From: Sphingopyxis sp. TUF1
GTDB lineage: Bacteria; Pseudomonadota; Alphaproteobacteria; Sphingomonadales; Sphingomonadaceae
Direction of reading: 5' to 3'
Length of the DNA: 64,000 nt
Assembly: GCF_036687315.1 (NCBI RefSeq)
Contig: NZ_CP144683.1
Coordinates: 3,046,001-3,110,000 of the forward strand
Below, in pieces: positions 1-64,000 of the stretch. A model generated the notes under the pieces. The model did not search any database. It was not told the DNA's origin and saw only the letters and a list, made by a program, of their open reading frames with translations. Positions within the stretch are counted from its first letter, which is position 1, and each line of letters begins with the position of its first letter. The translations under genes were made by a program, and so were the position numbers.

Positions 1-273
1 CAAAGCCGCAATGTCGCGGCGCCGGGCGCGACGGGCAGCGGCACGCCCGCGCGCTTTGCCGTGTGCGTCGGGGTCGATGCCAAGGTCGCGGCGCCGCTGA
101 TCGCCGCGCGCGGGATCGACCTGATGCGCAGCCCCGCGACGCCGATCGGCCTCGGGTGCCGCCGCTGCACGCGCACGGGATGCGTGCAACGGTCGATGCC
201 GCCGCTGGGAAGACCACTGCGGTTCAGGGATGGCGAGCGCGGGGCGAGCGCGTTCGATTTTGCGGGGGACTGA
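1..273 (+). CDS. ScfR-type (XRE/DUF2083) transcriptional regulator, C-terminal fragment
   Basis: The open frame enters from outside the window and ends at a TGA at 271-273, giving the last 90 residues. The tail has the cysteine cluster CRRCTRTGC followed by the phrase PPLGRPLRF, which is characteristic of the C-terminal domain of short-chain fatty acyl responsive regulators (ScfR/DUF2083, N-terminal XRE helix-turn-helix). The cysteines suggest a metal or thiol site. The helix-turn-helix end lies upstream of the window. By family it would control acyl-CoA, propionate or acetate metabolism; that role is inference. It ends 42 bp before the restriction enzyme gene. Confidence 0.72.
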   Translation, partial: QSRNVAAPGATGSGTPARFAVCVGVDAKVAAPLIAARGIDLMRSPATPIGLGCRRCTRTGCVQRSMPPLGRPLRFRDGERGASAFDFAGD

Positions 274-315
274 ATCGCGCTAGCCAGTTTTGCGATAGCC
301 GATTAACACCACGCC

Positions 316-3300
316 ATGGGCGTTGGGGACATCAGCATCGAACGGCTGGAGAAACTGGTCGCGGAGGTAAAGCCTTCGGGCGGTTCGGAAATGTCGAACT
401 ATCAACTGTTCGTCGAGCGGCTGACCGGCGCGCTTGGCCTGCCGCAGCCCGAGTTTGCGCGCGAGGAAACGCGGTTCAACGATTATGTGTTCGAACGCAA
501 TGTGACGTTCCGCCACCCGAACGGCACCAGTTCGACGGGCCGGATCGACTGTTACAAGCGCGGATGCTTTGTGCTGGAAGCGAAACAGTCGGCGAAGCGG
601 CAACAGGCGATCGAGAGCGAGCAGCTGGCGCTGGCGGGGATCGAGACCGCGCAGAAACTGGGTCACGCCAAACGCGGGACCAAAAGCTGGGACAAGGTGA
701 TGATCGCGGCGCGGCGGCAGGCGGAGGATTACGCCCGCGCGCTGCCGGTCGATCATGGATACCCGCCCTTCCTGCTGATCGTCGATGTCGGCAATGTGAT
801 CGAGGTTTACGCCGATTTTTCGGGGCTGGGGAAGAATTACGACCATTTCCCCGACCGGCAGAACTACCGCCTGTCGATGGACGACCTGCTGCTGCCCGAG
901 GTGCAGGAACGGCTGGCGGCGATCTGGACCGCGCCGCAGACGCTGAACCCGACGCTGCGCGCGGCAGAGGTGACGCGCGACATCGCCGAACGGCTGGCAA
1001 AGATCGCCAAACGGCTGGAAAAGAAATATGCGCCGGTCGACATCGCGCAGTTCCTGATGCGGTGCCTGTTCACGATGTTCGCCGAGGATGTCGGGCCGGA
1101 GGATGAGGCGCAGCGCCTGATCCCCAATCGCGGGTTCGAGCGGCTGTTGCACCAGATGATCGACACGCCCGAACATTTCGCGCCCGCGCTGGAAAGCCTG
1201 TGGCGGGTGATGGACAGCGGCGGTTATGCGCCGCACCTGAATGCATCGATCAAGCGGTTCAACGGCGCGCTGTTCAAGGACAGCCGCGCGCTGAAGCTCG
1301 ACCAGGACGACATATTGGAGCTGCACAATGCCGCCAGGCGGCGCTGGGGCGATGTCGAACCGGCGATTTTCGGCACGTTGCTGGAAAGCGCGCTCGACCC
1401 CACCGAGCGGTCGCAGCTGGGCGCGCATTATACGCCGCGCCCCTATGTCGAGCGGCTGGTGATCCCGACGATCATGGAGCCGCTGCGCGCCGATTGGGAA
1501 GAGGTCAAGGCGGCGGTCGAGGATCTGCGGCAACGCGGCGCGCATGACGCGGCGTTGCAGGCGGTGCGCGATTTCCACCACCGGCTCTGTACCCTACGCG
1601 TACTGGACCCGGCGTGCGGCACGGGCAATTTCCTGTATGTCAGCCTGGAACTGATGAAGCGGCTGGAGGGCGAGGTGCTCGACGCGCTCGACGCGCTGGG
1701 CGAAAGCGAATCGAAGCTGTTGCTGGACGGCGAAACGGTCAGCCCGCGGCAGTTTTTCGGGCTGGAGCTGAACCCGCGCGCGGTGCCGATCGCCGATCTG
1801 GTGCTGTGGATCGGTTTTCTGAAATGGCAGCTGAAGACGGTCGATGTGAAGGACATCCCCGAGCCGATCCTGAACGCCTATGGCACGATCCGGCATCAGG
1901 ATGCGCTGATCGCCTATGACGCCAGGGAACTGGCGCGCGACGGACAAGGGAACCTCATCACCATCTGGGACGGGGTGACCAGGAAATTGCACCCGATCAC
2001 CGGCGAGGAAGTGCCCGACGAGACGGCGCGCAAGGAAACCTATCATTATGTGAAACCGCGCCGGGCGGCGTGGCCCGAGGCGGAGTTTATCGTCGGCAAT
2101 CCGCCCTTTATCGGCGGCAAGGACATGCGCGCCGAACTGGGCGACGGTTATGCCGAGGCGTGCTGGAAGGTGCGGCCCGATGTGCCCGGCGGCGCCGATT
2201 TCGTGATGCATTTCTGGGACGAGGCGGCGCGGCGGCTGACCGCCAAGCCCGCGAAGAAGGGCGCGGTCAACCCGCTGCGCCGCTTTGGCTTCATCACCAC
2301 CAATTCGATCACCCAGACGTTCAGCCGCCGCGTGGTCGAGTGGTGGATGAATGCCAAAGACCCGCTGAGCCTGATCTATGCCGTGCCCGACCATCCCTGG
2401 ATGAAATCGGCGGACAAGGCGGCGGTGCGGATCGCGATGACAGTCGCACAGGTGGGCAATCATGAGGGGGTGCTGGCCGAGGTGGTCGGCGAGGCGGCGC
2501 TGAACACGGATGCGCCGAAGGTGGAGCTGGATAAATCCGAAGGGAAGATAACTTCGCACCTACGTATCGGTGCTGATCTGTCAAAGTCACTGCCTTTGCT
2601 GGCGAATGAGCTTGTAGCAAGCCCGGGCGTGAAGCTTCACGGTGCAGGCTTTATCGTAACCCCCAAAGAGGCCGCTGGTCTTGGGCTTGGCAGCGTTCCG
2701 GGCTTGGAAGCCTACATACTTCACTATCGGCACGGACGCGATCTAGCCCAGCGACCGCGCGGCGTGATGGTGATCGACCTATTTGGGTTGACAGCAGAGC
2801 AGGTCAGGGATCGCTTTCCGGCTGTCTATCAGCGCGTCGTTGATCGCGTGAAACCGGAGCGGGACCAGAACAATCGAGCAGTTCGCCGTAACAACTGGTG
2901 GTTGTTTGGAGAAACGGCTCCACTCTTCCGCGAATATACAGCAGGAATTGGTCGTTATCTCGCAACTGGTGAAACCGCCAAACATCGCTTTTTTCAGTTC
3001 CTGGATGCCGCAACGCGTGCCGACAATATGCTCTTAGCGATCGGCTCAGACGCAGCCGATCATCTTGCGATCCTTTCCTCGCGCCTGCATGTTCACTGGG
3101 CTCTCACAACGGGAGGAACGCTGGAAGATCGCCCTCGCTATAATAAGACGAAGTGCTTCGATCCTTTCCCATTCCCCCTGAACCCATCTCGCCGTCTGAC
3201 CGAACTCGGCGAACGGCTCGACGCCTTTCGCAAGGAGCGGCTGGCGGCGCATGACTTTCTGACGATGACGGGGCTGTACAATGCGCTGGAGCGGGTGCGC

Positions 3301-3903
3301 GAGCTGGACGCGGGGATCGGCGATCCGCTGACCGATGCCGAGCGCGACACCTATGACGCCGGGCAGATCGCGATCCTGAAGGAACTGCACGACGAAATCG
3401 ACCGCGAAGTCTTTGCCGCCTATGGCTGGAGCGACCTGGGCCTAGCGCTGGTCGGCAAGCCCGGCGGGACGACGCCCAGCACGCACAAGAGCGCGGAGCA
3501 GGAGGCGGCGGAAGAGGAATTGCTCGTCCGGCTGGTCGCGCTCAATCAGGAACGCGCGGGCGAAGAGAAGGCGGGGGTGGTCCACTGGCTGCGCCCCGAT
3601 TTCCAGAAGCCGCGGCTGGCCGCCAAGGTGAAGGGCGCGGTGCAGGTCGAGGCCGATCTGGGCGAGGTCGTGCGCGTCGAGGCGGTCAAATGGCCGAGCG
3701 ACGGGCTGGACCAGATCCGCTCGGTCCGCGACCTGCTGGCACGCGCCGAATCGCCGATCGCCGCGCCCGTGCTGGCGGCGGCGTTCGGCGGGCGGACGAC
3801 GCCGAAACGGCGCGAACGCGTCGAGCAGGTGCTGGAAACGCTGGTCGCGACCGGCGCCGCGCGGCGCGACGAGGCGACGCGCGGCTATTACCTGCCCAAA
3901 TGA
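316..3903 (+). CDS. MmeI-like (Type IIG/IIL) bifunctional restriction-methylation enzyme
   Basis: A 1195-residue single-chain enzyme expected to both cut and methylate DNA. The N-terminus has a PD-(D/E)XK nuclease site with D78, E88 and K90, the same D-x9-E-x-K spacing as MmeI. The gamma-class amino-methyltransferase core shows DPACGTGNF (from D431, AdoMet binding) and NPPF (N595-F598, catalytic, N6-adenine type). A helical spacer and target-recognition domain follow, then a roughly 110-residue winged-helix-like tail. MmeI itself is about 920 residues, so this is a long version. The recognition part, about 2530-3180, is visibly poorer in G+C than the rest. No partner specificity or helicase genes are adjacent, so it appears to be a stand-alone defence enzyme. 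An alternative start is the ATG at 391. Confidence 0.87.
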   Translation: MGVGDISIERLEKLVAEVKPSGGSEMSNYQLFVERLTGALGLPQPEFAREETRFNDYVFERNVTFRHPNGTSSTGRIDCYKRGCFVLEAKQSAKRQQAIESEQLALAGIETAQKLGHAKRGTKSWDKVMIAARRQAEDYARALPVDHGYPPFLLIVDVGNVIEVYADFSGLGKNYDHFPDRQNYRLSMDDLLLPEVQERLAAIWTAPQTLNPTLRAAEVTRDIAERLAKIAKRLEKKYAPVDIAQFLMRCLFTMFAEDVGPEDEAQRLIPNRGFERLLHQMIDTPEHFAPALESLWRVMDSGGYAPHLNASIKRFNGALFKDSRALKLDQDDILELHNAARRRWGDVEPAIFGTLLESALDPTERSQLGAHYTPRPYVERLVIPTIMEPLRADWEEVKAAVEDLRQRGAHDAALQAVRDFHHRLCTLRVLDPACGTGNFLYVSLELMKRLEGEVLDALDALGESESKLLLDGETVSPRQFFGLELNPRAVPIADLVLWIGFLKWQLKTVDVKDIPEPILNAYGTIRHQDALIAYDARELARDGQGNLITIWDGVTRKLHPITGEEVPDETARKETYHYVKPRRAAWPEAEFIVGNPPFIGGKDMRAELGDGYAEACWKVRPDVPGGADFVMHFWDEAARRLTAKPAKKGAVNPLRRFGFITTNSITQTFSRRVVEWWMNAKDPLSLIYAVPDHPWMKSADKAAVRIAMTVAQVGNHEGVLAEVVGEAALNTDAPKVELDKSEGKITSHLRIGADLSKSLPLLANELVASPGVKLHGAGFIVTPKEAAGLGLGSVPGLEAYILHYRHGRDLAQRPRGVMVIDLFGLTAEQVRDRFPAVYQRVVDRVKPERDQNNRAVRRNNWWLFGETAPLFREYTAGIGRYLATGETAKHRFFQFLDAATRADNMLLAIGSDAADHLAILSSRLHVHWALTTGGTLEDRPRYNKTKCFDPFPFPLNPSRRLTELGERLDAFRKERLAAHDFLTMTGLYNALERVRELDAGIGDPLTDAERDTYDAGQIAILKELHDEIDREVFAAYGWSDLGLALVGKPGGTTPSTHKSAEQEAAEEELLVRLVALNQERAGEEKAGVVHWLRPDFQKPRLAAKVKGAVQVEADLGEVVRVEAVKWPSDGLDQIRSVRDLLARAESPIAAPVLAAAFGGRTTPKRRERVEQVLETLVATGAARRDEATRGYYLPK

Positions 3904-3918
3904 TCGGGGGGTCCATGG

Positions 3919-3947
3919 GTGTCTCGACTTCGCTCGACACGAACGGA
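3919..3947. repeat. REP-like palindrome, family E (single arm)
   Basis: GTGTCTCGACTTCGCTCGAC, an imperfect palindrome built on TCGA-CTTCGC-TCGA, lies just after the restriction enzyme stop. The same core recurs as paired arms at 26109-26182 and 60884-60957. It may act as a transcription end or RNA-stability element; this is inference. Confidence 0.7.
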
Positions 3948-4162
3948 ATGGAGGCGTTGCCGATTGAGCGCACGCCGCGCTAAACGACGGGCGAGCCCAG
4001 CAGTGCCGGTGATGTGCGCCATGGGTCCTGACCCTAGACGTTAGAGCGGCCGTTTCGGGCGCCTTGCCGGGAAGGCGATGGTTACCCCGCCGCTTAATAT
4101 GACACGCCCCCTGCCGTATCTTGACCATGCGCGTCCTTAACGGGGCGCGGTGGGACCGAAAT

Positions 4163-5614
4163 ATGCTTGTTCGAATCAGACCGGAGGACGCCGAGATCGG
4201 CATGTTCATCCACGCCTTTGACGGTTCGTGGTTCGATCATCCATTCTGGCGGCGGCATTTCCGCGTCGAAACCGCGGAGCAGCTGCGCCGGATCCGGCTG
4301 GCCGACATCGACGCGCTGGTGATCGATGTCGACCGCAGCCTGGTGCCCGTCGGCGAAGCGGCGGTGGGGACCGCAGAACGCGGGGCGCCGCCGCCCGGGC
4401 GCGAAAAGGCCGAGGCAAACTCGGCAACATTGCGTGAGCCTTTGCGCAAACCCGCGTACCCCGGCGAAAGCCGGGGCCCAGAGCGTGACGGCGCGACGCC
4501 TGCTTCTGGCCGCCCTGGACCCCGGCCTTCGCCGGGGTACTGCGCTCGCTTGTTCGAAGGCGACAAGGGCCGATCGCGCGCCGCCGTGCCGTTCGGCCCG
4601 CCGCAGCCCGAGGCGCGCGACGTGCCGCGCGGTCGCCGCGGTTATGCCGCCGAATGCCGCCGCGCGCGGCGCACGATCGAGCGCACGCGCGAGGGGGTCG
4701 CCGACATGTTCGCCGCGGCGCGGCTGGGCCGCGCGGTCGATACGCGGCGGATGGCGCGGCTGTCGCGCGCGATCGCGGCGTCGATCGCGCGCGATGCCAA
4801 GGCGCTGATCAACCTCGTCCGGCTAAAGGAAAAGGACGAATATACCTATCTCCACTCGGTCGCGGTCTGCGCGCTGATGACCAATTTCGCGCGCCACCTG
4901 GGACTGGAGGAGGATGAAGTCGACGATCTGGGGATCGCGGGGCTGCTCCACGATGTCGGCAAGGTCGCGGTCGCCGATGCGGTGCTGAACAAGCCGGGGC
5001 GGCTGTCGCAGGCGGAGATGCGGTCGGTGCGCTCGCACCCGGTTGCGGGGCACGCGTTGCTTGCCGCGTCGCCCGGCGTGCCCGACGCGGCGCTGGACCT
5101 GTGCCTGCGGCACCATGAGAAGGTCGACGGGTCGGGCTATCCGGGGCGGCTGGCGGGCGAGGCGCTGTCGCTCGCGGCGCGGATGGGGGCGATCTGCGAC
5201 GTGTATGACGCGGTGACGTCGAACCGGCCGTACAAGGAGGCGTGGAGCCCGTGCGAGGCGCTGACCGCGATGCAGGGGTGGGCAGGGCATTTCGACCCGG
5301 TGCTGCTCGACCGCTTTGCCGACAGCCTGGGCATTTTCCCGGTGGGGACATTGGTGCGGCTGTCGACGGGCGAGCTGGGGCTGGTCGCGGGCAGCGCGGG
5401 CGAGGGGGGCGAGGATGTCGTCGTGCGCGCCTTTTTCGATTGCGCGACATTGTCGGAGATCGCGCCGGTTGACCACGTGATCGCGCCGTCGGCCGAGCAT
5501 CCGCGCATCGTGGGGCGCGACAGTCCGACCTTCTGGCGCTTTCCCGACTGGGAGGCGATGCGGATGCGGGTTTTGACCGAGCCGGCGGTGGGGGATGCAC
5601 CCGCCGCCGCCTGA
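4163..5614 (+). CDS. HD-GYP cyclic-di-GMP phosphodiesterase with DUF3391 N-terminus
   Basis: Predicted to hydrolyse the second messenger c-di-GMP. From the chosen ATG it is 483 residues: a DUF3391-like N-terminal domain (1-80), a proline- and arginine-rich linker, the HD pair H263-D264 in HDVGK, and G325-Y326-P327 in HHEKVDGSGYPG, so both metal and GYP signatures are intact. The start was set at MLVRIRPEDAEIG because that is where the domain begins; the frame stays open upstream to ATG 4127. Residues about 99-127 are encoded by an inserted palindromic repeat (4456-4540). The gene ends 11 bp from the convergent PepSY gene. Confidence 0.88.
   Translation: MLVRIRPEDAEIGMFIHAFDGSWFDHPFWRRHFRVETAEQLRRIRLADIDALVIDVDRSLVPVGEAAVGTAERGAPPPGREKAEANSATLREPLRKPAYPGESRGPERDGATPASGRPGPRPSPGYCARLFEGDKGRSRAAVPFGPPQPEARDVPRGRRGYAAECRRARRTIERTREGVADMFAAARLGRAVDTRRMARLSRAIAASIARDAKALINLVRLKEKDEYTYLHSVAVCALMTNFARHLGLEEDEVDDLGIAGLLHDVGKVAVADAVLNKPGRLSQAEMRSVRSHPVAGHALLAASPGVPDAALDLCLRHHEKVDGSGYPGRLAGEALSLAARMGAICDVYDAVTSNRPYKEAWSPCEALTAMQGWAGHFDPVLLDRFADSLGIFPVGTLVRLSTGELGLVAGSAGEGGEDVVVRAFFDCATLSEIAPVDHVIAPSAEHPRIVGRDSPTFWRFPDWEAMRMRVLTEPAVGDAPAAA
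4456..4540. repeat. Palindromic repeat (family A variant) inside the HD-GYP reading frame
   Basis: GTACCCCGGCGAAAGCCGGG at the left edge is matched by its inverted counterpart CCCGGCCTTCGCCGGGGTAC at the right edge. It is translated in frame as a proline/glycine/arginine-rich linker. A related element is intergenic at 27495-27572. Confidence 0.85.
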
Positions 5615-5625
5615 AACGTCGAAGG

Positions 5626-6981
5626 TCAGGCCGCCGCGGCTTGGGCCATCGCGACAAGGGTCGTGGCGATCAGCGCTGCGGCGAGCAGGCGCTGGAGCAG
5701 CGCTTTCGGGCGCGGACGGGGGCGCATGATCGCGAGCAGCGGGATCGCGATCGTCAGCGTCCAGAAGATTGCGATGAGCGGCGCACCATTGCCGACGAGG
5801 ATGCGCGCGAGGAAGGTGAGCGTCAGCGCCAGCGGGACGCCCCAGATGACGCCGTCCCAGCCCGCGCGGAGCCGTGGTTCATGGAGGCCGCGCCGCTGGC
5901 GCTTGCCGAGCCAGATCGACGTGCCCGTGGCGACGACGATGGTGAGCGCGAGGCCGAAGATAATATAGGCGAGCTTGACCGGCAGGCCGCCGTAATTGCC
6001 GAAATGAAGATTATAGGTCGAGGCGGCGAGTTGCTGCCCCATATGCCCGTCGGACAGGCCGACCTTGCCATGATAGCTGCCGTCTGCGCCGAACTCATAG
6101 GTTTCGCCGTAGATCAGGCGGCGCGGATGTTCGGCGATCAGCTGGATATGCTGGCCGCGCGTCTGCGGATCGTGGAGGATGATATAGGTCGGGCGGACGT
6201 CGGGACGATTCTTTGCCAGCCAGGCGAGCGGCGCGGCGACATTGGCGAGCGGGGCGGGGGCGGCGTCGGGCGCGGCTTCTTCGCCGAAGATCGGCGCATA
6301 GGCGGCCTCGACGTCATTTTTGTAAAAAGCCGCGGCGAGGCCATAGGCGCCGACGACGCCGAGGCCGATCATCGCGCCGGTGAGCGCAATCGCGAGCGAG
6401 AAGGGCAGGGTCCAGACGCTCAGCCGATTGTGCCAGTCGGCGAGTCCGACGCCGTGATTGTCGCGCGCGCGGAGGCGGAAGGCATCGCGGAAGATGCGCG
6501 GGTGCGCGACGACGCCCGACAGCGCCAGCGCGACGATCATCACCCCGAAGATGCCGACGATCGTCATTCCGACGAGGCCGGGGATGTTGAGCGCATAATG
6601 GGCGCCGAGCAGAAAATCGGCCCAGGCGACCTCCTCGCGGCCCCAGATGCGGCCATCGGGTTCGATATGGAACGCCTGATGGTCGGTGGTGATCGTCGTG
6701 CGCGGCAGGCCTTCGACGGGCATGTGGACATAGAGGTGCGTCGTGCCGGGCTTGTCCTTTTCGGTGGCGAGGACGGCGGCGACGGCGCGCTGGACGGCAT
6801 CGGGGGCGATCGCCGCCATTTCGGGGGCGCCGGGCTGCTCGATCCGCTGCCATTCCTGATAGAAAACGACGACGGTGCCGGTGAGGCAGATGAGGTAGAG
6901 CAGCGCCGAGGCGAGCAGGCCGATCGCGGCGTGGCCCGACAGCGCGCGCTGCACCGCGTCCTTGGAAATGGCAAGCGTCAC
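5626..6981 (-). CDS. PepSY-associated transmembrane protein of the siderophore operon
   Basis: A 451-residue inner-membrane protein of the PepSY_TM (PiuB-like) family, which is linked to siderophore-iron uptake and possibly to reductive iron release. There is an N-terminal hydrophobic segment (LLASALLYLICLTGTVVVF), a periplasmic PepSY-like region, and three more hydrophobic segments. The GTG start at 6981 follows a GGAGG ribosome site six bases upstream and overlaps the stop of the preceding gene (GTGA). The frame is open further upstream but that part reads as out-of-frame translation of the neighbour. It is the last gene of a three-gene operon led by the TonB receptor. Confidence 0.85.
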   Translation of the reverse strand: MTLAISKDAVQRALSGHAAIGLLASALLYLICLTGTVVVFYQEWQRIEQPGAPEMAAIAPDAVQRAVAAVLATEKDKPGTTHLYVHMPVEGLPRTTITTDHQAFHIEPDGRIWGREEVAWADFLLGAHYALNIPGLVGMTIVGIFGVMIVALALSGVVAHPRIFRDAFRLRARDNHGVGLADWHNRLSVWTLPFSLAIALTGAMIGLGVVGAYGLAAAFYKNDVEAAYAPIFGEEAAPDAAPAPLANVAAPLAWLAKNRPDVRPTYIILHDPQTRGQHIQLIAEHPRRLIYGETYEFGADGSYHGKVGLSDGHMGQQLAASTYNLHFGNYGGLPVKLAYIIFGLALTIVVATGTSIWLGKRQRRGLHEPRLRAGWDGVIWGVPLALTLTFLARILVGNGAPLIAIFWTLTIAIPLLAIMRPRPRPKALLQRLLAAALIATTLVAMAQAAAA

Positions 6982-7559
6982 AGAGCGCCTCCGATGAAGA
7001 TCAGGCCGAGGCCGGCGGCGGCGGGGATGGCGAGCAGCATATATTGCGAACGGCGGCGCGGCAGCATGAGCAGCGCGAAGGCGAGGATGCCCCAGAGGAG
7101 CGGGAGCAGCAGCAGCGTCATCGCATTGCCGTCGGCGTCGCTCCACCCTGCGAGGCCCGCGAGCGCGCGCGCGCCAAGTGCGGCGAGCAGCGACGCGGCG
7201 AAGGCAAGCGGGACGGTGAGGAGGAAGGTCAGCAGGCGGCGGCCGAGGTGTCGGGGCTCGCCCGCTTCGGGGAGCATATGCGCCTTGCGGTCCGACGCGC
7301 GCGCCTTGCTGGCGGGGGCGGTCCAGCCGGCGTGCGCAAGCAGCAAAGCGGCGGCGGTCATGGCGAAAAGCGAGGCGACCGCGAGCCCCCACGCGCCGTC
7401 GCCGGCGAGCGCGAGCGCTGCGCCCGCGAGCATCAGCGCCCAGCCGATGCCGTTCTGCATCGCCGAGCGGCGCGGCAGGCTCCACGCGCGGCGGAGTTGC
7501 AGCACCGCGGCGACCGTTGCCGCGGCGCCGATCCACACGAGGGGCGCGGTCGCGCTCAC
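6978..7559 (-). CDS. Small integral membrane protein of the siderophore operon (DUF3649/DUF3325-like)
   Basis: A 193-residue hydrophobic protein with about six predicted membrane segments in two halves joined by a charged loop (KARASDRKAHMLPEAGEPRH). Its place between a TonB siderophore receptor and a PepSY protein, and its two-half layout, match the small DUF3325/DUF3649 membrane proteins found in such operons; the exact family is not certain from reading alone. The start is the GTG at 7559, overlapping the receptor stop by four bases (GTGA), and the stop overlaps the next GTG in the same way. Function probably inner-membrane handling of ferric-siderophore. Confidence 0.7.
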   Translation of the reverse strand: MSATAPLVWIGAAATVAAVLQLRRAWSLPRRSAMQNGIGWALMLAGAALALAGDGAWGLAVASLFAMTAAALLLAHAGWTAPASKARASDRKAHMLPEAGEPRHLGRRLLTFLLTVPLAFAASLLAALGARALAGLAGWSDADGNAMTLLLLPLLWGILAFALLMLPRRRSQYMLLAIPAAAGLGLIFIGGAL

Positions 7560-9607
7560 CGGAAGCGGTAGCCCACGGTCGCCATCACATTGCGCGGCGC
7601 GCCGACGAAACAGTCGCCGCGCGCGAGGCACGATGCGAAGAACTTGTTGCCCAGCAGGTTCGTCGCGTTGACCGCGAAACGCCAGTTGTTCCAGTTGATC
7701 TCGGCGAGCGCATCGACCGTCGTATAGCTGGGGGTGACCAGCGACCAGGCGGGCCCCGTCGAGCGGCGCTTGCCCGTGTAGACGACCCCGGCGCCGAGCC
7801 GCAGCTGCGCTTCATCGACCAGCCCGAAGGTCTTGGTCGACCAGATCGAGGCGATGTGGCGCGGCAGATAGTCGAGGTCGGTATTCACCTCCGACTTCAG
7901 CTTGTTATAGCCGTAATTGACGAGCAGGTCGAAATTGCCGGGGAGCGTGTGGCTCGCCTCGACCTCGACGCCCTTGGTGGTCAGCTCGCCCGACTGCGCG
8001 GTGCCGCCGCCCGCGAGATAGAGCACGCGGTTGCGTTCCTTGACGCGAAAGCCGGTGACGGTGACGAGTGTGCCAGGGCGCGGGTTCCACTTGATCCCGG
8101 CTTCCCATTGTTCGCCGGTCTGCGGGCGGAACGGATCGCCGACGCTGCCGTCGGCATTTTCGTTGCGTCCGGCGATCGGCAGGAAGCTTTCGGTATAGCT
8201 GACGAAGGGCGAGAAGCCCGCGCCGATCTCGCCGATGATGCCCGCGCGGAAGGTCGTCGCATTGTCCTTGTTCCCCGCCGACGAGGTCACGCGGTCGCGC
8301 CGAGCGCCGAGAACGACCGACACGCGGTCGAAGAAGCGGATCTGGTCCTGGACATAGACACCGAGCTGTTTCTGCGAATCATAGGCGAACGGGCCGGTCG
8401 GATCGTAGGTGAGCAGCGCGTCATAATCGATGTCGTAGAGGTCGATCGTTTCGAAGCCGAACACACCGCGCTTGCCGACCTTGTTCCAGCTGTAGTCGAT
8501 GCCGACGAGCAGCTTGTGCTCGATATTGGCGCCGGTGCTGAAATTGAACTGGAGATTGTTGTCGGTCGAAAAGACGTTCATCCGCGCGTCGCTGGCGTCG
8601 GCGTAGAGGCCGATGGTGCGGCGGTCGGCGGCGAAGGGGTCGGTGGGGTTCGAATAGCTGTTCGCATAATGGGTGAAATATTCAAGGTCGCTGTCGATAT
8701 AGCGCGCCTTGAGGCTGAGCCGCACCGCGTCGGAGAAGTCGTGCGTGACGCTCGCCATGCCTTGCAGCGAACGGCCAGCGTAGCGGTCCCAACCGGGCTT
8801 ACCGACGAAGGTGTAGGGGTCGAGCGGTCCCGGCGCGCCGGGGTTGGGGCGGAAGGTGCCGATGATCGGCAGGAACTGCGACGTCGAGCCCGTGTCGTCC
8901 TCCTGATAGAGGCCGGTGAGGATTATGTCGGTGTCGGGGGTCGGCTGCCAGCGGACGGAAGGGGCGAACATCACGCGGTCGTCGGGCACATGGTCGACAT
9001 AGGTGCCCGCGTCGCGCGCGCGGCCGACGGCGCGGATTGCGAAGCTGTCCGACAGCGCGAGGTTGACGTCGGCGAGCACTTCCTTGCGGTCGAAGCTGCC
9101 ATAGACGAGGTTGATTTCGCCCTGCGTTTCGAAGCCCGGGGCTTTCGACACGAGGTTGACGAGGCCGCCGATCGAGCCCTGGCCGAACAGCACCGACGCC
9201 GGACCGCGGACGATTTCGACGCGGTCGAAATTATAGGGGTCCGAGGTGATGCTGGCATAGTAGGAGAAGATGTCGCGCATCCCGTCGCGGAACTGCAGCG
9301 CGTCGATGCCGCGGACGTTGAAGCCGTCGACGCGCGTGTCGCGGCCATAGGGGTTGGCGAGCACGCCCGCGGCATATTTCACCGTATCGCTGATGCTGAT
9401 CGCGCCCTGCGCCTCATATTGGTCGGCGGTGATGACCTTGACCGGCTGCGGCAGTTCGACAAGCGCGGTATCGGTCTTTGTCCCCGCATAGCCGGTGACG
9501 ACTATCTGGTCCTGATCCTCGATCGCAGCCGAAGCGGCCTCGTCGGCAAAGGCGGTGCCGCCGGCCAGCGCGGTGCAGGCGAGCATGGCGATACGCGCAA
9601 TTTTCAC
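7556..9607 (-). CDS. TonB-dependent siderophore receptor
   Basis: A 683-residue outer-membrane receptor of the ferric-siderophore class. It has a signal peptide (MKIARIAMLACTALAGGTAFA), a TonB-box-like DQIVVTGY just after it, a plug domain with VDGFNVRGID and VEIVRGPASVLFGQGSIGG, and a beta-barrel ending in GYRFR with a terminal aromatic-basic pair. The GTG start at 9607 follows an AGGGGAA ribosome site. It leads an operon with two inner-membrane proteins, each joined by a GTGA overlap. A Fur-like inverted repeat lies 44 bp upstream, so iron repression is likely. The ligand cannot be told from sequence. Confidence 0.93.
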   Translation of the reverse strand: MKIARIAMLACTALAGGTAFADEAASAAIEDQDQIVVTGYAGTKTDTALVELPQPVKVITADQYEAQGAISISDTVKYAAGVLANPYGRDTRVDGFNVRGIDALQFRDGMRDIFSYYASITSDPYNFDRVEIVRGPASVLFGQGSIGGLVNLVSKAPGFETQGEINLVYGSFDRKEVLADVNLALSDSFAIRAVGRARDAGTYVDHVPDDRVMFAPSVRWQPTPDTDIILTGLYQEDDTGSTSQFLPIIGTFRPNPGAPGPLDPYTFVGKPGWDRYAGRSLQGMASVTHDFSDAVRLSLKARYIDSDLEYFTHYANSYSNPTDPFAADRRTIGLYADASDARMNVFSTDNNLQFNFSTGANIEHKLLVGIDYSWNKVGKRGVFGFETIDLYDIDYDALLTYDPTGPFAYDSQKQLGVYVQDQIRFFDRVSVVLGARRDRVTSSAGNKDNATTFRAGIIGEIGAGFSPFVSYTESFLPIAGRNENADGSVGDPFRPQTGEQWEAGIKWNPRPGTLVTVTGFRVKERNRVLYLAGGGTAQSGELTTKGVEVEASHTLPGNFDLLVNYGYNKLKSEVNTDLDYLPRHIASIWSTKTFGLVDEAQLRLGAGVVYTGKRRSTGPAWSLVTPSYTTVDALAEINWNNWRFAVNATNLLGNKFFASCLARGDCFVGAPRNVMATVGYRFR

Positions 9608-9650
9608 TTTGATTTTCCCCTGATTGTTCGGACGAGTCGCGACGCCGTCT

Positions 9651-9669
9651 AATGCGAGTCAGTCTCATT
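9651..9669. promoter_or_regulatory. Putative Fur operator upstream of the siderophore receptor
   Basis: AATGCGAGTCAGTCTCATT is a 9-1-9 inverted repeat with seven of nine pairs matching, 44 bp before the receptor start. This is the position and general form expected of an alphaproteobacterial Fur or iron-response site. The assignment to Fur is inference from context. Confidence 0.5.
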
Positions 9670-9782
9670 AACAACAGGGATCTAAAAATTCGAGGCATTA
9701 TGGTGTGAATCTGCGCTTTTGCGCGGCGAAATCGATGACGTCCGCAAGAAGCGGGAACCTGCCGGGAAATGGGCTGGAGCGA

Positions 9783-11711
9783 TCAGCGATCGACGGCTAT
9801 TCGCGCGAGAAGCTGGCGCGATGGGGTGTAAGTGAAGGCATTGTTGGCTTCCACATTCCAGCCGTAGGTGTTGAACAGGCTCGTTGCTTGAATGCGCAAC
9901 ACGGCGGGCAGGGCACCTATGCGGAAGCGATAGCGCGCGCCGAGGTCAACCATGGTGCGTGCGGGGACGCGGACAATGTTGGCGGCATCGGCGTAACGAC
10001 CGCCGGCATGTTGGATGCCGATGTCGAACGATAAGGCCGGGACCGGCGCCGGGCGCCAGTCGATCGTGCCGATCAGGATGCGCGAAGGGGTGCCGATCGG
10101 GCGGCGGCCGATGCTGCCGCTGGCGACCTCTTCGCCCGAGAGCGTCGCGTCGAGAAGCACGCCTCCCGCTACGAGAGTAAGCCCGGCGCCGGGCGAGCCG
10201 CTGAGCGAGGCTTCGATGCCGCGGTGGGTGACGGTGCCGAGGCGGCGGAAGAGATTGCCTTGATCGAGGCCATAATAGGGTTTCTCGATCGCGAAACCGC
10301 CCCCGATCAGCGTCATCGCGCCGGTCTTCCAGCGCAGCCCGCCGTCGACCTGCCGCGTACGGATCGCCGGTGGCGCTTCGTCGCGGTTGACCGCGGTTTC
10401 GGGGGCGACGTCGCTTTCCTCCAGCCCGCGCGCGGTCCCGCCGTAGAGCGCGAGCGACGGGGCCAGGTCGATCTCGGCCGCGACGCTGAACAGCCAGGGT
10501 TTCGCGGTCGATTGCGGGAGCGCGCCGGCGGGTGTCGTCACGCGTTTGCTGTAATCGGTGCGCTGGAGACCCAGGTTGATCCGAGCGAACCCGTCGATGC
10601 GCGCCTGCCACGCCAGCCCGGCGGTCCATTGCCGGACCTTGTCTTCGGTGCGCGGGCCGAAAATGAAATCGGGCCGCTCGACCGCAAGTTCCTCATCGAA
10701 AGGCGCGGGCGCGATCGACCGGCGATCCGACCCGCCATAGAAGCGAGTTTGCGCGCGGCCGCGGACCGAAAACAGCAGTTCGTGGCGCAGCTTGCCGGTT
10801 CCGAAGGCGCGCGCAATATTCATCTCGCCGCTGGTCGAGGCGTTCGAGCGGCGCGGGTTCGCGGTCACCGTTCGCGCGGCGAGCGTGCCGGGCGGCGCGG
10901 CATCGAGTAGCAGGGTATAGCCTTCGGTGGTGATATTCGCCGAGCGGAAGAGGCCGCCGCGCAGCGTGAAGTCGCCGAGCCGGGTGCGGCCGAGCGCGCC
11001 ATAGGTCACGCGCTCCACCTCATAATCCGCCCAGTTCTGGCCGAGAAAGCGGCGGCGCGTCATGCGCGCGGGCAGGCTCTGGCCGTCGCCGATCACGATC
11101 GGATAGGATTCCTCGTCATCGACTTCGATGCGGCTCCAGAACGGCTTGATCTCTGTGACATCATTCGGGCGCCAGACGAGCGACAGCGAGGTCGAGAGCA
11201 CATCGTTGCTGTTCCGGAAGGCATATTGGTTGCGGTAGAAGCCGGCGCCGCCCGCAAGGCCGAGCGCGCGGCCGTCGAGCGGGAGCAGCGCGTCGCCCTC
11301 GACCAGCCAGCCGCCGAAGCTGTCCCCCTTCGCTGCGATGCTGAGCACGGCGTCGTCTTCGGCCGCGCGGATGCGATAGTCGGCGATCCCCGAGGGCGCG
11401 GGAAAGGCATAGCCGAGCGCAGTGGGGCCGATACGGATGCGGTTGCCCGCGACGAGGCGGCTGGTGAGTTCGGTCTGACGGTCGATATAAAGGCCTTCGA
11501 TGCGAACGTTTCCTGCGTCGGTTGGCGAGAAGCCGCGAACGTCGCCGGGATCGTAGATGCCCAGGCCCTCGCCGCCGATGTTCGACCCGAAGGCGTCCTC
11601 GGCGTCGAGCGCGGCGTTTTCGTCGACCCGCTGCGCAAGCGCAGGGGCGGCGAGCGCAAGCAGCGCGGTGGCGGTGAACAGGGTGCGAACGGGGAGAATG
11701 TGCTGGATCAT
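9783..11711 (-). CDS. TonB-dependent receptor with a short plug region
   Basis: A 642-residue outer-membrane receptor. The start at ATG 11711 gives a normal signal peptide (IQHILPVRTLFTATALLALA then APALAQ); 14 more in-frame residues upstream look untranslated. The plug appears shortened: soon after DVRGFSPTDAGNVRIEGLYI the chain passes into alternating barrel strands. It ends in a polar stretch with repeated short strands. It is transcribed away from a LysR regulator with 64 bp between the starts, so the LysR protein probably controls it. The substrate is unknown; nothing ties it to iron. Confidence 0.85.
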   Translation of the reverse strand: MIQHILPVRTLFTATALLALAAPALAQRVDENAALDAEDAFGSNIGGEGLGIYDPGDVRGFSPTDAGNVRIEGLYIDRQTELTSRLVAGNRIRIGPTALGYAFPAPSGIADYRIRAAEDDAVLSIAAKGDSFGGWLVEGDALLPLDGRALGLAGGAGFYRNQYAFRNSNDVLSTSLSLVWRPNDVTEIKPFWSRIEVDDEESYPIVIGDGQSLPARMTRRRFLGQNWADYEVERVTYGALGRTRLGDFTLRGGLFRSANITTEGYTLLLDAAPPGTLAARTVTANPRRSNASTSGEMNIARAFGTGKLRHELLFSVRGRAQTRFYGGSDRRSIAPAPFDEELAVERPDFIFGPRTEDKVRQWTAGLAWQARIDGFARINLGLQRTDYSKRVTTPAGALPQSTAKPWLFSVAAEIDLAPSLALYGGTARGLEESDVAPETAVNRDEAPPAIRTRQVDGGLRWKTGAMTLIGGGFAIEKPYYGLDQGNLFRRLGTVTHRGIEASLSGSPGAGLTLVAGGVLLDATLSGEEVASGSIGRRPIGTPSRILIGTIDWRPAPVPALSFDIGIQHAGGRYADAANIVRVPARTMVDLGARYRFRIGALPAVLRIQATSLFNTYGWNVEANNAFTYTPSRQLLARIAVDR

Positions 11712-11775
11712 GCCGCAGCCATTGCGACAATTTCGATTCTTGACATATCGCACCGATCGAGAGCTTTATGTGCGT

Positions 11776-12660
11776 ATGACGCACAGCTTGGACCCGCTGC
11801 CACCGCTCGACGGACTCAATGCAATGCTCGCCGCGGCGGAGGCGGGGTCGTTCACCGGCGCGGCCGAGATAATGGGCATCACGCACGGATCGGTCAGCCG
11901 CCGGATCGCGGCGCTGGAAAGCTGGCTGGGCACCAGCCTGTTCGCGCGGCATGGGCGTGGGGTTCGGCTGACCCCCGCGGGACAGCGGTTCGCCGCCGAG
12001 GCGCGGCAGGCGCTGGGCCTGTTGTCGCGCAGCGCCGACCAGTGGCGGCCGCGGCGAGGGCGTCCGACGGTGCGGCTGGCGGTGGTGCCCGCGTTCGCGC
12101 GCCTGTGGCTGTTGCCGCGCCTCGCCGAGCTGGAACGCGGCAATATTCATGTCGAGGTGGCGATGGATCACCGCCCGATCGACCTGACCGCGCAGGAAGC
12201 CGATATTGTGATCCGGTACGGGCGCGGTTCGTGGGAGGGGCTTGAGACGCAATTGCTGTTTCGCGAGACGCTGCGTCCCGCCGCGGCGCCCGAGCTGGCG
12301 GCGAAGATCGGCGTCGATGCCGATGCCGAGGCGCTGCTGCGGCATCCGCTGCTGCACGATTCAGATGTCGCGCATTGGCGCGCGTGGCTGGGCGTTGCCG
12401 GGTCGCGCTATCGCCCGCGCTGGCAGGACCGGCGGTTCGAGGATTATGATACGGTGCTGACCGCGGCCGAGGCGGGGCTGGGCGTGGCGCTGCTCCGCAG
12501 TCCGCTCGCCTCCGCGGCGGTGGCGTCGGGGCGGCTGGCCTATGTTTCGCCGCGCGCCGAGCCCAATCCGGCGGCGCATTTCATCGGGATGCGCGCGGGC
12601 GAGAGCCGGTCGGCGGCGCTGGAGCTGGCGGCGCGGTTGCTGACGCTTGCGGCGCCCTAG
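11776..12660 (+). CDS. LysR-family transcriptional regulator (GcvA-like)
   Basis: A 294-residue DNA-binding regulator. The N-terminal winged helix reads LDGLNAMLAAAEAGSFTGAA and continues through SRRIAALESWLGTSLFARHG, typical for LysR proteins; the C-terminal half is the substrate-binding-like effector domain (VRLAVVPAFARLWLLPRLAE). The ATG at 11776 was chosen because the helix-turn-helix starts 15 residues later; a longer frame runs back through the neighbour's signal peptide. It is divergent from the TonB receptor gene, which is its likely target. A strong inverted repeat follows the stop. Confidence 0.9.
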   Translation: MTHSLDPLPPLDGLNAMLAAAEAGSFTGAAEIMGITHGSVSRRIAALESWLGTSLFARHGRGVRLTPAGQRFAAEARQALGLLSRSADQWRPRRGRPTVRLAVVPAFARLWLLPRLAELERGNIHVEVAMDHRPIDLTAQEADIVIRYGRGSWEGLETQLLFRETLRPAAAPELAAKIGVDADAEALLRHPLLHDSDVAHWRAWLGVAGSRYRPRWQDRRFEDYDTVLTAAEAGLGVALLRSPLASAAVASGRLAYVSPRAEPNPAAHFIGMRAGESRSAALELAARLLTLAAP

Positions 12661-12670
12661 ACAAACCGCT

Positions 12671-12725
12671 GCCCCCGATCCTGCCGAAGCGCCACCGTCA
12701 GGCCGGCTTCGGAAGGATCGGGGGC
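12671..12725. terminator. Bidirectional hairpin between convergent genes
   Basis: GCCCCCGATCCTGCCGAAGC (12671-12690) pairs with the inverted copy at 12706-12725 with one mismatch, a 20-bp stem with a 15-base loop. It sits between the stops of the LysR and DUF885 genes, where a shared terminator is expected. No U-tract follows on either strand. Confidence 0.7.
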
Positions 12726-12738
12726 GGGCGGAGAAGCA

Positions 12739-14568
12739 TCAGGCCATTTGTGCGGCGACCCAGCGGTCGATCAGCGATTCGAGCACCGAAGCGGGCATCG
12801 CGCCCGCCGACAGCGCAGTGTCGTGGAAGCCGCGCAGGTCGAACTTGTCGCCGAGCGCAGCCTTCGCCTTTTCGCGGATTGCGACCCAGCGCGTCTGGCC
12901 GACCATGTAGCTGGTCGCCTGCCCCGGCCACACGCAATAGCGTTCGATCTCGGTGATGTTCGACGCTTCGGCGGTGCCGAGCGAGTCGTTGTAATAGGCG
13001 ATCGCCTTTTCGCGGCTCCAGCGAAAATGGTGGAGGCCGGTGTCGACGACGAGGCGCGCGGCGCGGAACATGTAGGATTGCAGATAGCCGAGCTGGCCCC
13101 ACGGATCGTTTTCGTAGACGCCCATTTCGTCGGCGAGCTGTTCGGCATAGAGGCCCCACCCCTCGGTATAGACCGAATAGGCGGGCAGACGGCGCAGACG
13201 CGGGATGCCGGTCGCTTCCTGCGCGAGCGCGATCTGGTGGTGATGCCCCGGCGATGCCTCGTGATAGGTCAGCGTCGGCAGCGTCCAGCTGGGGTTTTCG
13301 GCGGTGTCGCGCAGGTTGATATAATAAGCGCCGGGGCGCGATCCATCGGCGGCCGGGATCTGATAATAGCCGCCCGGCGCACCTGCCTCGATCTCCGGCG
13401 GGACGCGGCGGATGTCGCATTTCGCTTTCGGCAGGCGGCCGAACGCCTCGGGCAGGCGGCGCTGGATTTCCTGGATCTGCTCGTTGAGTTTGGCGATGAG
13501 GTCGGCCTTGCCCTTGTCGGTGTTGGGATAGAGGAAGCGCGGATCCTTGCCGAGCGCGCGCAGGCGCTCGGCAACGGTGCCCTTCGTTATGCCCTGCTTT
13601 TTGAAGATCGCGTCGGCGCGCGCGGTGAGCGCGGCCATCCGGTCGAGGCCGAGCTGGTGAACCTCTTCGGCCGACATGCCTGTCGTCGTCGCGAACCGCA
13701 GCGCATAGGCATAATATTCGTCGCCCTTCGGCAGGCGCCACACGCCGGCGTCGTGCGTCGCGCGCGGGCGAACGGCGCGGAGTTCGGCGGCCTGGCGCTG
13801 CATCGCGGGATAGATTTTATCGCGAACGATCGCGGCGCAGCGCGTTGCCCAATTGCCGGGGATTTCGGCGGTCTTGGCCTTGATATTGGTGGTCAGGATA
13901 TTCGCGTCGGGCGCGGGCGCCATGATGCTGTCGAACAGGCCCAGCGCGCGGTCGATGACAAAATCGGGCGGGATGATGCCCGCGGCGTGATCGGCCTGAA
14001 TCCGTCCGGTTTCATTGTCGAGCTGGACCGCGAAATCGGCGCAGCGCGCGAGATAGGCCTCGGCATCGGCGGCGTTGGCGATGCTGTGCTGGTTGGTGAG
14101 GAAGTCGGGAATCGAGCGGTAGGTGCCGCTGAGCTGCGTCACCGGGTGCGGTTCAGGCCAGCTGTGAAGGCCGTAGCTGAACGTGTCGTAAGCTTTGACA
14201 TAATCCTCCCAGGGGCCGCGGAAGGTTTCGTAGTTGACGAGGTCCATGCCGGAGAGCTTGGTGGGGTCGATCGTCGCCAGCTGCTTCAGCCCGTAGCGGT
14301 AGAGATCGTGTCCCTTGCGGATCCCCGCGGGCGAGCGGTCGGCGAGCTTTGCCTTGGCGGCGGCGCGGTCGCCCTTGTCGGCGCCGAGCGCGGTCGCGAA
14401 TTCGGGATCCTGGTCGAGCAGCATCTCATAGATGCGCTCGTAGATTGCGGTGAGCCGCGCGCCCTCGCCGTCGGGAACTGCCGAAAGGGCGGCGCGCGCA
14501 GGCGAGCGGACACCGGCCAGCATCGAGGATGCCGCGGCGGCGGCAAGCAGGGTGCGACGGTCAAGCAT
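12739..14568 (-). CDS. Exported DUF885 (metallopeptidase-like) protein
   Basis: A 609-residue protein of the DUF885 family, related to HExxH-type zinc peptidases. The key segment is YHEASPGHHHQIALAQE, the family's HExxxGH signature. The N-terminus MLDRRTLLAAAAASSM, ending in ARA, looks like a Tat-type export signal with the RR pair, placing it in the periplasm. The ATG at 14568 has a GGAG site upstream; the frame continues 67 codons further but without a plausible start. Transcription probably begins at an extended -10 box at 14629-14637. The substrate is unknown, most likely peptides. Confidence 0.85.
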   Translation of the reverse strand: MLDRRTLLAAAAASSMLAGVRSPARAALSAVPDGEGARLTAIYERIYEMLLDQDPEFATALGADKGDRAAAKAKLADRSPAGIRKGHDLYRYGLKQLATIDPTKLSGMDLVNYETFRGPWEDYVKAYDTFSYGLHSWPEPHPVTQLSGTYRSIPDFLTNQHSIANAADAEAYLARCADFAVQLDNETGRIQADHAAGIIPPDFVIDRALGLFDSIMAPAPDANILTTNIKAKTAEIPGNWATRCAAIVRDKIYPAMQRQAAELRAVRPRATHDAGVWRLPKGDEYYAYALRFATTTGMSAEEVHQLGLDRMAALTARADAIFKKQGITKGTVAERLRALGKDPRFLYPNTDKGKADLIAKLNEQIQEIQRRLPEAFGRLPKAKCDIRRVPPEIEAGAPGGYYQIPAADGSRPGAYYINLRDTAENPSWTLPTLTYHEASPGHHHQIALAQEATGIPRLRRLPAYSVYTEGWGLYAEQLADEMGVYENDPWGQLGYLQSYMFRAARLVVDTGLHHFRWSREKAIAYYNDSLGTAEASNITEIERYCVWPGQATSYMVGQTRWVAIREKAKAALGDKFDLRGFHDTALSAGAMPASVLESLIDRWVAAQMA

Positions 14569-14628
14569 GACAGAATCTCCGAAAAAAATGAGCGGGCGCG
14601 AAAACGATCCCGCGCCGATAAGTGTGTT

Positions 14629-14637
14629 ATTATAGCA
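14629..14637 (-). promoter_or_regulatory. Extended -10 promoter element for the DUF885 gene
   Basis: On the minus strand the sequence reads TGCTATAAT, a perfect -10 hexamer with the TGn extension, 61 bp before the DUF885 start. No good -35 box stands at the normal distance, as is usual for extended -10 promoters. Confidence 0.45.
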
Positions 14638-14752
14638 AGGCAGTATGAGTGCAAGGGGCTGATCGGGGTGCGGTGAAACATGATCCAACGCGTGCGCAGC
14701 GAAGTGTAAAATTAACCGACAGTTGACGCCTGCGCGATAATATCGCGTCCGC

Positions 14753-16141
14753 ATGTTCCGATTATTCAAACATTATGTTCCGCATGCGGTCGTCTGGCTC
14801 GCGCTCATCGAATTCGGCGCGCTGCTGGGCGCGGCCGAGGGGGCGTGGCATATTTACGCCTGGCAGGCAGGGTTCGACGCGGGGCCGCTGGGCGAGCGCC
14901 TGCTGCCACTCCTGACCTTTGCCGCGGCCAATTCGCTCGCGATGATGGCGACGGGGATGTACGGAAGCGAAGGGCTGCGCTCGATGCGCTTTGCGACCGC
15001 GCGCCTGCTCGCCGCGGTCTCGCTCGGCGTGATTTTTCTCTCGGTGCTGCGGTTCCTGCTGCCCACCGCGACGCTGTGGCGCGCGAACAGCGTCTATGCG
15101 ATGGGAATCGCGATCGCTGCGCTGTTCCTGATCCGGCTCGCGCTTACCCAGTCGGCGGGGGCCGACGCCTTTCGCCGCCGTATCCTGGTGCTCGGCGCGG
15201 GTCCGCGCGCGGCGCGGCTTGCGGCGCTGGCCGACGCGCCAGGAAGCGGGCTCGACATCGTGGGCTTCGTCGCGATGAGCGGGGCCGAGACGACGGTGCC
15301 GCACGCGGTGCCGCGGCAGGAGATTGCGAATCTGTCCGAGCATGTCGTCGCGCTCAGCGCGGGCGAGGTGGTGCTGGCGCTCGAGGAGCGGCGCAAGGCG
15401 CTGCCGCTCGCCGACCTGCTGCGCGTCAAGACGACGGGGGTGCATGTCAACGACATTGCGAGCTTTATCGAGCGCGAGACGGGGCGCGTCGACCTGGCGA
15501 CGACCAATCCAAGCGGGCTCATTTTTTCCGACGGTTTTTCGGCGGGGCAGCGGATTTCGAAGGTTGGCAAGCGGTTGTTCGACATTGCCGCGAGCTTGAT
15601 CGTGCTCGTCATCGGCCTGCCGCTGATGATCGTCGCGGGCATCGCGGTGAAGCTCGACAGCCGCGGACCGGTTTTTTACCGCCAGCCGCGTGTCGGGCTG
15701 TTCGGCCAGCCCTATGACATGTTCAAGATCCGGTCGATGCGCACCGACGCCGAAGCAGAGGGCAAGGCGGTCTGGGCGAGCGAGAACGACCCGAGGATCA
15801 CGCGCGTCGGGCGAATCATCCGCACGCTGCGCATCGACGAGCTGCCGCAGCTGTGGTGCGTGCTCAAGGGCGACATGAGCTTTGTCGGGCCGCGCCCCGA
15901 GCGGCCGAGCTTTGTCGCCGAGCTCGAAAAGGCGCTGCCCTATTATGCCGAGCGGCACATGGTGAAGCCGGGGCTGACCGGCTGGGCGCAGATCAACTAT
16001 CCCTATGGCGCGTCGGTCGAGGATGCGCGCGTGAAGCTGGAATATGACCTCTATTATGCCAAAAATTATTCGCCCTTCCTCGACCTGCTGATCCTTCTCC
16101 AGACGGTGCGCGTGGTGCTGTGGCCGGAGGGGGCGCGGTAG
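14753..16141 (+). CDS. XrtA/PEP-CTERM-associated sugar transferase (TIGR03013 type)
   Basis: A 462-residue polyprenyl-phosphate sugar phosphotransferase that starts assembly of an exopolysaccharide repeat unit on undecaprenyl phosphate at the inner membrane. There are about four N-terminal membrane segments (LFKHYVPHAVVWLALIEFGA onward), a Rossmann-like middle domain (ILVLGAGPRAARLAAL), a further membrane helix near 280, and a C-terminal bacterial sugar transferase domain with SRGPVFYRQPRVG and RIDELPQLW. The family is defined by co-occurrence with exosortase XrtA. PrsK starts two bases after its stop, so the four genes to 21.6 kb form one functional cluster. Confidence 0.9.
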   Translation: MFRLFKHYVPHAVVWLALIEFGALLGAAEGAWHIYAWQAGFDAGPLGERLLPLLTFAAANSLAMMATGMYGSEGLRSMRFATARLLAAVSLGVIFLSVLRFLLPTATLWRANSVYAMGIAIAALFLIRLALTQSAGADAFRRRILVLGAGPRAARLAALADAPGSGLDIVGFVAMSGAETTVPHAVPRQEIANLSEHVVALSAGEVVLALEERRKALPLADLLRVKTTGVHVNDIASFIERETGRVDLATTNPSGLIFSDGFSAGQRISKVGKRLFDIAASLIVLVIGLPLMIVAGIAVKLDSRGPVFYRQPRVGLFGQPYDMFKIRSMRTDAEAEGKAVWASENDPRITRVGRIIRTLRIDELPQLWCVLKGDMSFVGPRPERPSFVAELEKALPYYAERHMVKPGLTGWAQINYPYGASVEDARVKLEYDLYYAKNYSPFLDLLILLQTVRVVLWPEGAR

Positions 16142-16143
16142 CC

Positions 16144-18267
16144 GTGTCGGGGCTGGACAGCCTTTCGCAGATTCTGTCGGCCATGGCGCTCGCGGGATTT
16201 GCCGGCGCGGCGCTGTGGCTGCTGGTGCGGCCGCGTCAGCGCATGGCGGCGCTGATGCCCGCGCCGCGCCTGCTTGCGCTCGCGGCCGCGACGAGTGCGC
16301 TGTGGGCGGGGGCGATGATGGCGTTTACGCCGGGTGCGCCGCAGGTGATCGTCGCGCAGATGCTGCGCGACCTGGCGATGCTGATGTGGCTCGGCGCGAC
16401 CTTCTGGTCGCCGCGCGCGCCGATGTCGCGGCCGCTGCGGCTGATCGCGCGGATGCTCGCGACGATCTGTTTGCTGACGCTGTTGTTTGGCGGAGCGGCC
16501 TTTTTGTTCGGCGGGGCGGCGGCCGACCCGTGGATGGGACGGACACTGGTCATTGTCGCGATGGTCGTGGCGGTGGGCGGGCTCATCGTCCTCGACGCGG
16601 GCGTGCGCCACGGCGGCGCGGGCCTGAGGATGCCGGTGATGGCGGTCGCGGGCGGCTTTGCGATGCTCTGGGCCTATCAGCTCAACGTCGAACTGATCGG
16701 CGCGCTGACGGGTATGCGCGCGTCGGCGCTGATCGCGCTGCTCCCCGCGGTCGCGCTGCTGACGCTGCCGACCTATGTCGTCGCCGCGATGGATGTCGGG
16801 CGCGAGCGGATGCGGCTGTCGCGTACGGCCGCCACGCGCACGCTGATCCTGCTCGGCGCCGCGAGCTACCTGATCCTCATCGCGTTTACCGTCGCGGTCG
16901 CGCGCGCCGCGGGGGGCGATTATGCGACGCTGGCGCAGGCGATTTCGCTGGTCGCGCTGCTCGGCGCGGCGGCGCTGATGCTCGCTTCGGCCCGGTCGCG
17001 GGCGTGGCTGTCGGTGATGATCTCGAAGCATTTTTTCGAGCATCGCTATGATTATCGCGCCGAATGGATGCGCTTTACCGCGACGCTGGGGCAGGGTGAC
17101 GACGAGCAGGACCGCAATCTGTATCGCCGCGTCGCCAAGGCACTGGCCGAGCTGACGGGCAGTCCCGGCGCGTTGCTGATGACGCCGGCTGCGGCGGGAG
17201 GCTTTCGGATCGCCGAACAATGGCGCTGGCCCGGCGGAATTGCCGAAGATGCGACGCTGTCGCTGCGATCGGCGTTCATGCTTCAGGAAACGCAGCATAT
17301 CGTCGAGCTGGATGCCGAGCGGCGCGGGACGGGCGGGGACAATGTGGGGGGACGGGATCTGGCGATCCCCGACTGGCTGATCGTCGACACGCGCGCTTGG
17401 GTGATCGTGCCGGTGCTGCATTTTCAGCGGATGATCGCGATCGCGGTGCTGCATCGTCCGGCGGTGTCGCGCGCGCTCGACTGGGAAGACCTCGACGTGC
17501 TGCGCATCGCGGGGCAGCAGGCGGCGAGCTATATCGCCGAATCGCAGAGCCAGCAGGCCTTGTCCGAAGCGCGGCGCTTCGACGAGTTCAACCGCCGCTT
17601 TGCCTTCATCATGCACGACATCAAGAATCTGGCGAGCCAGCTGGGCCTGCTCGCGCGCAACGCCGAGCGCCACGCCGACAACCCCGATTTCCGCGCCGAC
17701 ATGACGCAGACGCTTAAAATTTCGGCGGGGCGGCTGTCCGACCTGCTCGTCCGACTGTCGCCGCGCGAACGCGGGCGCGCTGCCGAGCCGGGGCGGGTAC
17801 TGATCGAACCGGTGCTGAACGACATCGCCGCCGAAGTACGGCCGCGCCGCGAACTGTTCGTCGGCTGTAAGGCAGGGCTCGCGGCGTGGGCCGACGCGGG
17901 ATCAATCCGGCAGATCGTCGCCCATCTCGTCGCCAATGCGATCGACGCCTCGGCCGCCGAAACGCCCGTTCAGGTCGTCGCCGTGGCCGAACAGCGGCGG
18001 GTGCGGATCGATGTGATCGACCAGGGGTGCGGGATGACGCGCGAGTTTGTTCGCGACGAGCTGTTCAAACCCTTCGTTTCGACGAAAGACAGCGGGTTCG
18101 GCCTCGGCGCGTTCGAAGCATTGCAGATCGCGGAGGCGATGGGGGGGGCGATCGAAGTGGCAAGCGAACCCGGCAGGGGCAGCAATTTCACGCTGTGGCT
18201 GCCGCTGGCCGACGCGGAGGGCGGCGCGGCAATCGGTGCGCAGATGATGAAAGCGGGACGGACATGA
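16144..18267 (+). CDS. prsK: XrtA/PEP-CTERM system histidine kinase PrsK
   Basis: A 707-residue membrane sensor kinase. The first half has about eight membrane segments, followed by a GAF-like region (about 300-460), a phosphoacceptor box with H491 in IMHDIKNLASQ, and a HATPase domain with N598 and the G boxes DQGCGMT and GFGLGAFEALQ. This is the architecture of PrsK, partner of PrsR in regulating PEP-CTERM/exopolysaccharide genes. A GGAGGG site lies about 12 bases before the GTG at 16144; a GTG at 16120 is possible. Its stop overlaps the prsR start (ATGA). The signal sensed is unknown. Confidence 0.9.
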   Translation: MSGLDSLSQILSAMALAGFAGAALWLLVRPRQRMAALMPAPRLLALAAATSALWAGAMMAFTPGAPQVIVAQMLRDLAMLMWLGATFWSPRAPMSRPLRLIARMLATICLLTLLFGGAAFLFGGAAADPWMGRTLVIVAMVVAVGGLIVLDAGVRHGGAGLRMPVMAVAGGFAMLWAYQLNVELIGALTGMRASALIALLPAVALLTLPTYVVAAMDVGRERMRLSRTAATRTLILLGAASYLILIAFTVAVARAAGGDYATLAQAISLVALLGAAALMLASARSRAWLSVMISKHFFEHRYDYRAEWMRFTATLGQGDDEQDRNLYRRVAKALAELTGSPGALLMTPAAAGGFRIAEQWRWPGGIAEDATLSLRSAFMLQETQHIVELDAERRGTGGDNVGGRDLAIPDWLIVDTRAWVIVPVLHFQRMIAIAVLHRPAVSRALDWEDLDVLRIAGQQAASYIAESQSQQALSEARRFDEFNRRFAFIMHDIKNLASQLGLLARNAERHADNPDFRADMTQTLKISAGRLSDLLVRLSPRERGRAAEPGRVLIEPVLNDIAAEVRPRRELFVGCKAGLAAWADAGSIRQIVAHLVANAIDASAAETPVQVVAVAEQRRVRIDVIDQGCGMTREFVRDELFKPFVSTKDSGFGLGAFEALQIAEAMGGAIEVASEPGRGSNFTLWLPLADAEGGAAIGAQMMKAGRT

Positions 18268-19652
18268 GCGAGGCGATGGCGGACAAGCGCAAGCTGCTGG
18301 TGGTCGAGGACGACCCGGGCCTGCAGACGCAGCTCAAATGGGCGTATGAAGATTATCGGGTGCTGGTCGCGGGCGATCATGACGCGGCGATCGAAATGCT
18401 GCGCGCCGAGGAGCCCGACGTCGTGACGCTCGACCTGGGATTGCCGCCCGACCCCGATGGCACGCGCGAGGGATTCCGGACGCTGAAAGCGATCATCGAG
18501 GCCAAGCCCGATACCAAGGTGATCGTCGTGTCGGGGCATGGCGAGCGCGCGAGCGCCTTGAACGCCATCGCAAGCGGGGCGTGGGATTTTTACCAGAAGC
18601 CGATCGACATCGATGCGCTGGGCCTGATCGTTGCGCGCGCATTTCACGTCCGCGAGCTGGAGGTGGAGAATGCGCGGTTGACGAGCGAGGGGGCGAGCGA
18701 CAACCGGGTGCTCGGCGGCATGATCACCGGCGCGCCCGAAATGCTGAAGGTGGCGCGCATAATCGAGCGCGTCGCGAGCCTCGATGTATCGGTGATGCTG
18801 CTGGGCGCGAGCGGGACCGGCAAGGAATTGTTGGCGCGCGGGCTGCACGAGGCGAGCGGTCGGCGCGACGGCGCGTTCGTCGCGATCAACTGCGCGGCGA
18901 TCCCCGAAAATCTGCTCGAAAGCGAATTGTTCGGGCACGAAAAAGGCGCTTTCACCGGCGCGGTCAAGACGACCGAGGGCAAGATCGAGCTGGCGCATGG
19001 CGGCACGCTGTTCCTTGACGAGGTCGGCGACATCCCGTTGCCGTTGCAGGTCAAACTGCTGCGATTTTTGCAGGAGCGGACGATCGAGCGGATCGGCGGA
19101 CGCAAGGCGATCGCGGTCGATACGCGGATCGTTTGCGCGACGCACCGCGACCTCGATGCGATGATCGCCGAACAGCGATTTCGCGACGATCTCTATTACC
19201 GGCTCGCCGAGATGGTGGTGAAAATCCCTTCGCTCGCCGAACGGCCGGGCGACGCGGTTCTGCTCGCGCGCCATTTCCTTCATCAATATGCGCCCGAGAT
19301 GAACCCCGGCGTACGCGGCTTTGCGCCCGACGCGCTGCAGGCGATCGACGAAGGCCGATGGCCGGGAAATGTGCGCGAACTGGAAAACCGGATCAAGCGC
19401 GCGGTCATCATGGCCGACGGCAAGCTGCTGACGCGCGACGACCTCGACATCGCCGGTGTGGCGAGTGATGGCGGGGAAGGGGGCGAGGCGGCGTGGCTGA
19501 ACCTGCGCAGCGCGCGCGAGGCCGCCGACCGCGTCGCGATCCGCCGCGCGATGACGCAAAGCGAAGGCAATATCTCGCACGCAGCGAAACTTCTGGGGAT
19601 CAGCCGTCCGACGCTTTACGATTTGCTGAAGCAATATCGGATGCAGGGCTGA
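18264..19652 (+). CDS. prsR: PEP-CTERM-box response regulator PrsR (sigma-54 activator)
   Basis: A 462-residue NtrC-type regulator with all parts intact: receiver domain with phosphoacceptor D57, AAA+ domain with Walker A GASGTGKE and the sigma-54 contact loop GAFTGA at 228-233, Walker B TLFLDEVGD, and a C-terminal Fis-type helix-turn-helix (SEGNISHAAKLLGISRPTLY). It is expected to be phosphorylated by PrsK and to open sigma-54 promoters carrying the PEP-CTERM box. The start overlaps prsK by four bases. It makes a useful contrast with the degenerate regulator at 37.7 kb. Confidence 0.93.
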   Translation: MSEAMADKRKLLVVEDDPGLQTQLKWAYEDYRVLVAGDHDAAIEMLRAEEPDVVTLDLGLPPDPDGTREGFRTLKAIIEAKPDTKVIVVSGHGERASALNAIASGAWDFYQKPIDIDALGLIVARAFHVRELEVENARLTSEGASDNRVLGGMITGAPEMLKVARIIERVASLDVSVMLLGASGTGKELLARGLHEASGRRDGAFVAINCAAIPENLLESELFGHEKGAFTGAVKTTEGKIELAHGGTLFLDEVGDIPLPLQVKLLRFLQERTIERIGGRKAIAVDTRIVCATHRDLDAMIAEQRFRDDLYYRLAEMVVKIPSLAERPGDAVLLARHFLHQYAPEMNPGVRGFAPDALQAIDEGRWPGNVRELENRIKRAVIMADGKLLTRDDLDIAGVASDGGEGGEAAWLNLRSAREAADRVAIRRAMTQSEGNISHAAKLLGISRPTLYDLLKQYRMQG

Positions 19653-19679
19653 ATGGGGCGACGAAACGCCTTATCCCTT

Positions 19680-19755
19680 CGTCATTGCGAGCGAAGCGAA
19701 GCAATCCAGTGTAGCGTAAACCGCTCTGGATTGCTTCGCTTCGCTCGCAATGACG
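19680..19755. repeat. Palindromic repeat, family B
   Basis: CGTCATTGCGAGCGAAGCGA on the left is mirrored by TCGCTTCGCTCGCAATGACG on the right, with a short middle. It fills most of the gap between prsR and prsT. Other copies are at 47514-47605 and 62067-62151. Confidence 0.85.
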
Positions 19756-19807
19756 AATTTGCGGATGACAAATGGATAAGCGCCAAACAAGTTCAGGATG
19801 ACGATGG

Positions 19808-21646
19808 ATGAGAGGATTCTCATTCACCGCATTGTTGCTCGCGGCGGCGGCGCTTTCGGCGTGCGGCGGCTCGGCCGAATCTCCGCGCGGCGGGCTGGAA
19901 GCGCGGCGTGCCGCGTTGAGCCAGGCGATCGCCGACGACCCCAGGGCGATCGCCGAGCGCGTCGCGCTCGCGCGCGTGGCGATTGCGCTCGGCGACGGGA
20001 TTGGCGCCGAAGCGGCGGTGAAGGGCGCGCTCGCGGCGGGGGCGAATGACGCAGCGCTGCGCCCGTTGCTCGCGCGTGCCTATGCATTGCAGGGGGACGG
20101 ACAGCGCGCGCTCGCGGCGCTCGACGCCGGGCCGATCATCCCCGAAATGCGGGGCGAAGCCGCGTGGGTCGCGGGCGACGTCCAGCTTGCGAACGGCAAT
20201 CTGGGGGCGGCGCGCGACGCCTATGACCGCGCGGTGCGCGCGTTGCCGCGCAATTCGGCGCTATGGGTCGATGTCGCGCGGTTTCGCGATGCCAGCGCCG
20301 ATATGCGCGGCGCGCGCGACGCGGTCGATTATGCGATCGAACTCGACGCGGCGAACAGCGGGGCGCTGGCGTATAAGGCCAATCTGGTGCGGAGGGCCGA
20401 AGGATTGACCGCATCGCTGGCGTGGTACGACCAGGCGCTTGCCGCCGATCCGGGCAATGCCGCAGCGCTGATCGACCAAGCGGCGACGCTCGGCGACCTT
20501 GGCCGCTATCGCGACATGCTGTCGGCGCTGCGCCGCGCGGCGGCGCTCGTCCCAAGCGATCCCCGGATATATTATCTGCAGGCGGTGCTCGCCGCGCGCG
20601 CCGGAAATTACCCGCTCGCGCGCAGCCTGCTGCAACGCACACGCGGCGAGATGGATAGCGAACCGGGGTTCATGCTGCTGAGCGCGGTGGTCGAGCTCGA
20701 ACTGGGCGGCGAGGCGGTCGCGGCGAACTGGGCCGAACGACTGTTGGCCGAACAGCCGCATAATTTCACCGCGCGGCGCATGTTGGCGGCGGCCGAATGG
20801 ACAGGCGGCGATGCCGAGGCGGCGCTGGCCGCACTGCGCCCGCTCGTCGTGCGGCCCGACGGCGACAGCTGGTCGCTGCTGCTCGCAGCGCGCGCGGCGG
20901 CCGAGCTGGGGCGCGACATCGAGTCGGCCGATTATCAGGCGCGCGCCGCGACGCTGACGCGCGGCGAGGCGGTGCCCTTTGCGGTCGACGAGGATTATGG
21001 CCTGCTGACGATGGCGGCCGATGCCGCGCCGCTCGATCCCGCCACGGCGATCCCCGCGATTTCGGCCGATCTGGCGCGCGGCAATGCGGAACGGGCGATC
21101 GCGCGGGCGGCGCGGCTGCGCGATGCCAATCCGGGGGTCGCCGATGCGCACATGCTGCTTGGCGATGCGGCGATGGCGGGCGGGCGTTATGCGCTGGCGG
21201 TAGAGGCGTATCGTGCGGCGCGCGATCTTGATGGGGGAGAGCGCACGACGTTGCGGCTGGCGAACGCGCTTTATCGCGCGGGCGATGCGGCGGGGTCGGG
21301 CGCGGCGATCATGGCGCTGCGCGAGCGCCAGCCGTCGAGCATCGCCGCCGACCGGATCGCGGGCAATCTGGCGATGGAGCGCGAACAGTGGGACGCGGCG
21401 ATCGCGCATTTCGACCGCGTGCGGCGCCGGATCGGCGACCGCGATGCGGTGGTGCTGCGCGAACTCGCGCGTGCCTGGGCGGCAAAGGGCGACGATGCCC
21501 GCGCGCTGGTGCTGATCGACCGCGCCTATCGGTTGCAGCCGCTGAACGCGGGGATCATGGAATTTTACGCGGCGCTGCTGGAGCGGCGGGGAAAAAGGCA
21601 GGCGGCGGCGGATTTGCGCGAGAAGGCGGCGCAGATCGGGCGGTAG
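19808..21646 (+). CDS. prsT: XrtA/PEP-CTERM system TPR-repeat lipoprotein PrsT
   Basis: A 612-residue lipoprotein made almost wholly of tetratricopeptide-like helical pairs. The signal peptide ends in a lipobox (LAAAALSAC, lipid on Cys19). TPR units are seen throughout, for example around residues 55-110, 180-260 and 430-600. Together with PrsK, PrsR and the sugar transferase it marks an XrtA/PEP-CTERM locus, where PrsT is thought to act as a periplasmic scaffold; its mechanism is unknown. It is separated from prsR by 155 bp that hold a family B repeat, so it may have its own promoter. Confidence 0.85.
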   Translation: MRGFSFTALLLAAAALSACGGSAESPRGGLEARRAALSQAIADDPRAIAERVALARVAIALGDGIGAEAAVKGALAAGANDAALRPLLARAYALQGDGQRALAALDAGPIIPEMRGEAAWVAGDVQLANGNLGAARDAYDRAVRALPRNSALWVDVARFRDASADMRGARDAVDYAIELDAANSGALAYKANLVRRAEGLTASLAWYDQALAADPGNAAALIDQAATLGDLGRYRDMLSALRRAAALVPSDPRIYYLQAVLAARAGNYPLARSLLQRTRGEMDSEPGFMLLSAVVELELGGEAVAANWAERLLAEQPHNFTARRMLAAAEWTGGDAEAALAALRPLVVRPDGDSWSLLLAARAAAELGRDIESADYQARAATLTRGEAVPFAVDEDYGLLTMAADAAPLDPATAIPAISADLARGNAERAIARAARLRDANPGVADAHMLLGDAAMAGGRYALAVEAYRAARDLDGGERTTLRLANALYRAGDAAGSGAAIMALRERQPSSIAADRIAGNLAMEREQWDAAIAHFDRVRRRIGDRDAVVLRELARAWAAKGDDARALVLIDRAYRLQPLNAGIMEFYAALLERRGKRQAAADLREKAAQIGR

Positions 21647-21682
21647 GGGGAGTGGCTGGACGCGACCGATTGCGGCCATTCA

Positions 21683-21801
21683 TCTCCCTCCCGCTTGCGG
21701 GAGGGGTCGGGGGTGGGCAGCGACGGTGCGATGGCCCACCCCGCTGCGACTAACGAACAAGTTCGTAAGTCTCGCTGCCCCTCCCGCTTGCGGGAGGGGA
21801 C
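21683..21801. repeat. Palindromic repeat, family D
   Basis: CTCCCTCCCGCTTGCGGGAG and the downstream copy CCTCCCGCTTGCGGGAGGGG flank a GC-rich middle of about 75 bases that contains the small hairpin ACGAACAAGTTCGT. It lies between prsT and the convergent GntR gene and could serve as a terminator. The second copy is at 34434-34532. Confidence 0.8.
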
Positions 21802-21853
21802 TCTAGCTCAACGGCTCAAGGACAATTTCCCAATCTCTAACCGGCCGACGACC

Positions 21854-22201
21854 TCAGGCCTCGGTCAAGTCCAGCAGCGTCCGCGCGTCGAGGCCGATGC
21901 GGCGCATCTGCTGCGCGACCGGGGGCCAGACGTTCGTCAGGAAATCGGCGCGCATCAGGTCGCGCAGGCGATCGGTCGCGCCGTCGGCGACAAACATTCC
22001 GACGCCGCGTTTCACTGTGACCAGCCCTTCGTCCTGAAAGGTCTGATAGGCTTTTGCGACGGTGAGCGGATTGGCGCCCTCGTCGGCGGCAAGGCTGCGC
22101 ACCGACGGCAGCATGTCGCCGTCGCGAAAGGTGCCGTCGAGGATCGCGTTGGCGATCACATCGCGCAGGCGCTGGTACACGGGTTTGGACTGATCGAGCA
22201 T
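21854..22201 (-). CDS. GntR-family regulator, YtrA-like short form
   Basis: A 115-residue regulator: the N-terminal winged helix-turn-helix of GntR type (PVYQRLRDVIANAILDGTF, then SVRSLAADEGANPLTVAKAY) with only a short helical tail for pairing. That is the YtrA subfamily layout, whose members usually control ABC transporters or stress genes next door. No transporter is adjacent, so its target is unclear; the nitroreductase gene starts upstream on the same strand with 71 bp between, and could be co-transcribed. Confidence 0.88.
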   Translation of the reverse strand: MLDQSKPVYQRLRDVIANAILDGTFRDGDMLPSVRSLAADEGANPLTVAKAYQTFQDEGLVTVKRGVGMFVADGATDRLRDLMRADFLTNVWPPVAQQMRRIGLDARTLLDLTEA

Positions 22202-22272
22202 GGCGCCTTAATGCCATAAGACAGCAGCACAGTCAAACGCCGCTTATTGCGCCTCCTGTGACAATGATGAAA

Positions 22273-22863
22273 TTAAATGTCCCAAGTACGAACGGTCGCG
22301 TCATATTCGGGCCGCGGGCGTTCGGACAGAGGGCCGCTGGCGGTGCCGAAGAAGAAATAGCCGACAACGCGATCGCCGTCACCCGCGCCGAATGCCGCCG
22401 CGACGTCGGGGCTGTAGGCGGCCCAGCCGGTGAGCCAGCTGCCGACGAAACCGTGCGCATGCGCAGCGTGGAGCAGGTTCATGCCGACTGCGCCCGCCGA
22501 CATCTGTTGTTCCCAGACCGGAATCTTCGCGTCCTTCACGGGGGTGGAAAGGAGGACGAGCAGCGTCGGCGCCTGCTGCGCGAACTGGTCGAGCGCAGAA
22601 AGATTGAGGCTCGCGGCGCCGGGATTCTCCTTGACCCACGCGCGCTTGAGCAAATCCGCAAAGGCCGCGCGCTGGTCGTCGGCGACGGTGACGATGCGCC
22701 AGGGGGCGAGCTTGCCATGGTCGGGCGTGCGCAGCGCGAGTTCGATGATCGCGCGAAGCTGCGCGGCGTCGGGGCCGGGCGCGACCATTTCGCGCGCTTT
22801 GCCCGAGCGGCGGGTCGCGAGGTGGGCGAGGAGCGAGGAGGTGTCGTTGAACATCGCGGCCAT
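22273..22863 (-). CDS. Nitroreductase family protein (YdjA-like)
   Basis: A 196-residue FMN-dependent NAD(P)H oxidoreductase of the compact nitroreductase branch. The FMN phosphate contact RRSGK is at 18-22, followed by ALRTPDHGKLAPWRI, the family's second flavin motif, and a C-terminal GYFFFGT strand. The natural substrate is unknown for this branch. The start could also be the MFND Met three codons on. A 21-bp perfect palindrome lies 28 bp upstream of the start and is a good candidate operator. Confidence 0.88.
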   Translation of the reverse strand: MAAMFNDTSSLLAHLATRRSGKAREMVAPGPDAAQLRAIIELALRTPDHGKLAPWRIVTVADDQRAAFADLLKRAWVKENPGAASLNLSALDQFAQQAPTLLVLLSTPVKDAKIPVWEQQMSAGAVGMNLLHAAHAHGFVGSWLTGWAAYSPDVAAAFGAGDGDRVVGYFFFGTASGPLSERPRPEYDATVRTWDI

Positions 22864-22890
22864 GTGGCCTTTTGCGACGGCGAGCGCAAG

Positions 22891-22911
22891 TGTTGCGAAC
22901 GGTTCGCAACA
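22891..22911. promoter_or_regulatory. 21-bp perfect palindrome, candidate operator
   Basis: TGTTGCGAAC-G-GTTCGCAACA is a perfect 10-1-10 inverted repeat between the divergent nitroreductase and peptide transporter genes. Its symmetry and place point to a dimeric regulator acting on one or both. No cognate regulator can be named. Confidence 0.72.
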
Positions 22912-23038
22912 TTATGCCGCGCGATCACGATAGTTTCGCGCGCAATTAGATTCTTCCCATACGCAATTTTCGCGCTAGGTTGCCCCATTCGCGCGGCGGG
23001 GAGCCGCGCCCACGATAATCGGGAAAAGGGACGCTTTG

Positions 23039-24661
23039 ATGAAAGACATGAGCCTCTGGCAGGAGGGCGACTGGATCGCGGCCATCGCGCTGATCGTATT
23101 AGCGGGTTTCCTGAGCATCGGTGCGCTGATCGCCACCAGCCGGAAACCCGAGTTCGCAGGCCACCCCAAGGGCCTCTACATGCTTTTCTTCGCCGAAATG
23201 TGGGAGCGTTTCTCCTATTATGGCATGCGCGCCATCCTGATTTTCTATCTGACGCAGCACTGGCTGTTCAGCGACAGCAAATCGAGCCTGATCTATGGGG
23301 CCTATACCAGCCTCGTTTATATTACTCCGGTGCTCGGCGGCTATCTGGCCGACCGTTATCTGGGCCAGCGCAAGGCGGTGCTGTTCGGTGGCCTGCTGCT
23401 GGCCGCGGGGCACAGCCTGATGGCGGTCGAGGGCGTTGGCGGGCAGGATGATCCGACGATCAACGTCTTCTGGGCCGCGCTGGCCTTCATCATCGTCGGA
23501 TCGGGCTTTTTGAAAGCCAATATCTCGGTGATGGTCGGGCAGCTTTACAAGCTCACTGATACGCGCCGCGACGGCGCCTATACGATCTTTTACATGGGCA
23601 TCAACGTCGGCGCGGCGCTCGGCACGATCCTGGTCGCCTATCTTGGCCAGACGATCGGCTGGGGCTTTGGATTCGGCCTTGCGGGCATCGGGATGCTCGC
23701 GGGTCTGGTCGTGTTCGTGCTGGGCAAGGGCGTGCTGAACGGCGCGGGCGAAGCGCCGGCGCCGCTCGCGAAATCGCGCGAAATGACGATCTACGCGATC
23801 GGTTTTGCGTCGGTCGCGGTGATCTGGGCGCTCGTGCAATATCAGGATGTGATCCAGTCGTTGCTCGTCGTCTCGGGCATCGCGCTCCTCGGCTACGTTC
23901 TTTACGAGAGTTTGAAGCTCGAAAAGGAACCGCGCGAGCGCATGTTCGCGATCCTGTTCCTTATCAGCCTCAATCCGCTGTTCTGGGGCCTGTTCGAACA
24001 GGCGGGCGGGTCGATGAACCTGTTCACCGATCGTTTCGTCGATCGCAGCGGCGTGCCCGCGGGCATCTTCCAGTCGATCAACCCGATCATCATCATCCTG
24101 GTCGCGCCGATCTTTGCCGCGCTCTGGGTATGGCTCGGCAAGCGCGGCGCGGAGCCTTCGGCGCCCGCCAAGTTCGGCCTGGCGCTCGCGCAGATGGGGC
24201 TGGCCAACCTTGTCCTGGTGTGGGGTGCCGAGGCCTATGGCGTCGCCGCGATGACGCCGGTGTTTCTGGTGTTCGCTTATTATTTCTTCGCGACGACCGG
24301 CGAACTCTGTCTCAGCCCGGTGGGACTGAGCGCGATGAACCGGCTGGCGCCGAGCTTCCTTGCGTCGCTCATTATGGGCGCATGGTTCTATATGACCGCG
24401 GTCGGCAATTTCGTGGCGGGCAAGATCGGCGAGGCGACCGGCGGTCACGACGGGCAGATGACCAAGCAGGGCCTGCTCGACATCTATGAATTGTTCGGCT
24501 GGATATCGATCGGCGCGGCGGTGGCGGTGCTGCTCGTCAGTCCGATCGTCAAGCGCTGGATGCACCTCGATACGCTGCGCGACCGCGACGACGGTCTGGC
24601 GGGCGTTGGCGAGGCCGAGGCACAAGCGGCGGGTATCCATCCCGAACCAAAAAGGGCGTAA
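23039..24661 (+). CDS. POT-family (PTR2) proton-dependent peptide transporter
   Basis: A 540-residue inner-membrane symporter that imports di- and tripeptides with protons. The POT signature ExxERFSYYG appears as EMWERFSYYGMR near residue 55, followed by the usual 12-14 membrane segments; the YKLTDTRRDGAYTIFYMGIN region is the second POT signature area. The start is the ATG at 23039 (an in-frame TTG precedes it). Only three bases separate it from a lipoprotein amidohydrolase, and a second amidohydrolase overlaps that one, so peptide uptake and periplasmic hydrolysis seem to be joined in one operon. Confidence 0.92.
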   Translation: MKDMSLWQEGDWIAAIALIVLAGFLSIGALIATSRKPEFAGHPKGLYMLFFAEMWERFSYYGMRAILIFYLTQHWLFSDSKSSLIYGAYTSLVYITPVLGGYLADRYLGQRKAVLFGGLLLAAGHSLMAVEGVGGQDDPTINVFWAALAFIIVGSGFLKANISVMVGQLYKLTDTRRDGAYTIFYMGINVGAALGTILVAYLGQTIGWGFGFGLAGIGMLAGLVVFVLGKGVLNGAGEAPAPLAKSREMTIYAIGFASVAVIWALVQYQDVIQSLLVVSGIALLGYVLYESLKLEKEPRERMFAILFLISLNPLFWGLFEQAGGSMNLFTDRFVDRSGVPAGIFQSINPIIIILVAPIFAALWVWLGKRGAEPSAPAKFGLALAQMGLANLVLVWGAEAYGVAAMTPVFLVFAYYFFATTGELCLSPVGLSAMNRLAPSFLASLIMGAWFYMTAVGNFVAGKIGEATGGHDGQMTKQGLLDIYELFGWISIGAAVAVLLVSPIVKRWMHLDTLRDRDDGLAGVGEAEAQAAGIHPEPKRA

Positions 24662-24664
24662 TCC

Positions 24665-26077
24665 ATGAAGACTGGTGTGAAAGGCAGCCTGCTGGCTGCG
24701 GTGTCGCTGGCGCTTGTCGGCTGTGCGGCGACGGGCGGCAGTGCGGCGTCGGCGGGGGACAAGCCCGCGGCGAACGCCGAGAAGCCGACGAAGTTCGACA
24801 AAAACCCCTATCCATCGACCTACAAGCCCTATGCGGGGCGGCCGACGGCTGTGCGCGGGGTGACGATATTCGACGGCGAAGGCGGGCGGATCGACAATGG
24901 CGTCGTGATCTTCGCAGGCGGCAAGGTTGAAGCGGTCGGCGGCGCCGATACGGCGATCCCGGCGGGGTATGACGTGATCGACGGGACGGGCAAGGTTTTG
25001 ACCCCGGGCATCATCGACATCCACAGCCACCTTGGCGATTACCCGTCGCCCGGCGTCGACGCGCACGACGACGGCAATGAGGCGACGTCGCCGACGACGC
25101 CCGAAGTCTGGTCCGAACATAGCGTGTGGCCGCAGGATCCGGGGTTCAGCCGCGCGCTGGCGAACGGCGGCGTGACCGCGCTCCAGATTCTGCCGGGCAG
25201 CGCAAACCTGATGGGCGGGCGGTCGATCACACTCAAGAATGTGCCCGCGCGCACGGTGCAGGGGATGAAGTTCCCGGGCGCGCCCTATGGCCTGAAAATG
25301 GCGTGCGGCGAAAATCCGAAGCGCGTCTATGGCGGCAAGGGGCGGATGCCCTCGACCCGCATGGGCAATTTCGCGGTCAACCGCGCGACCTGGGCGAAGG
25401 CGGTCGCGTACAAGAAGAAGATGGACGACGGCAAGGCGGTCGATCGCGACCTGGCGATGGAAACGCTCGCCGGCGTGCTGTCGGGCGAAATCCTGATCCA
25501 CAATCACTGCTACCGCGCCGACGAAATGGCGCTGGTGATCGATATGTCGAAGGAATTCGGGTACAAGGTATCGACCTTTCACCACGCGGTCGAAAGCTAC
25601 AAGATCGCCGACATATTGGCGAAAGAGGGCATTTGTTCGGCGATGTGGGCCGACTGGTGGGGCTTCAAAATGGAAGCCTATGACAGCGTGAACGAGAATA
25701 TTCCGCTGGTCCACAATGCAGGCGCGTGCACGATCGTCCATTCGGACGACGCGAACCAGATCCAGCGGCTCAATCAGGAAGCGGCCAAGGCGCTCAAGGC
25801 CGGGCGCCGCATGGGCATCGACGTCAGCGACGCCGTGGCGTGGAGCTGGCTGTCGTACAATCCCGCCAAGGCGCTGGGCATCGCCGAGCAGACGGGCAGC
25901 CTGAAAGCGGGCAAGATGGCCGACGTCGTGCTGTGGAACGGCAACCCGTTCAGCGCCTATACGCGGCCCGAAAAGGTCTGGATCGACGGCGCGCTGATGT
26001 TCGACGCGATGGACCCCAAACGGCGGCCGGTGAGCGATTTCGAACTGGGACAGCCGGGTGAAGGAGATGTGAAATGA
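24665..26077 (+). CDS. Exported lipoprotein amidohydrolase
   Basis: A 470-residue metal-dependent hydrolase of the amidohydrolase superfamily (imidazolonepropionase/dipeptidase-like). The lipobox LALVGC places it on a membrane facing the periplasm. The N-terminal beta-domain is followed by TPGIIDIHSHLGD with the HxH metal pair, a middle basic segment, NHCYRADEM, FHHAVESYK and HSDD, giving the remaining metal and catalytic residues, and KADVVLWNGNPF-like closing strands (KMADVVLWNGNPFS). Overlap with the next gene (ATGA) suggests a hetero-dimer or paired action with it. Peptides brought by the POT transporter are possible substrates; inference. Confidence 0.88.
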   Translation: MKTGVKGSLLAAVSLALVGCAATGGSAASAGDKPAANAEKPTKFDKNPYPSTYKPYAGRPTAVRGVTIFDGEGGRIDNGVVIFAGGKVEAVGGADTAIPAGYDVIDGTGKVLTPGIIDIHSHLGDYPSPGVDAHDDGNEATSPTTPEVWSEHSVWPQDPGFSRALANGGVTALQILPGSANLMGGRSITLKNVPARTVQGMKFPGAPYGLKMACGENPKRVYGGKGRMPSTRMGNFAVNRATWAKAVAYKKKMDDGKAVDRDLAMETLAGVLSGEILIHNHCYRADEMALVIDMSKEFGYKVSTFHHAVESYKIADILAKEGICSAMWADWWGFKMEAYDSVNENIPLVHNAGACTIVHSDDANQIQRLNQEAAKALKAGRRMGIDVSDAVAWSWLSYNPAKALGIAEQTGSLKAGKMADVVLWNGNPFSAYTRPEKVWIDGALMFDAMDPKRRPVSDFELGQPGEGDVK

Positions 26078-27480
26078 GCAAGCCCTTCACCGCCTTTCCC
26101 TCCCGTTTGCATCGAGCGAAGTCGAGATGCCCATCGTTCGTGCGCGCCTTCGGGGTGTCTCGACTTCGCTCGACACGAGCGGGGTTGGGGAGTGCGCTGG
26201 TTGCAGCCTTGGCGTTTGCCGCACCCGCCGCCGCCCAGGACATCGCCATCACCAACGCCAAGCTCGTCATCGGCGACGGAAGCGCGCCGATCGATGGCGG
26301 CACGGTCGTCGTGCGCGGGGGCAAGGTCGTTGCGGCGGGTGCGGGCGTCGCCGTGCCTGCGGGCATCGAACGCGTCGACGCCGAGGGCCGCTATGTGACG
26401 CCGGGCATCGTCGCGGCGTTCAGCCGTGTCGGGCTGACCGAGGTGGATGCGGTCAGCGGCACCAACGACCGTTCGGCGCCGCGCACCCGATTTTCGGCGG
26501 GGCTCGACATCGCGCCTGCCTTGAACCCGATGGGATCCCCGGTCGCGGTCAACCGCGCGTCGGGCGTGACGCGTGCGATCGTCGCGCCGAGCGGAAGCAG
26601 CAATTTGTTCGCCGGGCAGGGTGCGGTTGTCGACCTGGCCGACGACATGGACATGGTAACCAAGCCGCGCGCACTGCAGTTCGTGGCGTTCGGTGAGGAC
26701 GGGTCGGCGAAGGCGGGCGGCAGCCGCGCCGCGACCTTCCTGCTGTTCCGCGAACAGTTGCTGGCGGCGCGCAGCTATGCCCGCAATCCCGCGGCGCTCG
26801 CCGAATGGGGCAATGACGCGATGCTCCAGCGCGCCGATGCCGAGGCGCTGGTGCGGTTAATCGACGGCACGACGCCGTTGTTCGTGCGCGTCGACCGCGC
26901 CGCCGACATCGTCAATGTGCTGAAGCTGAAGGGCGAGTTCCCGGCGATGAAGCTGGTGCTCGTCGGCGTGACCGACGGCTGGCTCGTCGCGCGCGAGATC
27001 GCCGCGGCGAAGGTGCCGGTGCTCGTCTCGCCGCTGAGCGATCTGCCCGACAGTTTCGAGCGACTGGCGGCGACGCAATCGAACGCCGGGCGGCTGAAAG
27101 CCGCGGGGGTCGATGTGTCGGTCGGCGTGTTCGACGACGATGATGCGCACAAGATGGGCTATGCGACGCAATATGCGGGCAACCTCGTCGGATTGGCCCG
27201 CGTTCCCGGCGCGAGCGGGATGACGTGGGATCAGGCCTTTGCGTCGATCAGCAGCGCGCCAGCGCGTGCGGTCGGCATGGAGGGCAGCATCGGATCGCTG
27301 CGCCCCGGCCGCGCCGGCGACGTCGTGATCTGGGACAATGATCCGCTCGAGCTTGGCAGCCGTCCGACCGCGATCTGGATCGACGGCAAGGCGCAGTCGC
27401 TGACCACGCGGCAGGATCGCCTGCGCGATCGCTATGCGACGCCGCAGGAGGGCGCGTTGCCGAAGGCGTATGACCGGTAG
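26074..27480 (+). CDS. Exported amidohydrolase-like protein with repeat-expanded signal peptide
   Basis: A 468-residue amidohydrolase-fold protein paired with the preceding one. It has the N-terminal and C-terminal beta-domains (YVTPGIVAAFSRVG and RAGDVVIWDNDPLE) but the usual HxH after TPGI is missing (AAFSR), so it may have lost one metal site and act as a partner subunit. The signal peptide is unusual: residues 12-36 are encoded by a palindromic repeat, after which a normal hydrophobic core and AAAQD cleavage site (after about A54) follow. The start overlaps the upstream stop by four bases, which supports the long N-terminus being translated. Confidence 0.82.
   Translation: MSKPFTAFPSRLHRAKSRCPSFVRAFGVSRLRSTRAGLGSALVAALAFAAPAAAQDIAITNAKLVIGDGSAPIDGGTVVVRGGKVVAAGAGVAVPAGIERVDAEGRYVTPGIVAAFSRVGLTEVDAVSGTNDRSAPRTRFSAGLDIAPALNPMGSPVAVNRASGVTRAIVAPSGSSNLFAGQGAVVDLADDMDMVTKPRALQFVAFGEDGSAKAGGSRAATFLLFREQLLAARSYARNPAALAEWGNDAMLQRADAEALVRLIDGTTPLFVRVDRAADIVNVLKLKGEFPAMKLVLVGVTDGWLVAREIAAAKVPVLVSPLSDLPDSFERLAATQSNAGRLKAAGVDVSVGVFDDDDAHKMGYATQYAGNLVGLARVPGASGMTWDQAFASISSAPARAVGMEGSIGSLRPGRAGDVVIWDNDPLELGSRPTAIWIDGKAQSLTTRQDRLRDRYATPQEGALPKAYDR
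26109..26182. repeat. REP-like palindrome pair, family E, inside a signal peptide
   Basis: GCATCGAGCGAAGTCGAGAT and the inverted arm GTGTCTCGACTTCGCTCGAC are separated by about 25 bases. The element lies in frame at codons 12-37 of the second amidohydrolase. Confidence 0.88.
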
Positions 27481-27494
27481 AAAGAATTGCTTTG

Positions 27495-27572
27495 CGTCAT
27501 CCCGGCGAACGCCGGGATTTCGTCGTTGGATGAGAATGCAACGGTGAGATCCCGGCCTTCGCCGGGATGACG
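27495..27572. repeat. Palindromic repeat, family A variant
   Basis: CGTCATCCCGGCGAACGCCG at the left and CGGCCTTCGCCGGGATGACG at the right form an inverted pair just after the amidohydrolase stop. It is related to the element inside the HD-GYP gene. Confidence 0.85.
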
Positions 27573-27610
27573 TTCGGGGCATATCGCGCCTACCGCCCTG
27601 CATTATGTTG

Positions 27611-27642
27611 ACGATGTTATCTTTGTGGTTCACGATGTTGTC
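27611..27642. promoter_or_regulatory. Two direct repeats 21 bp apart upstream of the NnrU gene
   Basis: ACGATGTTATC (27611-27621) and ACGATGTTGTC (27632-27642) lie on the same face of the helix, 79-110 bp before the NnrU start. Direct repeats with two-turn spacing are typical of response-regulator sites. No factor can be assigned. Confidence 0.35.
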
Positions 27643-27720
27643 ACCGCAAACATCGCGACTCGCCTGAGCGGTCATCGGGCCGGGACGCGGACGGATTGAC
27701 GATCAACGAGGGGGTCCGCC

Positions 27721-28422
27721 ATGCAACCGATGTCGCTGTTGATTACCACCTGCATCCTGTTCGTTGGCACTCACTTGCTATTGTCGCATCCGCTGCGCGC
27801 CGGGCTGGCGAGCCGACTGGGCGAGCGCGGGTTCCAGATCGTCTATTCGATCGTCGCGATCGCTACCTTCATTCTGGTGGTGCAGGCGTGGCGGGGGATG
27901 CCGCCCGAGCCGCCGTTATGGGCGGTCGGCGATGGCTTGTGGATCATAGCGTCACTGATCGTGCTGTTCGCGAGCATTTTGTTCGTGGGGTCGCTGGTCG
28001 GCAACCCCGCGCTGGCGGCGCCGGGCGCCGAAAAAGCCGCGCGGGCCGCGCCGCGCGGCGTGTTCGCGATCACGCGGCACCCGATGATGTGGGGTTTTGC
28101 CCTGTGGGCGCTGGCGCATGTCATGGTGATGCCGACGCCGGGGCAGATCATGTTGTCGGCGACGATCGCTTTCCTCGCGCTCGCCGGATCGGCGGGGCAG
28201 GATGTCAAGAAGGCGCGGCTGATGGGCGACGCCTGGCGCGGCTGGGCGGCGCGAACGAGCTTTATTCCCTTTGCACGGCAGACAAGCGGCGCGGCGTCGT
28301 GGGCCGAAACGATCCCGCGCCCGCATGCGCTGTTCGGCGGGATCGTCGTCTGGCTTGCCGCGACCTGGGCGCATGGCGCGCTCGGCTATATGGTCGCCGG
28401 GATATGGCGCTGGATCGGATAG
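27721..28422 (+). CDS. NnrU family integral membrane protein
   Basis: A 233-residue membrane protein with about six segments, of the NnrU family (related to isoprenylcysteine methyltransferase-like membrane folds). FVGTHLLLSHPLR near the N-terminus and FAITRHPMMWGFALWALAH in the middle are the conserved patches. NnrU was first named in denitrification gene regions, but homologues are widespread in non-denitrifiers and the function is not settled. No denitrification genes are nearby. A DUF1003 gene follows after seven bases. Confidence 0.88.
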   Translation: MQPMSLLITTCILFVGTHLLLSHPLRAGLASRLGERGFQIVYSIVAIATFILVVQAWRGMPPEPPLWAVGDGLWIIASLIVLFASILFVGSLVGNPALAAPGAEKAARAAPRGVFAITRHPMMWGFALWALAHVMVMPTPGQIMLSATIAFLALAGSAGQDVKKARLMGDAWRGWAARTSFIPFARQTSGAASWAETIPRPHALFGGIVVWLAATWAHGALGYMVAGIWRWIG

Positions 28423-28429
28423 CCGCAGC

Positions 28430-28957
28430 GTGAACGCCGACACGCACCTCAACGACCTGTCGCTGCGGCTGCTCGGCCGCGCGTTCGACGAGCTCGATGC
28501 CGAGGAAAGCCGGGTGGTGCAGGCGATCGCGCAGCGCGCGCCGACGAGCCGCGATGCCGCCGACCTGGGCGATGCGCAGGCGAGCGCGGGCGACCGGCTG
28601 GCCGACCGCGTCGCGGCGGTCGGCGGGTCGTGGGGGTTCATCATCGCCTTTGCCGTCGTGCTGCTCGGCTGGATGTTGCTCAATTCGCAGGTGCTCCAGC
28701 GTTTCGGAATGGCCTTCGACCCTTACCCGTTCATCTTCCTCAACCTGATGTTGTCGACGCTTGCCGCGATTCAGGCGCCGATCATCATGATGAGCCAGAA
28801 CCGGCAGGCCGCGAAGGACCGGCTGACTGCCCGCGTCGATTATGAGGTCAACCTGCGCGCCGAGCTGGAGATCATGCGGCTGCAGCACAAGATCGATGCG
28901 CTGATGGAGAAGGTCGATGCGTTGGGGGCGCGGGGAGATGCGGGCGGGGCGTCGTAG
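28430..28957 (+). CDS. DUF1003 membrane protein
   Basis: A 175-residue protein with two central membrane helices (SWGFIIAFAVVLLGWMLLNS and a PFIFLNLMLSTLAAIQAPII hairpin) and a C-terminal charged coil, the standard DUF1003 pattern. The helix-turn region LADRVAAVGGSWGFI and the MMSQNRQAAKDR loop are family hallmarks. The GTG at 28430 was chosen because the frame further upstream lies inside the NnrU gene. It is probably co-transcribed with NnrU. Function unknown; the family is often tied to metal or envelope stress. Confidence 0.88.
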   Translation: MNADTHLNDLSLRLLGRAFDELDAEESRVVQAIAQRAPTSRDAADLGDAQASAGDRLADRVAAVGGSWGFIIAFAVVLLGWMLLNSQVLQRFGMAFDPYPFIFLNLMLSTLAAIQAPIIMMSQNRQAAKDRLTARVDYEVNLRAELEIMRLQHKIDALMEKVDALGARGDAGGAS

Positions 28958-29002
28958 GAGTGCGCGGCCTGTCCGCTTTGGGGTGGTGAGCGGACGTAAA
29001 AT

Positions 29003-29136
29003 CCTCCCTGTCGCGAAGCGATGGGGAGGTGGCAGCGCGGAGCGCTGACGGAGGGGCTTTGGCGCTCCCGTCGCAGCCCCTCCACCACGCCCTTCGGGCG
29101 CGGTCCCCCTCCCCATGGCTTCGCCACAGGGAGGAC
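29003..29136. repeat. Palindromic repeat, family C
   Basis: TCCTCCCTGTCGCGAAGCGA at the left is mirrored by GGCTTCGCCACAGGGAGGA at the right with further pairing inside (GGAGGGGCT and AGCCCCTCC). It separates the DUF1003 gene from the convergent aldo/keto reductase. Copies: 44624-44757 and a decayed one at 59730-59852. Confidence 0.85.
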
Positions 29137-29170
29137 TAAGGACCGCAACCGGTCGCCACCGCGCGCAACC

Positions 29171-30166
29171 TTACCGCCGCACCATCCGCATCCCGATTTC
29201 ACCATAGCGCGGGCCGCTGGTCCCGCCCTTCGGCGCCGCGGCGTCGATCGTGGCGAGGTCGTCAGCGGTCAGCGTGACGTCGACGGCGCCGACGCTGTCC
29301 TCCATCGTCGCGCGGCGCTTGGTGCCGGGGATGGGGACGATGTCCTCGCCTTGCGCGAGCAGCCAGGCGAGCGCGACCTGCGCCTTTGACACGCTGTGCT
29401 TGCCCGCGACCGCGCCGATCGCATCGACGATCGCGAGGTTGGCGGGCAGGTTTTCGTCCGAATAGCGCGGATCATTGCGGCGCCAGTCAGTCTCGGGCAA
29501 TTCGTCGCGGCTGCGCACCGCGCCCGCGAGGAAGCCGCGGCCGAGCGGCGAATAGGGAACGAAGCCGATGCCATGTTCGCGGCAGACGGGCAGGATATCG
29601 TCCTCCACATCGCGCTCCCAGATCGAATATTCGCTTTGCAGCGCGGTGATCGGCGCGGCCTTTGCGGCGCGGCGGAGCGTTTCGGGGCCGGCTTCGGACA
29701 GTGCGATGTGGCGGACCTTGCCCTCTTTGACCAACTCCATCATTCCGCCGACCGTCTCCTCGATCGGCACATCGGGATCGACGCGGTGCTGGTAGAAAAG
29801 GTCGATCGTGTCGATACCGAGCCGCTGGAGCGAGCCCTCGCAGCTTTTGCGCGCATTGTCAGGTGATCCATCGACGCCGGTGATCTGCGTGCCTTCGAAG
29901 CGGAACCCGAATTTGGTCGCGATGACGAGCCCCTCGCGCTTGCCCCTGATCGCCTGTCCCAGCAGTTCCTCGTTGCTGAACGGGCCATAGATTTGCGCGG
30001 TGTCGAAAAAGGTGACGCCGAGGTCGATCGCGCGGTGGATGGTGCGCGTCGATTCATCGAGGTCGGCGGCCTCGCCATACAGGATATTGCCGCCCTTGAT
30101 CATCGGCATACAGCCGATGCCGATCGCCGAGACGCTGAGGCCATGGCCAAGATTGCGGTATTTCAT
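29171..30166 (-). CDS. Aldo/keto reductase
   Basis: A 331-residue NADPH-dependent reductase of the aldo/keto reductase superfamily (AKR13/YajO-like branch). The tetrad is present: D and Y in FFDTAQIYGPFSN, K in VIATKFGF, H in DLFYQHRVDPD. The NADP-binding end is IVPIPGTKRRATMEDS. The start overlaps the stop of the upstream dicarboxylate symporter (ATGA), so the two are one operon. A cytosolic carbonyl reductase role is likely; the substrate is unknown. Confidence 0.92.
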   Translation of the reverse strand: MKYRNLGHGLSVSAIGIGCMPMIKGGNILYGEAADLDESTRTIHRAIDLGVTFFDTAQIYGPFSNEELLGQAIRGKREGLVIATKFGFRFEGTQITGVDGSPDNARKSCEGSLQRLGIDTIDLFYQHRVDPDVPIEETVGGMMELVKEGKVRHIALSEAGPETLRRAAKAAPITALQSEYSIWERDVEDDILPVCREHGIGFVPYSPLGRGFLAGAVRSRDELPETDWRRNDPRYSDENLPANLAIVDAIGAVAGKHSVSKAQVALAWLLAQGEDIVPIPGTKRRATMEDSVGAVDVTLTADDLATIDAAAPKGGTSGPRYGEIGMRMVRR

Positions 30167-31410
30167 CGATCGTCTCCTGCGGGCTCGTCTTCAACGCCGT
30201 CGGCGGCATATTTGGTCGCGGCGACGTCGCCTATCACATTGCCGAGGGTGCGGAAAATATCGGGAAAGGTCTCGACCGCGACGAGCAGCCCCAGCGGTGC
30301 GACGGGGACGCCCATCGATACCGCGATCGGCGCGATCGAGGTCACGAAGCTGATCGATCCGGGCAGGCTGACCGAAGAGAGCGCCGCGGCGATCGCCACG
30401 GCAAGCCCGACCGCCATTTCCCACGGCGTGAGCTCGATCCCGAACAGCCAGGCGACGTAGATGACGACCGCGAGGTTCATCGCCGGGCTGGTAAAGCGGA
30501 ACAGCGCGACCGCGAGCGGCAGCACGACGTCGGCCTTTTTCCGGTCGACGCCGAGATCTTCGGACGCCGCCAGCATGGCGGGCAGGCTGGCGAGCGAGCT
30601 TTGCGTGCTGAGCGCGACGGCGAGCGTCGGCACCATCGCGCGGGCGAAGCGCGGCAGGGGAACGCCGACAACGATCCAGGCGAGAAGCAAGCCGAGGATG
30701 AGGCAGCAGATGCCGATTCCCGCGAGGATCAGCACATAATGGACGAGACCGCCGAATGCCGCGACCCCCGCTTTCACGGCCAGCGCATAGCCCAGCGCGA
30801 AGACGCCGATCGGCGCGAGCGCGAGCACCCAGCCGATGACGATCAGCATTGCGTCGCCCAGCGCCTTGAACAGGCCGGAGAGCGTTGCGCGCTGAACGGG
30901 GTCCAGCTTGGTGATGGCAAAGGCAAAGATGGTGGTAAAGACGATCAGTGGCAGGATCGCCGTTTCGGCCGCCGCAGCGACCGGGTTGGTCGGGATCAGC
31001 GACAGAAGGAAATCGCCGAATGTCGGCGACGCTCCCGCCTGGGCCGCGCCGCCCAATCCCTCGCGCAGCGCCGCGGCGGCGCCTGCCGACAAGGGGAACA
31101 GGCGCAGCAGCAGCGGCGTCATCAGCAGCGACATCAGGCCCGTCAGGGTGATGGCGCCGAGGAAGATCATCACGGCGCGAAAGGCGAGCCGCCCCGCGCG
31201 CGCAGCGTCGGCGGTCGCGGTGATGCCGGTGATGAGCAGCGCGACGACAAGCGGTACGATCGTCATCTTGAGCGCGTTGAGCCAGAGCAGACCCACCGGC
31301 TCGACAAAGGGCAGCGACGCGGTGCCGGCATCGGGCGCCACCAGGTCGATGGCGATCCCGAGCAACATGCCGGCGACAAGCGCCGAAAGGATAAACCAGG
31401 CAGATTTCAA
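30163..31410 (-). CDS. Dicarboxylate/amino acid:cation symporter (DAACS family)
   Basis: A 415-residue inner-membrane transporter that couples uptake of C4-dicarboxylates or acidic amino acids to Na+ or H+. Conserved features include LKMTIVPLVVALLITGI, the serine-rich re-entrant loop TLAVALSTQSSLASLPAML, and SLPGSISFVTSIAP. The start is a TTG at 31410 with GGGGAGA upstream; the longer open frame behind it is antisense to glmM and is not real. It overlaps the aldo/keto reductase gene by four bases. Confidence 0.9.
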   Translation of the reverse strand: MKSAWFILSALVAGMLLGIAIDLVAPDAGTASLPFVEPVGLLWLNALKMTIVPLVVALLITGITATADAARAGRLAFRAVMIFLGAITLTGLMSLLMTPLLLRLFPLSAGAAAALREGLGGAAQAGASPTFGDFLLSLIPTNPVAAAAETAILPLIVFTTIFAFAITKLDPVQRATLSGLFKALGDAMLIVIGWVLALAPIGVFALGYALAVKAGVAAFGGLVHYVLILAGIGICCLILGLLLAWIVVGVPLPRFARAMVPTLAVALSTQSSLASLPAMLAASEDLGVDRKKADVVLPLAVALFRFTSPAMNLAVVIYVAWLFGIELTPWEMAVGLAVAIAAALSSVSLPGSISFVTSIAPIAVSMGVPVAPLGLLVAVETFPDIFRTLGNVIGDVAATKYAADGVEDEPAGDDR

Positions 31411-31581
31411 GATGGATTCTCCCCGCGTGTCATTTGGGCCTGCTTGCCAAGCAATTGAGCGTGACTTAGAGCAGCTTGCAGACGAAACGGGAACCGGTTT
31501 TTGGGCCGGACCTGCTCCCGCGGGAGGCGTCCCGCCAAGGCAATGCTCCGAGCGGGCCGCGGATCGAACGACAGAGGTGAC

Positions 31582-32916
31582 ATGCGCAAATTTTTCGGAA
31601 CCGACGGGATTCGCGGGCTGACGAACAAGGTCCCGATGACCGCCGAGGTCGCGATGCGCGTCGGCATGGCGGCGGGCGCGCATTTCCTGCGCGGGCAGCA
31701 CAAGCACCGCGTCGTGATCGGCAAGGACACGCGCCTGTCGGGCTATATGCTGGAAAATGCGCTTGTTGCGGGATTCACGAGCGTCGGGATGGACGTGGTG
31801 CAGGTCGGCCCGATGCCGACCCCGGCAATCGCGATGCTGACGCGCTCGATGCGCGCCGACCTGGGCGTGATGATTTCGGCGAGCCACAATCCGTATCAGG
31901 ATAACGGGATCAAGCTGTTCGGCCCCGACGGTTACAAGCTGTCCGATGCCGACGAAGCGGAGATCGAACGGCGGCTGGGCGAAGAACCGCAACTGGCCGA
32001 ACCGGCGCATATCGGCCGTGCGAAGCGGATCGACGACGCCCGCGGGCGCTATATCCACGCGGTGAAGCAGAGCCTGCCCGAAACGGTGCGTCTCGATGGA
32101 CTGCGCATCGTCCTCGATTGCGCGAACGGTGCTGCCTATAACAGCGCGCCGACGGTGTTCTGGGAACTGGGCGCCGATGTGGTGGCGATCGGCGTGTCGC
32201 CGAACGGTGTTAACATCAACGACAAATGCGGATCGACTGCACCCGCGCTGCTCCAGGAAACGGTGGTCGCGAGCGGCGCCGACATCGGCATCGCGCTCGA
32301 CGGAGACGCCGACCGGCTGATCGTCGTCGACGAAAAGGGCCGACTTGTCGATGGCGACCAGATCATGGCGCTGATCGGCGCAAGCTGGGCGCGGCAGGGG
32401 CGGTTGAAGGGCGGCGGCGTCGTGGCGACGGTGATGTCGAATCTGGGGCTCGAGCGCTTTCTGGAAGGGCAGGGGCTGCGGCTCGAGCGCACCAAGGTTG
32501 GCGACCGTTATGTGCTTGAACGGATGAAGGAAGGTGGCTTCAACGTCGGCGGCGAGCAATCGGGGCATATGATATTGTCCGATCATGCAACGACGGGCGA
32601 CGGCACGCTGGCCGCGCTCCAGCTGCTGGCCGAGCTCGTCACGGCGCAAAGGCCGGCGAGCGAGTTGCTCCATCAGTTCGATGCCGTGCCGCAGCTTTTG
32701 AAGAATGTCCGCTTTGCGGGCGGCAAGCCGCTGGAGGACAGCAATGTCATCGTGGCGATTGCCGAGGGCGAGGCGGCGCTGAACGGCCGCGGGCGCCTTG
32801 TCATCCGCCCGTCGGGCACCGAACCCCTGATCCGCGTGATGGCCGAAGGCGACGATGCGGGCGAAGTCGAGCGCGTCGTCGACATGATCTGCGACGCCGT
32901 GCGCGCCGCTGTTTGA
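31582..32916 (+). CDS. glmM: Phosphoglucosamine mutase GlmM
   Basis: Converts glucosamine-6-phosphate to glucosamine-1-phosphate, the middle step towards UDP-GlcNAc for peptidoglycan and LPS. The 444-residue protein starts [12 protein letters not shown]; the phosphoserine loop is SASHNP with catalytic S101, the metal loop DGDADR, the sugar-binding GGEQSGH and the phosphate-binding [12 protein letters not shown]. The ATG at 31582 follows AGAGGTGA. GlmU and GlmS are also in this window (53.9 and 56.8 kb), but glmM has its own unit, opposite the symporter gene. Confidence 0.97.
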
Positions 32917-32946
32917 CAAATTTTACCTAACTGAAAGAGACACGAT

Positions 32947-33171
32947 ATGCTTGAAATGCGACCCGATTGCGAACGCTGCGGACGCGATCTGCCCGCCGAC
33001 ATCCACGGCGCCTTCATCTGCTCGTTCGAATGCACTTTTTGCGCGAACTGCGCCGACAAGCTCGACGAGCGCTGCCCCAATTGCGGCGGCGACCTGCTCG
33101 ACCGGCCGCTTCGCGAAGGCGCGGCGCTGGCGAAGTTTCCGGCCTCGACGGAGCGGAAATACAAGGGGTGA
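32947..33171 (+). CDS. DUF1272 small zinc-ribbon-like protein
   Basis: A 74-residue protein with four CxxC-type pairs or near-pairs: CERCG, CSFECTFCANC and CPNCGG, clearly a zinc ribbon. The pattern MLEMRPDCERCGRDLP at the start is the DUF1272 signature. The job is unknown. It lies 30 bp after glmM and is probably transcribed with it. Confidence 0.9.
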   Translation: MLEMRPDCERCGRDLPADIHGAFICSFECTFCANCADKLDERCPNCGGDLLDRPLREGAALAKFPASTERKYKG

Positions 33172-33203
33172 CGCTTTTCTCTCTTCGTCATGCCGCACCC
33201 TTC

Positions 33204-33266
33204 GGCCGGCTTGATCCGGCATCCATCTCCGCACCGGCGCCATGGATCCCGCATCAAGTCCGGGGC
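33204..33266. repeat. Palindromic repeat, family F
   Basis: GGCCGGCTTGATCCGGCATC pairs imperfectly with the inverted right arm ATGGATCCCGCATCAAGTCC. It lies just upstream of the thiD-VOC gene. Only one copy was seen in the window. Confidence 0.55.
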
Positions 33267-33289
33267 GGCGAGTTGGTATGGGCCGCTCT

Positions 33290-34432
33290 ATGACCCCGCG
33301 CGTCCTGATTATCGCCGGATCGGACAGCGGCGGCGGCGCGGGGATTCAGGCCGACATCAAGGCGGTGACGATGCTCGGCGGCCACGCGATGACCGCGATT
33401 ACCGCGATCACCGCGCAGAACACGCTGGGCGTGCAAGATGTGCATCCCGTGCCGACCGCGATGGTGCTGGCGCAGATCGACAGCGTTGTCGCCGACATCG
33501 GTGTTGACGCTGTTAAGATTGGTATGATCGGCAGCGCGGAAACGGCGGCGGCGGTGGGCGAGCGGCTGGCGCGTCCCGACCTGGCCGAGGCGCCGTTGGT
33601 GTTCGACCCGGTGATGGTCGCGACGAGCGGATCGGTGCTCGCCGACGCGGCGACGATCGCGGCGTTCCGCGCGCTGCTGCGGCGCGCGATGGTCGCGACG
33701 CCCAACCTGCCCGAACTCGAAGCGCTGGGCGGCGAGGAGGCGGTGCTCGCGCATGGCTGCTCGCTGCTGATCAAGGGCGGCCACGGCGCGGACGCGACCG
33801 TGACCGACCGCCTGCTCGAACCCGGCGAGGGTGAGGTTGCGCGCTGGGAAGCGCCGCGGATCGACACGCCGCACAGCCATGGCACCGGCTGCACGCTCGC
33901 GAGCGCGATCGCGTCCGGGCTGGCCGGGGGAATGCCGCTGGAGCCGGCGATCGCGCGCGCGCGCGATTTCGTACGGCTGGCGTTGCTCGACGCGCCGGGA
34001 CTGGGGCAGGGGCACGGCCCGATGGGGCAGCAGATGGTGCGCAACGACGGGCTGTTCACTGGCCCCGCGCTCAACCAGATCACCTTGCCCGCGCGCGATT
34101 ATGCGGCGTCGGTGGCCTTCTACAAGCAGCTGGGGCTGACGCAGATCGTCGATAGCCCGGGCAATGGATATGCACGCTTTGAGGCGGCGAACGGCGTCAC
34201 GCTGTCGATCCACGTCGGCGAAGGCGATGCGGGGGGAGCGGCGACTTATCTGGAGAGCGGCGCGCTCGATGCGTGGGTGGCCTATCTCGCGCGGCGCGGG
34301 GTGCGCTTCGACCAGATGCCGAAGGATGAGGACTGGGGCTGGCGCGAGGCACGATTGACCGATCCCGCCGGGAACCGGCTGTGCCTGTATCAGGCGGGCG
34401 AATATCGGAGGTATCCGCCGTGGCGGGTGTAG
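33290..34432 (+). CDS. thiD: ThiD HMP/HMP-P kinase fused to a VOC (glyoxalase-like) domain
   Basis: The first 250 residues are a complete ThiD kinase: RVLIIAGSDSGGGAGIQADI, then PNLPELEALGG, LLIKGGHG and HGTGCTLASAIASG. ThiD phosphorylates hydroxymethylpyrimidine and its phosphate in thiamine synthesis. Residues about 258-380 form a VOC/glyoxalase-type domain (ALNQITLPARDYAASVAFYK ... RLTDPAGNRLCLYQ) joined without a stop. ThiD proteins usually end near 260-270 residues. The VOC half may bind a related ligand or simply be a fused enzyme; unknown. The start could also be the ATG at 33278. No other thi genes are adjacent. Confidence 0.9.
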   Translation: MTPRVLIIAGSDSGGGAGIQADIKAVTMLGGHAMTAITAITAQNTLGVQDVHPVPTAMVLAQIDSVVADIGVDAVKIGMIGSAETAAAVGERLARPDLAEAPLVFDPVMVATSGSVLADAATIAAFRALLRRAMVATPNLPELEALGGEEAVLAHGCSLLIKGGHGADATVTDRLLEPGEGEVARWEAPRIDTPHSHGTGCTLASAIASGLAGGMPLEPAIARARDFVRLALLDAPGLGQGHGPMGQQMVRNDGLFTGPALNQITLPARDYAASVAFYKQLGLTQIVDSPGNGYARFEAANGVTLSIHVGEGDAGGAATYLESGALDAWVAYLARRGVRFDQMPKDEDWGWREARLTDPAGNRLCLYQAGEYRRYPPWRV

Positions 34433-34433
34433 C

Positions 34434-34532
34434 TCCCCTCCCGCTTGCGGGAGGGGTCGGGGGAGGGCATGGTTCGAGAATGCTCGCCTTCGACAGGCCC
34501 TCCCCTAACCACTCCCGCAAGCGGGAGGGGGA
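34434..34532. repeat. Palindromic repeat, family D, supplying the rnhB ribosome site
   Basis: CTCCCCTCCCGCTTGCGGGA is mirrored by ACTCCCGCAAGCGGGAGGGG. The right end, GGGAGGGG, lies 4-11 bases before the rnhB start and is the only Shine-Dalgarno-like sequence there. Confidence 0.85.
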
Positions 34533-34535
34533 CAC

Positions 34536-35090
34536 ATGATCGTCGGCGTCGACGAAGCCGGACGCGGGCCGCTCGCGGGGCCGGTGGTCGCCGCGGCGGT
34601 GCTGCTGTGCGAGGGCGGCATCGTGGGGCTCGACGATTCGAAAAAGCTCAGCGCCAAACGCCGCGGTGAACTTGAGATCGAGATCAAGGCGCGCTGCCGC
34701 TGGGGTATCGGCGAAGCCAGCGTTGTCGAAATTGACAGTGTTAACATATTGCAGGCGACCTTCCTGGCGATGACGCGTGCGGTCGAGGCCCTGGGGTTCG
34801 AGCCGCAGGACATATGGGTCGACGGCAATCGCCTGCCCAAATGGCGTTACAGCGCGCGCGCGATCGTCGGTGGCGACGCGCTGCACCCGTGCATTTCGGC
34901 GGCGAGCATCCTGGCGAAGCAGCATCGCGACCGTTTCATGGCGGCGGCCGCGCGCGATTTCCCGGATTTCGGGTGGGACAGCAACATGGGTTATGGCACG
35001 GCCCGCCACCTTGCGGCGCTGCGCCAGCACGGCCCGACGCCGCTCCACCGGACCAGCTTTGCCCCGGTTGCGCAAATGCAGTTGATTTGA
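34536..35090 (+). CDS. rnhB: Ribonuclease HII
   Basis: Removes ribonucleotides and RNA primers from RNA-DNA hybrids. The 184-residue protein opens [20 protein letters not shown], with catalytic D6 and E7; [12 protein letters not shown], a third acid in [10 protein letters not shown] and the fourth in AKQHRDRFM follow. The length is slightly short of the 200 usual for the family. Its ribosome-binding site is the end of a palindromic repeat. The ccrM promoter region begins directly after its stop. Confidence 0.96.
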
Positions 35091-35132
35091 CGCTCGGCAA
35101 CCCCGCCGCGCGCGAAGATTTTTTTGGCAGGT

Positions 35133-35284
35133 GAGTCCCCGCCGCCACACCACCAGTGGTTGAGTCTCTGCGCTGTGCAAGACTCCATATGTCGTGGGGG
35201 ACTCGTTTCGTTCCTGTCCCGTTAACCATTATGACACCCGGAATCCCTAGAATCCGTGGCTTGACGGCGGACTCTGCCGGACTC
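35133..35284. promoter_or_regulatory. Cluster of eight GANTC methylation sites upstream of ccrM
   Basis: GANTC sites start at 35133, 35162, 35181, 35200, 35241, 35250, 35270 and 35280. Eight in 152 bp compares with about 0.6 expected by chance for a four-fixed-base site in unbiased sequence. GANTC is the CcrM recognition site and the site through which the regulator GcrA works in alphaproteobacteria, so the cluster points to methylation-sensitive control of ccrM. Confidence 0.9.
35222..35229 (+). promoter_or_regulatory. CtrA-like half-site TTAACCAT in the ccrM upstream region
   Basis: TTAACCAT agrees with the known CtrA half-site. The second TTAA of the full TTAA-N7-TTAA site is absent (the bases there are GACA). 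It lies 93 bp before the ccrM start, among the GANTC sites. In Caulobacter CtrA drives ccrM; by analogy the same may hold here. Confidence 0.5.
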
Positions 35285-35318
35285 ATCAGGGGCTTCTTTC
35301 GATCGAAGAGCGGGGTGA

Positions 35319-36461
<1,143 letters not shown>

Positions 36462-36475
36462 GCGCAAAGAATGAT

Positions 36476-36553
36476 CGTCGCCCCCGCGAAGGCGGGGGCC
36501 GCTATAGGCTTTGCGCAAGGTTGCCAGCGGCCCCCGCCTTCGCGGGGGCGACG
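36476..36553. repeat. Palindromic repeat, family A (78-bp form)
   Basis: CGTCGCCCCCGCGAAGGCGG with the inverted right arm GCCTTCGCGGGGGCGACG. Nearly identical to 43816-43893, including the inner TTGC-AAGG spacer. Confidence 0.9.
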
Positions 36554-36570
36554 CATTTACGGGGAAACGC

Positions 36571-37701
36571 ATGTTCGCACCATTGACCAAGCTCGACCTC
36601 GGCGCTGCATCGGCGGATGCAAAAATCTATCTCCGCCCAACCTGCTTCGTCGATCGCCCGCACGAGCTGGACGAGGGCGCGTTGCGCATCGCCGACACGA
36701 TGGTCTGGTTCGCAGCCTGGCACGTCAGCCTGCGCAACAGTGCTGCGGTTCGTTCGGCGATCGTTCCGGTAGCCGAACTCGGCGACTGGATCGCGGCAAT
36801 GCCCGATCGGCTGGGCGAAATGGCGCAAGCACAGCGCGCAGGCATCGCCCGGCCGCGCGGCAATCTCCAGCTCGGCGAACGCACGATCCGGCTGGGCGAG
36901 CCCCAGCTGATGGGGATTTTGAACGTCACCCCCGACAGTTTCTCCGATGGCGGCAAGCATATCGACGCCGCGGCGGCGATCGACGCGGGCTTTGCGATGG
37001 GCGCCGCGGGCGCGGCAATCATCGACGTTGGCGGCGAATCGACGCGGCCCGGCGCGCCGCTGATCTGGGAAGGCGACGAGATCCGGCGCGTCGAGAGCGT
37101 CGTTGCGGCGCTGGCGAAGGGCGGGGTCGCGGTGTCGATCGACACGCGCAAGGCCGCGGTGATGGAGGCCGCGCTCGCAGCGGGGGCGGGCATCGTCAAC
37201 GATATTTCGGCGCTGCGCTATGACGACCGCGCGATGGAGGTTGTCGCGCAGGCGCGGTGCCCGGTGGTGCTGATGCACGCGCCGTCGGCCAAGAGCGATC
37301 CGCATGAGGGCGGGGCTTATACGAACGTCCTGTTCGACGTGTACGACATGCTCGCCGAGCGCATCGCGGCGTGCGTCGCGGCGGGGATCGACCGGTCGAA
37401 GATCATCGTCGATCCGGGGATCGGCTTCGGCAAGGGGGTGGGCGACAATCTGGCGCTGGTGAACGGGCTGGCGCTGTTCCACACGCTCGGCTGTCCGATA
37501 TTGTTCGGCGCGAGCCGCAAGCGGATGATCGGCGCGCTCGACAATGAGGCCGCGGCTGACCAGCGGCTCGGCGGGACGATTGCGCTGCATTATCAGGCGG
37601 CGGCGCACGGCGCGCAGCTGCTGCGTGTGCACGACATTGCCGAGAACCGGCAGGCGCTGCGGGTGTGGCGCGGTTTGCGGGATGCTGCGTTGACGGCCTG
37701 A
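36571..37701 (+). CDS. folP: Dihydropteroate synthase
   Basis: Joins p-aminobenzoate to the pterin pyrophosphate in folate synthesis; the sulfonamide target. The 376-residue protein has an extra N-terminal region of about 95 residues, then the catalytic TIM barrel: LMGILNVTPDSFSDGG, DVGGESTRPGA, SIDTRKAAVMEAAL, IVNDISALRYD, IIVDPGIGFGKGV and the end GASRKRMIG. The start at ATG 36571 follows GGGGAA and leaves the repeat out of the gene. The N-terminal extension is seen in sphingomonad-type FolP proteins by memory only. Confidence 0.95.
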   Translation: MFAPLTKLDLGAASADAKIYLRPTCFVDRPHELDEGALRIADTMVWFAAWHVSLRNSAAVRSAIVPVAELGDWIAAMPDRLGEMAQAQRAGIARPRGNLQLGERTIRLGEPQLMGILNVTPDSFSDGGKHIDAAAAIDAGFAMGAAGAAIIDVGGESTRPGAPLIWEGDEIRRVESVVAALAKGGVAVSIDTRKAAVMEAALAAGAGIVNDISALRYDDRAMEVVAQARCPVVLMHAPSAKSDPHEGGAYTNVLFDVYDMLAERIAACVAAGIDRSKIIVDPGIGFGKGVGDNLALVNGLALFHTLGCPILFGASRKRMIGALDNEAAADQRLGGTIALHYQAAAHGAQLLRVHDIAENRQALRVWRGLRDAALTA

Positions 37702-37703
37702 AA

Positions 37704-39134
37704 TCAGGCCGCGGTGTCGATCCCGAGATCGCTCAATTTGCGATAGAGCGTCGAGCGGCCGATGCCGAGACGGCGCGCGACTTCGCTCATGCGGCCGCGG
37801 TAGTGGCCGATCGCGAGGCGGATGACGTCGGCTTCGATCTCTTCAAGCGGACGCAAATTGCCGTCGGGCAGATAGAGCGTGACGCCGATCGCCTCGCCGT
37901 TGATCGCGACATCGCCGTCGCTGGCGGTGCCGCCGCCGAGCGTCGCTTCGATCGCGCGGAAATCGGCGGCGGTCAAGACGTCGGTTGTGCTGGCGACCGC
38001 GGCGCGGAACAGCACATCCTGAAGCTGGCGGACATTGCCGGGCCAGGCATAGGCGGCGAGCAGGCGTAGCGCGTCGTCGGTGATGCCGATCGGCCCCATG
38101 CCCGGCAAGCCGCCGATGCGCGCGAGCAGATGGCGCGCGAGCGGGCCGACGTCGCCGCGGCGTTCGGACAGCGAGGGCAGCGTGAATTGCGCGCTCGACA
38201 GGGCGTAGAACAGGTCTTCGCGGAAATGGCCCGCCTCGATCAGCTTGTCGAGCGGGCTGGTGCTGGTGGCGATGATGCGTACGTCGACGGTCTGGCGGAT
38301 CGACCCGCCGATCATCTGCACTTCGCCCGATTTCAGGAATTCGACGAGCTTCGCCTGCGTTTCGAGCGGGATGCATTCGACATGGTCGATGATGATGCTG
38401 CCGCCATCCGCCTGCACAAGCCGGCCGACCTGGCGGTCGAAGGCGCCGGGGAAGGCGCCGCGTTCGTGGCCGAACAGCCCCGATCCGATCAGGCCCGGCG
38501 ACACCGCCGAACAATCGACCATGACGAGCGGACCGCGCGCGCGCGGGCTGGCGCTGTGGATGGCGCGCGCAAAGACTTCCTTGCCGGTGCCGGGCTTGCC
38601 GTTGATCATCACCGGCACGCGCGCGCGGGCGGCCTTGGCGGCAATGGCGAGCGCGCTGCGGAAATTGGGGCTCGAGCCGATGATTTCCTCGAACGCGAGC
38701 GGCGCGCGCAGCTTTTCGGTGAGCGGGCGCAGCTCGCCTTGCGGGCCGCTGTCGGCCATCACGCGATCGAGCGCTTCGAGCAGGCGGTCGGGCGCGATCG
38801 GTTTTTGCACGAAGTCGCTCGCCCCGGCGCGCATCGCGGCGACCGCGACCTCGACGCCGTTGCGCATCGTGATGACGACGAGCGGCAGCGCGGGGCGCCA
38901 GCGGCGCAGCTCGATCACGAATTGGGCGATGTCCATGCCCGGCGCGCCCTGATCGACTAGCACGGCGTCGAGGGCCATGCCTTCCTGCGTGCCGAGCTTG
39001 GCAAGCGCGGTGTCGGTGTCGGCGGCGATCATACTGCGCCAGCCGCCGCGCGAGACGAGCGCCGACAGAAAGCGCTGCTGTGCAGGCTCGCTATCGACAA
39101 TCATCACCATTCGCGTGTCGCGCGTGCTTGCCAT
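37704..39134 (-). CDS. NtrC-like response regulator with degenerate sigma-54 motifs
   Basis: A 476-residue protein with the receiver-AAA+-Fis architecture of NtrC regulators. The receiver is intact (phosphoacceptor D61, T89, K111). The AAA+ domain keeps Walker A GKPGTGKE (179-186), but the sigma-54 contact loop is GAFPGA (226-231) in place of GAFTGA, and the Walker B glutamate is histidine (IIID250-H251). The C-terminal helix-turn-helix is normal (SEVARRLGIGRSTLYRKLSD). By analogy with NtrC of Rhodobacter capsulatus and HupR, which lack GAFTGA and work with sigma-70, it may not use sigma-54; inference. It converges on folP, two bases apart, with no kinase nearby. Confidence 0.88.
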   Translation of the reverse strand: MASTRDTRMVMIVDSEPAQQRFLSALVSRGGWRSMIAADTDTALAKLGTQEGMALDAVLVDQGAPGMDIAQFVIELRRWRPALPLVVITMRNGVEVAVAAMRAGASDFVQKPIAPDRLLEALDRVMADSGPQGELRPLTEKLRAPLAFEEIIGSSPNFRSALAIAAKAARARVPVMINGKPGTGKEVFARAIHSASPRARGPLVMVDCSAVSPGLIGSGLFGHERGAFPGAFDRQVGRLVQADGGSIIIDHVECIPLETQAKLVEFLKSGEVQMIGGSIRQTVDVRIIATSTSPLDKLIEAGHFREDLFYALSSAQFTLPSLSERRGDVGPLARHLLARIGGLPGMGPIGITDDALRLLAAYAWPGNVRQLQDVLFRAAVASTTDVLTAADFRAIEATLGGGTASDGDVAINGEAIGVTLYLPDGNLRPLEEIEADVIRLAIGHYRGRMSEVARRLGIGRSTLYRKLSDLGIDTAA

Positions 39135-39375
39135 CGTTTCGAATCTGCCCCCTGGAGCGCCATGGATATGGTCGGTGTCGTGAACGGCTTGTGTATCGGC
39201 GATGGGTAAAAGGGCGATTAAGGCCATTCGCCTTTTAGAGAGCGCCCGGACGATCGAGCCAAACCGGCTATTGAGCATCGCCATGGGCGTGGCTAAGACC
39301 GGCGCGACAGCCGATTCTGGCGATTCCGGGCGGCGCGCTGGGCGCGGGCGCCGGGACGGGTGAAGGGGAAAAGCG

Positions 39376-39498
39376 ATGGCACAACAGGAAATGAAGGCGG
39401 CAAACGAAACCTATTCGGGTTTCCTCGGCTTGCTGAAGGTCGGATCGATCCTGACCGCGATCGTGACGGTGGTCGTCGTTCTCCTGATCGCGTCCTGA
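39376..39498 (+). CDS. aa3-type cytochrome c oxidase subunit IV (small bacterial form)
   Basis: A 40-residue protein: a short soluble N-terminus (MAQQEMKAANETYSGFLGLL) and one membrane helix to the end. This is the tiny subunit IV of bacterial aa3 oxidase (COX4_pro_2 type), a single-helix protein. An AAGGGGAA ribosome site lies just upstream of the ATG. It is 10 bp before pntAA; this pairing with transhydrogenase genes, away from the oxidase operon, is a recurrent arrangement in sphingomonads as I recall it. Confidence 0.82.
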   Translation: MAQQEMKAANETYSGFLGLLKVGSILTAIVTVVVVLLIAS

Positions 39499-39508
39499 CC
39501 TGTCCGGC

Positions 39509-40630
39509 ATGCGCATCGCTGTCCTGAAGGAGCTCGCTCCCGGCGAGACCCGCGTCGCCGCGACCCCCGAAACCGTGAAAAAGTTCATCGGGCTGGGCGC
39601 CGAAGTTGCTGTCGAATCGGGGGCAGGCGAAGCGGCGTCGGTCGCCGATGCCGACTATGCCGCCGCGGGCGCCAGCGTCGGCGACCGCGCCGCGACGCTG
39701 AAAGGCTCGAACATCATCCTCGCCATCCAGGGGCCCGACCCGGCGAGCCTCAAAGGCTTTGCCGAGGGCGCCTGGCTCGCCGCCGGGCTCAACCCGTTCG
39801 GCGAGCGTGCGCGCGTCGATGAATATGCAAAGCTGGGGATCGAGGCGCTGGCGATGGAGTTCATGCCGCGCATCACGCGCGCGCAATCGATGGACATCCT
39901 GTCGAGCCAGGCGAACCTCGCCGGTTACAAGGCGGTGCTGATGGCGGCGAGCGCCTATGGCCGCGCCTTTCCGATGATGATGACCGCCGCGGGCACGGTG
40001 AGCGCCGCCAAGGCGTTCGTGATGGGCGTCGGCGTCGCGGGCCTTCAGGCAATCGCAACCGCGCGGCGTTTGGGCGCGCAGGTCAGCGCGACCGACGTGC
40101 GCTCGGCGACCAAGGAACAGATACTCTCGCTTGGCGCCAAGCCGATTTTCGTCGAAAATGTCGCGGGGATCGAAGGCGAGGGTGCGGGCGGCTATGCCAC
40201 CGAAATGTCCGACGAATATAAGGCGGCGCAGGCCGAACTCGTGTCGTCACACATCGCCAAGCAGGACATCGTCATCACCACCGCGCTGATCCCGGGCCGC
40301 CCCGCGCCGCGGCTGATTTCGGACGCGCAGCTCGCGACGATGCGGTCGGGTAGCGTGATCGTCGACATGGCGGCCGAAAGCGGCGGCAATGTCGAAGGGT
40401 CGGTGTCGGGCGAGGCAAAGCGCATCCACGGCGTCACCGTGATCGGCGCGAAAAATATCGCGGCGCTGATGCCCGCCGACACGAGCGCGCTGTTCAGCCG
40501 CAACCTGTTCAACTTCCTCTCGGCCTTCTGGGACAAGGAGCAGGGCAAGCCCGTGCTCGACGAGGAGATCGGCAACGCCGTGCGGCTGACGCAGGGCGGC
40601 AAGGTCGTGAACGAGCGATTGTTGGGGTAA
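39509..40630 (+). CDS. pntAA: NAD(P) transhydrogenase alpha subunit, soluble part
   Basis: NAD(H)-binding domain I of the proton-pumping transhydrogenase, 373 residues. It opens MRIAVLKELAPGETRVAATP, as alanine dehydrogenase/PntA proteins do; RITRAQSMDILSSQANLAGY carries the RQD-loop region, and FVMGVGVAGLQAIATARRLG is the dinucleotide fold. The membrane part (PntAB) and PntB are 1.4 kb downstream, after two unrelated genes, so the enzyme is encoded by three genes in a split locus. It makes NADPH from NADH using the proton gradient. Confidence 0.95.
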   Translation: MRIAVLKELAPGETRVAATPETVKKFIGLGAEVAVESGAGEAASVADADYAAAGASVGDRAATLKGSNIILAIQGPDPASLKGFAEGAWLAAGLNPFGERARVDEYAKLGIEALAMEFMPRITRAQSMDILSSQANLAGYKAVLMAASAYGRAFPMMMTAAGTVSAAKAFVMGVGVAGLQAIATARRLGAQVSATDVRSATKEQILSLGAKPIFVENVAGIEGEGAGGYATEMSDEYKAAQAELVSSHIAKQDIVITTALIPGRPAPRLISDAQLATMRSGSVIVDMAAESGGNVEGSVSGEAKRIHGVTVIGAKNIAALMPADTSALFSRNLFNFLSAFWDKEQGKPVLDEEIGNAVRLTQGGKVVNERLLG

Positions 40631-40637
40631 CCGAACC

Positions 40638-41003
40638 ATGGGCTTGTTCAGCGCTGGCAACATCGACGTATCGCGCGCACAGGCCGAGTTTCAGGCGTGG
40701 CTGATCGACGGCGAGCAGGTGCTCGCCGCGTTCCGCACGATTCGCGACACGGTGCTGCTGACCAACTACCGCTTCATTTTCGTCGATGTGCAGGGGCTGA
40801 CGGGATCGAAGAAGGATTTTCAAAGCATTCCCTGGCGGTCGGTGACGCGCTTTTCGTTCGAGACCGCGGGTACCTTCGATCTCGATGCCGACATGAAGGT
40901 CTGGGTTTCGGGTGCCGCGACGCCGCTCGAGGTCAAGATTTCGCGCAAGAGCGACCCGCAGCGTATCCATCAGCTGATGACGCGCCTGATCGTCAGCCGC
41001 TGA
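40638..41003 (+). CDS. Bacterial PH-domain protein (bPH_1 type)
   Basis: A 121-residue single-domain protein with the bacterial pleckstrin homology fold: LIDGEQVLAAFRTIRDTVLL, FIFVDVQGLTGSKKDF, IPWRSVTRFSFET and the closing helix PQRIHQLMTRLIV. No signal peptide or membrane segment, so cytoplasmic. It starts seven bases after pntAA and is followed by a hairpin terminator, so it is co-transcribed with the transhydrogenase subunit. Function unknown. Confidence 0.88.
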   Translation: MGLFSAGNIDVSRAQAEFQAWLIDGEQVLAAFRTIRDTVLLTNYRFIFVDVQGLTGSKKDFQSIPWRSVTRFSFETAGTFDLDADMKVWVSGAATPLEVKISRKSDPQRIHQLMTRLIVSR

Positions 41004-41011
41004 CGATAATG

Positions 41012-41036
41012 AAAAATGGCCGTTTTTGGCCTTTTC
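41012..41036 (+). terminator. Rho-independent terminator after the PH gene
   Basis: AAAAATGGCC-GTTTTT-GGCCTTTTC forms a short GGCC/GGCC stem extended by A-T pairs and followed by a T-rich stretch. It lies 8 bp after the PH-domain stop. Confidence 0.55.
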
Positions 41037-41100
41037 TTCGTCGGTCGGCTGGCTACTATGGGGCCTTAGCCCATATGTTTGAACAACCGGAGATTGCCCG

Positions 41101-41709
41101 ATGCCGCGCGCGAAACCTGTCGCTCTTCCTTCGCTTGTCCTGACCGCCGCGCTTTCGCTGGGTCTTGCCGCGTGCAGCAGCGAGCCCGAAACGACGACCA
41201 AGACCGAAACGGTCGGCGATGCGATCGGCGCCGACGCGGCGGCGGGCGGGATGGCCGCCGACAAGACGATCGCCGACAATATCGCGAGGTCGTCGATTCA
41301 CACCTCGCTCGCCGCCGCGCTGACGCAGGCCGGGCTGGCGCAGACCCTGGCGGGCGCAGGGCCCTTCACCCTCTTCGCCCCGACCGACGCCGCCTTTACG
41401 CAGGTGCCGCCGGTGACGCGCGACGAGTGGATGCGCCCGGGGCAACAGAGCGTGCTTGCCGGCGTGCTCAACTATCATGTCGTTCCGGGCAAGCTCACGG
41501 CGTCCGACCTGAGCGCGCAGATCGACGCCGCGGGTGGGCAGGTCACGCTGAAAACCTCCGATGGGCAGGAGCTTGTGGCGCGGAAATCGGGCGATTCGAT
41601 CCTGCTCACCAGCGCGTCGGGCAACAAGGCGATCGTTACGCAGGCCGATGTCGAGCAGGCGAACGGCATTATGCATGTGATCGACGCGGTGCTGCTGCCG
41701 CGGATGTAG
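41101..41709 (+). CDS. Fasciclin-domain lipoprotein
   Basis: A 202-residue lipoprotein with lipobox LGLAAC, a Thr/Glu-rich linker, then one fasciclin (FAS1) domain from about residue 60. FAS1 landmarks are HTSLAAALTQAGLAQTLAGA, FTLFAPTDAAFTQVP, LNYHVVPGKLTASDL and the closing GIMHVIDAVLLP. Such proteins sit on the periplasmic or outer face of the envelope and bind polysaccharide or other proteins. It lies inside the split transhydrogenase locus but after a terminator, so it is probably expressed alone. Confidence 0.92.
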   Translation: MPRAKPVALPSLVLTAALSLGLAACSSEPETTTKTETVGDAIGADAAAGGMAADKTIADNIARSSIHTSLAAALTQAGLAQTLAGAGPFTLFAPTDAAFTQVPPVTRDEWMRPGQQSVLAGVLNYHVVPGKLTASDLSAQIDAAGGQVTLKTSDGQELVARKSGDSILLTSASGNKAIVTQADVEQANGIMHVIDAVLLPRM

Positions 41710-42041
41710 GGGGGGTGCCCTCGCGCCCCCAAGATGGCGCGGCGCGGGGCAGGTTTAGACCGAAGCTAGTCGTCGCCCCCGCGAAGGCGGGGGCCGCTGT
41801 CGGTTTACGCAGCGACGTAGGAAAAGGTCGATGGCGGCCCCCGCCTTCGCGGGGGCGACGTTCTGAGGCAGTGTTTGATCACGCAGGCCAAAACCTCCAC
41901 CGACGAAATTTTATGTCTCGTCGCACCCGCATTCCTTGCTTCACAAAACATAGGCGCTTCTTTTTTGACAGCTTAGGAGTCGACAGGCTGGCATCGTCAC
42001 GGCAAGAGGTGCGCCAAGCGGAATCAGCAGGGGAGCGCGCC
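41710..42041. other. 332-bp gene-free stretch before pntAB
   Basis: It holds one family A repeat (41771-41860) and a TTGACA at 41965-41970 that could be a -35 box for pntAB-pntB, although no good -10 hexamer follows at 16-18 bp. The ribosome site GGGAG lies just before the GTG of pntAB. I see no small gene or RNA. Confidence 0.5.
41771..41860. repeat. Palindromic repeat, family A (90-bp form)
   Basis: CGTCGCCCCCGCGAAGGCGG with the inverted right arm CCGCCTTCGCGGGGGCGACG and a middle beginning CGGTTTACGCAGCGACG, shared with the copy at 50371-50458. Confidence 0.9.
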
Positions 42042-42323
42042 GTGGATTTTATCGCCATTTTTTCGATTTTCGTGCTGGCGTGCTTCGTCGGCTATTTCGT
42101 CGTCTGGTCGGTGACCCCGGCGCTGCACACGCCGCTGATGAGCGTCACCAACGCGATTTCCTCGGTCATCATCGTCGGTGCGCTGATCGCCGCGGCAGCG
42201 GCGGGATCTGCGACGTCGAAATGGCTGGGCCTCGCGGCGGTGGTGATGGCGAGCATCAATATCTTCGGCGGTTTCGCGGTCACCGCGCGCATGTTGGCGA
42301 TGTACAAGAAGAAGGAGCGCTGA
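42042..42323 (+). CDS. pntAB: NAD(P) transhydrogenase alpha subunit, membrane part
   Basis: A 93-residue membrane protein with three predicted helices, the first part of the proton channel of transhydrogenase (domain II). FIAIFSIFVLACFVGYFVVW is the first helix and VTPALHTPLMSVTNAISSVI is the signature that follows. The GTG at 42042 was chosen because of the GGGAG site upstream and the standard length; the open frame behind it runs through the repeat. One base separates its stop from the pntB start. Confidence 0.92.
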   Translation: MDFIAIFSIFVLACFVGYFVVWSVTPALHTPLMSVTNAISSVIIVGALIAAAAAGSATSKWLGLAAVVMASINIFGGFAVTARMLAMYKKKER

Positions 42324-42324
42324 G

Positions 42325-43809
42325 ATGGAATTTCAGTCGATCCTAGCCGCCGCGGCTGGCGGCCACGGCGCCGTGAATCCCTGGGCGGCGATCGCCTATC
42401 TGATCTCGGGCGTCTTCTTCATCCTCGCGCTGCGCGGCCTGTCGTCGCCCGCCTCGTCGCAGCGCGGCAACCGCTTTGGCATGATCGGCATGACGATCGC
42501 GGTTGTCACGACCTTGCTGACGCATGTCCCGCGGCTCGATGGCGGGGCGCTCGATAGTGTTGCGCTGATCGAAATCCTCGCGGCGATCGGTATCGGCGCG
42601 GTCATCGGCATCGTCATGGCGCGGCGTATCGCGATGACCGCGATGCCGCAGCTGGTCGCGGCATTCCACAGCCTTGTCGGCCTCGCCGCCGTGGCGGTTG
42701 CGGCGGCGGCCTATCTCAATCCACAGGCGTTCGGCATCGCCGATGCCGCGGGGCAGATTTACACGGTCAGCCGCATCGAAATGGGGCTCGGAATCGCGAT
42801 CGGTGCGATCACATTTTCGGGATCGGTGATCGCCTTTCTCAAGCTCAACGGCAATATGTCGGGCGCGCCGATCATGCTGCCCGCGCGGCATGTCATCAAC
42901 CTCGGCACGCTCGCGGCGATCATCGGTCTTGTCGCCTATTTCACCTTCGACCAGTCGCCATGGGTGTTCTGGACGGTCACGGGCCTCAGCTTCCTGATCG
43001 GCTTCCTGCTCATCATCCCGATCGGCGGCGCCGACATGCCGGTCGTCGTGTCGATGCTCAACAGCTATTCGGGCTGGGCCGCGGCGGCGATGGGCTTCAC
43101 GCTCGGCAATACCGCGATGATCATCACGGGCGCGCTTGTCGGCTCGTCCGGCGCGATCCTGTCGTACATCATGTGCCGCGCGATGAACCGCAGCTTCATC
43201 AGCGTGATCGCCGGCGGCTTCGGCGGCGACGATGCGGCGGCGGGTGCCGGCGGCGCGAAGGAACAGCGGCCGTGGAAGCCGGGCAGCGCCGACGACGCCG
43301 CCTTCCTGATGAGCCAGGCCGAAAATGTCATCATCGTGCCCGGTTACGGCATGGCGGTGGCGCAAGCGCAGCACGCGCTGCGCGAAATGGCCGACCTGCT
43401 CAAGAAAGAGGGCGTGAACGTCAAATATGCGATCCACCCCGTTGCGGGGCGAATGCCGGGACATATGAACGTGCTGCTCGCCGAGGCGAATGTGCCCTAT
43501 GACGAGGTATTCGAGCTGGAGGACATCAACGGCGAGTTCGCGCAATGCGACGTCGCGTTCGTCATCGGTGCCAACGACGTCACCAACCCGTCGGCCAAGA
43601 CCGACAAATCGTCGCCGATCTACGGGATGCCCGTGCTCGACGTTGAAAAGGCGAAGACGGTGCTGTTCGTGAAGCGCTCGATGGGCGGGGTCGGCTATGC
43701 CGGCGTCGACAACGACGTGTTCTACATGGACCAGACGATGATGCTGCTCGGCGATGCCAAGAAGATGGCCGACGACATCGTGAAAGCGCTGAACGGCGGG
43801 GGGCACTAA
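42325..43809 (+). CDS. pntB: NAD(P) transhydrogenase beta subunit
   Basis: A 494-residue subunit with about nine membrane helices (domain II) and a C-terminal NADP(H)-binding domain III. Landmarks are LPARHVINLGTLAAIIG, IGGADMPVVVSMLNSYSGWA, the NADP loop VPGYGMAVAQAQHALREM and the ending FVKRSMGGVGYAGVDND. With PntAA and PntAB it forms the complete proton-translocating enzyme. AAGGAG precedes the ATG. Confidence 0.96.
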   Translation: MEFQSILAAAAGGHGAVNPWAAIAYLISGVFFILALRGLSSPASSQRGNRFGMIGMTIAVVTTLLTHVPRLDGGALDSVALIEILAAIGIGAVIGIVMARRIAMTAMPQLVAAFHSLVGLAAVAVAAAAYLNPQAFGIADAAGQIYTVSRIEMGLGIAIGAITFSGSVIAFLKLNGNMSGAPIMLPARHVINLGTLAAIIGLVAYFTFDQSPWVFWTVTGLSFLIGFLLIIPIGGADMPVVVSMLNSYSGWAAAAMGFTLGNTAMIITGALVGSSGAILSYIMCRAMNRSFISVIAGGFGGDDAAAGAGGAKEQRPWKPGSADDAAFLMSQAENVIIVPGYGMAVAQAQHALREMADLLKKEGVNVKYAIHPVAGRMPGHMNVLLAEANVPYDEVFELEDINGEFAQCDVAFVIGANDVTNPSAKTDKSSPIYGMPVLDVEKAKTVLFVKRSMGGVGYAGVDNDVFYMDQTMMLLGDAKKMADDIVKALNGGGH

Positions 43810-43815
43810 GTTGCA

Positions 43816-43893
43816 CGTCGCCCCCGCGAAGGCGGGGGCCGCTATCGGCCTTGCATAAGGTTTCCAGCGGCCCCCGCCTTCGCGGGGGCGACG
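43816..43893. repeat. Palindromic repeat, family A (78-bp form)
   Basis: Same arms and nearly the same middle as 36476-36553. It lies between pntB and the racemase gene. Confidence 0.9.
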
Positions 43894-43918
43894 ATTTTAA
43901 AGAGGACCGAATATCCAA

Positions 43919-44614
43919 ATGCGTAAAATCGGCCTGATTGGCGGGATGAGTTGGGCATCGACCGAGCTTTATTACCGCCATCTCAACAAGGGGGTGCAAA
44001 AGCGCCTCGGCACCGCCTGTTCGGCGCCGATCCTGATGGAGAGCCTGAACTATTGCGACCTGTCGCGGATCACGACCGACGCGCAATGGGATCATGCCAG
44101 GGCGGTGCTGATCGCATCGGCGCAGCGACTGGAGGCGGCGGGCGCGACCGCGCTGATGATCGCCGCCAATTCGATGCACAAGGTGGCGGAAGATGTCGCC
44201 GCCGCAATCACGATTCCGCTGCTCCATATCGTCGATGAGACGGGCGAGAAGATGAAGGCCGACGGCGTCAAGGCCGCGGCCGTGATCGGCACGCGCAACG
44301 TGATGACCGAGCCCTGGTTCCGCCAGCGGCTCGTGCGCCACGGGCTGACGCTCGCACCCTATGACGCAACGCGCGCCGACGAAATCGACCGGATCATTTA
44401 CGAAGAGCTGATGCTGGGCAAGGTCAACGAAGCGTCGCGCCGCACGATGAAGACCTTTATCACCGACATTGCGAAGCAGGATATTCAGGCGATCGTGCTC
44501 GCCTGCACCGAGCTGGTGATGCTGGTCGATCCCGATGCCAATGTCCTGCCGATTTACGACACGACGCGGATTCATGTCGCGGCGGGGGTCGATTGGATCT
44601 TGGGCGGGGGGTGA
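43919..44614 (+). CDS. Aspartate/glutamate racemase family protein (YgeA-like)
   Basis: A 231-residue cofactor-independent racemase. It starts KIGLIGGMSWASTELYYRHL, typical for the YgeA branch. The second catalytic residue is the cysteine in AIVLACTELVML. The first position, usually Cys (or Thr in E. coli YgeA), is serine here: AANSMHKV. So acid-base pairing would be Ser/Cys. Either the enzyme has broad, slow racemase activity as YgeA does, or it has another role. It stands alone between two repeats. Confidence 0.88.
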   Translation: MRKIGLIGGMSWASTELYYRHLNKGVQKRLGTACSAPILMESLNYCDLSRITTDAQWDHARAVLIASAQRLEAAGATALMIAANSMHKVAEDVAAAITIPLLHIVDETGEKMKADGVKAAAVIGTRNVMTEPWFRQRLVRHGLTLAPYDATRADEIDRIIYEELMLGKVNEASRRTMKTFITDIAKQDIQAIVLACTELVMLVDPDANVLPIYDTTRIHVAAGVDWILGGG

Positions 44615-44623
44615 TCGAAAAAT

Positions 44624-44757
44624 CCTCCCTGTCGCGAAGCGATGGGGAGGGGGACCGCCCGCGAAGCGGGTGGTGGAGGGGCTTCGACGGCCGCGCCATT
44701 AGCCCCTCCGTCCGCGCTTCGCGCTGCCACCTCCCCATCGCTTCGCGACAGGGAGGA
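44624..44757. repeat. Palindromic repeat, family C
   Basis: CCTCCCTGTCGCGAAGCGAT is mirrored by ATCGCTTCGCGACAGGGAGG. The long inverted pair lies between the convergent racemase and DUF2147 genes. Confidence 0.88.
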
Positions 44758-44762
44758 CCAAA

Positions 44763-45176
44763 CTAGCCGATCTTCGTCCACGTCACTGTGCGGCAAATGA
44801 CCGAAACGCAGCCTTTCATCATCATCTTGTCGCCTTTGACGCTGAGATGCGCCTTGTAATAGCGGCCGTCTTCGGGGCTGTAGCCCTGACCCTTCCAGAC
44901 GTTGCCGTCGGGGGCGAGATCCCAATAGATGCGCAGGCCCGTGACCTTGCGGCCGCGCTTGGCCTTGTCGGGGTTGCGTTCGTCGAGCTGGCCGCCCGCG
45001 GGCTGCTTGATCAGCAGGCGCTCGATATGGCCGCACATGTTGGCGCCGCACGGCGTCATCACGACGATGCCCTTGCCGTCGTCGGTTTTCCAGCGGCCCG
45101 CGAGGGCGGGCGGCGCGGCGGCGAGCGAGGGACCGGCGACAAGGGCGGCGAGCGCCAAGGCATAACGGTGAAACAA
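44763..45176 (-). CDS. Exported DUF2147 protein
   Basis: A 137-residue secreted or periplasmic protein: signal peptide FHRYALALAALVAGPSLAAA, then the DUF2147 domain with GRWKTDDGKGIVVMTPCG, NPDKAKRGRKVTGLRIYWDL and GYSPEDGRYYKAHLSV. Three cysteines (CG.NMCGHI, GCVSVIC) may form disulfides. The family is a small lipocalin-like beta-barrel of unknown function, common in Gram-negative envelopes. Confidence 0.9.
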   Translation of the reverse strand: MFHRYALALAALVAGPSLAAAPPALAGRWKTDDGKGIVVMTPCGANMCGHIERLLIKQPAGGQLDERNPDKAKRGRKVTGLRIYWDLAPDGNVWKGQGYSPEDGRYYKAHLSVKGDKMMMKGCVSVICRTVTWTKIG

Positions 45177-45199
45177 TGCGACCTCCCCGGATTAGCTAC

Positions 45200-45220
45200 A
45201 GCCATGTCAGCAACATGGCT
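45200..45220. promoter_or_regulatory. Inverted repeat between DUF2147 and the beta-helix gene
   Basis: AGCCATGT-CAGCA-ACATGGCT has perfect 8-bp arms with a 5-base spacer. It lies 24 bp from the DUF2147 start and 52 bp from the beta-helix start, so it may be an operator for either gene. Confidence 0.45.
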
Positions 45221-45271
45221 TGGCATTGCCGCAGTCTTGCACCATGCTGGCAAAAAACAAGGGAGAGTCTG

Positions 45272-46474
45272 ATGCGATTCCATCATCTCGTCGTGTCTTT
45301 TGGTCTTGCACTGGCTTTGGCGACGCCTGCGGCGGCCAGGACGATCGGCGTGGCGGCCGATGCCCCCGACGCCAACGAAAAATTGCAGGAGGCGCTGATC
45401 CTCGCGCAGCCGGGCGATGTGGTCGAACTGGGCGCGGGGGTGTGGAAGCTGACCGACGGGCTGTCGCTCGACGTTGCCAATGTGACCGTGCGCGGCGCGG
45501 GGACGGGCGAGGGCGGGTCGATCCTCGACTTTTCGGGACAGCAGGGCGCGGGCGAGGGGCTGCTCGTCACATCCGACGATGTGCTGCTCACCAATTTTGC
45601 CGTGCTCAATACGAAAGGCGACGGCATCAAGTCGAAGGGCGCCGACCGTATCGTCTATCACAAGCTGCGCGTCGAGTGGACCGCGGGGCCAAAGGCGACC
45701 AACGGCGCCTATGGCATCTATCCGGTCGAAAGCACCGATGTGCTGGTCGACAGCGTCTATGTCCGCGGCGCGTCGGATGCGGGCATCTATGTCGGCCAGT
45801 CGAAGAATATCGTCGTGCGCGAATCGGTCGCGACTGAAAATGTTGCGGGGATCGAGATCGAGAACAGCTACGACGCCGATGTTCACGACAATATCGCGAA
45901 CCGCAACACCGGCGGCATCCTGGTGTTCGACCTGCCCAGCCTGCCGATGCAGGGCGGGCACAATGTCCGCGTCTTTTCCAATATCATCAACGATAACAGC
46001 GTCCCCAACTTCGCGCCCGCGGGCAATATCGTCGCGAGTGTGCCGACGGGCACCGGCGTGCTGGTGATGGCGAACCGCAATGTCGAGATTTTCGACAATA
46101 TTTTCGACCGGAACGGCACCGCCAATGTGATGATCGTCGGTTACCGCTACGAGCATAAAGACCCGAAATATCAGCCGTTGCCGCGCGCGATCGTCGTGCG
46201 CGACAACCAGCATGGCAAGGCGGGCTATGCCCCCGCCTTCCCCGGCGGCGCCGAGATTGCCGCGGCGATGGGCGGCACGCTTCCGCCGGTGCTGTGGGAC
46301 GGGTCGGGCGACGCGATCGTCAACGACGATGTCGGCGTGCTGTCGCTGAACCTGCCCGACATGGCGATGCCGCAAAGCGCGGCAAAACCTTCGCCCGCCG
46401 ACCTGAAAGACACGGCGCCCGCGCCGCTGCCGGGCATCACGCTGCCCGCGAGTATGGAGGCGAAGATCCGGTGA
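45272..46474 (+). CDS. Exported parallel beta-helix protein
   Basis: A 400-residue secreted protein. After the signal peptide (FHHLVVSFGLALALATPAAA) it has rows of right-handed beta-helix coils: VVELGAGVWKLTDGLSLDVA, VLLTNFAVLNTKGDGIKSKG, VLVDSVYVRGASDAGIYVGQ, IVVRESVATENVAGIEIENS and others, the pattern of pectate-lyase-like or right-handed beta-helix (NosD-like) proteins. The tail is proline- and alanine-rich. The gene overlaps a diheme cytochrome gene (GTGA), a pairing also known from Shewanella (SO2930-type cytochrome). Role unknown. Confidence 0.87.
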   Translation: MRFHHLVVSFGLALALATPAAARTIGVAADAPDANEKLQEALILAQPGDVVELGAGVWKLTDGLSLDVANVTVRGAGTGEGGSILDFSGQQGAGEGLLVTSDDVLLTNFAVLNTKGDGIKSKGADRIVYHKLRVEWTAGPKATNGAYGIYPVESTDVLVDSVYVRGASDAGIYVGQSKNIVVRESVATENVAGIEIENSYDADVHDNIANRNTGGILVFDLPSLPMQGGHNVRVFSNIINDNSVPNFAPAGNIVASVPTGTGVLVMANRNVEIFDNIFDRNGTANVMIVGYRYEHKDPKYQPLPRAIVVRDNQHGKAGYAPAFPGGAEIAAAMGGTLPPVLWDGSGDAIVNDDVGVLSLNLPDMAMPQSAAKPSPADLKDTAPAPLPGITLPASMEAKIR

Positions 46475-47502
46475 AGCGCGTCGTTGCCGCGATCGCCGCG
46501 GCGTTGCTGAGCAGTAGCGGCGGCACGGCGCTTACCCCGCCGACCGTCGACGAGGCGCTGGTCGAAAGCGACGCGATGCCCGCGAAGCTCTCCGCCTTCG
46601 GCCTGTTTCGCGGCAATGATCCGCTCCGTCCGGTGGCGGGCATCGCCTATACGCTGCGCACGCCCTTGTTCAGCGATTATGCCGACAAGCATCGGTTCAT
46701 GCTGATCCCGGATGGAAAAAAGGCTGCGGTGGGGGCCGATGGCGCCATCGACTTTCCGGTCGGCACGGTGCTGGTCAAGAGCTTCGGCTGGAGCGACGTT
46801 AACGCCGGGCGCCCGGTCGAAACGCGGCTGCTGATCCGCCGCGCCTCGGGCTGGGCGGCGCTGCCCTATATCTGGGATGCCGATGGCAAGGATGCGACGC
46901 TGGCGCTGGGCGGGCGGCGCGTGCCGGTGAGCTTTGCCACCGCCGCGGGCGAGCGGCATTCGATCCGCTATGCCGTGCCGAACAAGAATCAGTGCAAGGA
47001 ATGCCACAGCCTGAACGGCGAAATCGTGCCGATCGGGCCCAAGGCGCGCAATCTCGTGCTCGACCCCGCCGCACCGGCGGCGCTGCGCGCGCGCTATTTC
47101 GCGCAGCCCGCTGCGCTGGAGCCAGCGATGCCCGTGTGGGACGATGCGACCAGCGGCAGCGTTGCGGAGCGCGCTCGCGCCTATCTCGACGTCAATTGCG
47201 CGCATTGCCACAATCCGGCGGGCAGCGCGTCGAACAGCGGGCTGTTCCTGCGCTGGACCGACGATGCCGCAGGCGTGAACTATGGCATCGGCAAGCGCCC
47301 GACCGCGGCGGGGCGCGGCAGCGGGGGCATGGATTTCGCGATTGCGCCGGGAGCGCCGGATCATAGCTTCATGATCTATCGCCTCCAAAGCACCGATCCC
47401 GGCATTGCGATGCCCGAGGTCGGGCGGTCGACGGTGCATAAGGAGGGTGCGGCGCTGCTGCGGCAATGGATTGCGGAAATGCCGGAGGGTGGTTCGCGCT
47501 GA
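46471..47502 (+). CDS. SO2930-family diheme c-type cytochrome
   Basis: A 343-residue exported cytochrome with two CxxCH haem sites, CKECH (near residue 175) and CAHCH (near 249). The N-terminus VKRVVAAIAAALLSSSGGTA is a signal peptide. The region DYADKHRFMLIPDGKKA and the spacing of the two haems match the SO2930 family, which is encoded next to beta-helix proteins. The GTG start overlaps the beta-helix stop. It is probably a periplasmic electron carrier or an oxidoreductase acting on the neighbour's ligand; not known. Confidence 0.87.
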   Translation: MKRVVAAIAAALLSSSGGTALTPPTVDEALVESDAMPAKLSAFGLFRGNDPLRPVAGIAYTLRTPLFSDYADKHRFMLIPDGKKAAVGADGAIDFPVGTVLVKSFGWSDVNAGRPVETRLLIRRASGWAALPYIWDADGKDATLALGGRRVPVSFATAAGERHSIRYAVPNKNQCKECHSLNGEIVPIGPKARNLVLDPAAPAALRARYFAQPAALEPAMPVWDDATSGSVAERARAYLDVNCAHCHNPAGSASNSGLFLRWTDDAAGVNYGIGKRPTAAGRGSGGMDFAIAPGAPDHSFMIYRLQSTDPGIAMPEVGRSTVHKEGAALLRQWIAEMPEGGSR

Positions 47503-47513
47503 CCCGCCTAAAT

Positions 47514-47605
47514 GTCATTGCGAGCGCAGCGAAGCAATCTCCAGCTTCCGGAGCACTTGGACGATAGCTGGAGATTGCTTCGTCGCTCCGCTCCTCGCAA
47601 TAACG
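47514..47605. repeat. Palindromic repeat, family B
   Basis: GTCATTGCGAGCGCAGCGAA pairs with the right arm ending CTCGCAATAACG; the inner part AATCTCCAGC...GCTGGAGATT also pairs. It lies between the cytochrome gene and maiA. Confidence 0.8.
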
Positions 47606-47660
47606 ATGCTGTGATGTTCGGGCGCTTGCTAAACCGCATTGGTTTATCTTAGGTCCGCGC

Positions 47661-48293
47661 ATGACCAACCTCGTCCTCCACGATTATTTCCGCTCCTCGG
47701 CCAGTTTTCGCGTCCGCATTGCGCTCAATCTCAAAGGCCTCAATTATGAGCGCGTCGAGGTCAGCCTGATCGCGGGCGAGCAGCGCAGCGACGCGTTCCT
47801 CGAACAAAATGCGCAGGGGTTCGTGCCGATGCTCGTCGTCGATGGCGAGCCGATCATTCAGAGCATGGCGATCATCGACTGGCTCGACCGCACCTTTCCG
47901 CAGCCGCGGCTGATCCCCGAGGAAGCGATGCCGCGCGCGGTCGCGCTGGCGCAGGCGCAGGTGATTGCGAGCGACATTCACCCGCTCAACAACCTGCGCG
48001 TGCTCAAATATCTGACACGCGACCTGGGGTTGAACGAGCAGACCAAGGACCGCTGGTATCGCCATTGGATCGTGCAAGGCTTCGACGCGCTCGAAGCGAT
48101 GGCGGGCGACGGCAGGTTCCTTGGCGGCGACACGCCCGGGATCGCCGACTGCTGCCTCGTGCCGCAATTGTACAATGCGCGGCGGTTCGACGTGCCACTC
48201 GACGATTATCCGCGGCTGGTGGCGATCGAGGCGGCGTGCATGGAACTGGAGGCATTCCAGAAGGCGCATCCCGATGCGGTGAAGCCCGCGTGA
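47661..48293 (+). CDS. maiA: Maleylacetoacetate isomerase / zeta-class glutathione transferase
   Basis: A 210-residue zeta-type GST expected to turn maleylacetoacetate into fumarylacetoacetate in tyrosine breakdown, or a similar isomerisation. The N-terminus YFRSSASFRVRIALNLKGL matches the family's SSCSxRVRIAL motif, with alanine in place of the cysteine. IDWLDRTFPQPRLIP and the all-helical C-terminal domain are typical. No other tyrosine-pathway genes are near. Oddly, its stop overlaps the start of a TonB receptor gene. Confidence 0.88.
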   Translation: MTNLVLHDYFRSSASFRVRIALNLKGLNYERVEVSLIAGEQRSDAFLEQNAQGFVPMLVVDGEPIIQSMAIIDWLDRTFPQPRLIPEEAMPRAVALAQAQVIASDIHPLNNLRVLKYLTRDLGLNEQTKDRWYRHWIVQGFDALEAMAGDGRFLGGDTPGIADCCLVPQLYNARRFDVPLDDYPRLVAIEAACMELEAFQKAHPDAVKPA

Positions 48294-50356
48294 TCCGCCT
48301 TTTTGCTGGTGTTGCGGCGCTGGCGCTGCCGTGTGTCGCAATGGCGCAGGACGCGCCGGAAGGGCAGGTCGACGAAGAATTTGACGGCGGCTGCTGCGCA
48401 TGGATTGGCCAGCGCATTCCGCATGAAATTATCGTCGTTACAGCCAGTGGCCTGCTGCCGCGACCCGACGGCGATTCGGCGCAGGGTTTCAGCGTGATTT
48501 CAAACCTCGACCCCGGCCTCGGCACGCGCATCGAAAACCGCCTGCGCGACGAGGCGGGCATCGTCCAGTTCCGCCGCTCCGACGGGCGCAGCGCGCATCC
48601 GACGAGCCAGGGCGTGACGCTGCGCGGGCTCGGCGGCAACGCATCGAGCCGTGCGCTAGTGACGCTCGACGGGGTGCCGCAGGCCGACCCCTTCGGCGGC
48701 TGGGTGGCGTGGAGCGCCTATGACGCGATCCGGCTCGGCGGGATCGTCGTCACGCGCGGCGGCGGCAGCGGCGCCGACGGGCCCGGCGCGCTCGCGGGAA
48801 CGATCGGGCTGCATTCGGAGATGACCGACGGCGCCGAAGCGAGCCTTGCCTATGGCAGCCGCGATGGCTGGGATATGTCGGCGAGCGCGGGCGGGGCGAT
48901 AGGCAGCGGGCAGGTGGCGATCGACGGTCGCTACAGCCGCGGCGATGGTTTCGTTCCGGTCGTCAAGGGCCAGCGCGGCCCCGCCGATCGCGCCGCGCCC
49001 TATGAACAGGGCGGATTGGGCCTGCGCCTCCGCTTCGACGCGGGTGAGAGCAGCCGCATCGAGGCCAGCCTGCGCGGCTTTGCCGACCGGCGCGACCGCG
49101 GAACCGATTTCAGCCGAAGCAAGATCGACGGCGTCGACGCCAGCCTGCGCTTCGTCCGCGACCCCGCGGGCGGCGCGCAATGGCTCGCGCTCGCCTATGT
49201 CCAGCTCCGCGATCTGGAGACGGGTTTTGCCAGCGTCGCGGCGGATCGCAGCAGCGCGGCGCCCGTGCTGTTCCAGCGCGTTCCCGCGACGGGGCTGGGT
49301 GCGCGCGTCGAATATCGTCCGGCGGTTGGCGGCACGAACCCGCTGCGGCTCGGCGCCGATTGGCGGCGGACGACGGGGCGGACCGAGGAGGATTTTTTCT
49401 TCGCCGCGGGCGTGCCGCAGCGTCACCGCAGCGCGGGCGGCAGCAGCGACACGGTCGGCGCCTTTGCCGAATGGACGGCGGGCGACCGCAATGACGGTTT
49501 TCTCTGGACGCTGAGTGGGCGCGTCGACCGCTGGTGGCTGAGCGGCGGCTATCGCCGCGAGGGTAACATCGGCGGTGCGCCGATCAGCGACGCGCGCTTT
49601 GCCGACCGGCAGGGCTGGGAAGGCAGCGGGCGCGCGGGGGTGCGGTGGAGTCGCGATGGCGTGGCGCTGCGCGCGGCGGCCTATCGCGGCTGGCGCCTGC
49701 CGACGCTCAACGAGCTGTATCGGCCGTTCCGCGTCGGCGCCGAGGTCACGATGGCGAATGAGGCGCTGAAGCCCGAGCGGCTGTGGGGCGGCGAGGTCGG
49801 CATCGACTGGGCTTCGGGAGGCACCCGTCTGTCGATGACAGTCTTCGCCAACCGGCTGACCGATGCGATCGCCAATGTGACCATGGGACCGAACCTCAAC
49901 CAGCGGCAGAATCTCGACGCGATCGACAGCAAGGGCGTTGAGGTCAGCGCCGAACAGGGTATCGGCCCGCTGACGCTGCGCGCGACATATGCCTATACCG
50001 ATGCCGAGGTCGATGCGTCGGGCACCGCGGCGGTGCTCGATGGGCGGCAACCGGCGCAGATCGCCAAACATGGCGGCAGCGTGTCGCTGCGCAGCAATGC
50101 CGTCGGTCCGCTAGGCGGCTTTGCGACGCTGCGTTACGTCGGCGCGCAGAATGAGGACGATCTGGGACTGCTGCGGCTGGACGATGCGCTGACGCTCGAT
50201 GCCGGGCTGTCGTGGCGGCTGGCAGACGGGATCAGCGTCGAGGCGCGCGGCGAAAACCTGTTCGACGAACTGGCCCCCGCGGCGATTTCATCGGCGGGCA
50301 TTGTCGAGCGCGCGACCCCGCGGACATTGTGGATCGGGGCGCGGATGGCGTTCTGA
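48290..50356 (+). CDS. TonB-dependent receptor
   Basis: A 688-residue outer-membrane receptor. It has a signal peptide (IRLFAGVAALALPCVAMA), a Cys-Cys-containing stretch (DGGCCAW), a TonB box-like EIIVVTAS, and a plug with RRSDGRSAHPTSQGVTLRGL and ALVTLDGVPQADPFGGWVAW; the barrel ends in RTLWIGARMAF with terminal Phe. The plug features (VTLRGLGGNASSRALVTLDG) are those of vitamin or metal-chelate receptors. The GTG overlaps the maiA stop (GTGA). Ligand not known. Confidence 0.92.
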   Translation: MIRLFAGVAALALPCVAMAQDAPEGQVDEEFDGGCCAWIGQRIPHEIIVVTASGLLPRPDGDSAQGFSVISNLDPGLGTRIENRLRDEAGIVQFRRSDGRSAHPTSQGVTLRGLGGNASSRALVTLDGVPQADPFGGWVAWSAYDAIRLGGIVVTRGGGSGADGPGALAGTIGLHSEMTDGAEASLAYGSRDGWDMSASAGGAIGSGQVAIDGRYSRGDGFVPVVKGQRGPADRAAPYEQGGLGLRLRFDAGESSRIEASLRGFADRRDRGTDFSRSKIDGVDASLRFVRDPAGGAQWLALAYVQLRDLETGFASVAADRSSAAPVLFQRVPATGLGARVEYRPAVGGTNPLRLGADWRRTTGRTEEDFFFAAGVPQRHRSAGGSSDTVGAFAEWTAGDRNDGFLWTLSGRVDRWWLSGGYRREGNIGGAPISDARFADRQGWEGSGRAGVRWSRDGVALRAAAYRGWRLPTLNELYRPFRVGAEVTMANEALKPERLWGGEVGIDWASGGTRLSMTVFANRLTDAIANVTMGPNLNQRQNLDAIDSKGVEVSAEQGIGPLTLRATYAYTDAEVDASGTAAVLDGRQPAQIAKHGGSVSLRSNAVGPLGGFATLRYVGAQNEDDLGLLRLDDALTLDAGLSWRLADGISVEARGENLFDELAPAAISSAGIVERATPRTLWIGARMAF

Positions 50357-50370
50357 ACCGAAAACTACTG

Positions 50371-50458
50371 TCGCCCCCGCGAAGGCGGGGGCCGCTGTCG
50401 GTTTACGCAGCGACGGAGGAAAAGGCCGATTGCGGCCCCCGCCTTCGCGGGGGCGACG
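50371..50458. repeat. Palindromic repeat, family A (90-bp form)
   Basis: TCGCCCCCGCGAAGGCGGGG with the inverted arm CCCCGCCTTCGCGGGGGCGA, 14 bp after the receptor stop; same middle as 41771-41860. Confidence 0.9.
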
Positions 50459-50574
50459 GATGCGGCTGCCTCGATCTTGCAATCATCCTTTCATCCCGCG
50501 CTCACCGGGATTGCGCACCGATAACAGGCCGTTTAGGCTTCGTAGGCCGGGGTTGGTGAGGGAAACAGGACAGC

Positions 50575-51021
50575 ATGGCCGCGAAGAAGCTCAATCTCGA
50601 CAATTTCCTGCCTTATCGCCTGTCGATCGCTTCCAACGCGCTGTCGAGCCGGATTGCCGCCGAATATGAAGACCGCTTCGGTCTCAAGATCCCCGAATGG
50701 CGACTGATGGCGATCCTGGGTGAAGGAACGCCCAAGACGCAGCGCGAGCTTGTCCAGGCGACACGCATGGACAAGGTGACGGTGAACCGCGCCGCGAAGG
50801 GGCTGGCCGACCGCCAGCTGATCGCGCGTCAGGCGCACGAGGCCGACGGGCGCTCGCATCATCTGGCGCTCACCGACACGGGGCGTTCGCTGTATGACGC
50901 GATCGTCCCCGCGGCGCTCGCGAGCGAGGCGCAGCTGGAGGCCAACCTGAGCGCCGACGAACGCGCGACGCTGATGGCCTTGCTCGCCAAGCTGGTCGCC
51001 GCCGCCGAAACCTATGACTGA
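50575..51021 (+). CDS. MarR-family regulator heading the HPr-rel-A operon
   Basis: A 148-residue winged-helix regulator: YRLSIASNALSSRIAAEYED helix, FGLKIPEWRLMAILGEG, then the recognition part TQRELVQATRMDKVTVNRAA and the wing RQAHEADGRSHHLALTDTGR. It overlaps the PqqD-like gene by eight bases, so it is translated with the operon and probably represses it. The effector is unknown. Confidence 0.9.
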   Translation: MAAKKLNLDNFLPYRLSIASNALSSRIAAEYEDRFGLKIPEWRLMAILGEGTPKTQRELVQATRMDKVTVNRAAKGLADRQLIARQAHEADGRSHHLALTDTGRSLYDAIVPAALASEAQLEANLSADERATLMALLAKLVAAAETYD

Positions 51022-51295
51022 CCCCGCCTATCGCGCCGCGCCGGCGGACGCGCTGCGCATCGAGCCGCTGGGCGAGCTCACCGCGATTTTCGACCGGCGG
51101 TCGATGCAGACGCACCTCGTCGTCGCGCCGCTTCCCGAAATGCTGGCGTTGATGGGCGAGGGACCGTGCGACGCCGCGCTGCTCGTCAAGCGGCTCGAAA
51201 CCGCCTTCGACCTGAGCAATGCGGGCGACGTGCGCGCGCGCGTCGCCGAACGGCTCGCCGAGCTTGCGGACATGGGGCTGGTGGCGAAGGCGTGA
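51014..51295 (+). CDS. PqqD-family peptide chaperone of the HPr-rel-A system
   Basis: A 93-residue PqqD-like protein: LGELTAIFDRRSMQTHLVV is the beta-hairpin region and DAALLVKRLETAFDLSN the helical part. PqqD-fold proteins hold precursor peptides for modifying enzymes, usually radical SAM proteins in RiPP systems. Here the partner is an HprK-related kinase, which is what defines the HPr-rel-A set. It overlaps MarR at its start and the kinase at its end. No precursor peptide gene is present in the operon. Confidence 0.82.
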   Translation: MTDPAYRAAPADALRIEPLGELTAIFDRRSMQTHLVVAPLPEMLALMGEGPCDAALLVKRLETAFDLSNAGDVRARVAERLAELADMGLVAKA

Positions 51296-52158
51296 GATAT
51301 GTGAGCCGCATTGCCGTCGGACCGGTGCAATTCCGCATCGGCAGCGACTGGCGCGAACCCGTCGCGGCGCTCGACCGGCTCTACGCCGCCTATCCGCGCG
51401 ACGACACCCGGCCTGCCGATGCAACGGTGCGGTTGTTTGCGGCGCGGCCGTGGCGGCGCTGGCTGCGCCCGTCGGTGCATATCGGCGGCGATTTCGTCGT
51501 TCCCGACGCGCTGCCGCTGCCGCTGTCGATGGGGCTGCTCGCCGCCGAGATGGCGATGAATTTGCAGGTGGCATTGGGCTGGCGGCGCCACCTGCTGCTC
51601 CATGCGAGCGCGGTCGCGAAGGACGGGCGCGCGCTCATCATGTCGGGCGAATCGGGGTCGGGGAAATCGACGCTCGCGGCGCTGCTCGGCGAAGGCACCT
51701 GGCGGTTGATGGGCGACGAGTTCACGCTGATCGATCCTGCGGGCGGCGAGGCGCTCGCCTTTCCGCGGGCAGTGAGCCTGAAGAATGAAGCGATCGCCGA
51801 GGTCGCTGCGCGCGTCGATGCGACGCGGCTGGGGCCGCTGCTCACGGGCACGCCCAAGGGCGACATCCGCCATCTGATGCCGCGCGCCGACGCCATCGCG
51901 GCGATGCACGAACCCGTGCGCCCGGCGCTCCTCCTGTTCCCGCGCTTCGGCGGCGCGGCGGCGATCGAAGCGATGGGCGAGGGCGAGGCGTTCGTGCGGC
52001 TGACCGAAGCATCGACCAACTATGTCGCGCTGGGCGAGGCGGGCTTTGCCGCGCTGACGCGGCTGGTGCGCGAAACGCCCGCGTTCGGCATATCCTATCC
52101 CGACAGCGCCACCGGCATCGCATTGGTCGAGCAACTATGGGCGGAAGCGATCGCATGA
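51292..52158 (+). CDS. HprK-related kinase A
   Basis: A 288-residue P-loop kinase related to the C-terminal half of HPr kinase. HLLLHASAVAKDGRALIMSG leads into Walker A GESGSGKS (119-126); MGDEF (D142, E143) follows, the place of the HprK catalytic acid. True HprK acts on HPr of the PTS; no ptsH is nearby and the N-terminal HprK domain is replaced by another region. Related P-loop kinases accompany PqqD-like proteins and a nucleotidyltransferase. The GTG at 51292 overlaps the preceding stop; a second GTG at 51301 is possible. Substrate unknown. Confidence 0.84.
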   Translation: MRYVSRIAVGPVQFRIGSDWREPVAALDRLYAAYPRDDTRPADATVRLFAARPWRRWLRPSVHIGGDFVVPDALPLPLSMGLLAAEMAMNLQVALGWRRHLLLHASAVAKDGRALIMSGESGSGKSTLAALLGEGTWRLMGDEFTLIDPAGGEALAFPRAVSLKNEAIAEVAARVDATRLGPLLTGTPKGDIRHLMPRADAIAAMHEPVRPALLLFPRFGGAAAIEAMGEGEAFVRLTEASTNYVALGEAGFAALTRLVRETPAFGISYPDSATGIALVEQLWAEAIA

Positions 52159-53171
52159 GCGCGGTGCGGACCTTCGTCGACCTGCTCGCCGGGCGGCGCG
52201 AGGCGGCGACGCTGACGCCGCGCGATTGGGACGGGGTGATCGGCGTCGCGCGCGCCGAGGCGATGCTGGCGACGCTTGCGCATCGGCTGGAGGATGCGGC
52301 GCTGCCGCCGTCGGTCGCCGCGCTCTTCGCCGACCAGCGCGCCGCGGCACAGGTCGCGACCGCACAGGCTTTGTGGGAAGCCGAAATGGCGCGCCGGGCA
52401 CTTGCTCCCGAAGGGATCGAGTTCGTGCTGCTCAAGGGTGCCGCCTATGCTGCCGCGGGAATGTCGTGCAGCGTCGGGCGCCAGATCGGCGACCTCGATA
52501 TATTGGTGCTCGCCCCCGACATCCGCCGCGCCGAAAATGCGCTGCTCAATGCGGGGTGGGAGTGGGTGAAGTCCGACCCCTATGACGATTTCTATTACCG
52601 CGCGCATATGCACGAGCTGCCGCCGATGATCCACAAGGCGCGCGACCGGATGATCGACGTGCACCACACGATCCTGCCGCGCACGCACCGGATCACGCCC
52701 GATGCGCTCGCGCTCGTCAGCGATGCGGTGGTCATCGCGGGCGGCCATGCGGTTCTCTGCCCCGCCGATATGGCGGTGCATTGCGCGGCGCATATGCTCG
52801 TCGATGGCGACTTGCAGGGCGGACTGCGGAACCTGTGGGATTTTCACTGCCTGACGCGCGATTTTGTCGCTGCTGATGCGGGGTTTTGGGCCAAGCTCGA
52901 CGCGCGGGCGGACCTGCATGGGCTGCGCGCCGCGGTGCGCCGGGCGGCGCGGCTGGCGCGCGATCTTTATGGGAGCGCGCTGCCTTCGGGCTTGGACGGA
53001 CAGGATGCCAGCGATAGCTGGTATCGCCGTCGCCTGCTCGCGCGCGACGATTGGGGGCGGGTGACGCATCCGCTGCTCGAACAGGCCTTCTACATCCGCT
53101 CGCACTGGCTGCGGATGCCGCCGCTGATGCTTGCGAAGCATCTGTGGACGAAGTGGCGGAAGCGCTCATAG
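52155..53171 (+). CDS. Nucleotidyltransferase family protein of the HPr-rel-A system
   Basis: A 338-residue protein of the NTP_transf_5 (PF14907) type. EFVLLKGAAYAAAG, GRQIGDLDILVLAPDIRR and DVHHTILPRTHR carry the KG, G..DxDxLV and H motifs of this minimal nucleotidyltransferase fold. The rest is helical. It overlaps the kinase gene (ATGA); an ATG at 52137 would add six residues. Such proteins sit beside PqqD-like and P-loop kinase genes in peptide-modification loci, but the reaction is not known. Confidence 0.83.
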   Translation: MSAVRTFVDLLAGRREAATLTPRDWDGVIGVARAEAMLATLAHRLEDAALPPSVAALFADQRAAAQVATAQALWEAEMARRALAPEGIEFVLLKGAAYAAAGMSCSVGRQIGDLDILVLAPDIRRAENALLNAGWEWVKSDPYDDFYYRAHMHELPPMIHKARDRMIDVHHTILPRTHRITPDALALVSDAVVIAGGHAVLCPADMAVHCAAHMLVDGDLQGGLRNLWDFHCLTRDFVAADAGFWAKLDARADLHGLRAAVRRAARLARDLYGSALPSGLDGQDASDSWYRRRLLARDDWGRVTHPLLEQAFYIRSHWLRMPPLMLAKHLWTKWRKRS

Positions 53172-53174
53172 AGC

Positions 53175-53194
53175 CCCTCCCCTTCAGGGGAGGG
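53175..53194. terminator. Hairpin between convergent nucleotidyltransferase and gph genes
   Basis: CCCTCCCC-TTCA-GGGGAGGG is a perfect 8-bp stem with a four-base loop filling the whole gap between the two stops. It probably ends both transcripts; there is no U-tract. Confidence 0.6.
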
Positions 53195-53863
53195 TTATAG
53201 CTTGCCGAGCAGCGGCACCAGATCGTCGAAATGATCGATAAAATGATCGGCGCTGAGTTCGGCGACCGGGCCATCGAGAAAGCCGAAACCGGCAGCGACG
53301 CTAGGAATGCCCGCGCCGCGTGCGGCCTGAATATCGAGGATGCTGTCGCCGACGAACGCCGCCCGCCCGCCGCCGCATCGCTCGACCATCGCGCGGATCG
53401 GCGCGGGTGAGGGTTTGGCGCCGCCCGGCCCGAGCGTGTCGCCGCCGATGATGGTCGTCATGCGGTCGGCCAGCCCCAGCTCGCCGAGCAGCTTGCGCGC
53501 GAGCGCTTCGAGCTTGTTCGTCACGATTGCGGTGCGGACGCCGAGCGCATCGAGCCGGTCGAGCGCCGCGATCGCGCCGGGGAAGGGGCGGCTTTGCACC
53601 GCGATATGCGCGTCATAGAAGCGGAGGAGTTCGGGGTAGAGCCGCTCGACCGCGCCGTCGGGCGCACCGCCGGTCGCGCGCAGCCCCTGTTCGAGCATAT
53701 GTTTGGCACCGCGCCCGATCATCGGCCGCACCGCCGCTTCGCTCAGCGGCGCGCGGTCCATTAGCGCCAGCGCGTGATTGACTGCCGCGGCGAGGTCGCC
53801 GAGCGTATCGACGAGCGTGCCGTCGAGGTCGAAGCCGACGATCTCAAAGGGAAATCCGTTCAT
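53195..53863 (-). CDS. gph: Phosphoglycolate phosphatase-like HAD hydrolase
   Basis: A 222-residue HAD-superfamily phosphatase. Motif I is GFDLDGTLVDT (nucleophile and acid aspartates), motif II AIVTNK, motif III lysine in GGAKPSPAP, motif IV AFVGDSILDIQAA. The helical cap (30-90) and overall length fit phosphoglycolate phosphatase, which clears 2-phosphoglycolate from DNA repair. Substrate specificity cannot be proved from sequence. It is divergent from glmU with 59 bp between the starts. Confidence 0.87.
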   Translation of the reverse strand: MNGFPFEIVGFDLDGTLVDTLGDLAAAVNHALALMDRAPLSEAAVRPMIGRGAKHMLEQGLRATGGAPDGAVERLYPELLRFYDAHIAVQSRPFPGAIAALDRLDALGVRTAIVTNKLEALARKLLGELGLADRMTTIIGGDTLGPGGAKPSPAPIRAMVERCGGGRAAFVGDSILDIQAARGAGIPSVAAGFGFLDGPVAELSADHFIDHFDDLVPLLGKL

Positions 53864-53922
53864 CGGCCGCGCATGGCGCGATGTGCTGGAAACCGCAATG
53901 ATTTGCTGGCATGGCAGCGCGC

Positions 53923-55272
53923 ATGAGCAACCCGATCGCCGCTATCGTCCTTGCCGCGGGCAAGGGCACCCGCATGAAGTCCGACTTGCACAAGGTGCTG
54001 CACCCAGTCGCCGGGCGGCCGATGCTGCTCCACCTGATGGCGAGCGTCGACGAATTGAACCCGGCCAAGAAGGTCGTGATCGTCGGCGACAAGGCCGACC
54101 AGCTCGAAGCCGCGCTGGCGGGAACCGCCGAACTCGCGGTCCAGGAACCGCAGCTCGGCACCGGCCATGCCGTGCAGCAGGCGGAGCGCGCGCTGGCGGA
54201 TTTCGATGGTGATGTGCTGATCCTTTATGGCGACGTGCCGTTCGTCCCCGCCGCGACGATGCGGGCGATGATCGACCGGCTCGGCGCCGCCGATGCGCCC
54301 GCGGTCGTCGTGCTTGCCTTCGAGCCCGCCGATCCGCTGCAATATGGCCGTGTCATCACCGATGGCGACCATGTCACCAAGATGGTCGAGCACAAGGATG
54401 CGACCCCAGAGGAGCGCGCGGTGCGGCTCTGCAATTCGGGGCTGATGGCGGCGAAGGCGTGCGACCTGTTCGCGCTGCTCGCGCGCGTCACCGACGACAA
54501 TGCCGCGAAGGAATTTTACCTAGTCGACATCGTGAACATCGCGAACGCCGACGGGCGCCATTGTGCGGTCGTGAAGACCGCTCCCGATGACGTTGCGGGC
54601 ATCAACAGCCGCGCCGAACTCGCGGCCGCCGAAGCGCAATGGCAGGCGTTCAGGCGCGACGAAGCCATGGCCGGGGGCGCGTCGCTGCGCGCGCCCGAAA
54701 CCGTGTGGTTTTCCTGGGACACCGAACTCGGCCGCGATGTCACGATCGAGCCCAATGTCGTCTTCGGCCCCGGCGTCAACATTGCCGATGGCGCGACGAT
54801 CCGCGCCTTCAGCCATATCGAAGGAGCCACCGTCGGCGTAGGCTGCGAAGTCGGACCCTTTGCGCGGCTGCGGCCCGGCACGGTGCTCGGCGAAAAGGCG
54901 AAGATCGGCAATTTCGTCGAGGTAAAGAAGGCGGTACTAGGGAAGGGCGCCAAGGCAAACCACCTGTCGTACATTGGCGACGCCAGCGTCGGGGCGGGCG
55001 CGAACATCGGCGCGGGGACGATCACCTGCAATTACGACGGCTATTTTAAGTATAGGACAGAGATTGGCGAACGGGCCTTCATCGGATCGAACAGCGCGCT
55101 CGTCGCGCCGGTCAAGATCGGCGCCGACGCGATCGTTGCCGCGGGAAGCACGGTGACGCGCGACGTCGCCGATGGCGAGCTGCGCATCGTCCGCGGCGAG
55201 CAGCTGGTCAAACCCGGCTGGGCCGACCGCTTCCACGACGCGATGCGCAAGAAGAAGGCAGAGAAGAAATGA
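53923..55272 (+). CDS. glmU: Bifunctional UDP-GlcNAc pyrophosphorylase / GlcN-1-P acetyltransferase GlmU
   Basis: Carries out the last two steps to UDP-GlcNAc. The N-terminal uridyltransferase has LAAGKGTRMKSDLHKVLH, and LGTGHAVQQA; the C-terminal left-handed beta-helix acetyltransferase has VFGPGVNIADGATIRAF, GPFARLRPGT, NHLSYIGDASVGAGANIGAG and TITCNYDG with the usual hexapeptide rhythm. The full chain is 449 residues from ATG 53923 (453 from ATG 53911). The two following genes overlap in ATGA steps, so glmU leads an operon. Confidence 0.96.
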   Translation: MSNPIAAIVLAAGKGTRMKSDLHKVLHPVAGRPMLLHLMASVDELNPAKKVVIVGDKADQLEAALAGTAELAVQEPQLGTGHAVQQAERALADFDGDVLILYGDVPFVPAATMRAMIDRLGAADAPAVVVLAFEPADPLQYGRVITDGDHVTKMVEHKDATPEERAVRLCNSGLMAAKACDLFALLARVTDDNAAKEFYLVDIVNIANADGRHCAVVKTAPDDVAGINSRAELAAAEAQWQAFRRDEAMAGGASLRAPETVWFSWDTELGRDVTIEPNVVFGPGVNIADGATIRAFSHIEGATVGVGCEVGPFARLRPGTVLGEKAKIGNFVEVKKAVLGKGAKANHLSYIGDASVGAGANIGAGTITCNYDGYFKYRTEIGERAFIGSNSALVAPVKIGADAIVAAGSTVTRDVADGELRIVRGEQLVKPGWADRFHDAMRKKKAEKK

Positions 55273-55583
55273 GCGATCGCTACACCGACCAGCCGTTCCT
55301 GCGTTTCGTCGACGCCTGGGTGCTGAAAGCGATCGGCCACCTCGACGCGGCGACCGAGACCTATTGCAAGGCGATGGTGCCGCAGCTTGAGCAAAGTTTC
55401 GGGCTCAAAGGCAGCTGGGAGCAGATCGTTGAGCAGCAGATGAAGTTCGGGCCCGAACTGCCCGCGCAGATCCGCAAGATCTGGCTGGACGGCAAAGCGC
55501 GCTTTGCCGAGGGAAACGGCGCGGCGCCCGATCCGGTGCAGTTCGCAATGATCTTCGTCGACCGCAATTTCGGGCGCGCATGA
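55269..55583 (+). CDS. Conserved hypothetical protein in the glmU operon
   Basis: I do not recognise this 104-residue protein. It has no signal peptide or membrane segment; it looks helical, with RFVDAWVLKAIGHLDAATET, LEQSFGLKGSWEQIVEQQMK and MIFVDRNFGRA. It overlaps glmU and the GNAT gene by four bases on either side, so it is surely translated. A role tied to cell-wall precursor supply or to the acetyltransferase is only a guess from context. Confidence 0.75.
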   Translation: MSDRYTDQPFLRFVDAWVLKAIGHLDAATETYCKAMVPQLEQSFGLKGSWEQIVEQQMKFGPELPAQIRKIWLDGKARFAEGNGAAPDPVQFAMIFVDRNFGRA

Positions 55584-56044
55584 GCGCGTTGATCGTCCGA
55601 GCGGCGACGCGCGCCGATTATGACCAGTGGCTGCCGCTGTGGGATGGCTATAACGCTTTCTATGGGCGCAGCGGCGACACCGCGTTGGCGCCTAAAATCA
55701 CCGCCGCGACGTGGGAGCGCTTCTTCGACCCCTACGAACCGCTGACCGCGCTCGTCGCCGAACAGGATGGATTGCTGCTGGGCCTGGTCCACTATCTCCT
55801 GCACCGCAGCACGACGGCGCTCTTGCCCTCGCTCTATCTCCAGGATCTTTTCACCGCTGCCGATGCGCGCGGGAAGGGCGTCGGGCGCGCGCTGATCGAA
55901 GCGGTCTATGCCGCCGCAAAGGTACAAGGATTGCCGCGCGTTTACTGGCTGACGCATGAAACGAACGAGACGGCGATGATGTTGTACGATCAGATCGCCG
56001 AAAAGTCGGGCTTCATCGTGTATCGCAAGATGTTCCCCGATTGA
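55580..56044 (+). CDS. GNAT-family N-acetyltransferase
   Basis: A 154-residue acetyltransferase of the GNAT fold. IVRAATRADYDQWLPLWDGY is the first strand-helix, SLYLQDLFTAADARGKGVGR contains the acetyl-CoA loop (RGKGVGRALI), and TNETAMMLYDQIAEKSGFIV is the C-terminal half. The acceptor is unknown. The ATG overlaps the previous stop. Its own stop overlaps the -35 box of the following toxin-antitoxin promoter. Confidence 0.9.
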   Translation: MSALIVRAATRADYDQWLPLWDGYNAFYGRSGDTALAPKITAATWERFFDPYEPLTALVAEQDGLLLGLVHYLLHRSTTALLPSLYLQDLFTAADARGKGVGRALIEAVYAAAKVQGLPRVYWLTHETNETAMMLYDQIAEKSGFIVYRKMFPD

Positions 56045-56075
56045 CATGATATCATGATATGATATCATTATATCA
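56041..56075 (+). promoter_or_regulatory. Promoter and palindromic operator of the VapBC-type locus
   Basis: TTGACA (56041-56046), 16 bp, then TATCAT (56063-56068) form a sigma-70-like promoter. Two exact copies of the palindrome ATGATATCAT (56046-56055 and 56059-56068) lie within it, 13 bp apart. The -10 box ends seven bases before the antitoxin ATG, so the message would have almost no leader. Binding of the RHH antitoxin here would block the promoter directly. Confidence 0.75.
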
Positions 56076-56450
56076 ATGACCCGCATTCTCGCCGATCTTC
56101 CCGATGAAGAGATCAAGCGTCTCGACCGTATTGCCTATGAACAGGGCAAAAGCCGGGCGGCTGTGCTGCGCGATGCCGTCGCGGCCTATCAGGCTCGGCC
56201 GGCGTCGGATGATGGCGATTGGATCGATCGCGGCTTCGGGCTCTGGTCCCGAAACGGCATTTCTGTTGATCCCTATGATTATGACCGGAAGCGCCGGGCC
56301 GAATGGACGCGGCCCTGGGATGATGATTATGAGGAAGTGCGCGCAGAATCGCCGGACATGTTCGACGCCGAGGATGACCGCCAGCGGCAAATCTATCTCG
56401 ATATGATTGCCGGGAAATATCCCGAGCCGAAGAGCCCGCACCCCAAGTGA
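56076..56450 (+). CDS. Ribbon-helix-helix antitoxin with acidic C-terminal extension
   Basis: A 124-residue protein. Residues 1-42 are a ribbon-helix-helix DNA-binding domain (MTRILADLPDEEIKRLDRIA, then SRAAVLRDAVAAYQ). Residues 43-124 are acidic and tryptophan-rich (DDGDWIDRGFGLW, RRAEWTRPWDDDYEEV), suited to bind and mask a toxin. It overlaps the PIN-domain gene (GTGA). It should bind the ATGATATCAT operator upstream of its start. RHH antitoxins are commonly 70-90 residues, so this one is long. Confidence 0.85.
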   Translation: MTRILADLPDEEIKRLDRIAYEQGKSRAAVLRDAVAAYQARPASDDGDWIDRGFGLWSRNGISVDPYDYDRKRRAEWTRPWDDDYEEVRAESPDMFDAEDDRQRQIYLDMIAGKYPEPKSPHPK

Positions 56451-56827
56451 GCGGTTATACGTTCGATGCAAATATCGTCATCGACGCGCTTGCCGGTTAT
56501 CCGCCGGCGCGGGTCGAAATCCAGCGCGCCGCGCGCAATGGCGCCCGCCCGTGGATCAGCCGGATGGCGTGGATCGAAGTGATGTCCAAGGGCGACGAAA
56601 GCGTTGTCAAGGAAGCCATGGCGTTTCTGGCGCATTTCGGTCTCGATGAAATCGACGACGAAATCTCTGCGAGGGCAGCGGCGCTGCGCCGCGACCGGCC
56701 GCGGCTGAAGTCGCCCGACGCCATGATCCTTGCCACCGCCCAAACGCGCGGTCGCGTACTCATTACCCGAAACATCAAGGATTTCCCGGCCAACATGCCG
56801 GGCATCCGTGTCCCCTATACGCTCTAG
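56447..56827 (+). CDS. PIN-domain ribonuclease toxin (VapC type)
   Basis: A 126-residue PIN-domain nuclease. The acidic site is D7 (TFDANIVIDAL), E44 (AWIEVM), D91 (KSPDAMILATA) and D112 (TRNIKDF), the classical VapC quartet. VapC toxins cleave tRNA or rRNA and stop translation. Start GTG 56447 overlaps the antitoxin stop. The toxin gene ends 17 bp before glmS, so the TA pair sits between two essential cell-wall genes. Confidence 0.9.
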   Translation: MSGYTFDANIVIDALAGYPPARVEIQRAARNGARPWISRMAWIEVMSKGDESVVKEAMAFLAHFGLDEIDDEISARAAALRRDRPRLKSPDAMILATAQTRGRVLITRNIKDFPANMPGIRVPYTL

Positions 56828-56844
56828 GACGAAAGCAGACCCAC

Positions 56845-58668
56845 ATGTGCGGAATCATCGGAATTATCGGCAAGGATCAGGTCGCCGAGCGCCTGGTCGA
56901 TGGCCTCAAGCGCATGGAGTATCGCGGCTATGACTCGGCGGGCGTCTGCACCGTGCAGGACGGCCAGCTGATCCGCCGCCGTGCCGAGGGCAAGCTGGGC
57001 AATCTGGTGAAGGAACTCGCCGGCAACCCTGCGCCCGGCACCGTCGGCATCGCGCACACGCGCTGGGCAACGCACGGCGCGCCGACGACTAGCAACGCGC
57101 ACCCGCACGCGACGGGCGAGGTCGCGCTTGTCCACAATGGGATCATCGAGAATTTCAAGCCGCTGCGCGAGGCGCTGACCGCGCGCGGTCGCCGTTTCGA
57201 GAGCGAGACCGATACCGAGGTCGTCGCGCATCTCGTCAGCGAACAGGTCGAGGCAGGCAAGTCGCCGACCGAAGCGGTGCAGGCGGTGCTGCCTGAGCTT
57301 CGCGGCGCCTTTGCGCTCGCCATCGCCTTTCGCCAGCATCCCGATTTGCTCATCGGAGCCCGCCTCGGCTCACCGCTCGTCGTCGGCTACGGCGAGGGGG
57401 AGACCTATCTTGGCAGCGATGCCTTGGCGCTCGCGCCGCTGACGCAAAAGATCGCCTATCTCGACGAGGGCGACTGGGTCGTTATCACGCGCGACGGCGC
57501 ACAGATTTACGACGCCAAAAATAACCCTGTAACGCGCGAGATTACCACCTCGGGCGTCACCGCCGCGGCGGTCGAAAAGGGCAATTATCGCCATTTCATG
57601 CAGAAGGAGATTTTCGAGCAGCCCACCGTGGTTGCGCAGACGCTCTCCTCCTACATCCGCCCGCTCGAACAGACCGTCGCACTGCCGCAGATGGATTTCG
57701 ACCTTGCGGGCGTAGATCGCATCACCATCGTCGCGTGCGGCACCAGCTTTTACGCGGGGATGGTCGCCAAATATTGGTTCGAAACTTTCGCGCGCGTCCC
57801 CGTCGACATTGATGTCGCCAGCGAGTTCCGCTACCGCGATCCCGTGCTGCAACCCGGCGGGCTCGCGCTGTTCATCTCGCAATCGGGCGAGACCGCCGAC
57901 ACGCTCGCGGCGCTCCGCCATTGCAAGGGCAACGGGCAGACGATCGCGGTCGTCGTCAATGTTCCGACGAGCAGCATGGCGCGCGAGGCCGATTTGCTGC
58001 TCCCCACCCACGCGGGGCCGGAGATCGGCGTCGCATCGACCAAGGCCTTTACCTGCCAGCTCGCGGTGCTCGCCGCGCTCGCCGCGCATCTCGCGCTCAG
58101 GAAGGGCAAGCTCAGCGCCGACGAGGAGCGCGAGATCGTCAGGCATCTGATCGAAGCGCCCGCTGCGCTCAACGCCGCGCTCGCGCACGACGAAGACATC
58201 GCCGCGATGGCGCACCTCGTCGCCCCGGCGCGCGACGTGCTTTATCTGGGCCGCGGTCCCGATTATCCGCTGGCGCTTGAAGGCGCGCTCAAGCTCAAGG
58301 AAATCAGCTATATCCACGCCGAAGGCTATGCGTCGGGTGAAATGAAGCATGGCCCGATCGCGCTGATCGACGAAGCCGTCCCGGTGATCGTCCTCGCGCC
58401 GAGCGGTCCGCTGTTTGAAAAGACGGTCAGCAACATGCACGAAGTGATGGCACGCGGCGGCAAGGTTGTGCTGATCAGCGACGCCGACGGCATCGCCGAA
58501 GCGGGCGAGGGCTGCATGGCGACGATCGAAATGCCCAAAGTCCACCCGCTGATCGCGCCGCTCGTCTATGCGGTGCCGGTGCAGCTCTTGGCCTATCATG
58601 TGGCGGTGGCGAAGGGGACGGATGTCGACCAGCCGCGGAATCTGGCGAAGTCAGTGACGGTTGAGTGA
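56845..58668 (+). CDS. glmS: Glutamine:fructose-6-phosphate aminotransferase GlmS
   Basis: Makes glucosamine-6-phosphate, the first step to UDP-GlcNAc. The 607-residue protein begins MCGIIGIIGK with Cys2 as the glutaminase nucleophile, then RMEYRGYDSAG, HTRWATHGAP and HNGIIENF. Two SIS domains follow (CGTSFYAGM, FISQSGETADTLAAL, and GRGPDYPLALEGALKLKEIS), ending DVDQPRNLAKSVTVE as in all GlmS proteins. There is no sign of the glmS ribozyme known in Gram-positives. It overlaps the GFA gene (GTGA). Confidence 0.97.
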   Translation: MCGIIGIIGKDQVAERLVDGLKRMEYRGYDSAGVCTVQDGQLIRRRAEGKLGNLVKELAGNPAPGTVGIAHTRWATHGAPTTSNAHPHATGEVALVHNGIIENFKPLREALTARGRRFESETDTEVVAHLVSEQVEAGKSPTEAVQAVLPELRGAFALAIAFRQHPDLLIGARLGSPLVVGYGEGETYLGSDALALAPLTQKIAYLDEGDWVVITRDGAQIYDAKNNPVTREITTSGVTAAAVEKGNYRHFMQKEIFEQPTVVAQTLSSYIRPLEQTVALPQMDFDLAGVDRITIVACGTSFYAGMVAKYWFETFARVPVDIDVASEFRYRDPVLQPGGLALFISQSGETADTLAALRHCKGNGQTIAVVVNVPTSSMAREADLLLPTHAGPEIGVASTKAFTCQLAVLAALAAHLALRKGKLSADEEREIVRHLIEAPAALNAALAHDEDIAAMAHLVAPARDVLYLGRGPDYPLALEGALKLKEISYIHAEGYASGEMKHGPIALIDEAVPVIVLAPSGPLFEKTVSNMHEVMARGGKVVLISDADGIAEAGEGCMATIEMPKVHPLIAPLVYAVPVQLLAYHVAVAKGTDVDQPRNLAKSVTVE

Positions 58669-59078
58669 GCTGGGAAGCAAGCTGCCACTGCGGCGCCGTC
58701 TCGGTGCGGCTTACTAAGCCGCCCGAAGAGATCGCTGAATGCAATTGCTCGCTCTGCTATTCTCACGGCATCCTCTGGGCCTATTACTCGCCGCGCGATG
58801 TGATCATCGAAGGTCCGACGCAGACCTATAATCGTCCCGACCGGGCGAACCCGAATTCGGATCTGCATTTCTGCGCGACGTGCGGCTGCGCGACGCACTG
58901 GTCGGCGACCGCGGGGCTGATTGAGCGGATGGGCGGGGAGGTCGATATGATGGGCGTCAACATGCGGCTGTTCGCGCCGGAACGGCTCAGCGGGCTGCGG
59001 CTCGTCTTTCCCGACGGGCGCGGCTGGTCGGGCGAGGGGGCGTGGGATTATGCGCGCGATGCCGGGGTCATGCCCTGA
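58665..59078 (+). CDS. GFA (glutathione-dependent formaldehyde-activating) family protein
   Basis: A 137-residue zinc protein of the GFA/CENP-V fold: SCHCGAV, CNCSLC and CATCG give the Cys ligands. Members bind zinc and some act on glutathione adducts, but most have no known reaction. The GTG overlaps the glmS stop, so it is translated with glmS; a HAD gene follows four bases later. Confidence 0.9.
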   Translation: MSWEASCHCGAVSVRLTKPPEEIAECNCSLCYSHGILWAYYSPRDVIIEGPTQTYNRPDRANPNSDLHFCATCGCATHWSATAGLIERMGGEVDMMGVNMRLFAPERLSGLRLVFPDGRGWSGEGAWDYARDAGVMP

Positions 59079-59082
59079 CGCC

Positions 59083-59748
59083 ATGTCCTACGCAGCGGTG
59101 ATCTTCGACTTCGACGGCGTCGTCGCCGACAGCGAGGTGCGCGCGAACCAGTCGCTTGCCGAAAGCCTGACCGCGGCGGGGATGCCCGCGACCTATGACG
59201 AGTGCCTGCGCGACTATTACGGCCATAATTGGCAGGAGACGCAGCGGCGGATCGAGGCGCGTTACGGCCGCCCGCTGCCCGCCGATTTTCGCGAGACGCA
59301 CCGCGAACGGGCGCGGGCGCGTTATATGGAAGGATTCGACGCGGTGCCGGGCGTCGCCGACTTTCTGGATGCGCTGGGACCGATGCCGCGCGCGATCGCC
59401 TCGTCGAGCCGCGCCGAATATATCGGCTGGGCGCTTGGCCTGTTTGGGCTCGGTCATCATTTCGGGGCGCATGTCTACAGCGCCGACGGGTGGGATCGCG
59501 GGAAGCCGCACCCCGACATCTATCTGGCCGCGGCGAAGGGGCTGGAAGTCGAACCGGCACGTTGCCTTGCGATCGAAGATTCGCCGACTGGCGCGCAGGC
59601 GGCGCTTGCAGCGGGCATGACCGTGGTCGGCTTTTGCGGCGCGGGGCATATCGTCGATCGCGCGGCGCACGGCACTATGCTGCGCGAGGTCGGTGTGCAT
59701 CATGTGGCGATGGGGTTTGAGGAGATACGCATCCTCGCTGTCGCGTAG
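59083..59748 (+). CDS. HAD-IA family hydrolase (beta-phosphoglucomutase/phosphatase-like)
   Basis: A 221-residue HAD protein with motif I IFDFDGVVADSE, motif II SSSRAEY, motif III lysine in RGKPHPDIYLAAA and motif IV AIEDSPTGAQAALAAG. The helical cap and the VVADSE form suggest the YieH/beta-PGM branch. The last six codons and the stop (RILAVA-stop) lie in a decayed family C repeat, so the original end of the protein was probably lost. Substrate unknown. Confidence 0.87.
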   Translation: MSYAAVIFDFDGVVADSEVRANQSLAESLTAAGMPATYDECLRDYYGHNWQETQRRIEARYGRPLPADFRETHRERARARYMEGFDAVPGVADFLDALGPMPRAIASSSRAEYIGWALGLFGLGHHFGAHVYSADGWDRGKPHPDIYLAAAKGLEVEPARCLAIEDSPTGAQAALAAGMTVVGFCGAGHIVDRAAHGTMLREVGVHHVAMGFEEIRILAVA

Positions 59749-59852
59749 CGATGCGCCAAGGGCTGACACAAGAGGGGCAATGGTGCCGACGTTGCGCCCA
59801 CCACGCCCCGCGGGCGCCGTCCCCCTCCTCATGGCTTCGTCACAAAGAGAGC
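59730..59852. repeat. Decayed family C repeat, supplying the HAD stop codon
   Basis: ATCCTCGCTGTCGCGTAGCG corresponds to ATCCTCCCTGTCGCGAAGCG of the other copies, with GAAG changed to GTAG to give the stop. The right part (CACGCCCCGCGGGCGCCGTC, then TGGCTTCGTCACAAAGAGAG) is also mutated. Confidence 0.7.
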
Positions 59853-59996
59853 CAAAAAAATCACTATCCTACAGGGCGATGCTGGATTAGTTTTGCGGCC
59901 GGTTCGGTCCCGATGGCCGGTCAAAAAATCAAATTGCGAGTGAAGTTGCGCAGTTTTCTGCGACTTTCCGAAAAAGCCCCCAAGGAGAGTTTTTGC

Positions 59997-60863
59997 ATGT
60001 GTACCGAAAAGATGGAAGCCGAGCGCGACCGCGCCGGAATGCCCGTATCGCGCCGCAGCTTTGCCGCGCTCGCGGGCGTCGGCGCGCTCATGGCGGCGCT
60101 GCCTGCGCGCGCGATGGCGGGCAAGCCGGTGAAGGGCCGCGACGTTACGATTAAGACCGCCGGCGGCGTCTGCGATGCCTATTTCGTCGCACCGGCGGAA
60201 GGCAAGCATCCCGCCGTGCTGATGTGGCCCGACATTCGCGGGCTGCGCCCCGCCTTTCGCCAGATGGCCGAGCGATTGGCCGGCGAAGGCTATGCTGTGC
60301 TGTGCGTCAATCCCTTCTATCGCTGGCAAAAGGCGCCGGTTGTCGATGCCCAGAATGATTGGGGTGTCGCCGCCGTGCGTGAAAAATTGTTCGGTTATTA
60401 CAGGGAATTGAAGCGCCCGCTCGTCGAAACCGACGCCGCGGCGCACCTTGCCTTCCTCGATGCGCAGGCGGAGGTTGATACCAAGCGGAAGATCGGTACG
60501 AGCGGCTATTGCATGGGCGGGCCGATGACCATCTATACCGCGGCGCTGAAGCCCGATCGGGTCGGCGCGGCGGCGAGCTTTCACGGCGCCAGCGTCGCCA
60601 CCGACAAGCCCGACAGCCCGCACCTGCTGATCGCCGCCAGCAAGGCCGGCTATCTTTTCGCCATCGGCGAGGATGACGACAAGGAAACGCCGAACGAGAA
60701 AGTCTTGCTGAAGGCCGTGCTCGAACCGCGCCCGGAGTGGCATGAGGTCGAGGTCTATCCGGCGCAGCACGGCTGGTGCCCGCCCGACGGCCGCGTCTAT
60801 GACGAAGTGCAGGCCGAAAAGGCTTGGAGCCGCCAGGGCGAGTTGTTCAAGGCGAGTTTGTAA
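59997..60863 (+). CDS. Exported dienelactone hydrolase family protein
   Basis: A 288-residue alpha/beta hydrolase. The N-terminus MPVSRRSFAALAGVGALMAA is a twin-arginine signal, so it acts in the periplasm. The Cys nucleophile is in SGYCMGG, the usual GxCxGG form, with Asp and His later (GEDDDKETPN and PAQHGWCPPDGR). Real dienelactone hydrolases act on chlorocatechol lactones in the cytosol; the export signal suggests another substrate. The ATG 59997 follows AAGGAGAG. The gene stands alone. Confidence 0.9.
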   Translation: MCTEKMEAERDRAGMPVSRRSFAALAGVGALMAALPARAMAGKPVKGRDVTIKTAGGVCDAYFVAPAEGKHPAVLMWPDIRGLRPAFRQMAERLAGEGYAVLCVNPFYRWQKAPVVDAQNDWGVAAVREKLFGYYRELKRPLVETDAAAHLAFLDAQAEVDTKRKIGTSGYCMGGPMTIYTAALKPDRVGAAASFHGASVATDKPDSPHLLIAASKAGYLFAIGEDDDKETPNEKVLLKAVLEPRPEWHEVEVYPAQHGWCPPDGRVYDEVQAEKAWSRQGELFKASL

Positions 60864-60883
60864 ACAGGCTTGATGCCGTTCGT

Positions 60884-60957
60884 GTCGAGCGAAGTCGAGA
60901 CCCGCTGAGCGCGTGTGCTGACGATGGGTATTTCGACTTCGCTCGATGCGAACGGGG
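60884..60957. repeat. REP-like palindrome pair, family E
   Basis: CCGTTCGTGTCGAGCGAAGT and the opposite arm ATTTCGACTTCGCTCGATGC, separated by about 27 bases, lie between the dienelactone hydrolase and the convergent DUF411 gene. Confidence 0.85.
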
Positions 60958-60971
60958 GCTATGCGCGAAAA

Positions 60972-61439
60972 TCAGTGCGCGTGTGCGCCGCCGCCCGCGG
61001 CATAGCTCGCATAAACGCGCTGACCGCCGGGGCCGAAGGTCATGACCTTATAGGCTTCGCGGTGATCGCCGTGCTCCATGCCGGGCGATCCGATCGGCAT
61101 CCCGCCCACGGCAAGCCCCTTCACGCCCTTCGGCTTCTCGCGGAGCAGGCGGGCGATGTCCTTTGCGGGCACATGGCCCTCGATCACATAGCCACCGACG
61201 AGCACGGTGTGGCAACTGCGCAGCGCCTGCGGCACGCCCTGCTTGTCCTTCACCGCCGCCATGTCGGCCGAGTTGACTACCGCGACCTTTCCGCCGAACG
61301 ATGCCTTAACCTGTTCGAGCCATTTGAGGCAGCAGCCGCAGCCGACATCGCGGAACATCACCGGGTTCGCGGCGTGCGCGGTGCCGATGGCAGCGACGGA
61401 GGCGGCGAGGGCAAACAACGTACGACGGGCAGAAAACAT
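60972..61439 (-). CDS. DUF411 metal-binding protein
   Basis: A 155-residue exported protein with signal peptide FSARRTLFALAASVAAIGTAHA. The DUF411 signature DVGCGCCLKWLEQVK (CxCC) and the later AVGGMPIGSPGMEHGDHREA, with a His-Met-rich end (GGGAHAH), suggest copper binding in the periplasm. DUF411 genes are often near copper resistance genes, but none are visible here. Confidence 0.9.
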   Translation of the reverse strand: MFSARRTLFALAASVAAIGTAHAANPVMFRDVGCGCCLKWLEQVKASFGGKVAVVNSADMAAVKDKQGVPQALRSCHTVLVGGYVIEGHVPAKDIARLLREKPKGVKGLAVGGMPIGSPGMEHGDHREAYKVMTFGPGGQRVYASYAAGGGAHAH

Positions 61440-61486
61440 CGCAAATCCTTTTGGCAGTTACCTTATCGAAGCTATAGGCCCGACGC

Positions 61487-62083
61487 ATGAAAGTCCATTT
61501 TATCCGCTCCGGCGAGCGCCGGTACAGCATGAAGATCGAACGTGCAGGCGCGCCGACGCTGGTAATGGATCCCGCGCCGGGATTCGATCCCGACGTCCCG
61601 CACGACATGGTGCATTTCGTCGTCGAAGCAGCACTGGGGCTGAAATCGGGGGTGTTCGGCCAGATTGCGAACGGCGGCGATGCGGGCTCCTTCCGGGTCG
61701 CCGCCGACGATCTGTCGGCAAAGGACCGTCAGCGCGCCGCGCGCAAGCAGGTTGCGAAGGGCGCCAAGCTGGTGAAGGCGCAAGGACGCGACGGCGAATT
61801 GTCCGAACTTGCCGCGTTCGTGTTCGACATCGACTGGCGCAGCCACAAGCGCGCCGACAGCGCGGCGCAGCGTGCGGCGCTGGGGGAGGCGGAGCGGACG
61901 CGCGCCTCGCTCAGTGCCGACGAACGCGCGCGGATCGACGCCGAGCGGCCACGCGTGTTCGCGGATTTCGACCGGCTGTCAAAGGCGTGGCGCGCGCTGC
62001 GGGTCGGTGAGGCACTGACTCTTGATTGGCCGACTTTGCGTGTGATCGCCTCGCCCGAAGGAGGTTCGTCATTGCGAGCGTAG
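61487..62083 (+). CDS. Hypothetical protein of unknown family, C-terminus ends in a repeat
   Basis: I do not recognise this 198-residue protein. It has no signal peptide; the start MKVHFIRSGERRYSMKIERA is basic, and the middle has an RQRAARKQVAKGAKLVKAQG helix, then acid-rich helices. The last codons (GGSSLRA) and the stop at 62081-62083 are within a family B repeat. It is divergent from DUF411 with 47 bp between starts. It may be a stress or envelope protein of restricted distribution; unsure. Confidence 0.65.
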   Translation: MKVHFIRSGERRYSMKIERAGAPTLVMDPAPGFDPDVPHDMVHFVVEAALGLKSGVFGQIANGGDAGSFRVAADDLSAKDRQRAARKQVAKGAKLVKAQGRDGELSELAAFVFDIDWRSHKRADSAAQRAALGEAERTRASLSADERARIDAERPRVFADFDRLSKAWRALRVGEALTLDWPTLRVIASPEGGSSLRA

Positions 62084-62151
62084 CGAAGCAATCCAGAGCG
62101 GCGTTGCGCAGCTCTGGATTGCCGCGTCGCCTTCGGCTCCTCGCAATGACG
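62067..62151. repeat. Palindromic repeat, family B, overlapping a gene end
   Basis: CGTCATTGCGAGCGTAGCGA and right arm GGCTCCTCGCAATGACG. The first 17 bases are the end of the gene at 61487-62083, including its TAG. Confidence 0.82.
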
Positions 62152-62162
62152 GCATTCGGTAC

Positions 62163-63179
62163 TCACCCCATCGGGTAGAGGATTTCCTTGCTGACCTTGT
62201 GCAGCGCCTTCATCACCTCATCGGGCAGGATGAGGTCGGCGGCATCGAGGATCGGATCGAGCTGATCATAAGCGCTCACCCCGACGATCGTCGACGCGAC
62301 GAAATCATGTTGTTTCGACCAGGCGGTCGCCATCGTCACCGGGTGCAGCCCCGCGTCCGCCGCGATCTGCAAATAGCGTTCGGCCGCCGCGAGGCTTTTT
62401 TCGTTGACGAAGCGGCGGCCCATCGCCGCCTGCCGCCCCTCCATCGCGAGATAGCGCGAGAAGCGCGCACCCTCGGGCGTCGCGCCGCCCTGATATTTGC
62501 CCGACAGCACCCCGCCGGCGAGCGGCGAATAGGGGAGCAAACTGACGCCTTCCTGTTTGCACACCTGCGCCAGTTCATCCTCGAAACGGCGGTTGTTGAG
62601 GCTGAAATTATTCTGGATCGTATGGTAACGCGCGGCGCCCAGCCGCTCCGACGCGGCGAGCGATTTCATCAATCCCCAGCTCGTCTCGTTCGAGCAGCCG
62701 AGGATGCGGACCTTGCCGATCCGGACGAGTTCGTCGAGCGCGTCCATCATCTCGTCGTAAGGCGCGTCATGGTCGGGCCAGTGGGTCTGGTAGAGGTCGA
62801 CATAATCGGTCTGGAGCCGCGTCAGGCTGTCGTCGATCGCCTGAACGATATTCTTGCGGTCGAGCGCGGTCATGCCGCCGCGGCACGGCGACTTGAACCA
62901 CACATGGCTCGGCCCCGATACCTTGGTCGCGAGAATGATCGCGTCGCGGTTCTTGGTCTTCATCCAGCGCCCGACGATCTCCTCGGTGCGGCCGACCCAT
63001 TTGATGTCGGGTGGGACCGGATAACCCTCGGCGGTGTCATAGAAACTAATGCCGTCGTCGAAACAGCGGTCAAGGATGCGGAAGGCTTCAGCCTCGTCGG
63101 TCTGGCTGCCGAAGGTCATCGTCCCCATGCAGATGTCGGACACATGGATGGCGCTCTTGCCAAGGCGGCGGCTCTGCAT
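62163..63179 (-). CDS. Aldo/keto reductase (Tas-like)
   Basis: A 338-residue NADPH-dependent reductase of the Tas branch: QSRRLGKSAIHVSDICMGTM, FYDTAEGYPVPPDIK (D and Y), LATKVSG (K), YQTHWPDHD (H), then PYSPLAGGVLSGKYQGG. This layout, with the YPVPP insert, is that of E. coli Tas. The substrate is unknown. ATG 63179 was chosen because the open frame beyond it lacks the family's N-terminal strand. It lies on the same strand as lysE, 63 bp behind it. Confidence 0.92.
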   Translation of the reverse strand: MQSRRLGKSAIHVSDICMGTMTFGSQTDEAEAFRILDRCFDDGISFYDTAEGYPVPPDIKWVGRTEEIVGRWMKTKNRDAIILATKVSGPSHVWFKSPCRGGMTALDRKNIVQAIDDSLTRLQTDYVDLYQTHWPDHDAPYDEMMDALDELVRIGKVRILGCSNETSWGLMKSLAASERLGAARYHTIQNNFSLNNRRFEDELAQVCKQEGVSLLPYSPLAGGVLSGKYQGGATPEGARFSRYLAMEGRQAAMGRRFVNEKSLAAAERYLQIAADAGLHPVTMATAWSKQHDFVASTIVGVSAYDQLDPILDAADLILPDEVMKALHKVSKEILYPMG

Positions 63180-63242
63180 GGATTGGGTCTCCGGTCGGGA
63201 AGGCGGAGCGCCGTGTGTAGGTTGCAAGCCGCAACCTTGCAA

Positions 63243-63833
63243 TCAGATCAGCATCGCGAGCGATCCGACGAGCAGCGCCGCCATCGTCCAATTGAACGCC
63301 CTAAGCCGCGCCGGGTTCGACAGCCAGCCGCGCAGCGAGACACCCATCACCGCCCACAGGCTGACAGAGGGCAGGTTGATCAGGCCGAAGATTGCCGCGA
63401 CGAGCAGCACCGCGGCGAAATTGCGGTCGGGGGCATAGAGCGCGATCGCGGTCAGCGCCATCGACCAGGCCTTGGGGTTCACCCACTGGAACAGCATCGC
63501 CTGGACAAAACTCATCGGTTTGCCGCGCGCGCCTCCGTCGGTATCGGGTGCCGCGGCATTGGCGATCTTCCACGCCAGCCACAGCAGATAGGCGACGCTC
63601 ACCACCTTGAGCGCCAGGTTCAAGACAGGGAACAGGTCGAACAGGCCCATCAGCCCGACACCGACGAGCACGATCATCAGCATAAATCCGATGCCGACGC
63701 CGAGCGCGTGCGGCACGGTACGGCGCAGGCCGAAATTAGCGCCCGATGCCATCAGCATCATATTGTTCGGCCCCGGCGTGATCGACGACACGAGCGCGAA
63801 GGCGGAAAGCGCGGCGAGGGCAGTCTGGTTCAT
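63243..63833 (-). CDS. LysE-family amino acid exporter
   Basis: A 196-residue membrane exporter with six helices: ALSAFALVSSITPGPNNMML carries the family's TPGPNN motif, then GLRRTVPHALGVGIGF. Family members export lysine, homoserine, leucine or similar amino acids. The ATG at 63833 is preceded by no clear ribosome site but matches the family's start. It is divergent from an Lrp-type regulator, the usual control arrangement for LysE exporters. Confidence 0.93.
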   Translation of the reverse strand: MNQTALAALSAFALVSSITPGPNNMMLMASGANFGLRRTVPHALGVGIGFMLMIVLVGVGLMGLFDLFPVLNLALKVVSVAYLLWLAWKIANAAAPDTDGGARGKPMSFVQAMLFQWVNPKAWSMALTAIALYAPDRNFAAVLLVAAIFGLINLPSVSLWAVMGVSLRGWLSNPARLRAFNWTMAALLVGSLAMLI

Positions 63834-63897
63834 GGAAGCAATATAATGCGCATCGATGCGCGATGGATTGCAAAGATAGACCAATTTCGGATAGATC

Positions 63898-64000
63898 ATG
63901 CAATCTATGACCAAAATTGATACCATCGGCCGCAAGATATTGCAGGAATTGTCCCGCGACGGGCGAATCTCGAACCTCGAGCTTGCCGATCGCGTCGGCT
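63898..64000 (+). CDS. Lrp/AsnC-family regulator, N-terminal fragment
   Basis: Only the first 34 codons are in the window: KIDTIGRKILQELSRDGRIS and then NLELADRVG, the N-terminal helix-turn-helix of Lrp/AsnC proteins. An alternative start is the ATG at 63907. The gene runs off the right end. It starts 64 bp from the divergent lysE gene, which it likely controls in response to an amino acid. Confidence 0.85.
   Translation, partial: MQSMTKIDTIGRKILQELSRDGRISNLELADRVG

Follow-up and report, generated by a model that had tools for sequence, protein, structure and literature searches.

What do the enzymes of a compact HPr-rel-A operon modify, when no substrate gene is found within the operon itself? 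The operon lies in a window of 64,000 nucleotides from Sphingopyxis sp. TUF1, which is the whole stretch of DNA that was analysed. A sequence-only reading had described it as a complete set with its own MarR regulator and no peptide gene, whose substrate would have to be sought elsewhere. We think it probable that the operon is a protein-modification module acting on a small exported protein of the Tat type, which has 136 aa and is encoded outside the window. The features are the following, with the last one given in genome coordinates.

50575..51021, + strand: MarR-family regulator (MarR_2, 48.4 bits, cut-off 27)
51014..51295, + strand: PqqD-like protein of the RiPP recognition element (RRE) type, HPr-rel-A (TIGR04353, 48.2 bits, cut-off 35)
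51292..52158, + strand: HprK-related kinase A, GTG start at 51292 (TIGR04352 HprK_rel_A, 224.8 bits, cut-off 200)
52155..53171, + strand: nucleotidyltransferase, ATG start at 52155 (PF14907, 175 bits, cut-off 31.2)
G000:C1:3152729-3153139: candidate target, Tat-type small protein, 136 aa (profile of candidate substrates)

The operon and its enzymes

The four genes overlap successively by exactly 8, 4 and 4 bases, the motifs LHAS and GESGSGKS are both present in the kinase, and the assignment to HPr-rel-A holds with TIGR04352 and TIGR04353 each over the cut-off in adjoining genes, all as had been read from the sequence. Among 53 kinase loci, a member of the pqqD cluster was called in 39 and a member of the nucleotidyltransferase cluster in 48, so this gene set is not a product of chance; in one locus (L061) kinase and nucleotidyltransferase are a single fused protein. 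Typing identified maiA and the genes of a TonB-dependent receptor and a HAD phosphatase among the neighbours of the operon; the others were read by eye. The names glmU, glmS, pst, HprK and RapZ, where given to neighbour genes, are presumed. HPr-rel-A has NCBI family names, no paper naming the set was found in the literature searched, and we know of no substrate for it. Like the PQQ chaperone PqqD, the small protein of the operon belongs to a PqqD-type family (TIGR04353), but its partner gene is a kinase, and the operon contains no radical SAM gene.

The catalytic residues of both enzymes are strictly kept. In the kinase, H101, K122, D139 and E140 (numbered in the 285-aa version counted from 51301) are identical in 52/52 homologues, and D113, D115 and D168 of the nucleotidyltransferase are identical in 48/48. 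PEP carboxykinase and HprK belong to a single superfamily. One alternative is that the substrate of the kinase is HPr of the phosphotransferase system, which is encoded in this genome. The His, the Walker-A Lys and the first Asp align with an HprK-like ORF of the same genome, and HprK is matched weakly both by profile and by fold; the structure model of the kinase is good (pLDDT 93.4), and its fold matches, with HprK weakly among them, reach significance but fit loosely (TM 0.26-0.54 to the query, rmsd 7-14). However, HPr has that separate ORF less than 2 kb away (about G000:C1:1240300-1240740), which we take to be HprK from reading its sequence, and HprK_rel_A is an equivalog family of its own. 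The second acidic residue also differs, with H-K-D-E in 52/52 homologues of the kinase and H-K-D-D in the HprK-like ORF. Action on HPr, which the sequence-only reading had named as an outcome that would speak against it, therefore appears very improbable as judged from these sequences.

A Tat-type small protein as candidate target

In relatives, a candidate substrate is found right upstream of pqqD, so that the absence of a peptide gene is correct for the operon but not for the system. In 49/53 kinase loci, pqqD or the kinase gene is directly preceded by a Tat-type small gene, which in L143 sits between the two. This count is composed of 40 genes recognised by script and five added by eye (L045, L048, L054, L055 and L064) among 49 called upstream genes, together with the targets of L040, L047, L056 and L142, which the gene caller had missed or cut and which were taken from ORF lists or profile matches, as was done at several target loci with mis-called gene starts. 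The script was the looser of two and recognised 40/49 upstream genes versus 76/811 other genes; the stricter one recognised 20/49 upstream genes. No target was seen near L066.

The profile of candidate substrates has one strong match in the TUF1 genome (G000:C1:3152762-3153136), in a gene about 43 kb past the right end of the window, at a distance of 53.6 kb downstream from the operon. The expectation that the substrate is encoded elsewhere has thus gained a strong candidate. It is still arranged divergently to a phoR-like gene, and it is followed by a gene that we take to encode a fumarylacetoacetase-like hydrolase. Among 80 named loci, the target adjoins pqqD and/or the kinase in 28, of which 21 have the phoR-like gene on the target's other side, and in the remaining 52 the flanks lack the kinase. 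In Sphingopyxis the gene order seen in relatives has been split between the target gene and pqqD, with MarR now preceding the enzyme genes; the candidate substrate gene seemed to be missing because the enzyme and target halves are separated in this genus, here by about 54,000 bases.

Co-inheritance of the two halves survives this separation. Target and kinase are both present in 36/36 genomes of the genus, and they are adjacent in only two of them (G412 and G414). In a family sample of 149 genomes, 44 have both, one has the kinase only (G540, in which no target was detected), two have the protein only and 102 have neither; the target was thus found in 44/45 kinase genomes versus 2/104 others, both of these being weak matches (Fisher p 3e-34, relatedness not corrected). 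Counted by genus, the numbers are 31 with both, none with the kinase only, two with the protein only and 63 with neither (p 4e-23, again with relatedness not corrected). In G268 the target match is on another contig and weak (1.2e-8). A lack of co-inheritance, the other outcome that had been named as adverse, is hence not what the genomes show, and since target and kinase have stayed together in the genomes of the genus after unlinking, mere neighbourhood would not explain the association.

Co-inheritance could also arise without an enzyme-substrate relation, if both halves serve one exported structure or a stress response, for example under PhoR. Within the family and order, many loci have the phoR-like gene and the target gene in divergent orientation. 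Yet 0/72 phoR-target intergenic regions contain a tandem Pho-box-like repeat under a strict pattern, and in L045-L072 the upstream gene is Tat-type in most cases with no phoR-cluster gene alongside. We consider such an indirect relation unlikely.

No part of the targets is better conserved than the twin-arginine leader. In 79/80 named loci RR occurs within the first 40 matched residues, R or K is likewise found ahead of the cleavage region in 79/80, and the genome encodes Tat machinery (TatC at G000:C1:3171897). The tested target proteins matched no Pfam or NCBIfam family over cut-off, and the structure model of the target is poor (mean pLDDT 59.3) and gave no significant fold match. Most targets share a C-terminal Cys-x-x-Ser: the pattern [ST]Cxx[ST]-hydrophobic occurs in the last 45 residues of 35/49 upstream genes (35/45 of the Tat-type ones) and in 0/811 other genes of the same loci, or 0/710 when kinase and pqqD genes are not counted. 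FTC[FY]AS is present in 80/80 named loci, and among 18 aligned targets only Cys157 and Ser160 are invariant outside the leader; a profile built from these 18 returns only the target gene from the TUF1 genome, as a weak match (E 0.08). Cys-x-x-Ser is absent from 10/45 called Tat-type targets, and therefore one site does not explain all of them; twelve such motif-less proteins have only a looser sPGxW / aYlNa consensus in common.

Proposed modification and related systems

By analogy with RRE function, the PqqD-like protein would bind the target near its N-terminus, in the region of the twin-arginine leader; no lasso-type YxxPx motif was seen by eye in the target leaders, which counts against the proposal. 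The kinase, following the example of the lasso peptide kinases, may then phosphorylate the conserved serine of the C-terminal motif Cys-x-x-Ser. In the TUF1 protein this is Ser131, and the tail around it, possibly flexible, has low confidence in the model. The PF14907 nucleotidyltransferase could put a further group, most likely a sugar, on the phosphate, as PsmN does in pseudomycoidin. Finally, the Tat system would export the target and the leader would be removed; outside the cell, the conserved residues Cys51 and Cys128 may form a pair. The nucleotidyltransferase step is the least certain, because deleting the gene for the transferase had no effect in the test host used for linear polyphosphorylated peptides (LPPs; PMC13381572). 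Phosphorylation together with a nucleotidyltransferase step, as had been suggested, is the likely chemistry by the precedent of lasso peptides and LPPs.

The LPPs of Bacillota are close to the present system: they lack a lasso cyclase and combine a discrete RRE with an HprK-like kinase and an NTP transferase that is uncharacterised. Their precursors, 35-200 residues long, are conserved at the N-terminus but vary at the C-terminus and are encoded in polysaccharide loci, and the systems include an archaeal-type signal peptidase, an MsbA-like transporter, a YxxPx leader and phosphates on core Ser3 (PMC13381572). In contrast, the targets described here have a Tat-type leader and a candidate Ser near the C-terminus, and neither a signal peptidase I nor an MsbA-like transporter was recognised beside the operon among the neighbours typed or read by eye.

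The phosphorylated lasso peptides (PadeK, ThcoK, SyanK, PsmK/PsmN, BsfK) likewise combine an RRE, an HprK-like kinase and a nucleotidyltransferase. In the paeninodin type the C-terminal Ser is phosphorylated, and PsmN adds a hexose to the phosphate, according to two reviews (PMC9266682, PMC8498205). Unlike in the paeninodin and pseudomycoidin type, the target here is a 136-aa protein, and all 52 kinases have D-E where D-D is reported for lasso kinases (PMC9266682). A missed lasso or other short peptide, with the Tat-type protein as merely a conserved neighbour, would fit the resemblance of the module to paeninodin-type tailoring genes, and lasso precursors of the phosphorylated kind are described from Sphingomonadales (PMC10368454). 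The one-contig TUF1 genome, however, has 0 matches to the lasso leader peptidase B2 (PF13471), and the persistence of the Tat-type protein together with the kinase in the unlinked genomes of the genus also makes a short-peptide substrate quite unlikely. No lasso cyclase was recognised beside the tailoring genes among the typed neighbours, the asparagine-synthase-like neighbour in L046 being TIGR03108 (1018 bits; lasso cyclase model 239.5 bits, cut-off 525).

A further view accepts the small protein as the true partner, and holds that the main role of the PqqD-like protein is that of a chaperone in Tat proofreading, while kinase and nucleotidyltransferase act on another substrate, such as a glycan or lipid carrier, with the protein as acceptor or helper. 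The conservation of the twin-arginine leader would suit a chaperone, 23/28 loci in L045-L072 have, within 8 genes, members of gene clusters in which the typed genes are of the XrtA/PEP-CTERM exopolysaccharide kind, and the LPP clusters of Bacillota are located in capsule loci too (PMC13381572). On the other hand, such kinases with known substrates phosphorylate peptides, according to the same two lasso reviews (PMC9266682, PMC8498205), and XrtA/PEP-CTERM-type neighbours occur in only 2 of the other 25 loci. The XrtA/PEP-CTERM regulator PrsR is over its cut-off in 126/149 family genomes, most of them without the kinase, so that a link to PrsR within the family is not informative; in two genomes, G479 and G552, the kinase occurs without any PrsR match above the cut-off. 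We regard this carrier view as rather unlikely, though it deserves some weight.

Returning to modification of the small protein itself, it is a speculative and doubtful extension that RRE, kinase and nucleotidyltransferase might install a phospho-sugar (or nucleotide) on the Cys-x-x-Ser tail of the Tat-exported protein as a phosphoester anchor to a cell-surface glycan, in a widespread Gram-negative system with folded proteins rather than short peptides as substrates, the halves of which were separated and re-regulated in Sphingopyxis. The operon had been proposed as an undescribed biochemical system. The enzyme set is already known from phosphorylated lasso peptides and LPPs (PMC8498205, PMC13381572), and the novelty appears to be the Tat-exported protein substrate. 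HPr-rel-A is now linked, in many genera, to a protein family that has no name but carries a conserved candidate Ser, so that the function can be tested directly. If the proposal is true, RRE-guided kinase/nucleotidyltransferase chemistry extends from short natural-product peptides to exported proteins. The case also shows that a substrate gene can be overlooked when a genus breaks an operon.

The MarR regulator and its upstream region

MarR occupies the position that the candidate substrate gene has in most relatives. It is present in 17/17 unlinked genus genomes examined and in 0/2 linked ones; it accompanies the separated arrangement and is no core part of the system, which leaves the regulator noted earlier in place without making it a member of the set. 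An operator upstream of 50575 had also been anticipated. The regions upstream of 18 MarR sequences (one genome being represented twice) were compared by eye, and the inverted repeat ATCCCG-N7-CGGGAT that lies upstream of 50575 is not conserved in relatives. As no conserved palindrome was seen in the 18 regions either, no operator is claimed, and no motif common to the MarR and target-gene promoters was seen. A promoter-like element, CTTCACAG...CGATA, is repeated in many of the 18 MarR upstream regions.

The operon and its candidate substrate

The operon consists of four genes, and the positions and overlaps of 8, 4 and 4 bases that had been read from the sequence alone were confirmed:

50575-51021, +, MarR regulator (MarR_2, 48.4 bits)
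51014-51295, +, PqqD-like protein (TIGR04353 PqqD_rel_X, 48.2 bits, cut-off 35)
51292-52158, +, HprK-related kinase, start codon GTG at 51292 (TIGR04352 HprK_rel_A, 224.8 bits, cut-off 200)
52155-53171, +, nucleotidyltransferase, start codon ATG at 52155 (PF14907, 175 bits)

Genes for a maleylacetoacetate isomerase and a TonB-dependent receptor lie upstream on the same strand, and a phosphoglycolate-type HAD phosphatase (175 bits, below the cut-off of 180) lies downstream on the opposite strand, followed by a gene that we take to be glmU-like. The gap between the TonB receptor and MarR genes contains a long inverted repeat (50370-50460, cccccgcgaaggcggggg ... cccccgccttcgcggggg) that resembles a palindromic repeat element. 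A reading frame at 47369-47668 contains the string CEERSDEAI ... DCFAALAMT, which we assume to recur in translated palindromic repeat elements of alphaproteobacteria. Judged by their sequences, two small overlapping genes at 56076-56827 seem to encode a PIN-type toxin with its antitoxin; among the compared kinase loci, cluster 29 is represented in 6 and cluster 31 in 5.

Of 398 genomes searched within the phylum, 61 gave a kinase match over the cut-off, and 40 of these loci, hand-picked and fetched with flanks of up to about 8 kb, were combined with 12 loci from relatives and the window to 53 kinase loci. In a first analysis, the gene directly 5' of pqqD in seven same-family loci was found to encode a twin-arginine leader protein about 130 residues long. 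Eleven loci outside the class have, at that spot, the gene of another protein, about 165 residues long, whose leader is of the same type. MarR occupies this place in the window and in a second genome of the genus (locus L033, genome G214). A profile built from five proteins of the family (A1) clearly matched the own genome, a single contig of 3,470,982 bases that contains the window (3046001-3110000), at G000:C1:3152762-3153136 (E 2.2e-57); the full reading frame, G000:C1:3152729-3153139 (L132:9729-10139 in the fetched locus), encodes 136 amino acids. The sequence-only reading had the substrate either encoded elsewhere or being a general protein; the former holds here insofar as a strong candidate, hereafter the target, lies 53.6 kb past the operon end, but in relatives the candidate is found directly 5' of pqqD.

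An adjacent small Tat-type gene is present in 49 of the 53 kinase loci, comprising 40 of 49 called upstream genes recognized by a loose script that also passes 76 of 811 other genes, five recognized by eye (L045, L048, L054, L055, L064), and L040, L047, L056 and L142. In L143, the Tat-type gene sits in the interval between pqqD and the kinase gene. The four loci without such a neighbor are the window and L033, whose genomes encode the target elsewhere, L043 (genome G268), and L066, in which no target was seen within the locus. None of seven tested targets matched NCBIfam, and the sole Pfam match among ten tested was PF03157 at 16.3 bits, far under the cut-off of 50.

Co-inheritance and the separation of enzymes and target

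Among 60 relatives searched, 36 belong to the same genus, the own genome included. The target (E at most 7e-55) is present in all 36, and so is a kinase match, which is over the cut-off in 35 and truncated at a contig end in G415; the two genes are adjacent in 2 of the 36, as judged by eye. Because the halves are unlinked in this genus, their co-inheritance there is the stronger evidence, as linked genes travel together anyway. In a family sample of 149 genomes (kinase over the family cut-off, target at 1e-3), 45 contain the kinase and 46 a target match, with both in 44 and neither in 102. The kinase occurs alone in G540, and weak target matches occur alone in G553 (8.7e-4) and G573 (1.5e-4, two internal stop codons). 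Kinase and target are side by side in 40 of the 44 genomes having both, the exceptions being G000, G214, G399 and G268, the last with a weak target match (E 2.0e-7 in this sample, 1.2e-8 in a separate search) on another contig; other weak matches, such as in G456 (1.3e-4) and G528 (3.4e-5), adjoin the kinase. A Fisher test, which treats relatives as independent, gave p 3e-34 when counted per genome and 4e-23 per genus. A lack of co-inheritance had been named as evidence that would speak against a functional set, and the opposite was found: target and kinase occur together in 36/36 genus genomes and in 44/45 family genomes with the kinase.

Most loci of the same family and order share the arrangement pst-like genes - phoR-like < > target - pqqD - kinase - nucleotidyltransferase < phosphatase - glmU-like - glmS-like, where the names pst, glmU and glmS are our presumed assignments. 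The own target gene and its PhoR-like neighbor (TIGR02966, 301.6 bits, below the cut-off of 334.2) remain divergently oriented, and the window keeps pqqD, kinase, nucleotidyltransferase, phosphatase and the glmU-like gene together, so that the break falls between the target gene and pqqD. When genome contigs were scanned with a 12-protein alignment, 420 target-encoding stretches were returned and the best 80 retained; the named records among these that are nearest to the own genome are mostly Sphingopyxis. Within these best 80 of 420, 49 show the order phoR-target-hydrolase (the last being presumably a hydrolase) with flanks that lack the kinase, 28 have pqqD and/or the kinase adjoining the target (21 of them also with a phoR-like gene), and 3 have other patterns without the kinase. 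The kinase-less pattern is found in records titled Sphingopyxis and a few others, including some MAGs under other titles; L208, a MAG titled Sphingopyxis, is of the linked type, and two genomes assigned to the same genus (G412, G414) retain the linked order. One genus has separated the enzyme and substrate halves. MarR precedes pqqD in 17/17 unlinked genus genomes examined (the window and 16 of the other 33) and in 0/2 linked ones. A GTCCC-N4..6-GGGA repeat was observed upstream of the unlinked target in 38 of 51 phoR-target intergenic regions of named relatives (L152-L202) and in 0 of 21 linked ones; the own copy, GTGCCAAAGCGGGA, is one base off. This repeat is possibly a regulator site that accompanies the split.

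Conserved residues and the proposed modification

An alignment of 18 targets (A5; 14 of them outside the class and 4 within the same order; mean column identity 29%) has R, R, K, P, T and L of the leader as invariant residues, together with a Cys near the C-terminus and a Ser three positions after it. The motif [ST]Cxx[ST]-hydrophobic occurs in the last 45 residues of 35/49 upstream genes versus 0/811 others, and reads FTC[FY]AS in 80/80 named loci (best 80 of 420), 79 by script and L203, where the script picked a different Cys, by its alignment row, FTCFAS. The A5 profile returned the own target gene alone from the whole own genome (E 0.08), and hhalign joined the two target groups via the leader and the first Cys with 92.6% probability. 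Ten of 45 called Tat-type targets lack the Cys-x-x-Ser motif, which counts against a single modification site; these ten, aligned with L047 and L056, share just the looser consensus sPGxW and aYlNa. These twelve targets without the tail (L045, L047-L057) may form a further target class that is modified at a different site. The own target model is poor (mean pLDDT 59.3), with low confidence toward the C-terminal end, and is compatible with a flexible C-terminal tail.

The kinase model is confident (pLDDT 93.4); Foldseek ranked PEP carboxykinases first (E about 1e-7), then HprK (1.7e-4), with loose superpositions, and a profile search of PDB sequences ranked UvrA (2e-4) ahead of HprK (1.2e-3). 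His101, Lys122, Asp139 and Glu140 are identical in 52/52 kinase homologues, whereas the HprK-like ORF of the own genome has His, Lys, Asp and Asp. Residues K94, G95, R109, D113, D115 and D168 of the nucleotidyltransferase are kept in 48/48, as would be expected of an active enzyme. A natural fusion protein of 706 residues (L061:7968-10088) comprises an HprK-related kinase at about 1-317 and, at about 333-684, a nucleotidyltransferase belonging to the same cluster; this ties the functions of both enzymes.

Judging from the analogous systems below, the HPr-rel-A operon would place a phosphate on the conserved Ser near the C-terminus of the Tat-type protein, with the PqqD-like protein guiding this phosphorylation and the nucleotidyltransferase attaching a group to the phosphate. 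Passages of PMC10368454 describe phosphorylation of Ser3 by BsfK co-expressed with its RRE BsfB1. For LPPs, passages of PMC13381572 describe an RRE, an HprK-like kinase and an NTP transferase without a lasso cyclase, with phosphates placed on Ser3; deletion of the transferase gene caused no change in the test host.

Literature and surface-glycan context

In PMC open-licence papers to August 2026, a body that leaves out most subscription papers and preprints, HPr-rel-A, HprK-related kinase and PF14907 are unmentioned, and none joins three of Tat signal, kinase, PqqD and HprK. The main text of the RRE-Finder paper mentions neither HPr, kinase nor TIGR04353 (PMC7470986). The enzyme module is already known, and the substrate class is apparently undescribed.

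A surface-glycan link of HPr-rel-A operons in distant loci is suggested by ten gene clusters, nine of which (all except cluster 38) contain a member typed as an XrtA/PEP-CTERM gene: 23 of the 28 loci L045-L072 have members of these at most 8 genes away, versus 2/25 other loci. In the 149 family genomes, PrsR was over the cut-off in 126 and did not track the kinase. The window itself encodes, at 14753-21646, an XrtA/PEP-CTERM glycosyltransferase (TIGR03013), PrsK (TIGR02916) and PrsR (TIGR02915), all of which exceed their cut-offs, as well as a TPR protein resembling PrsT that scores under its own (TIGR02917), and relatives of these genes adjoin HPr-rel-A operons in several distant loci.
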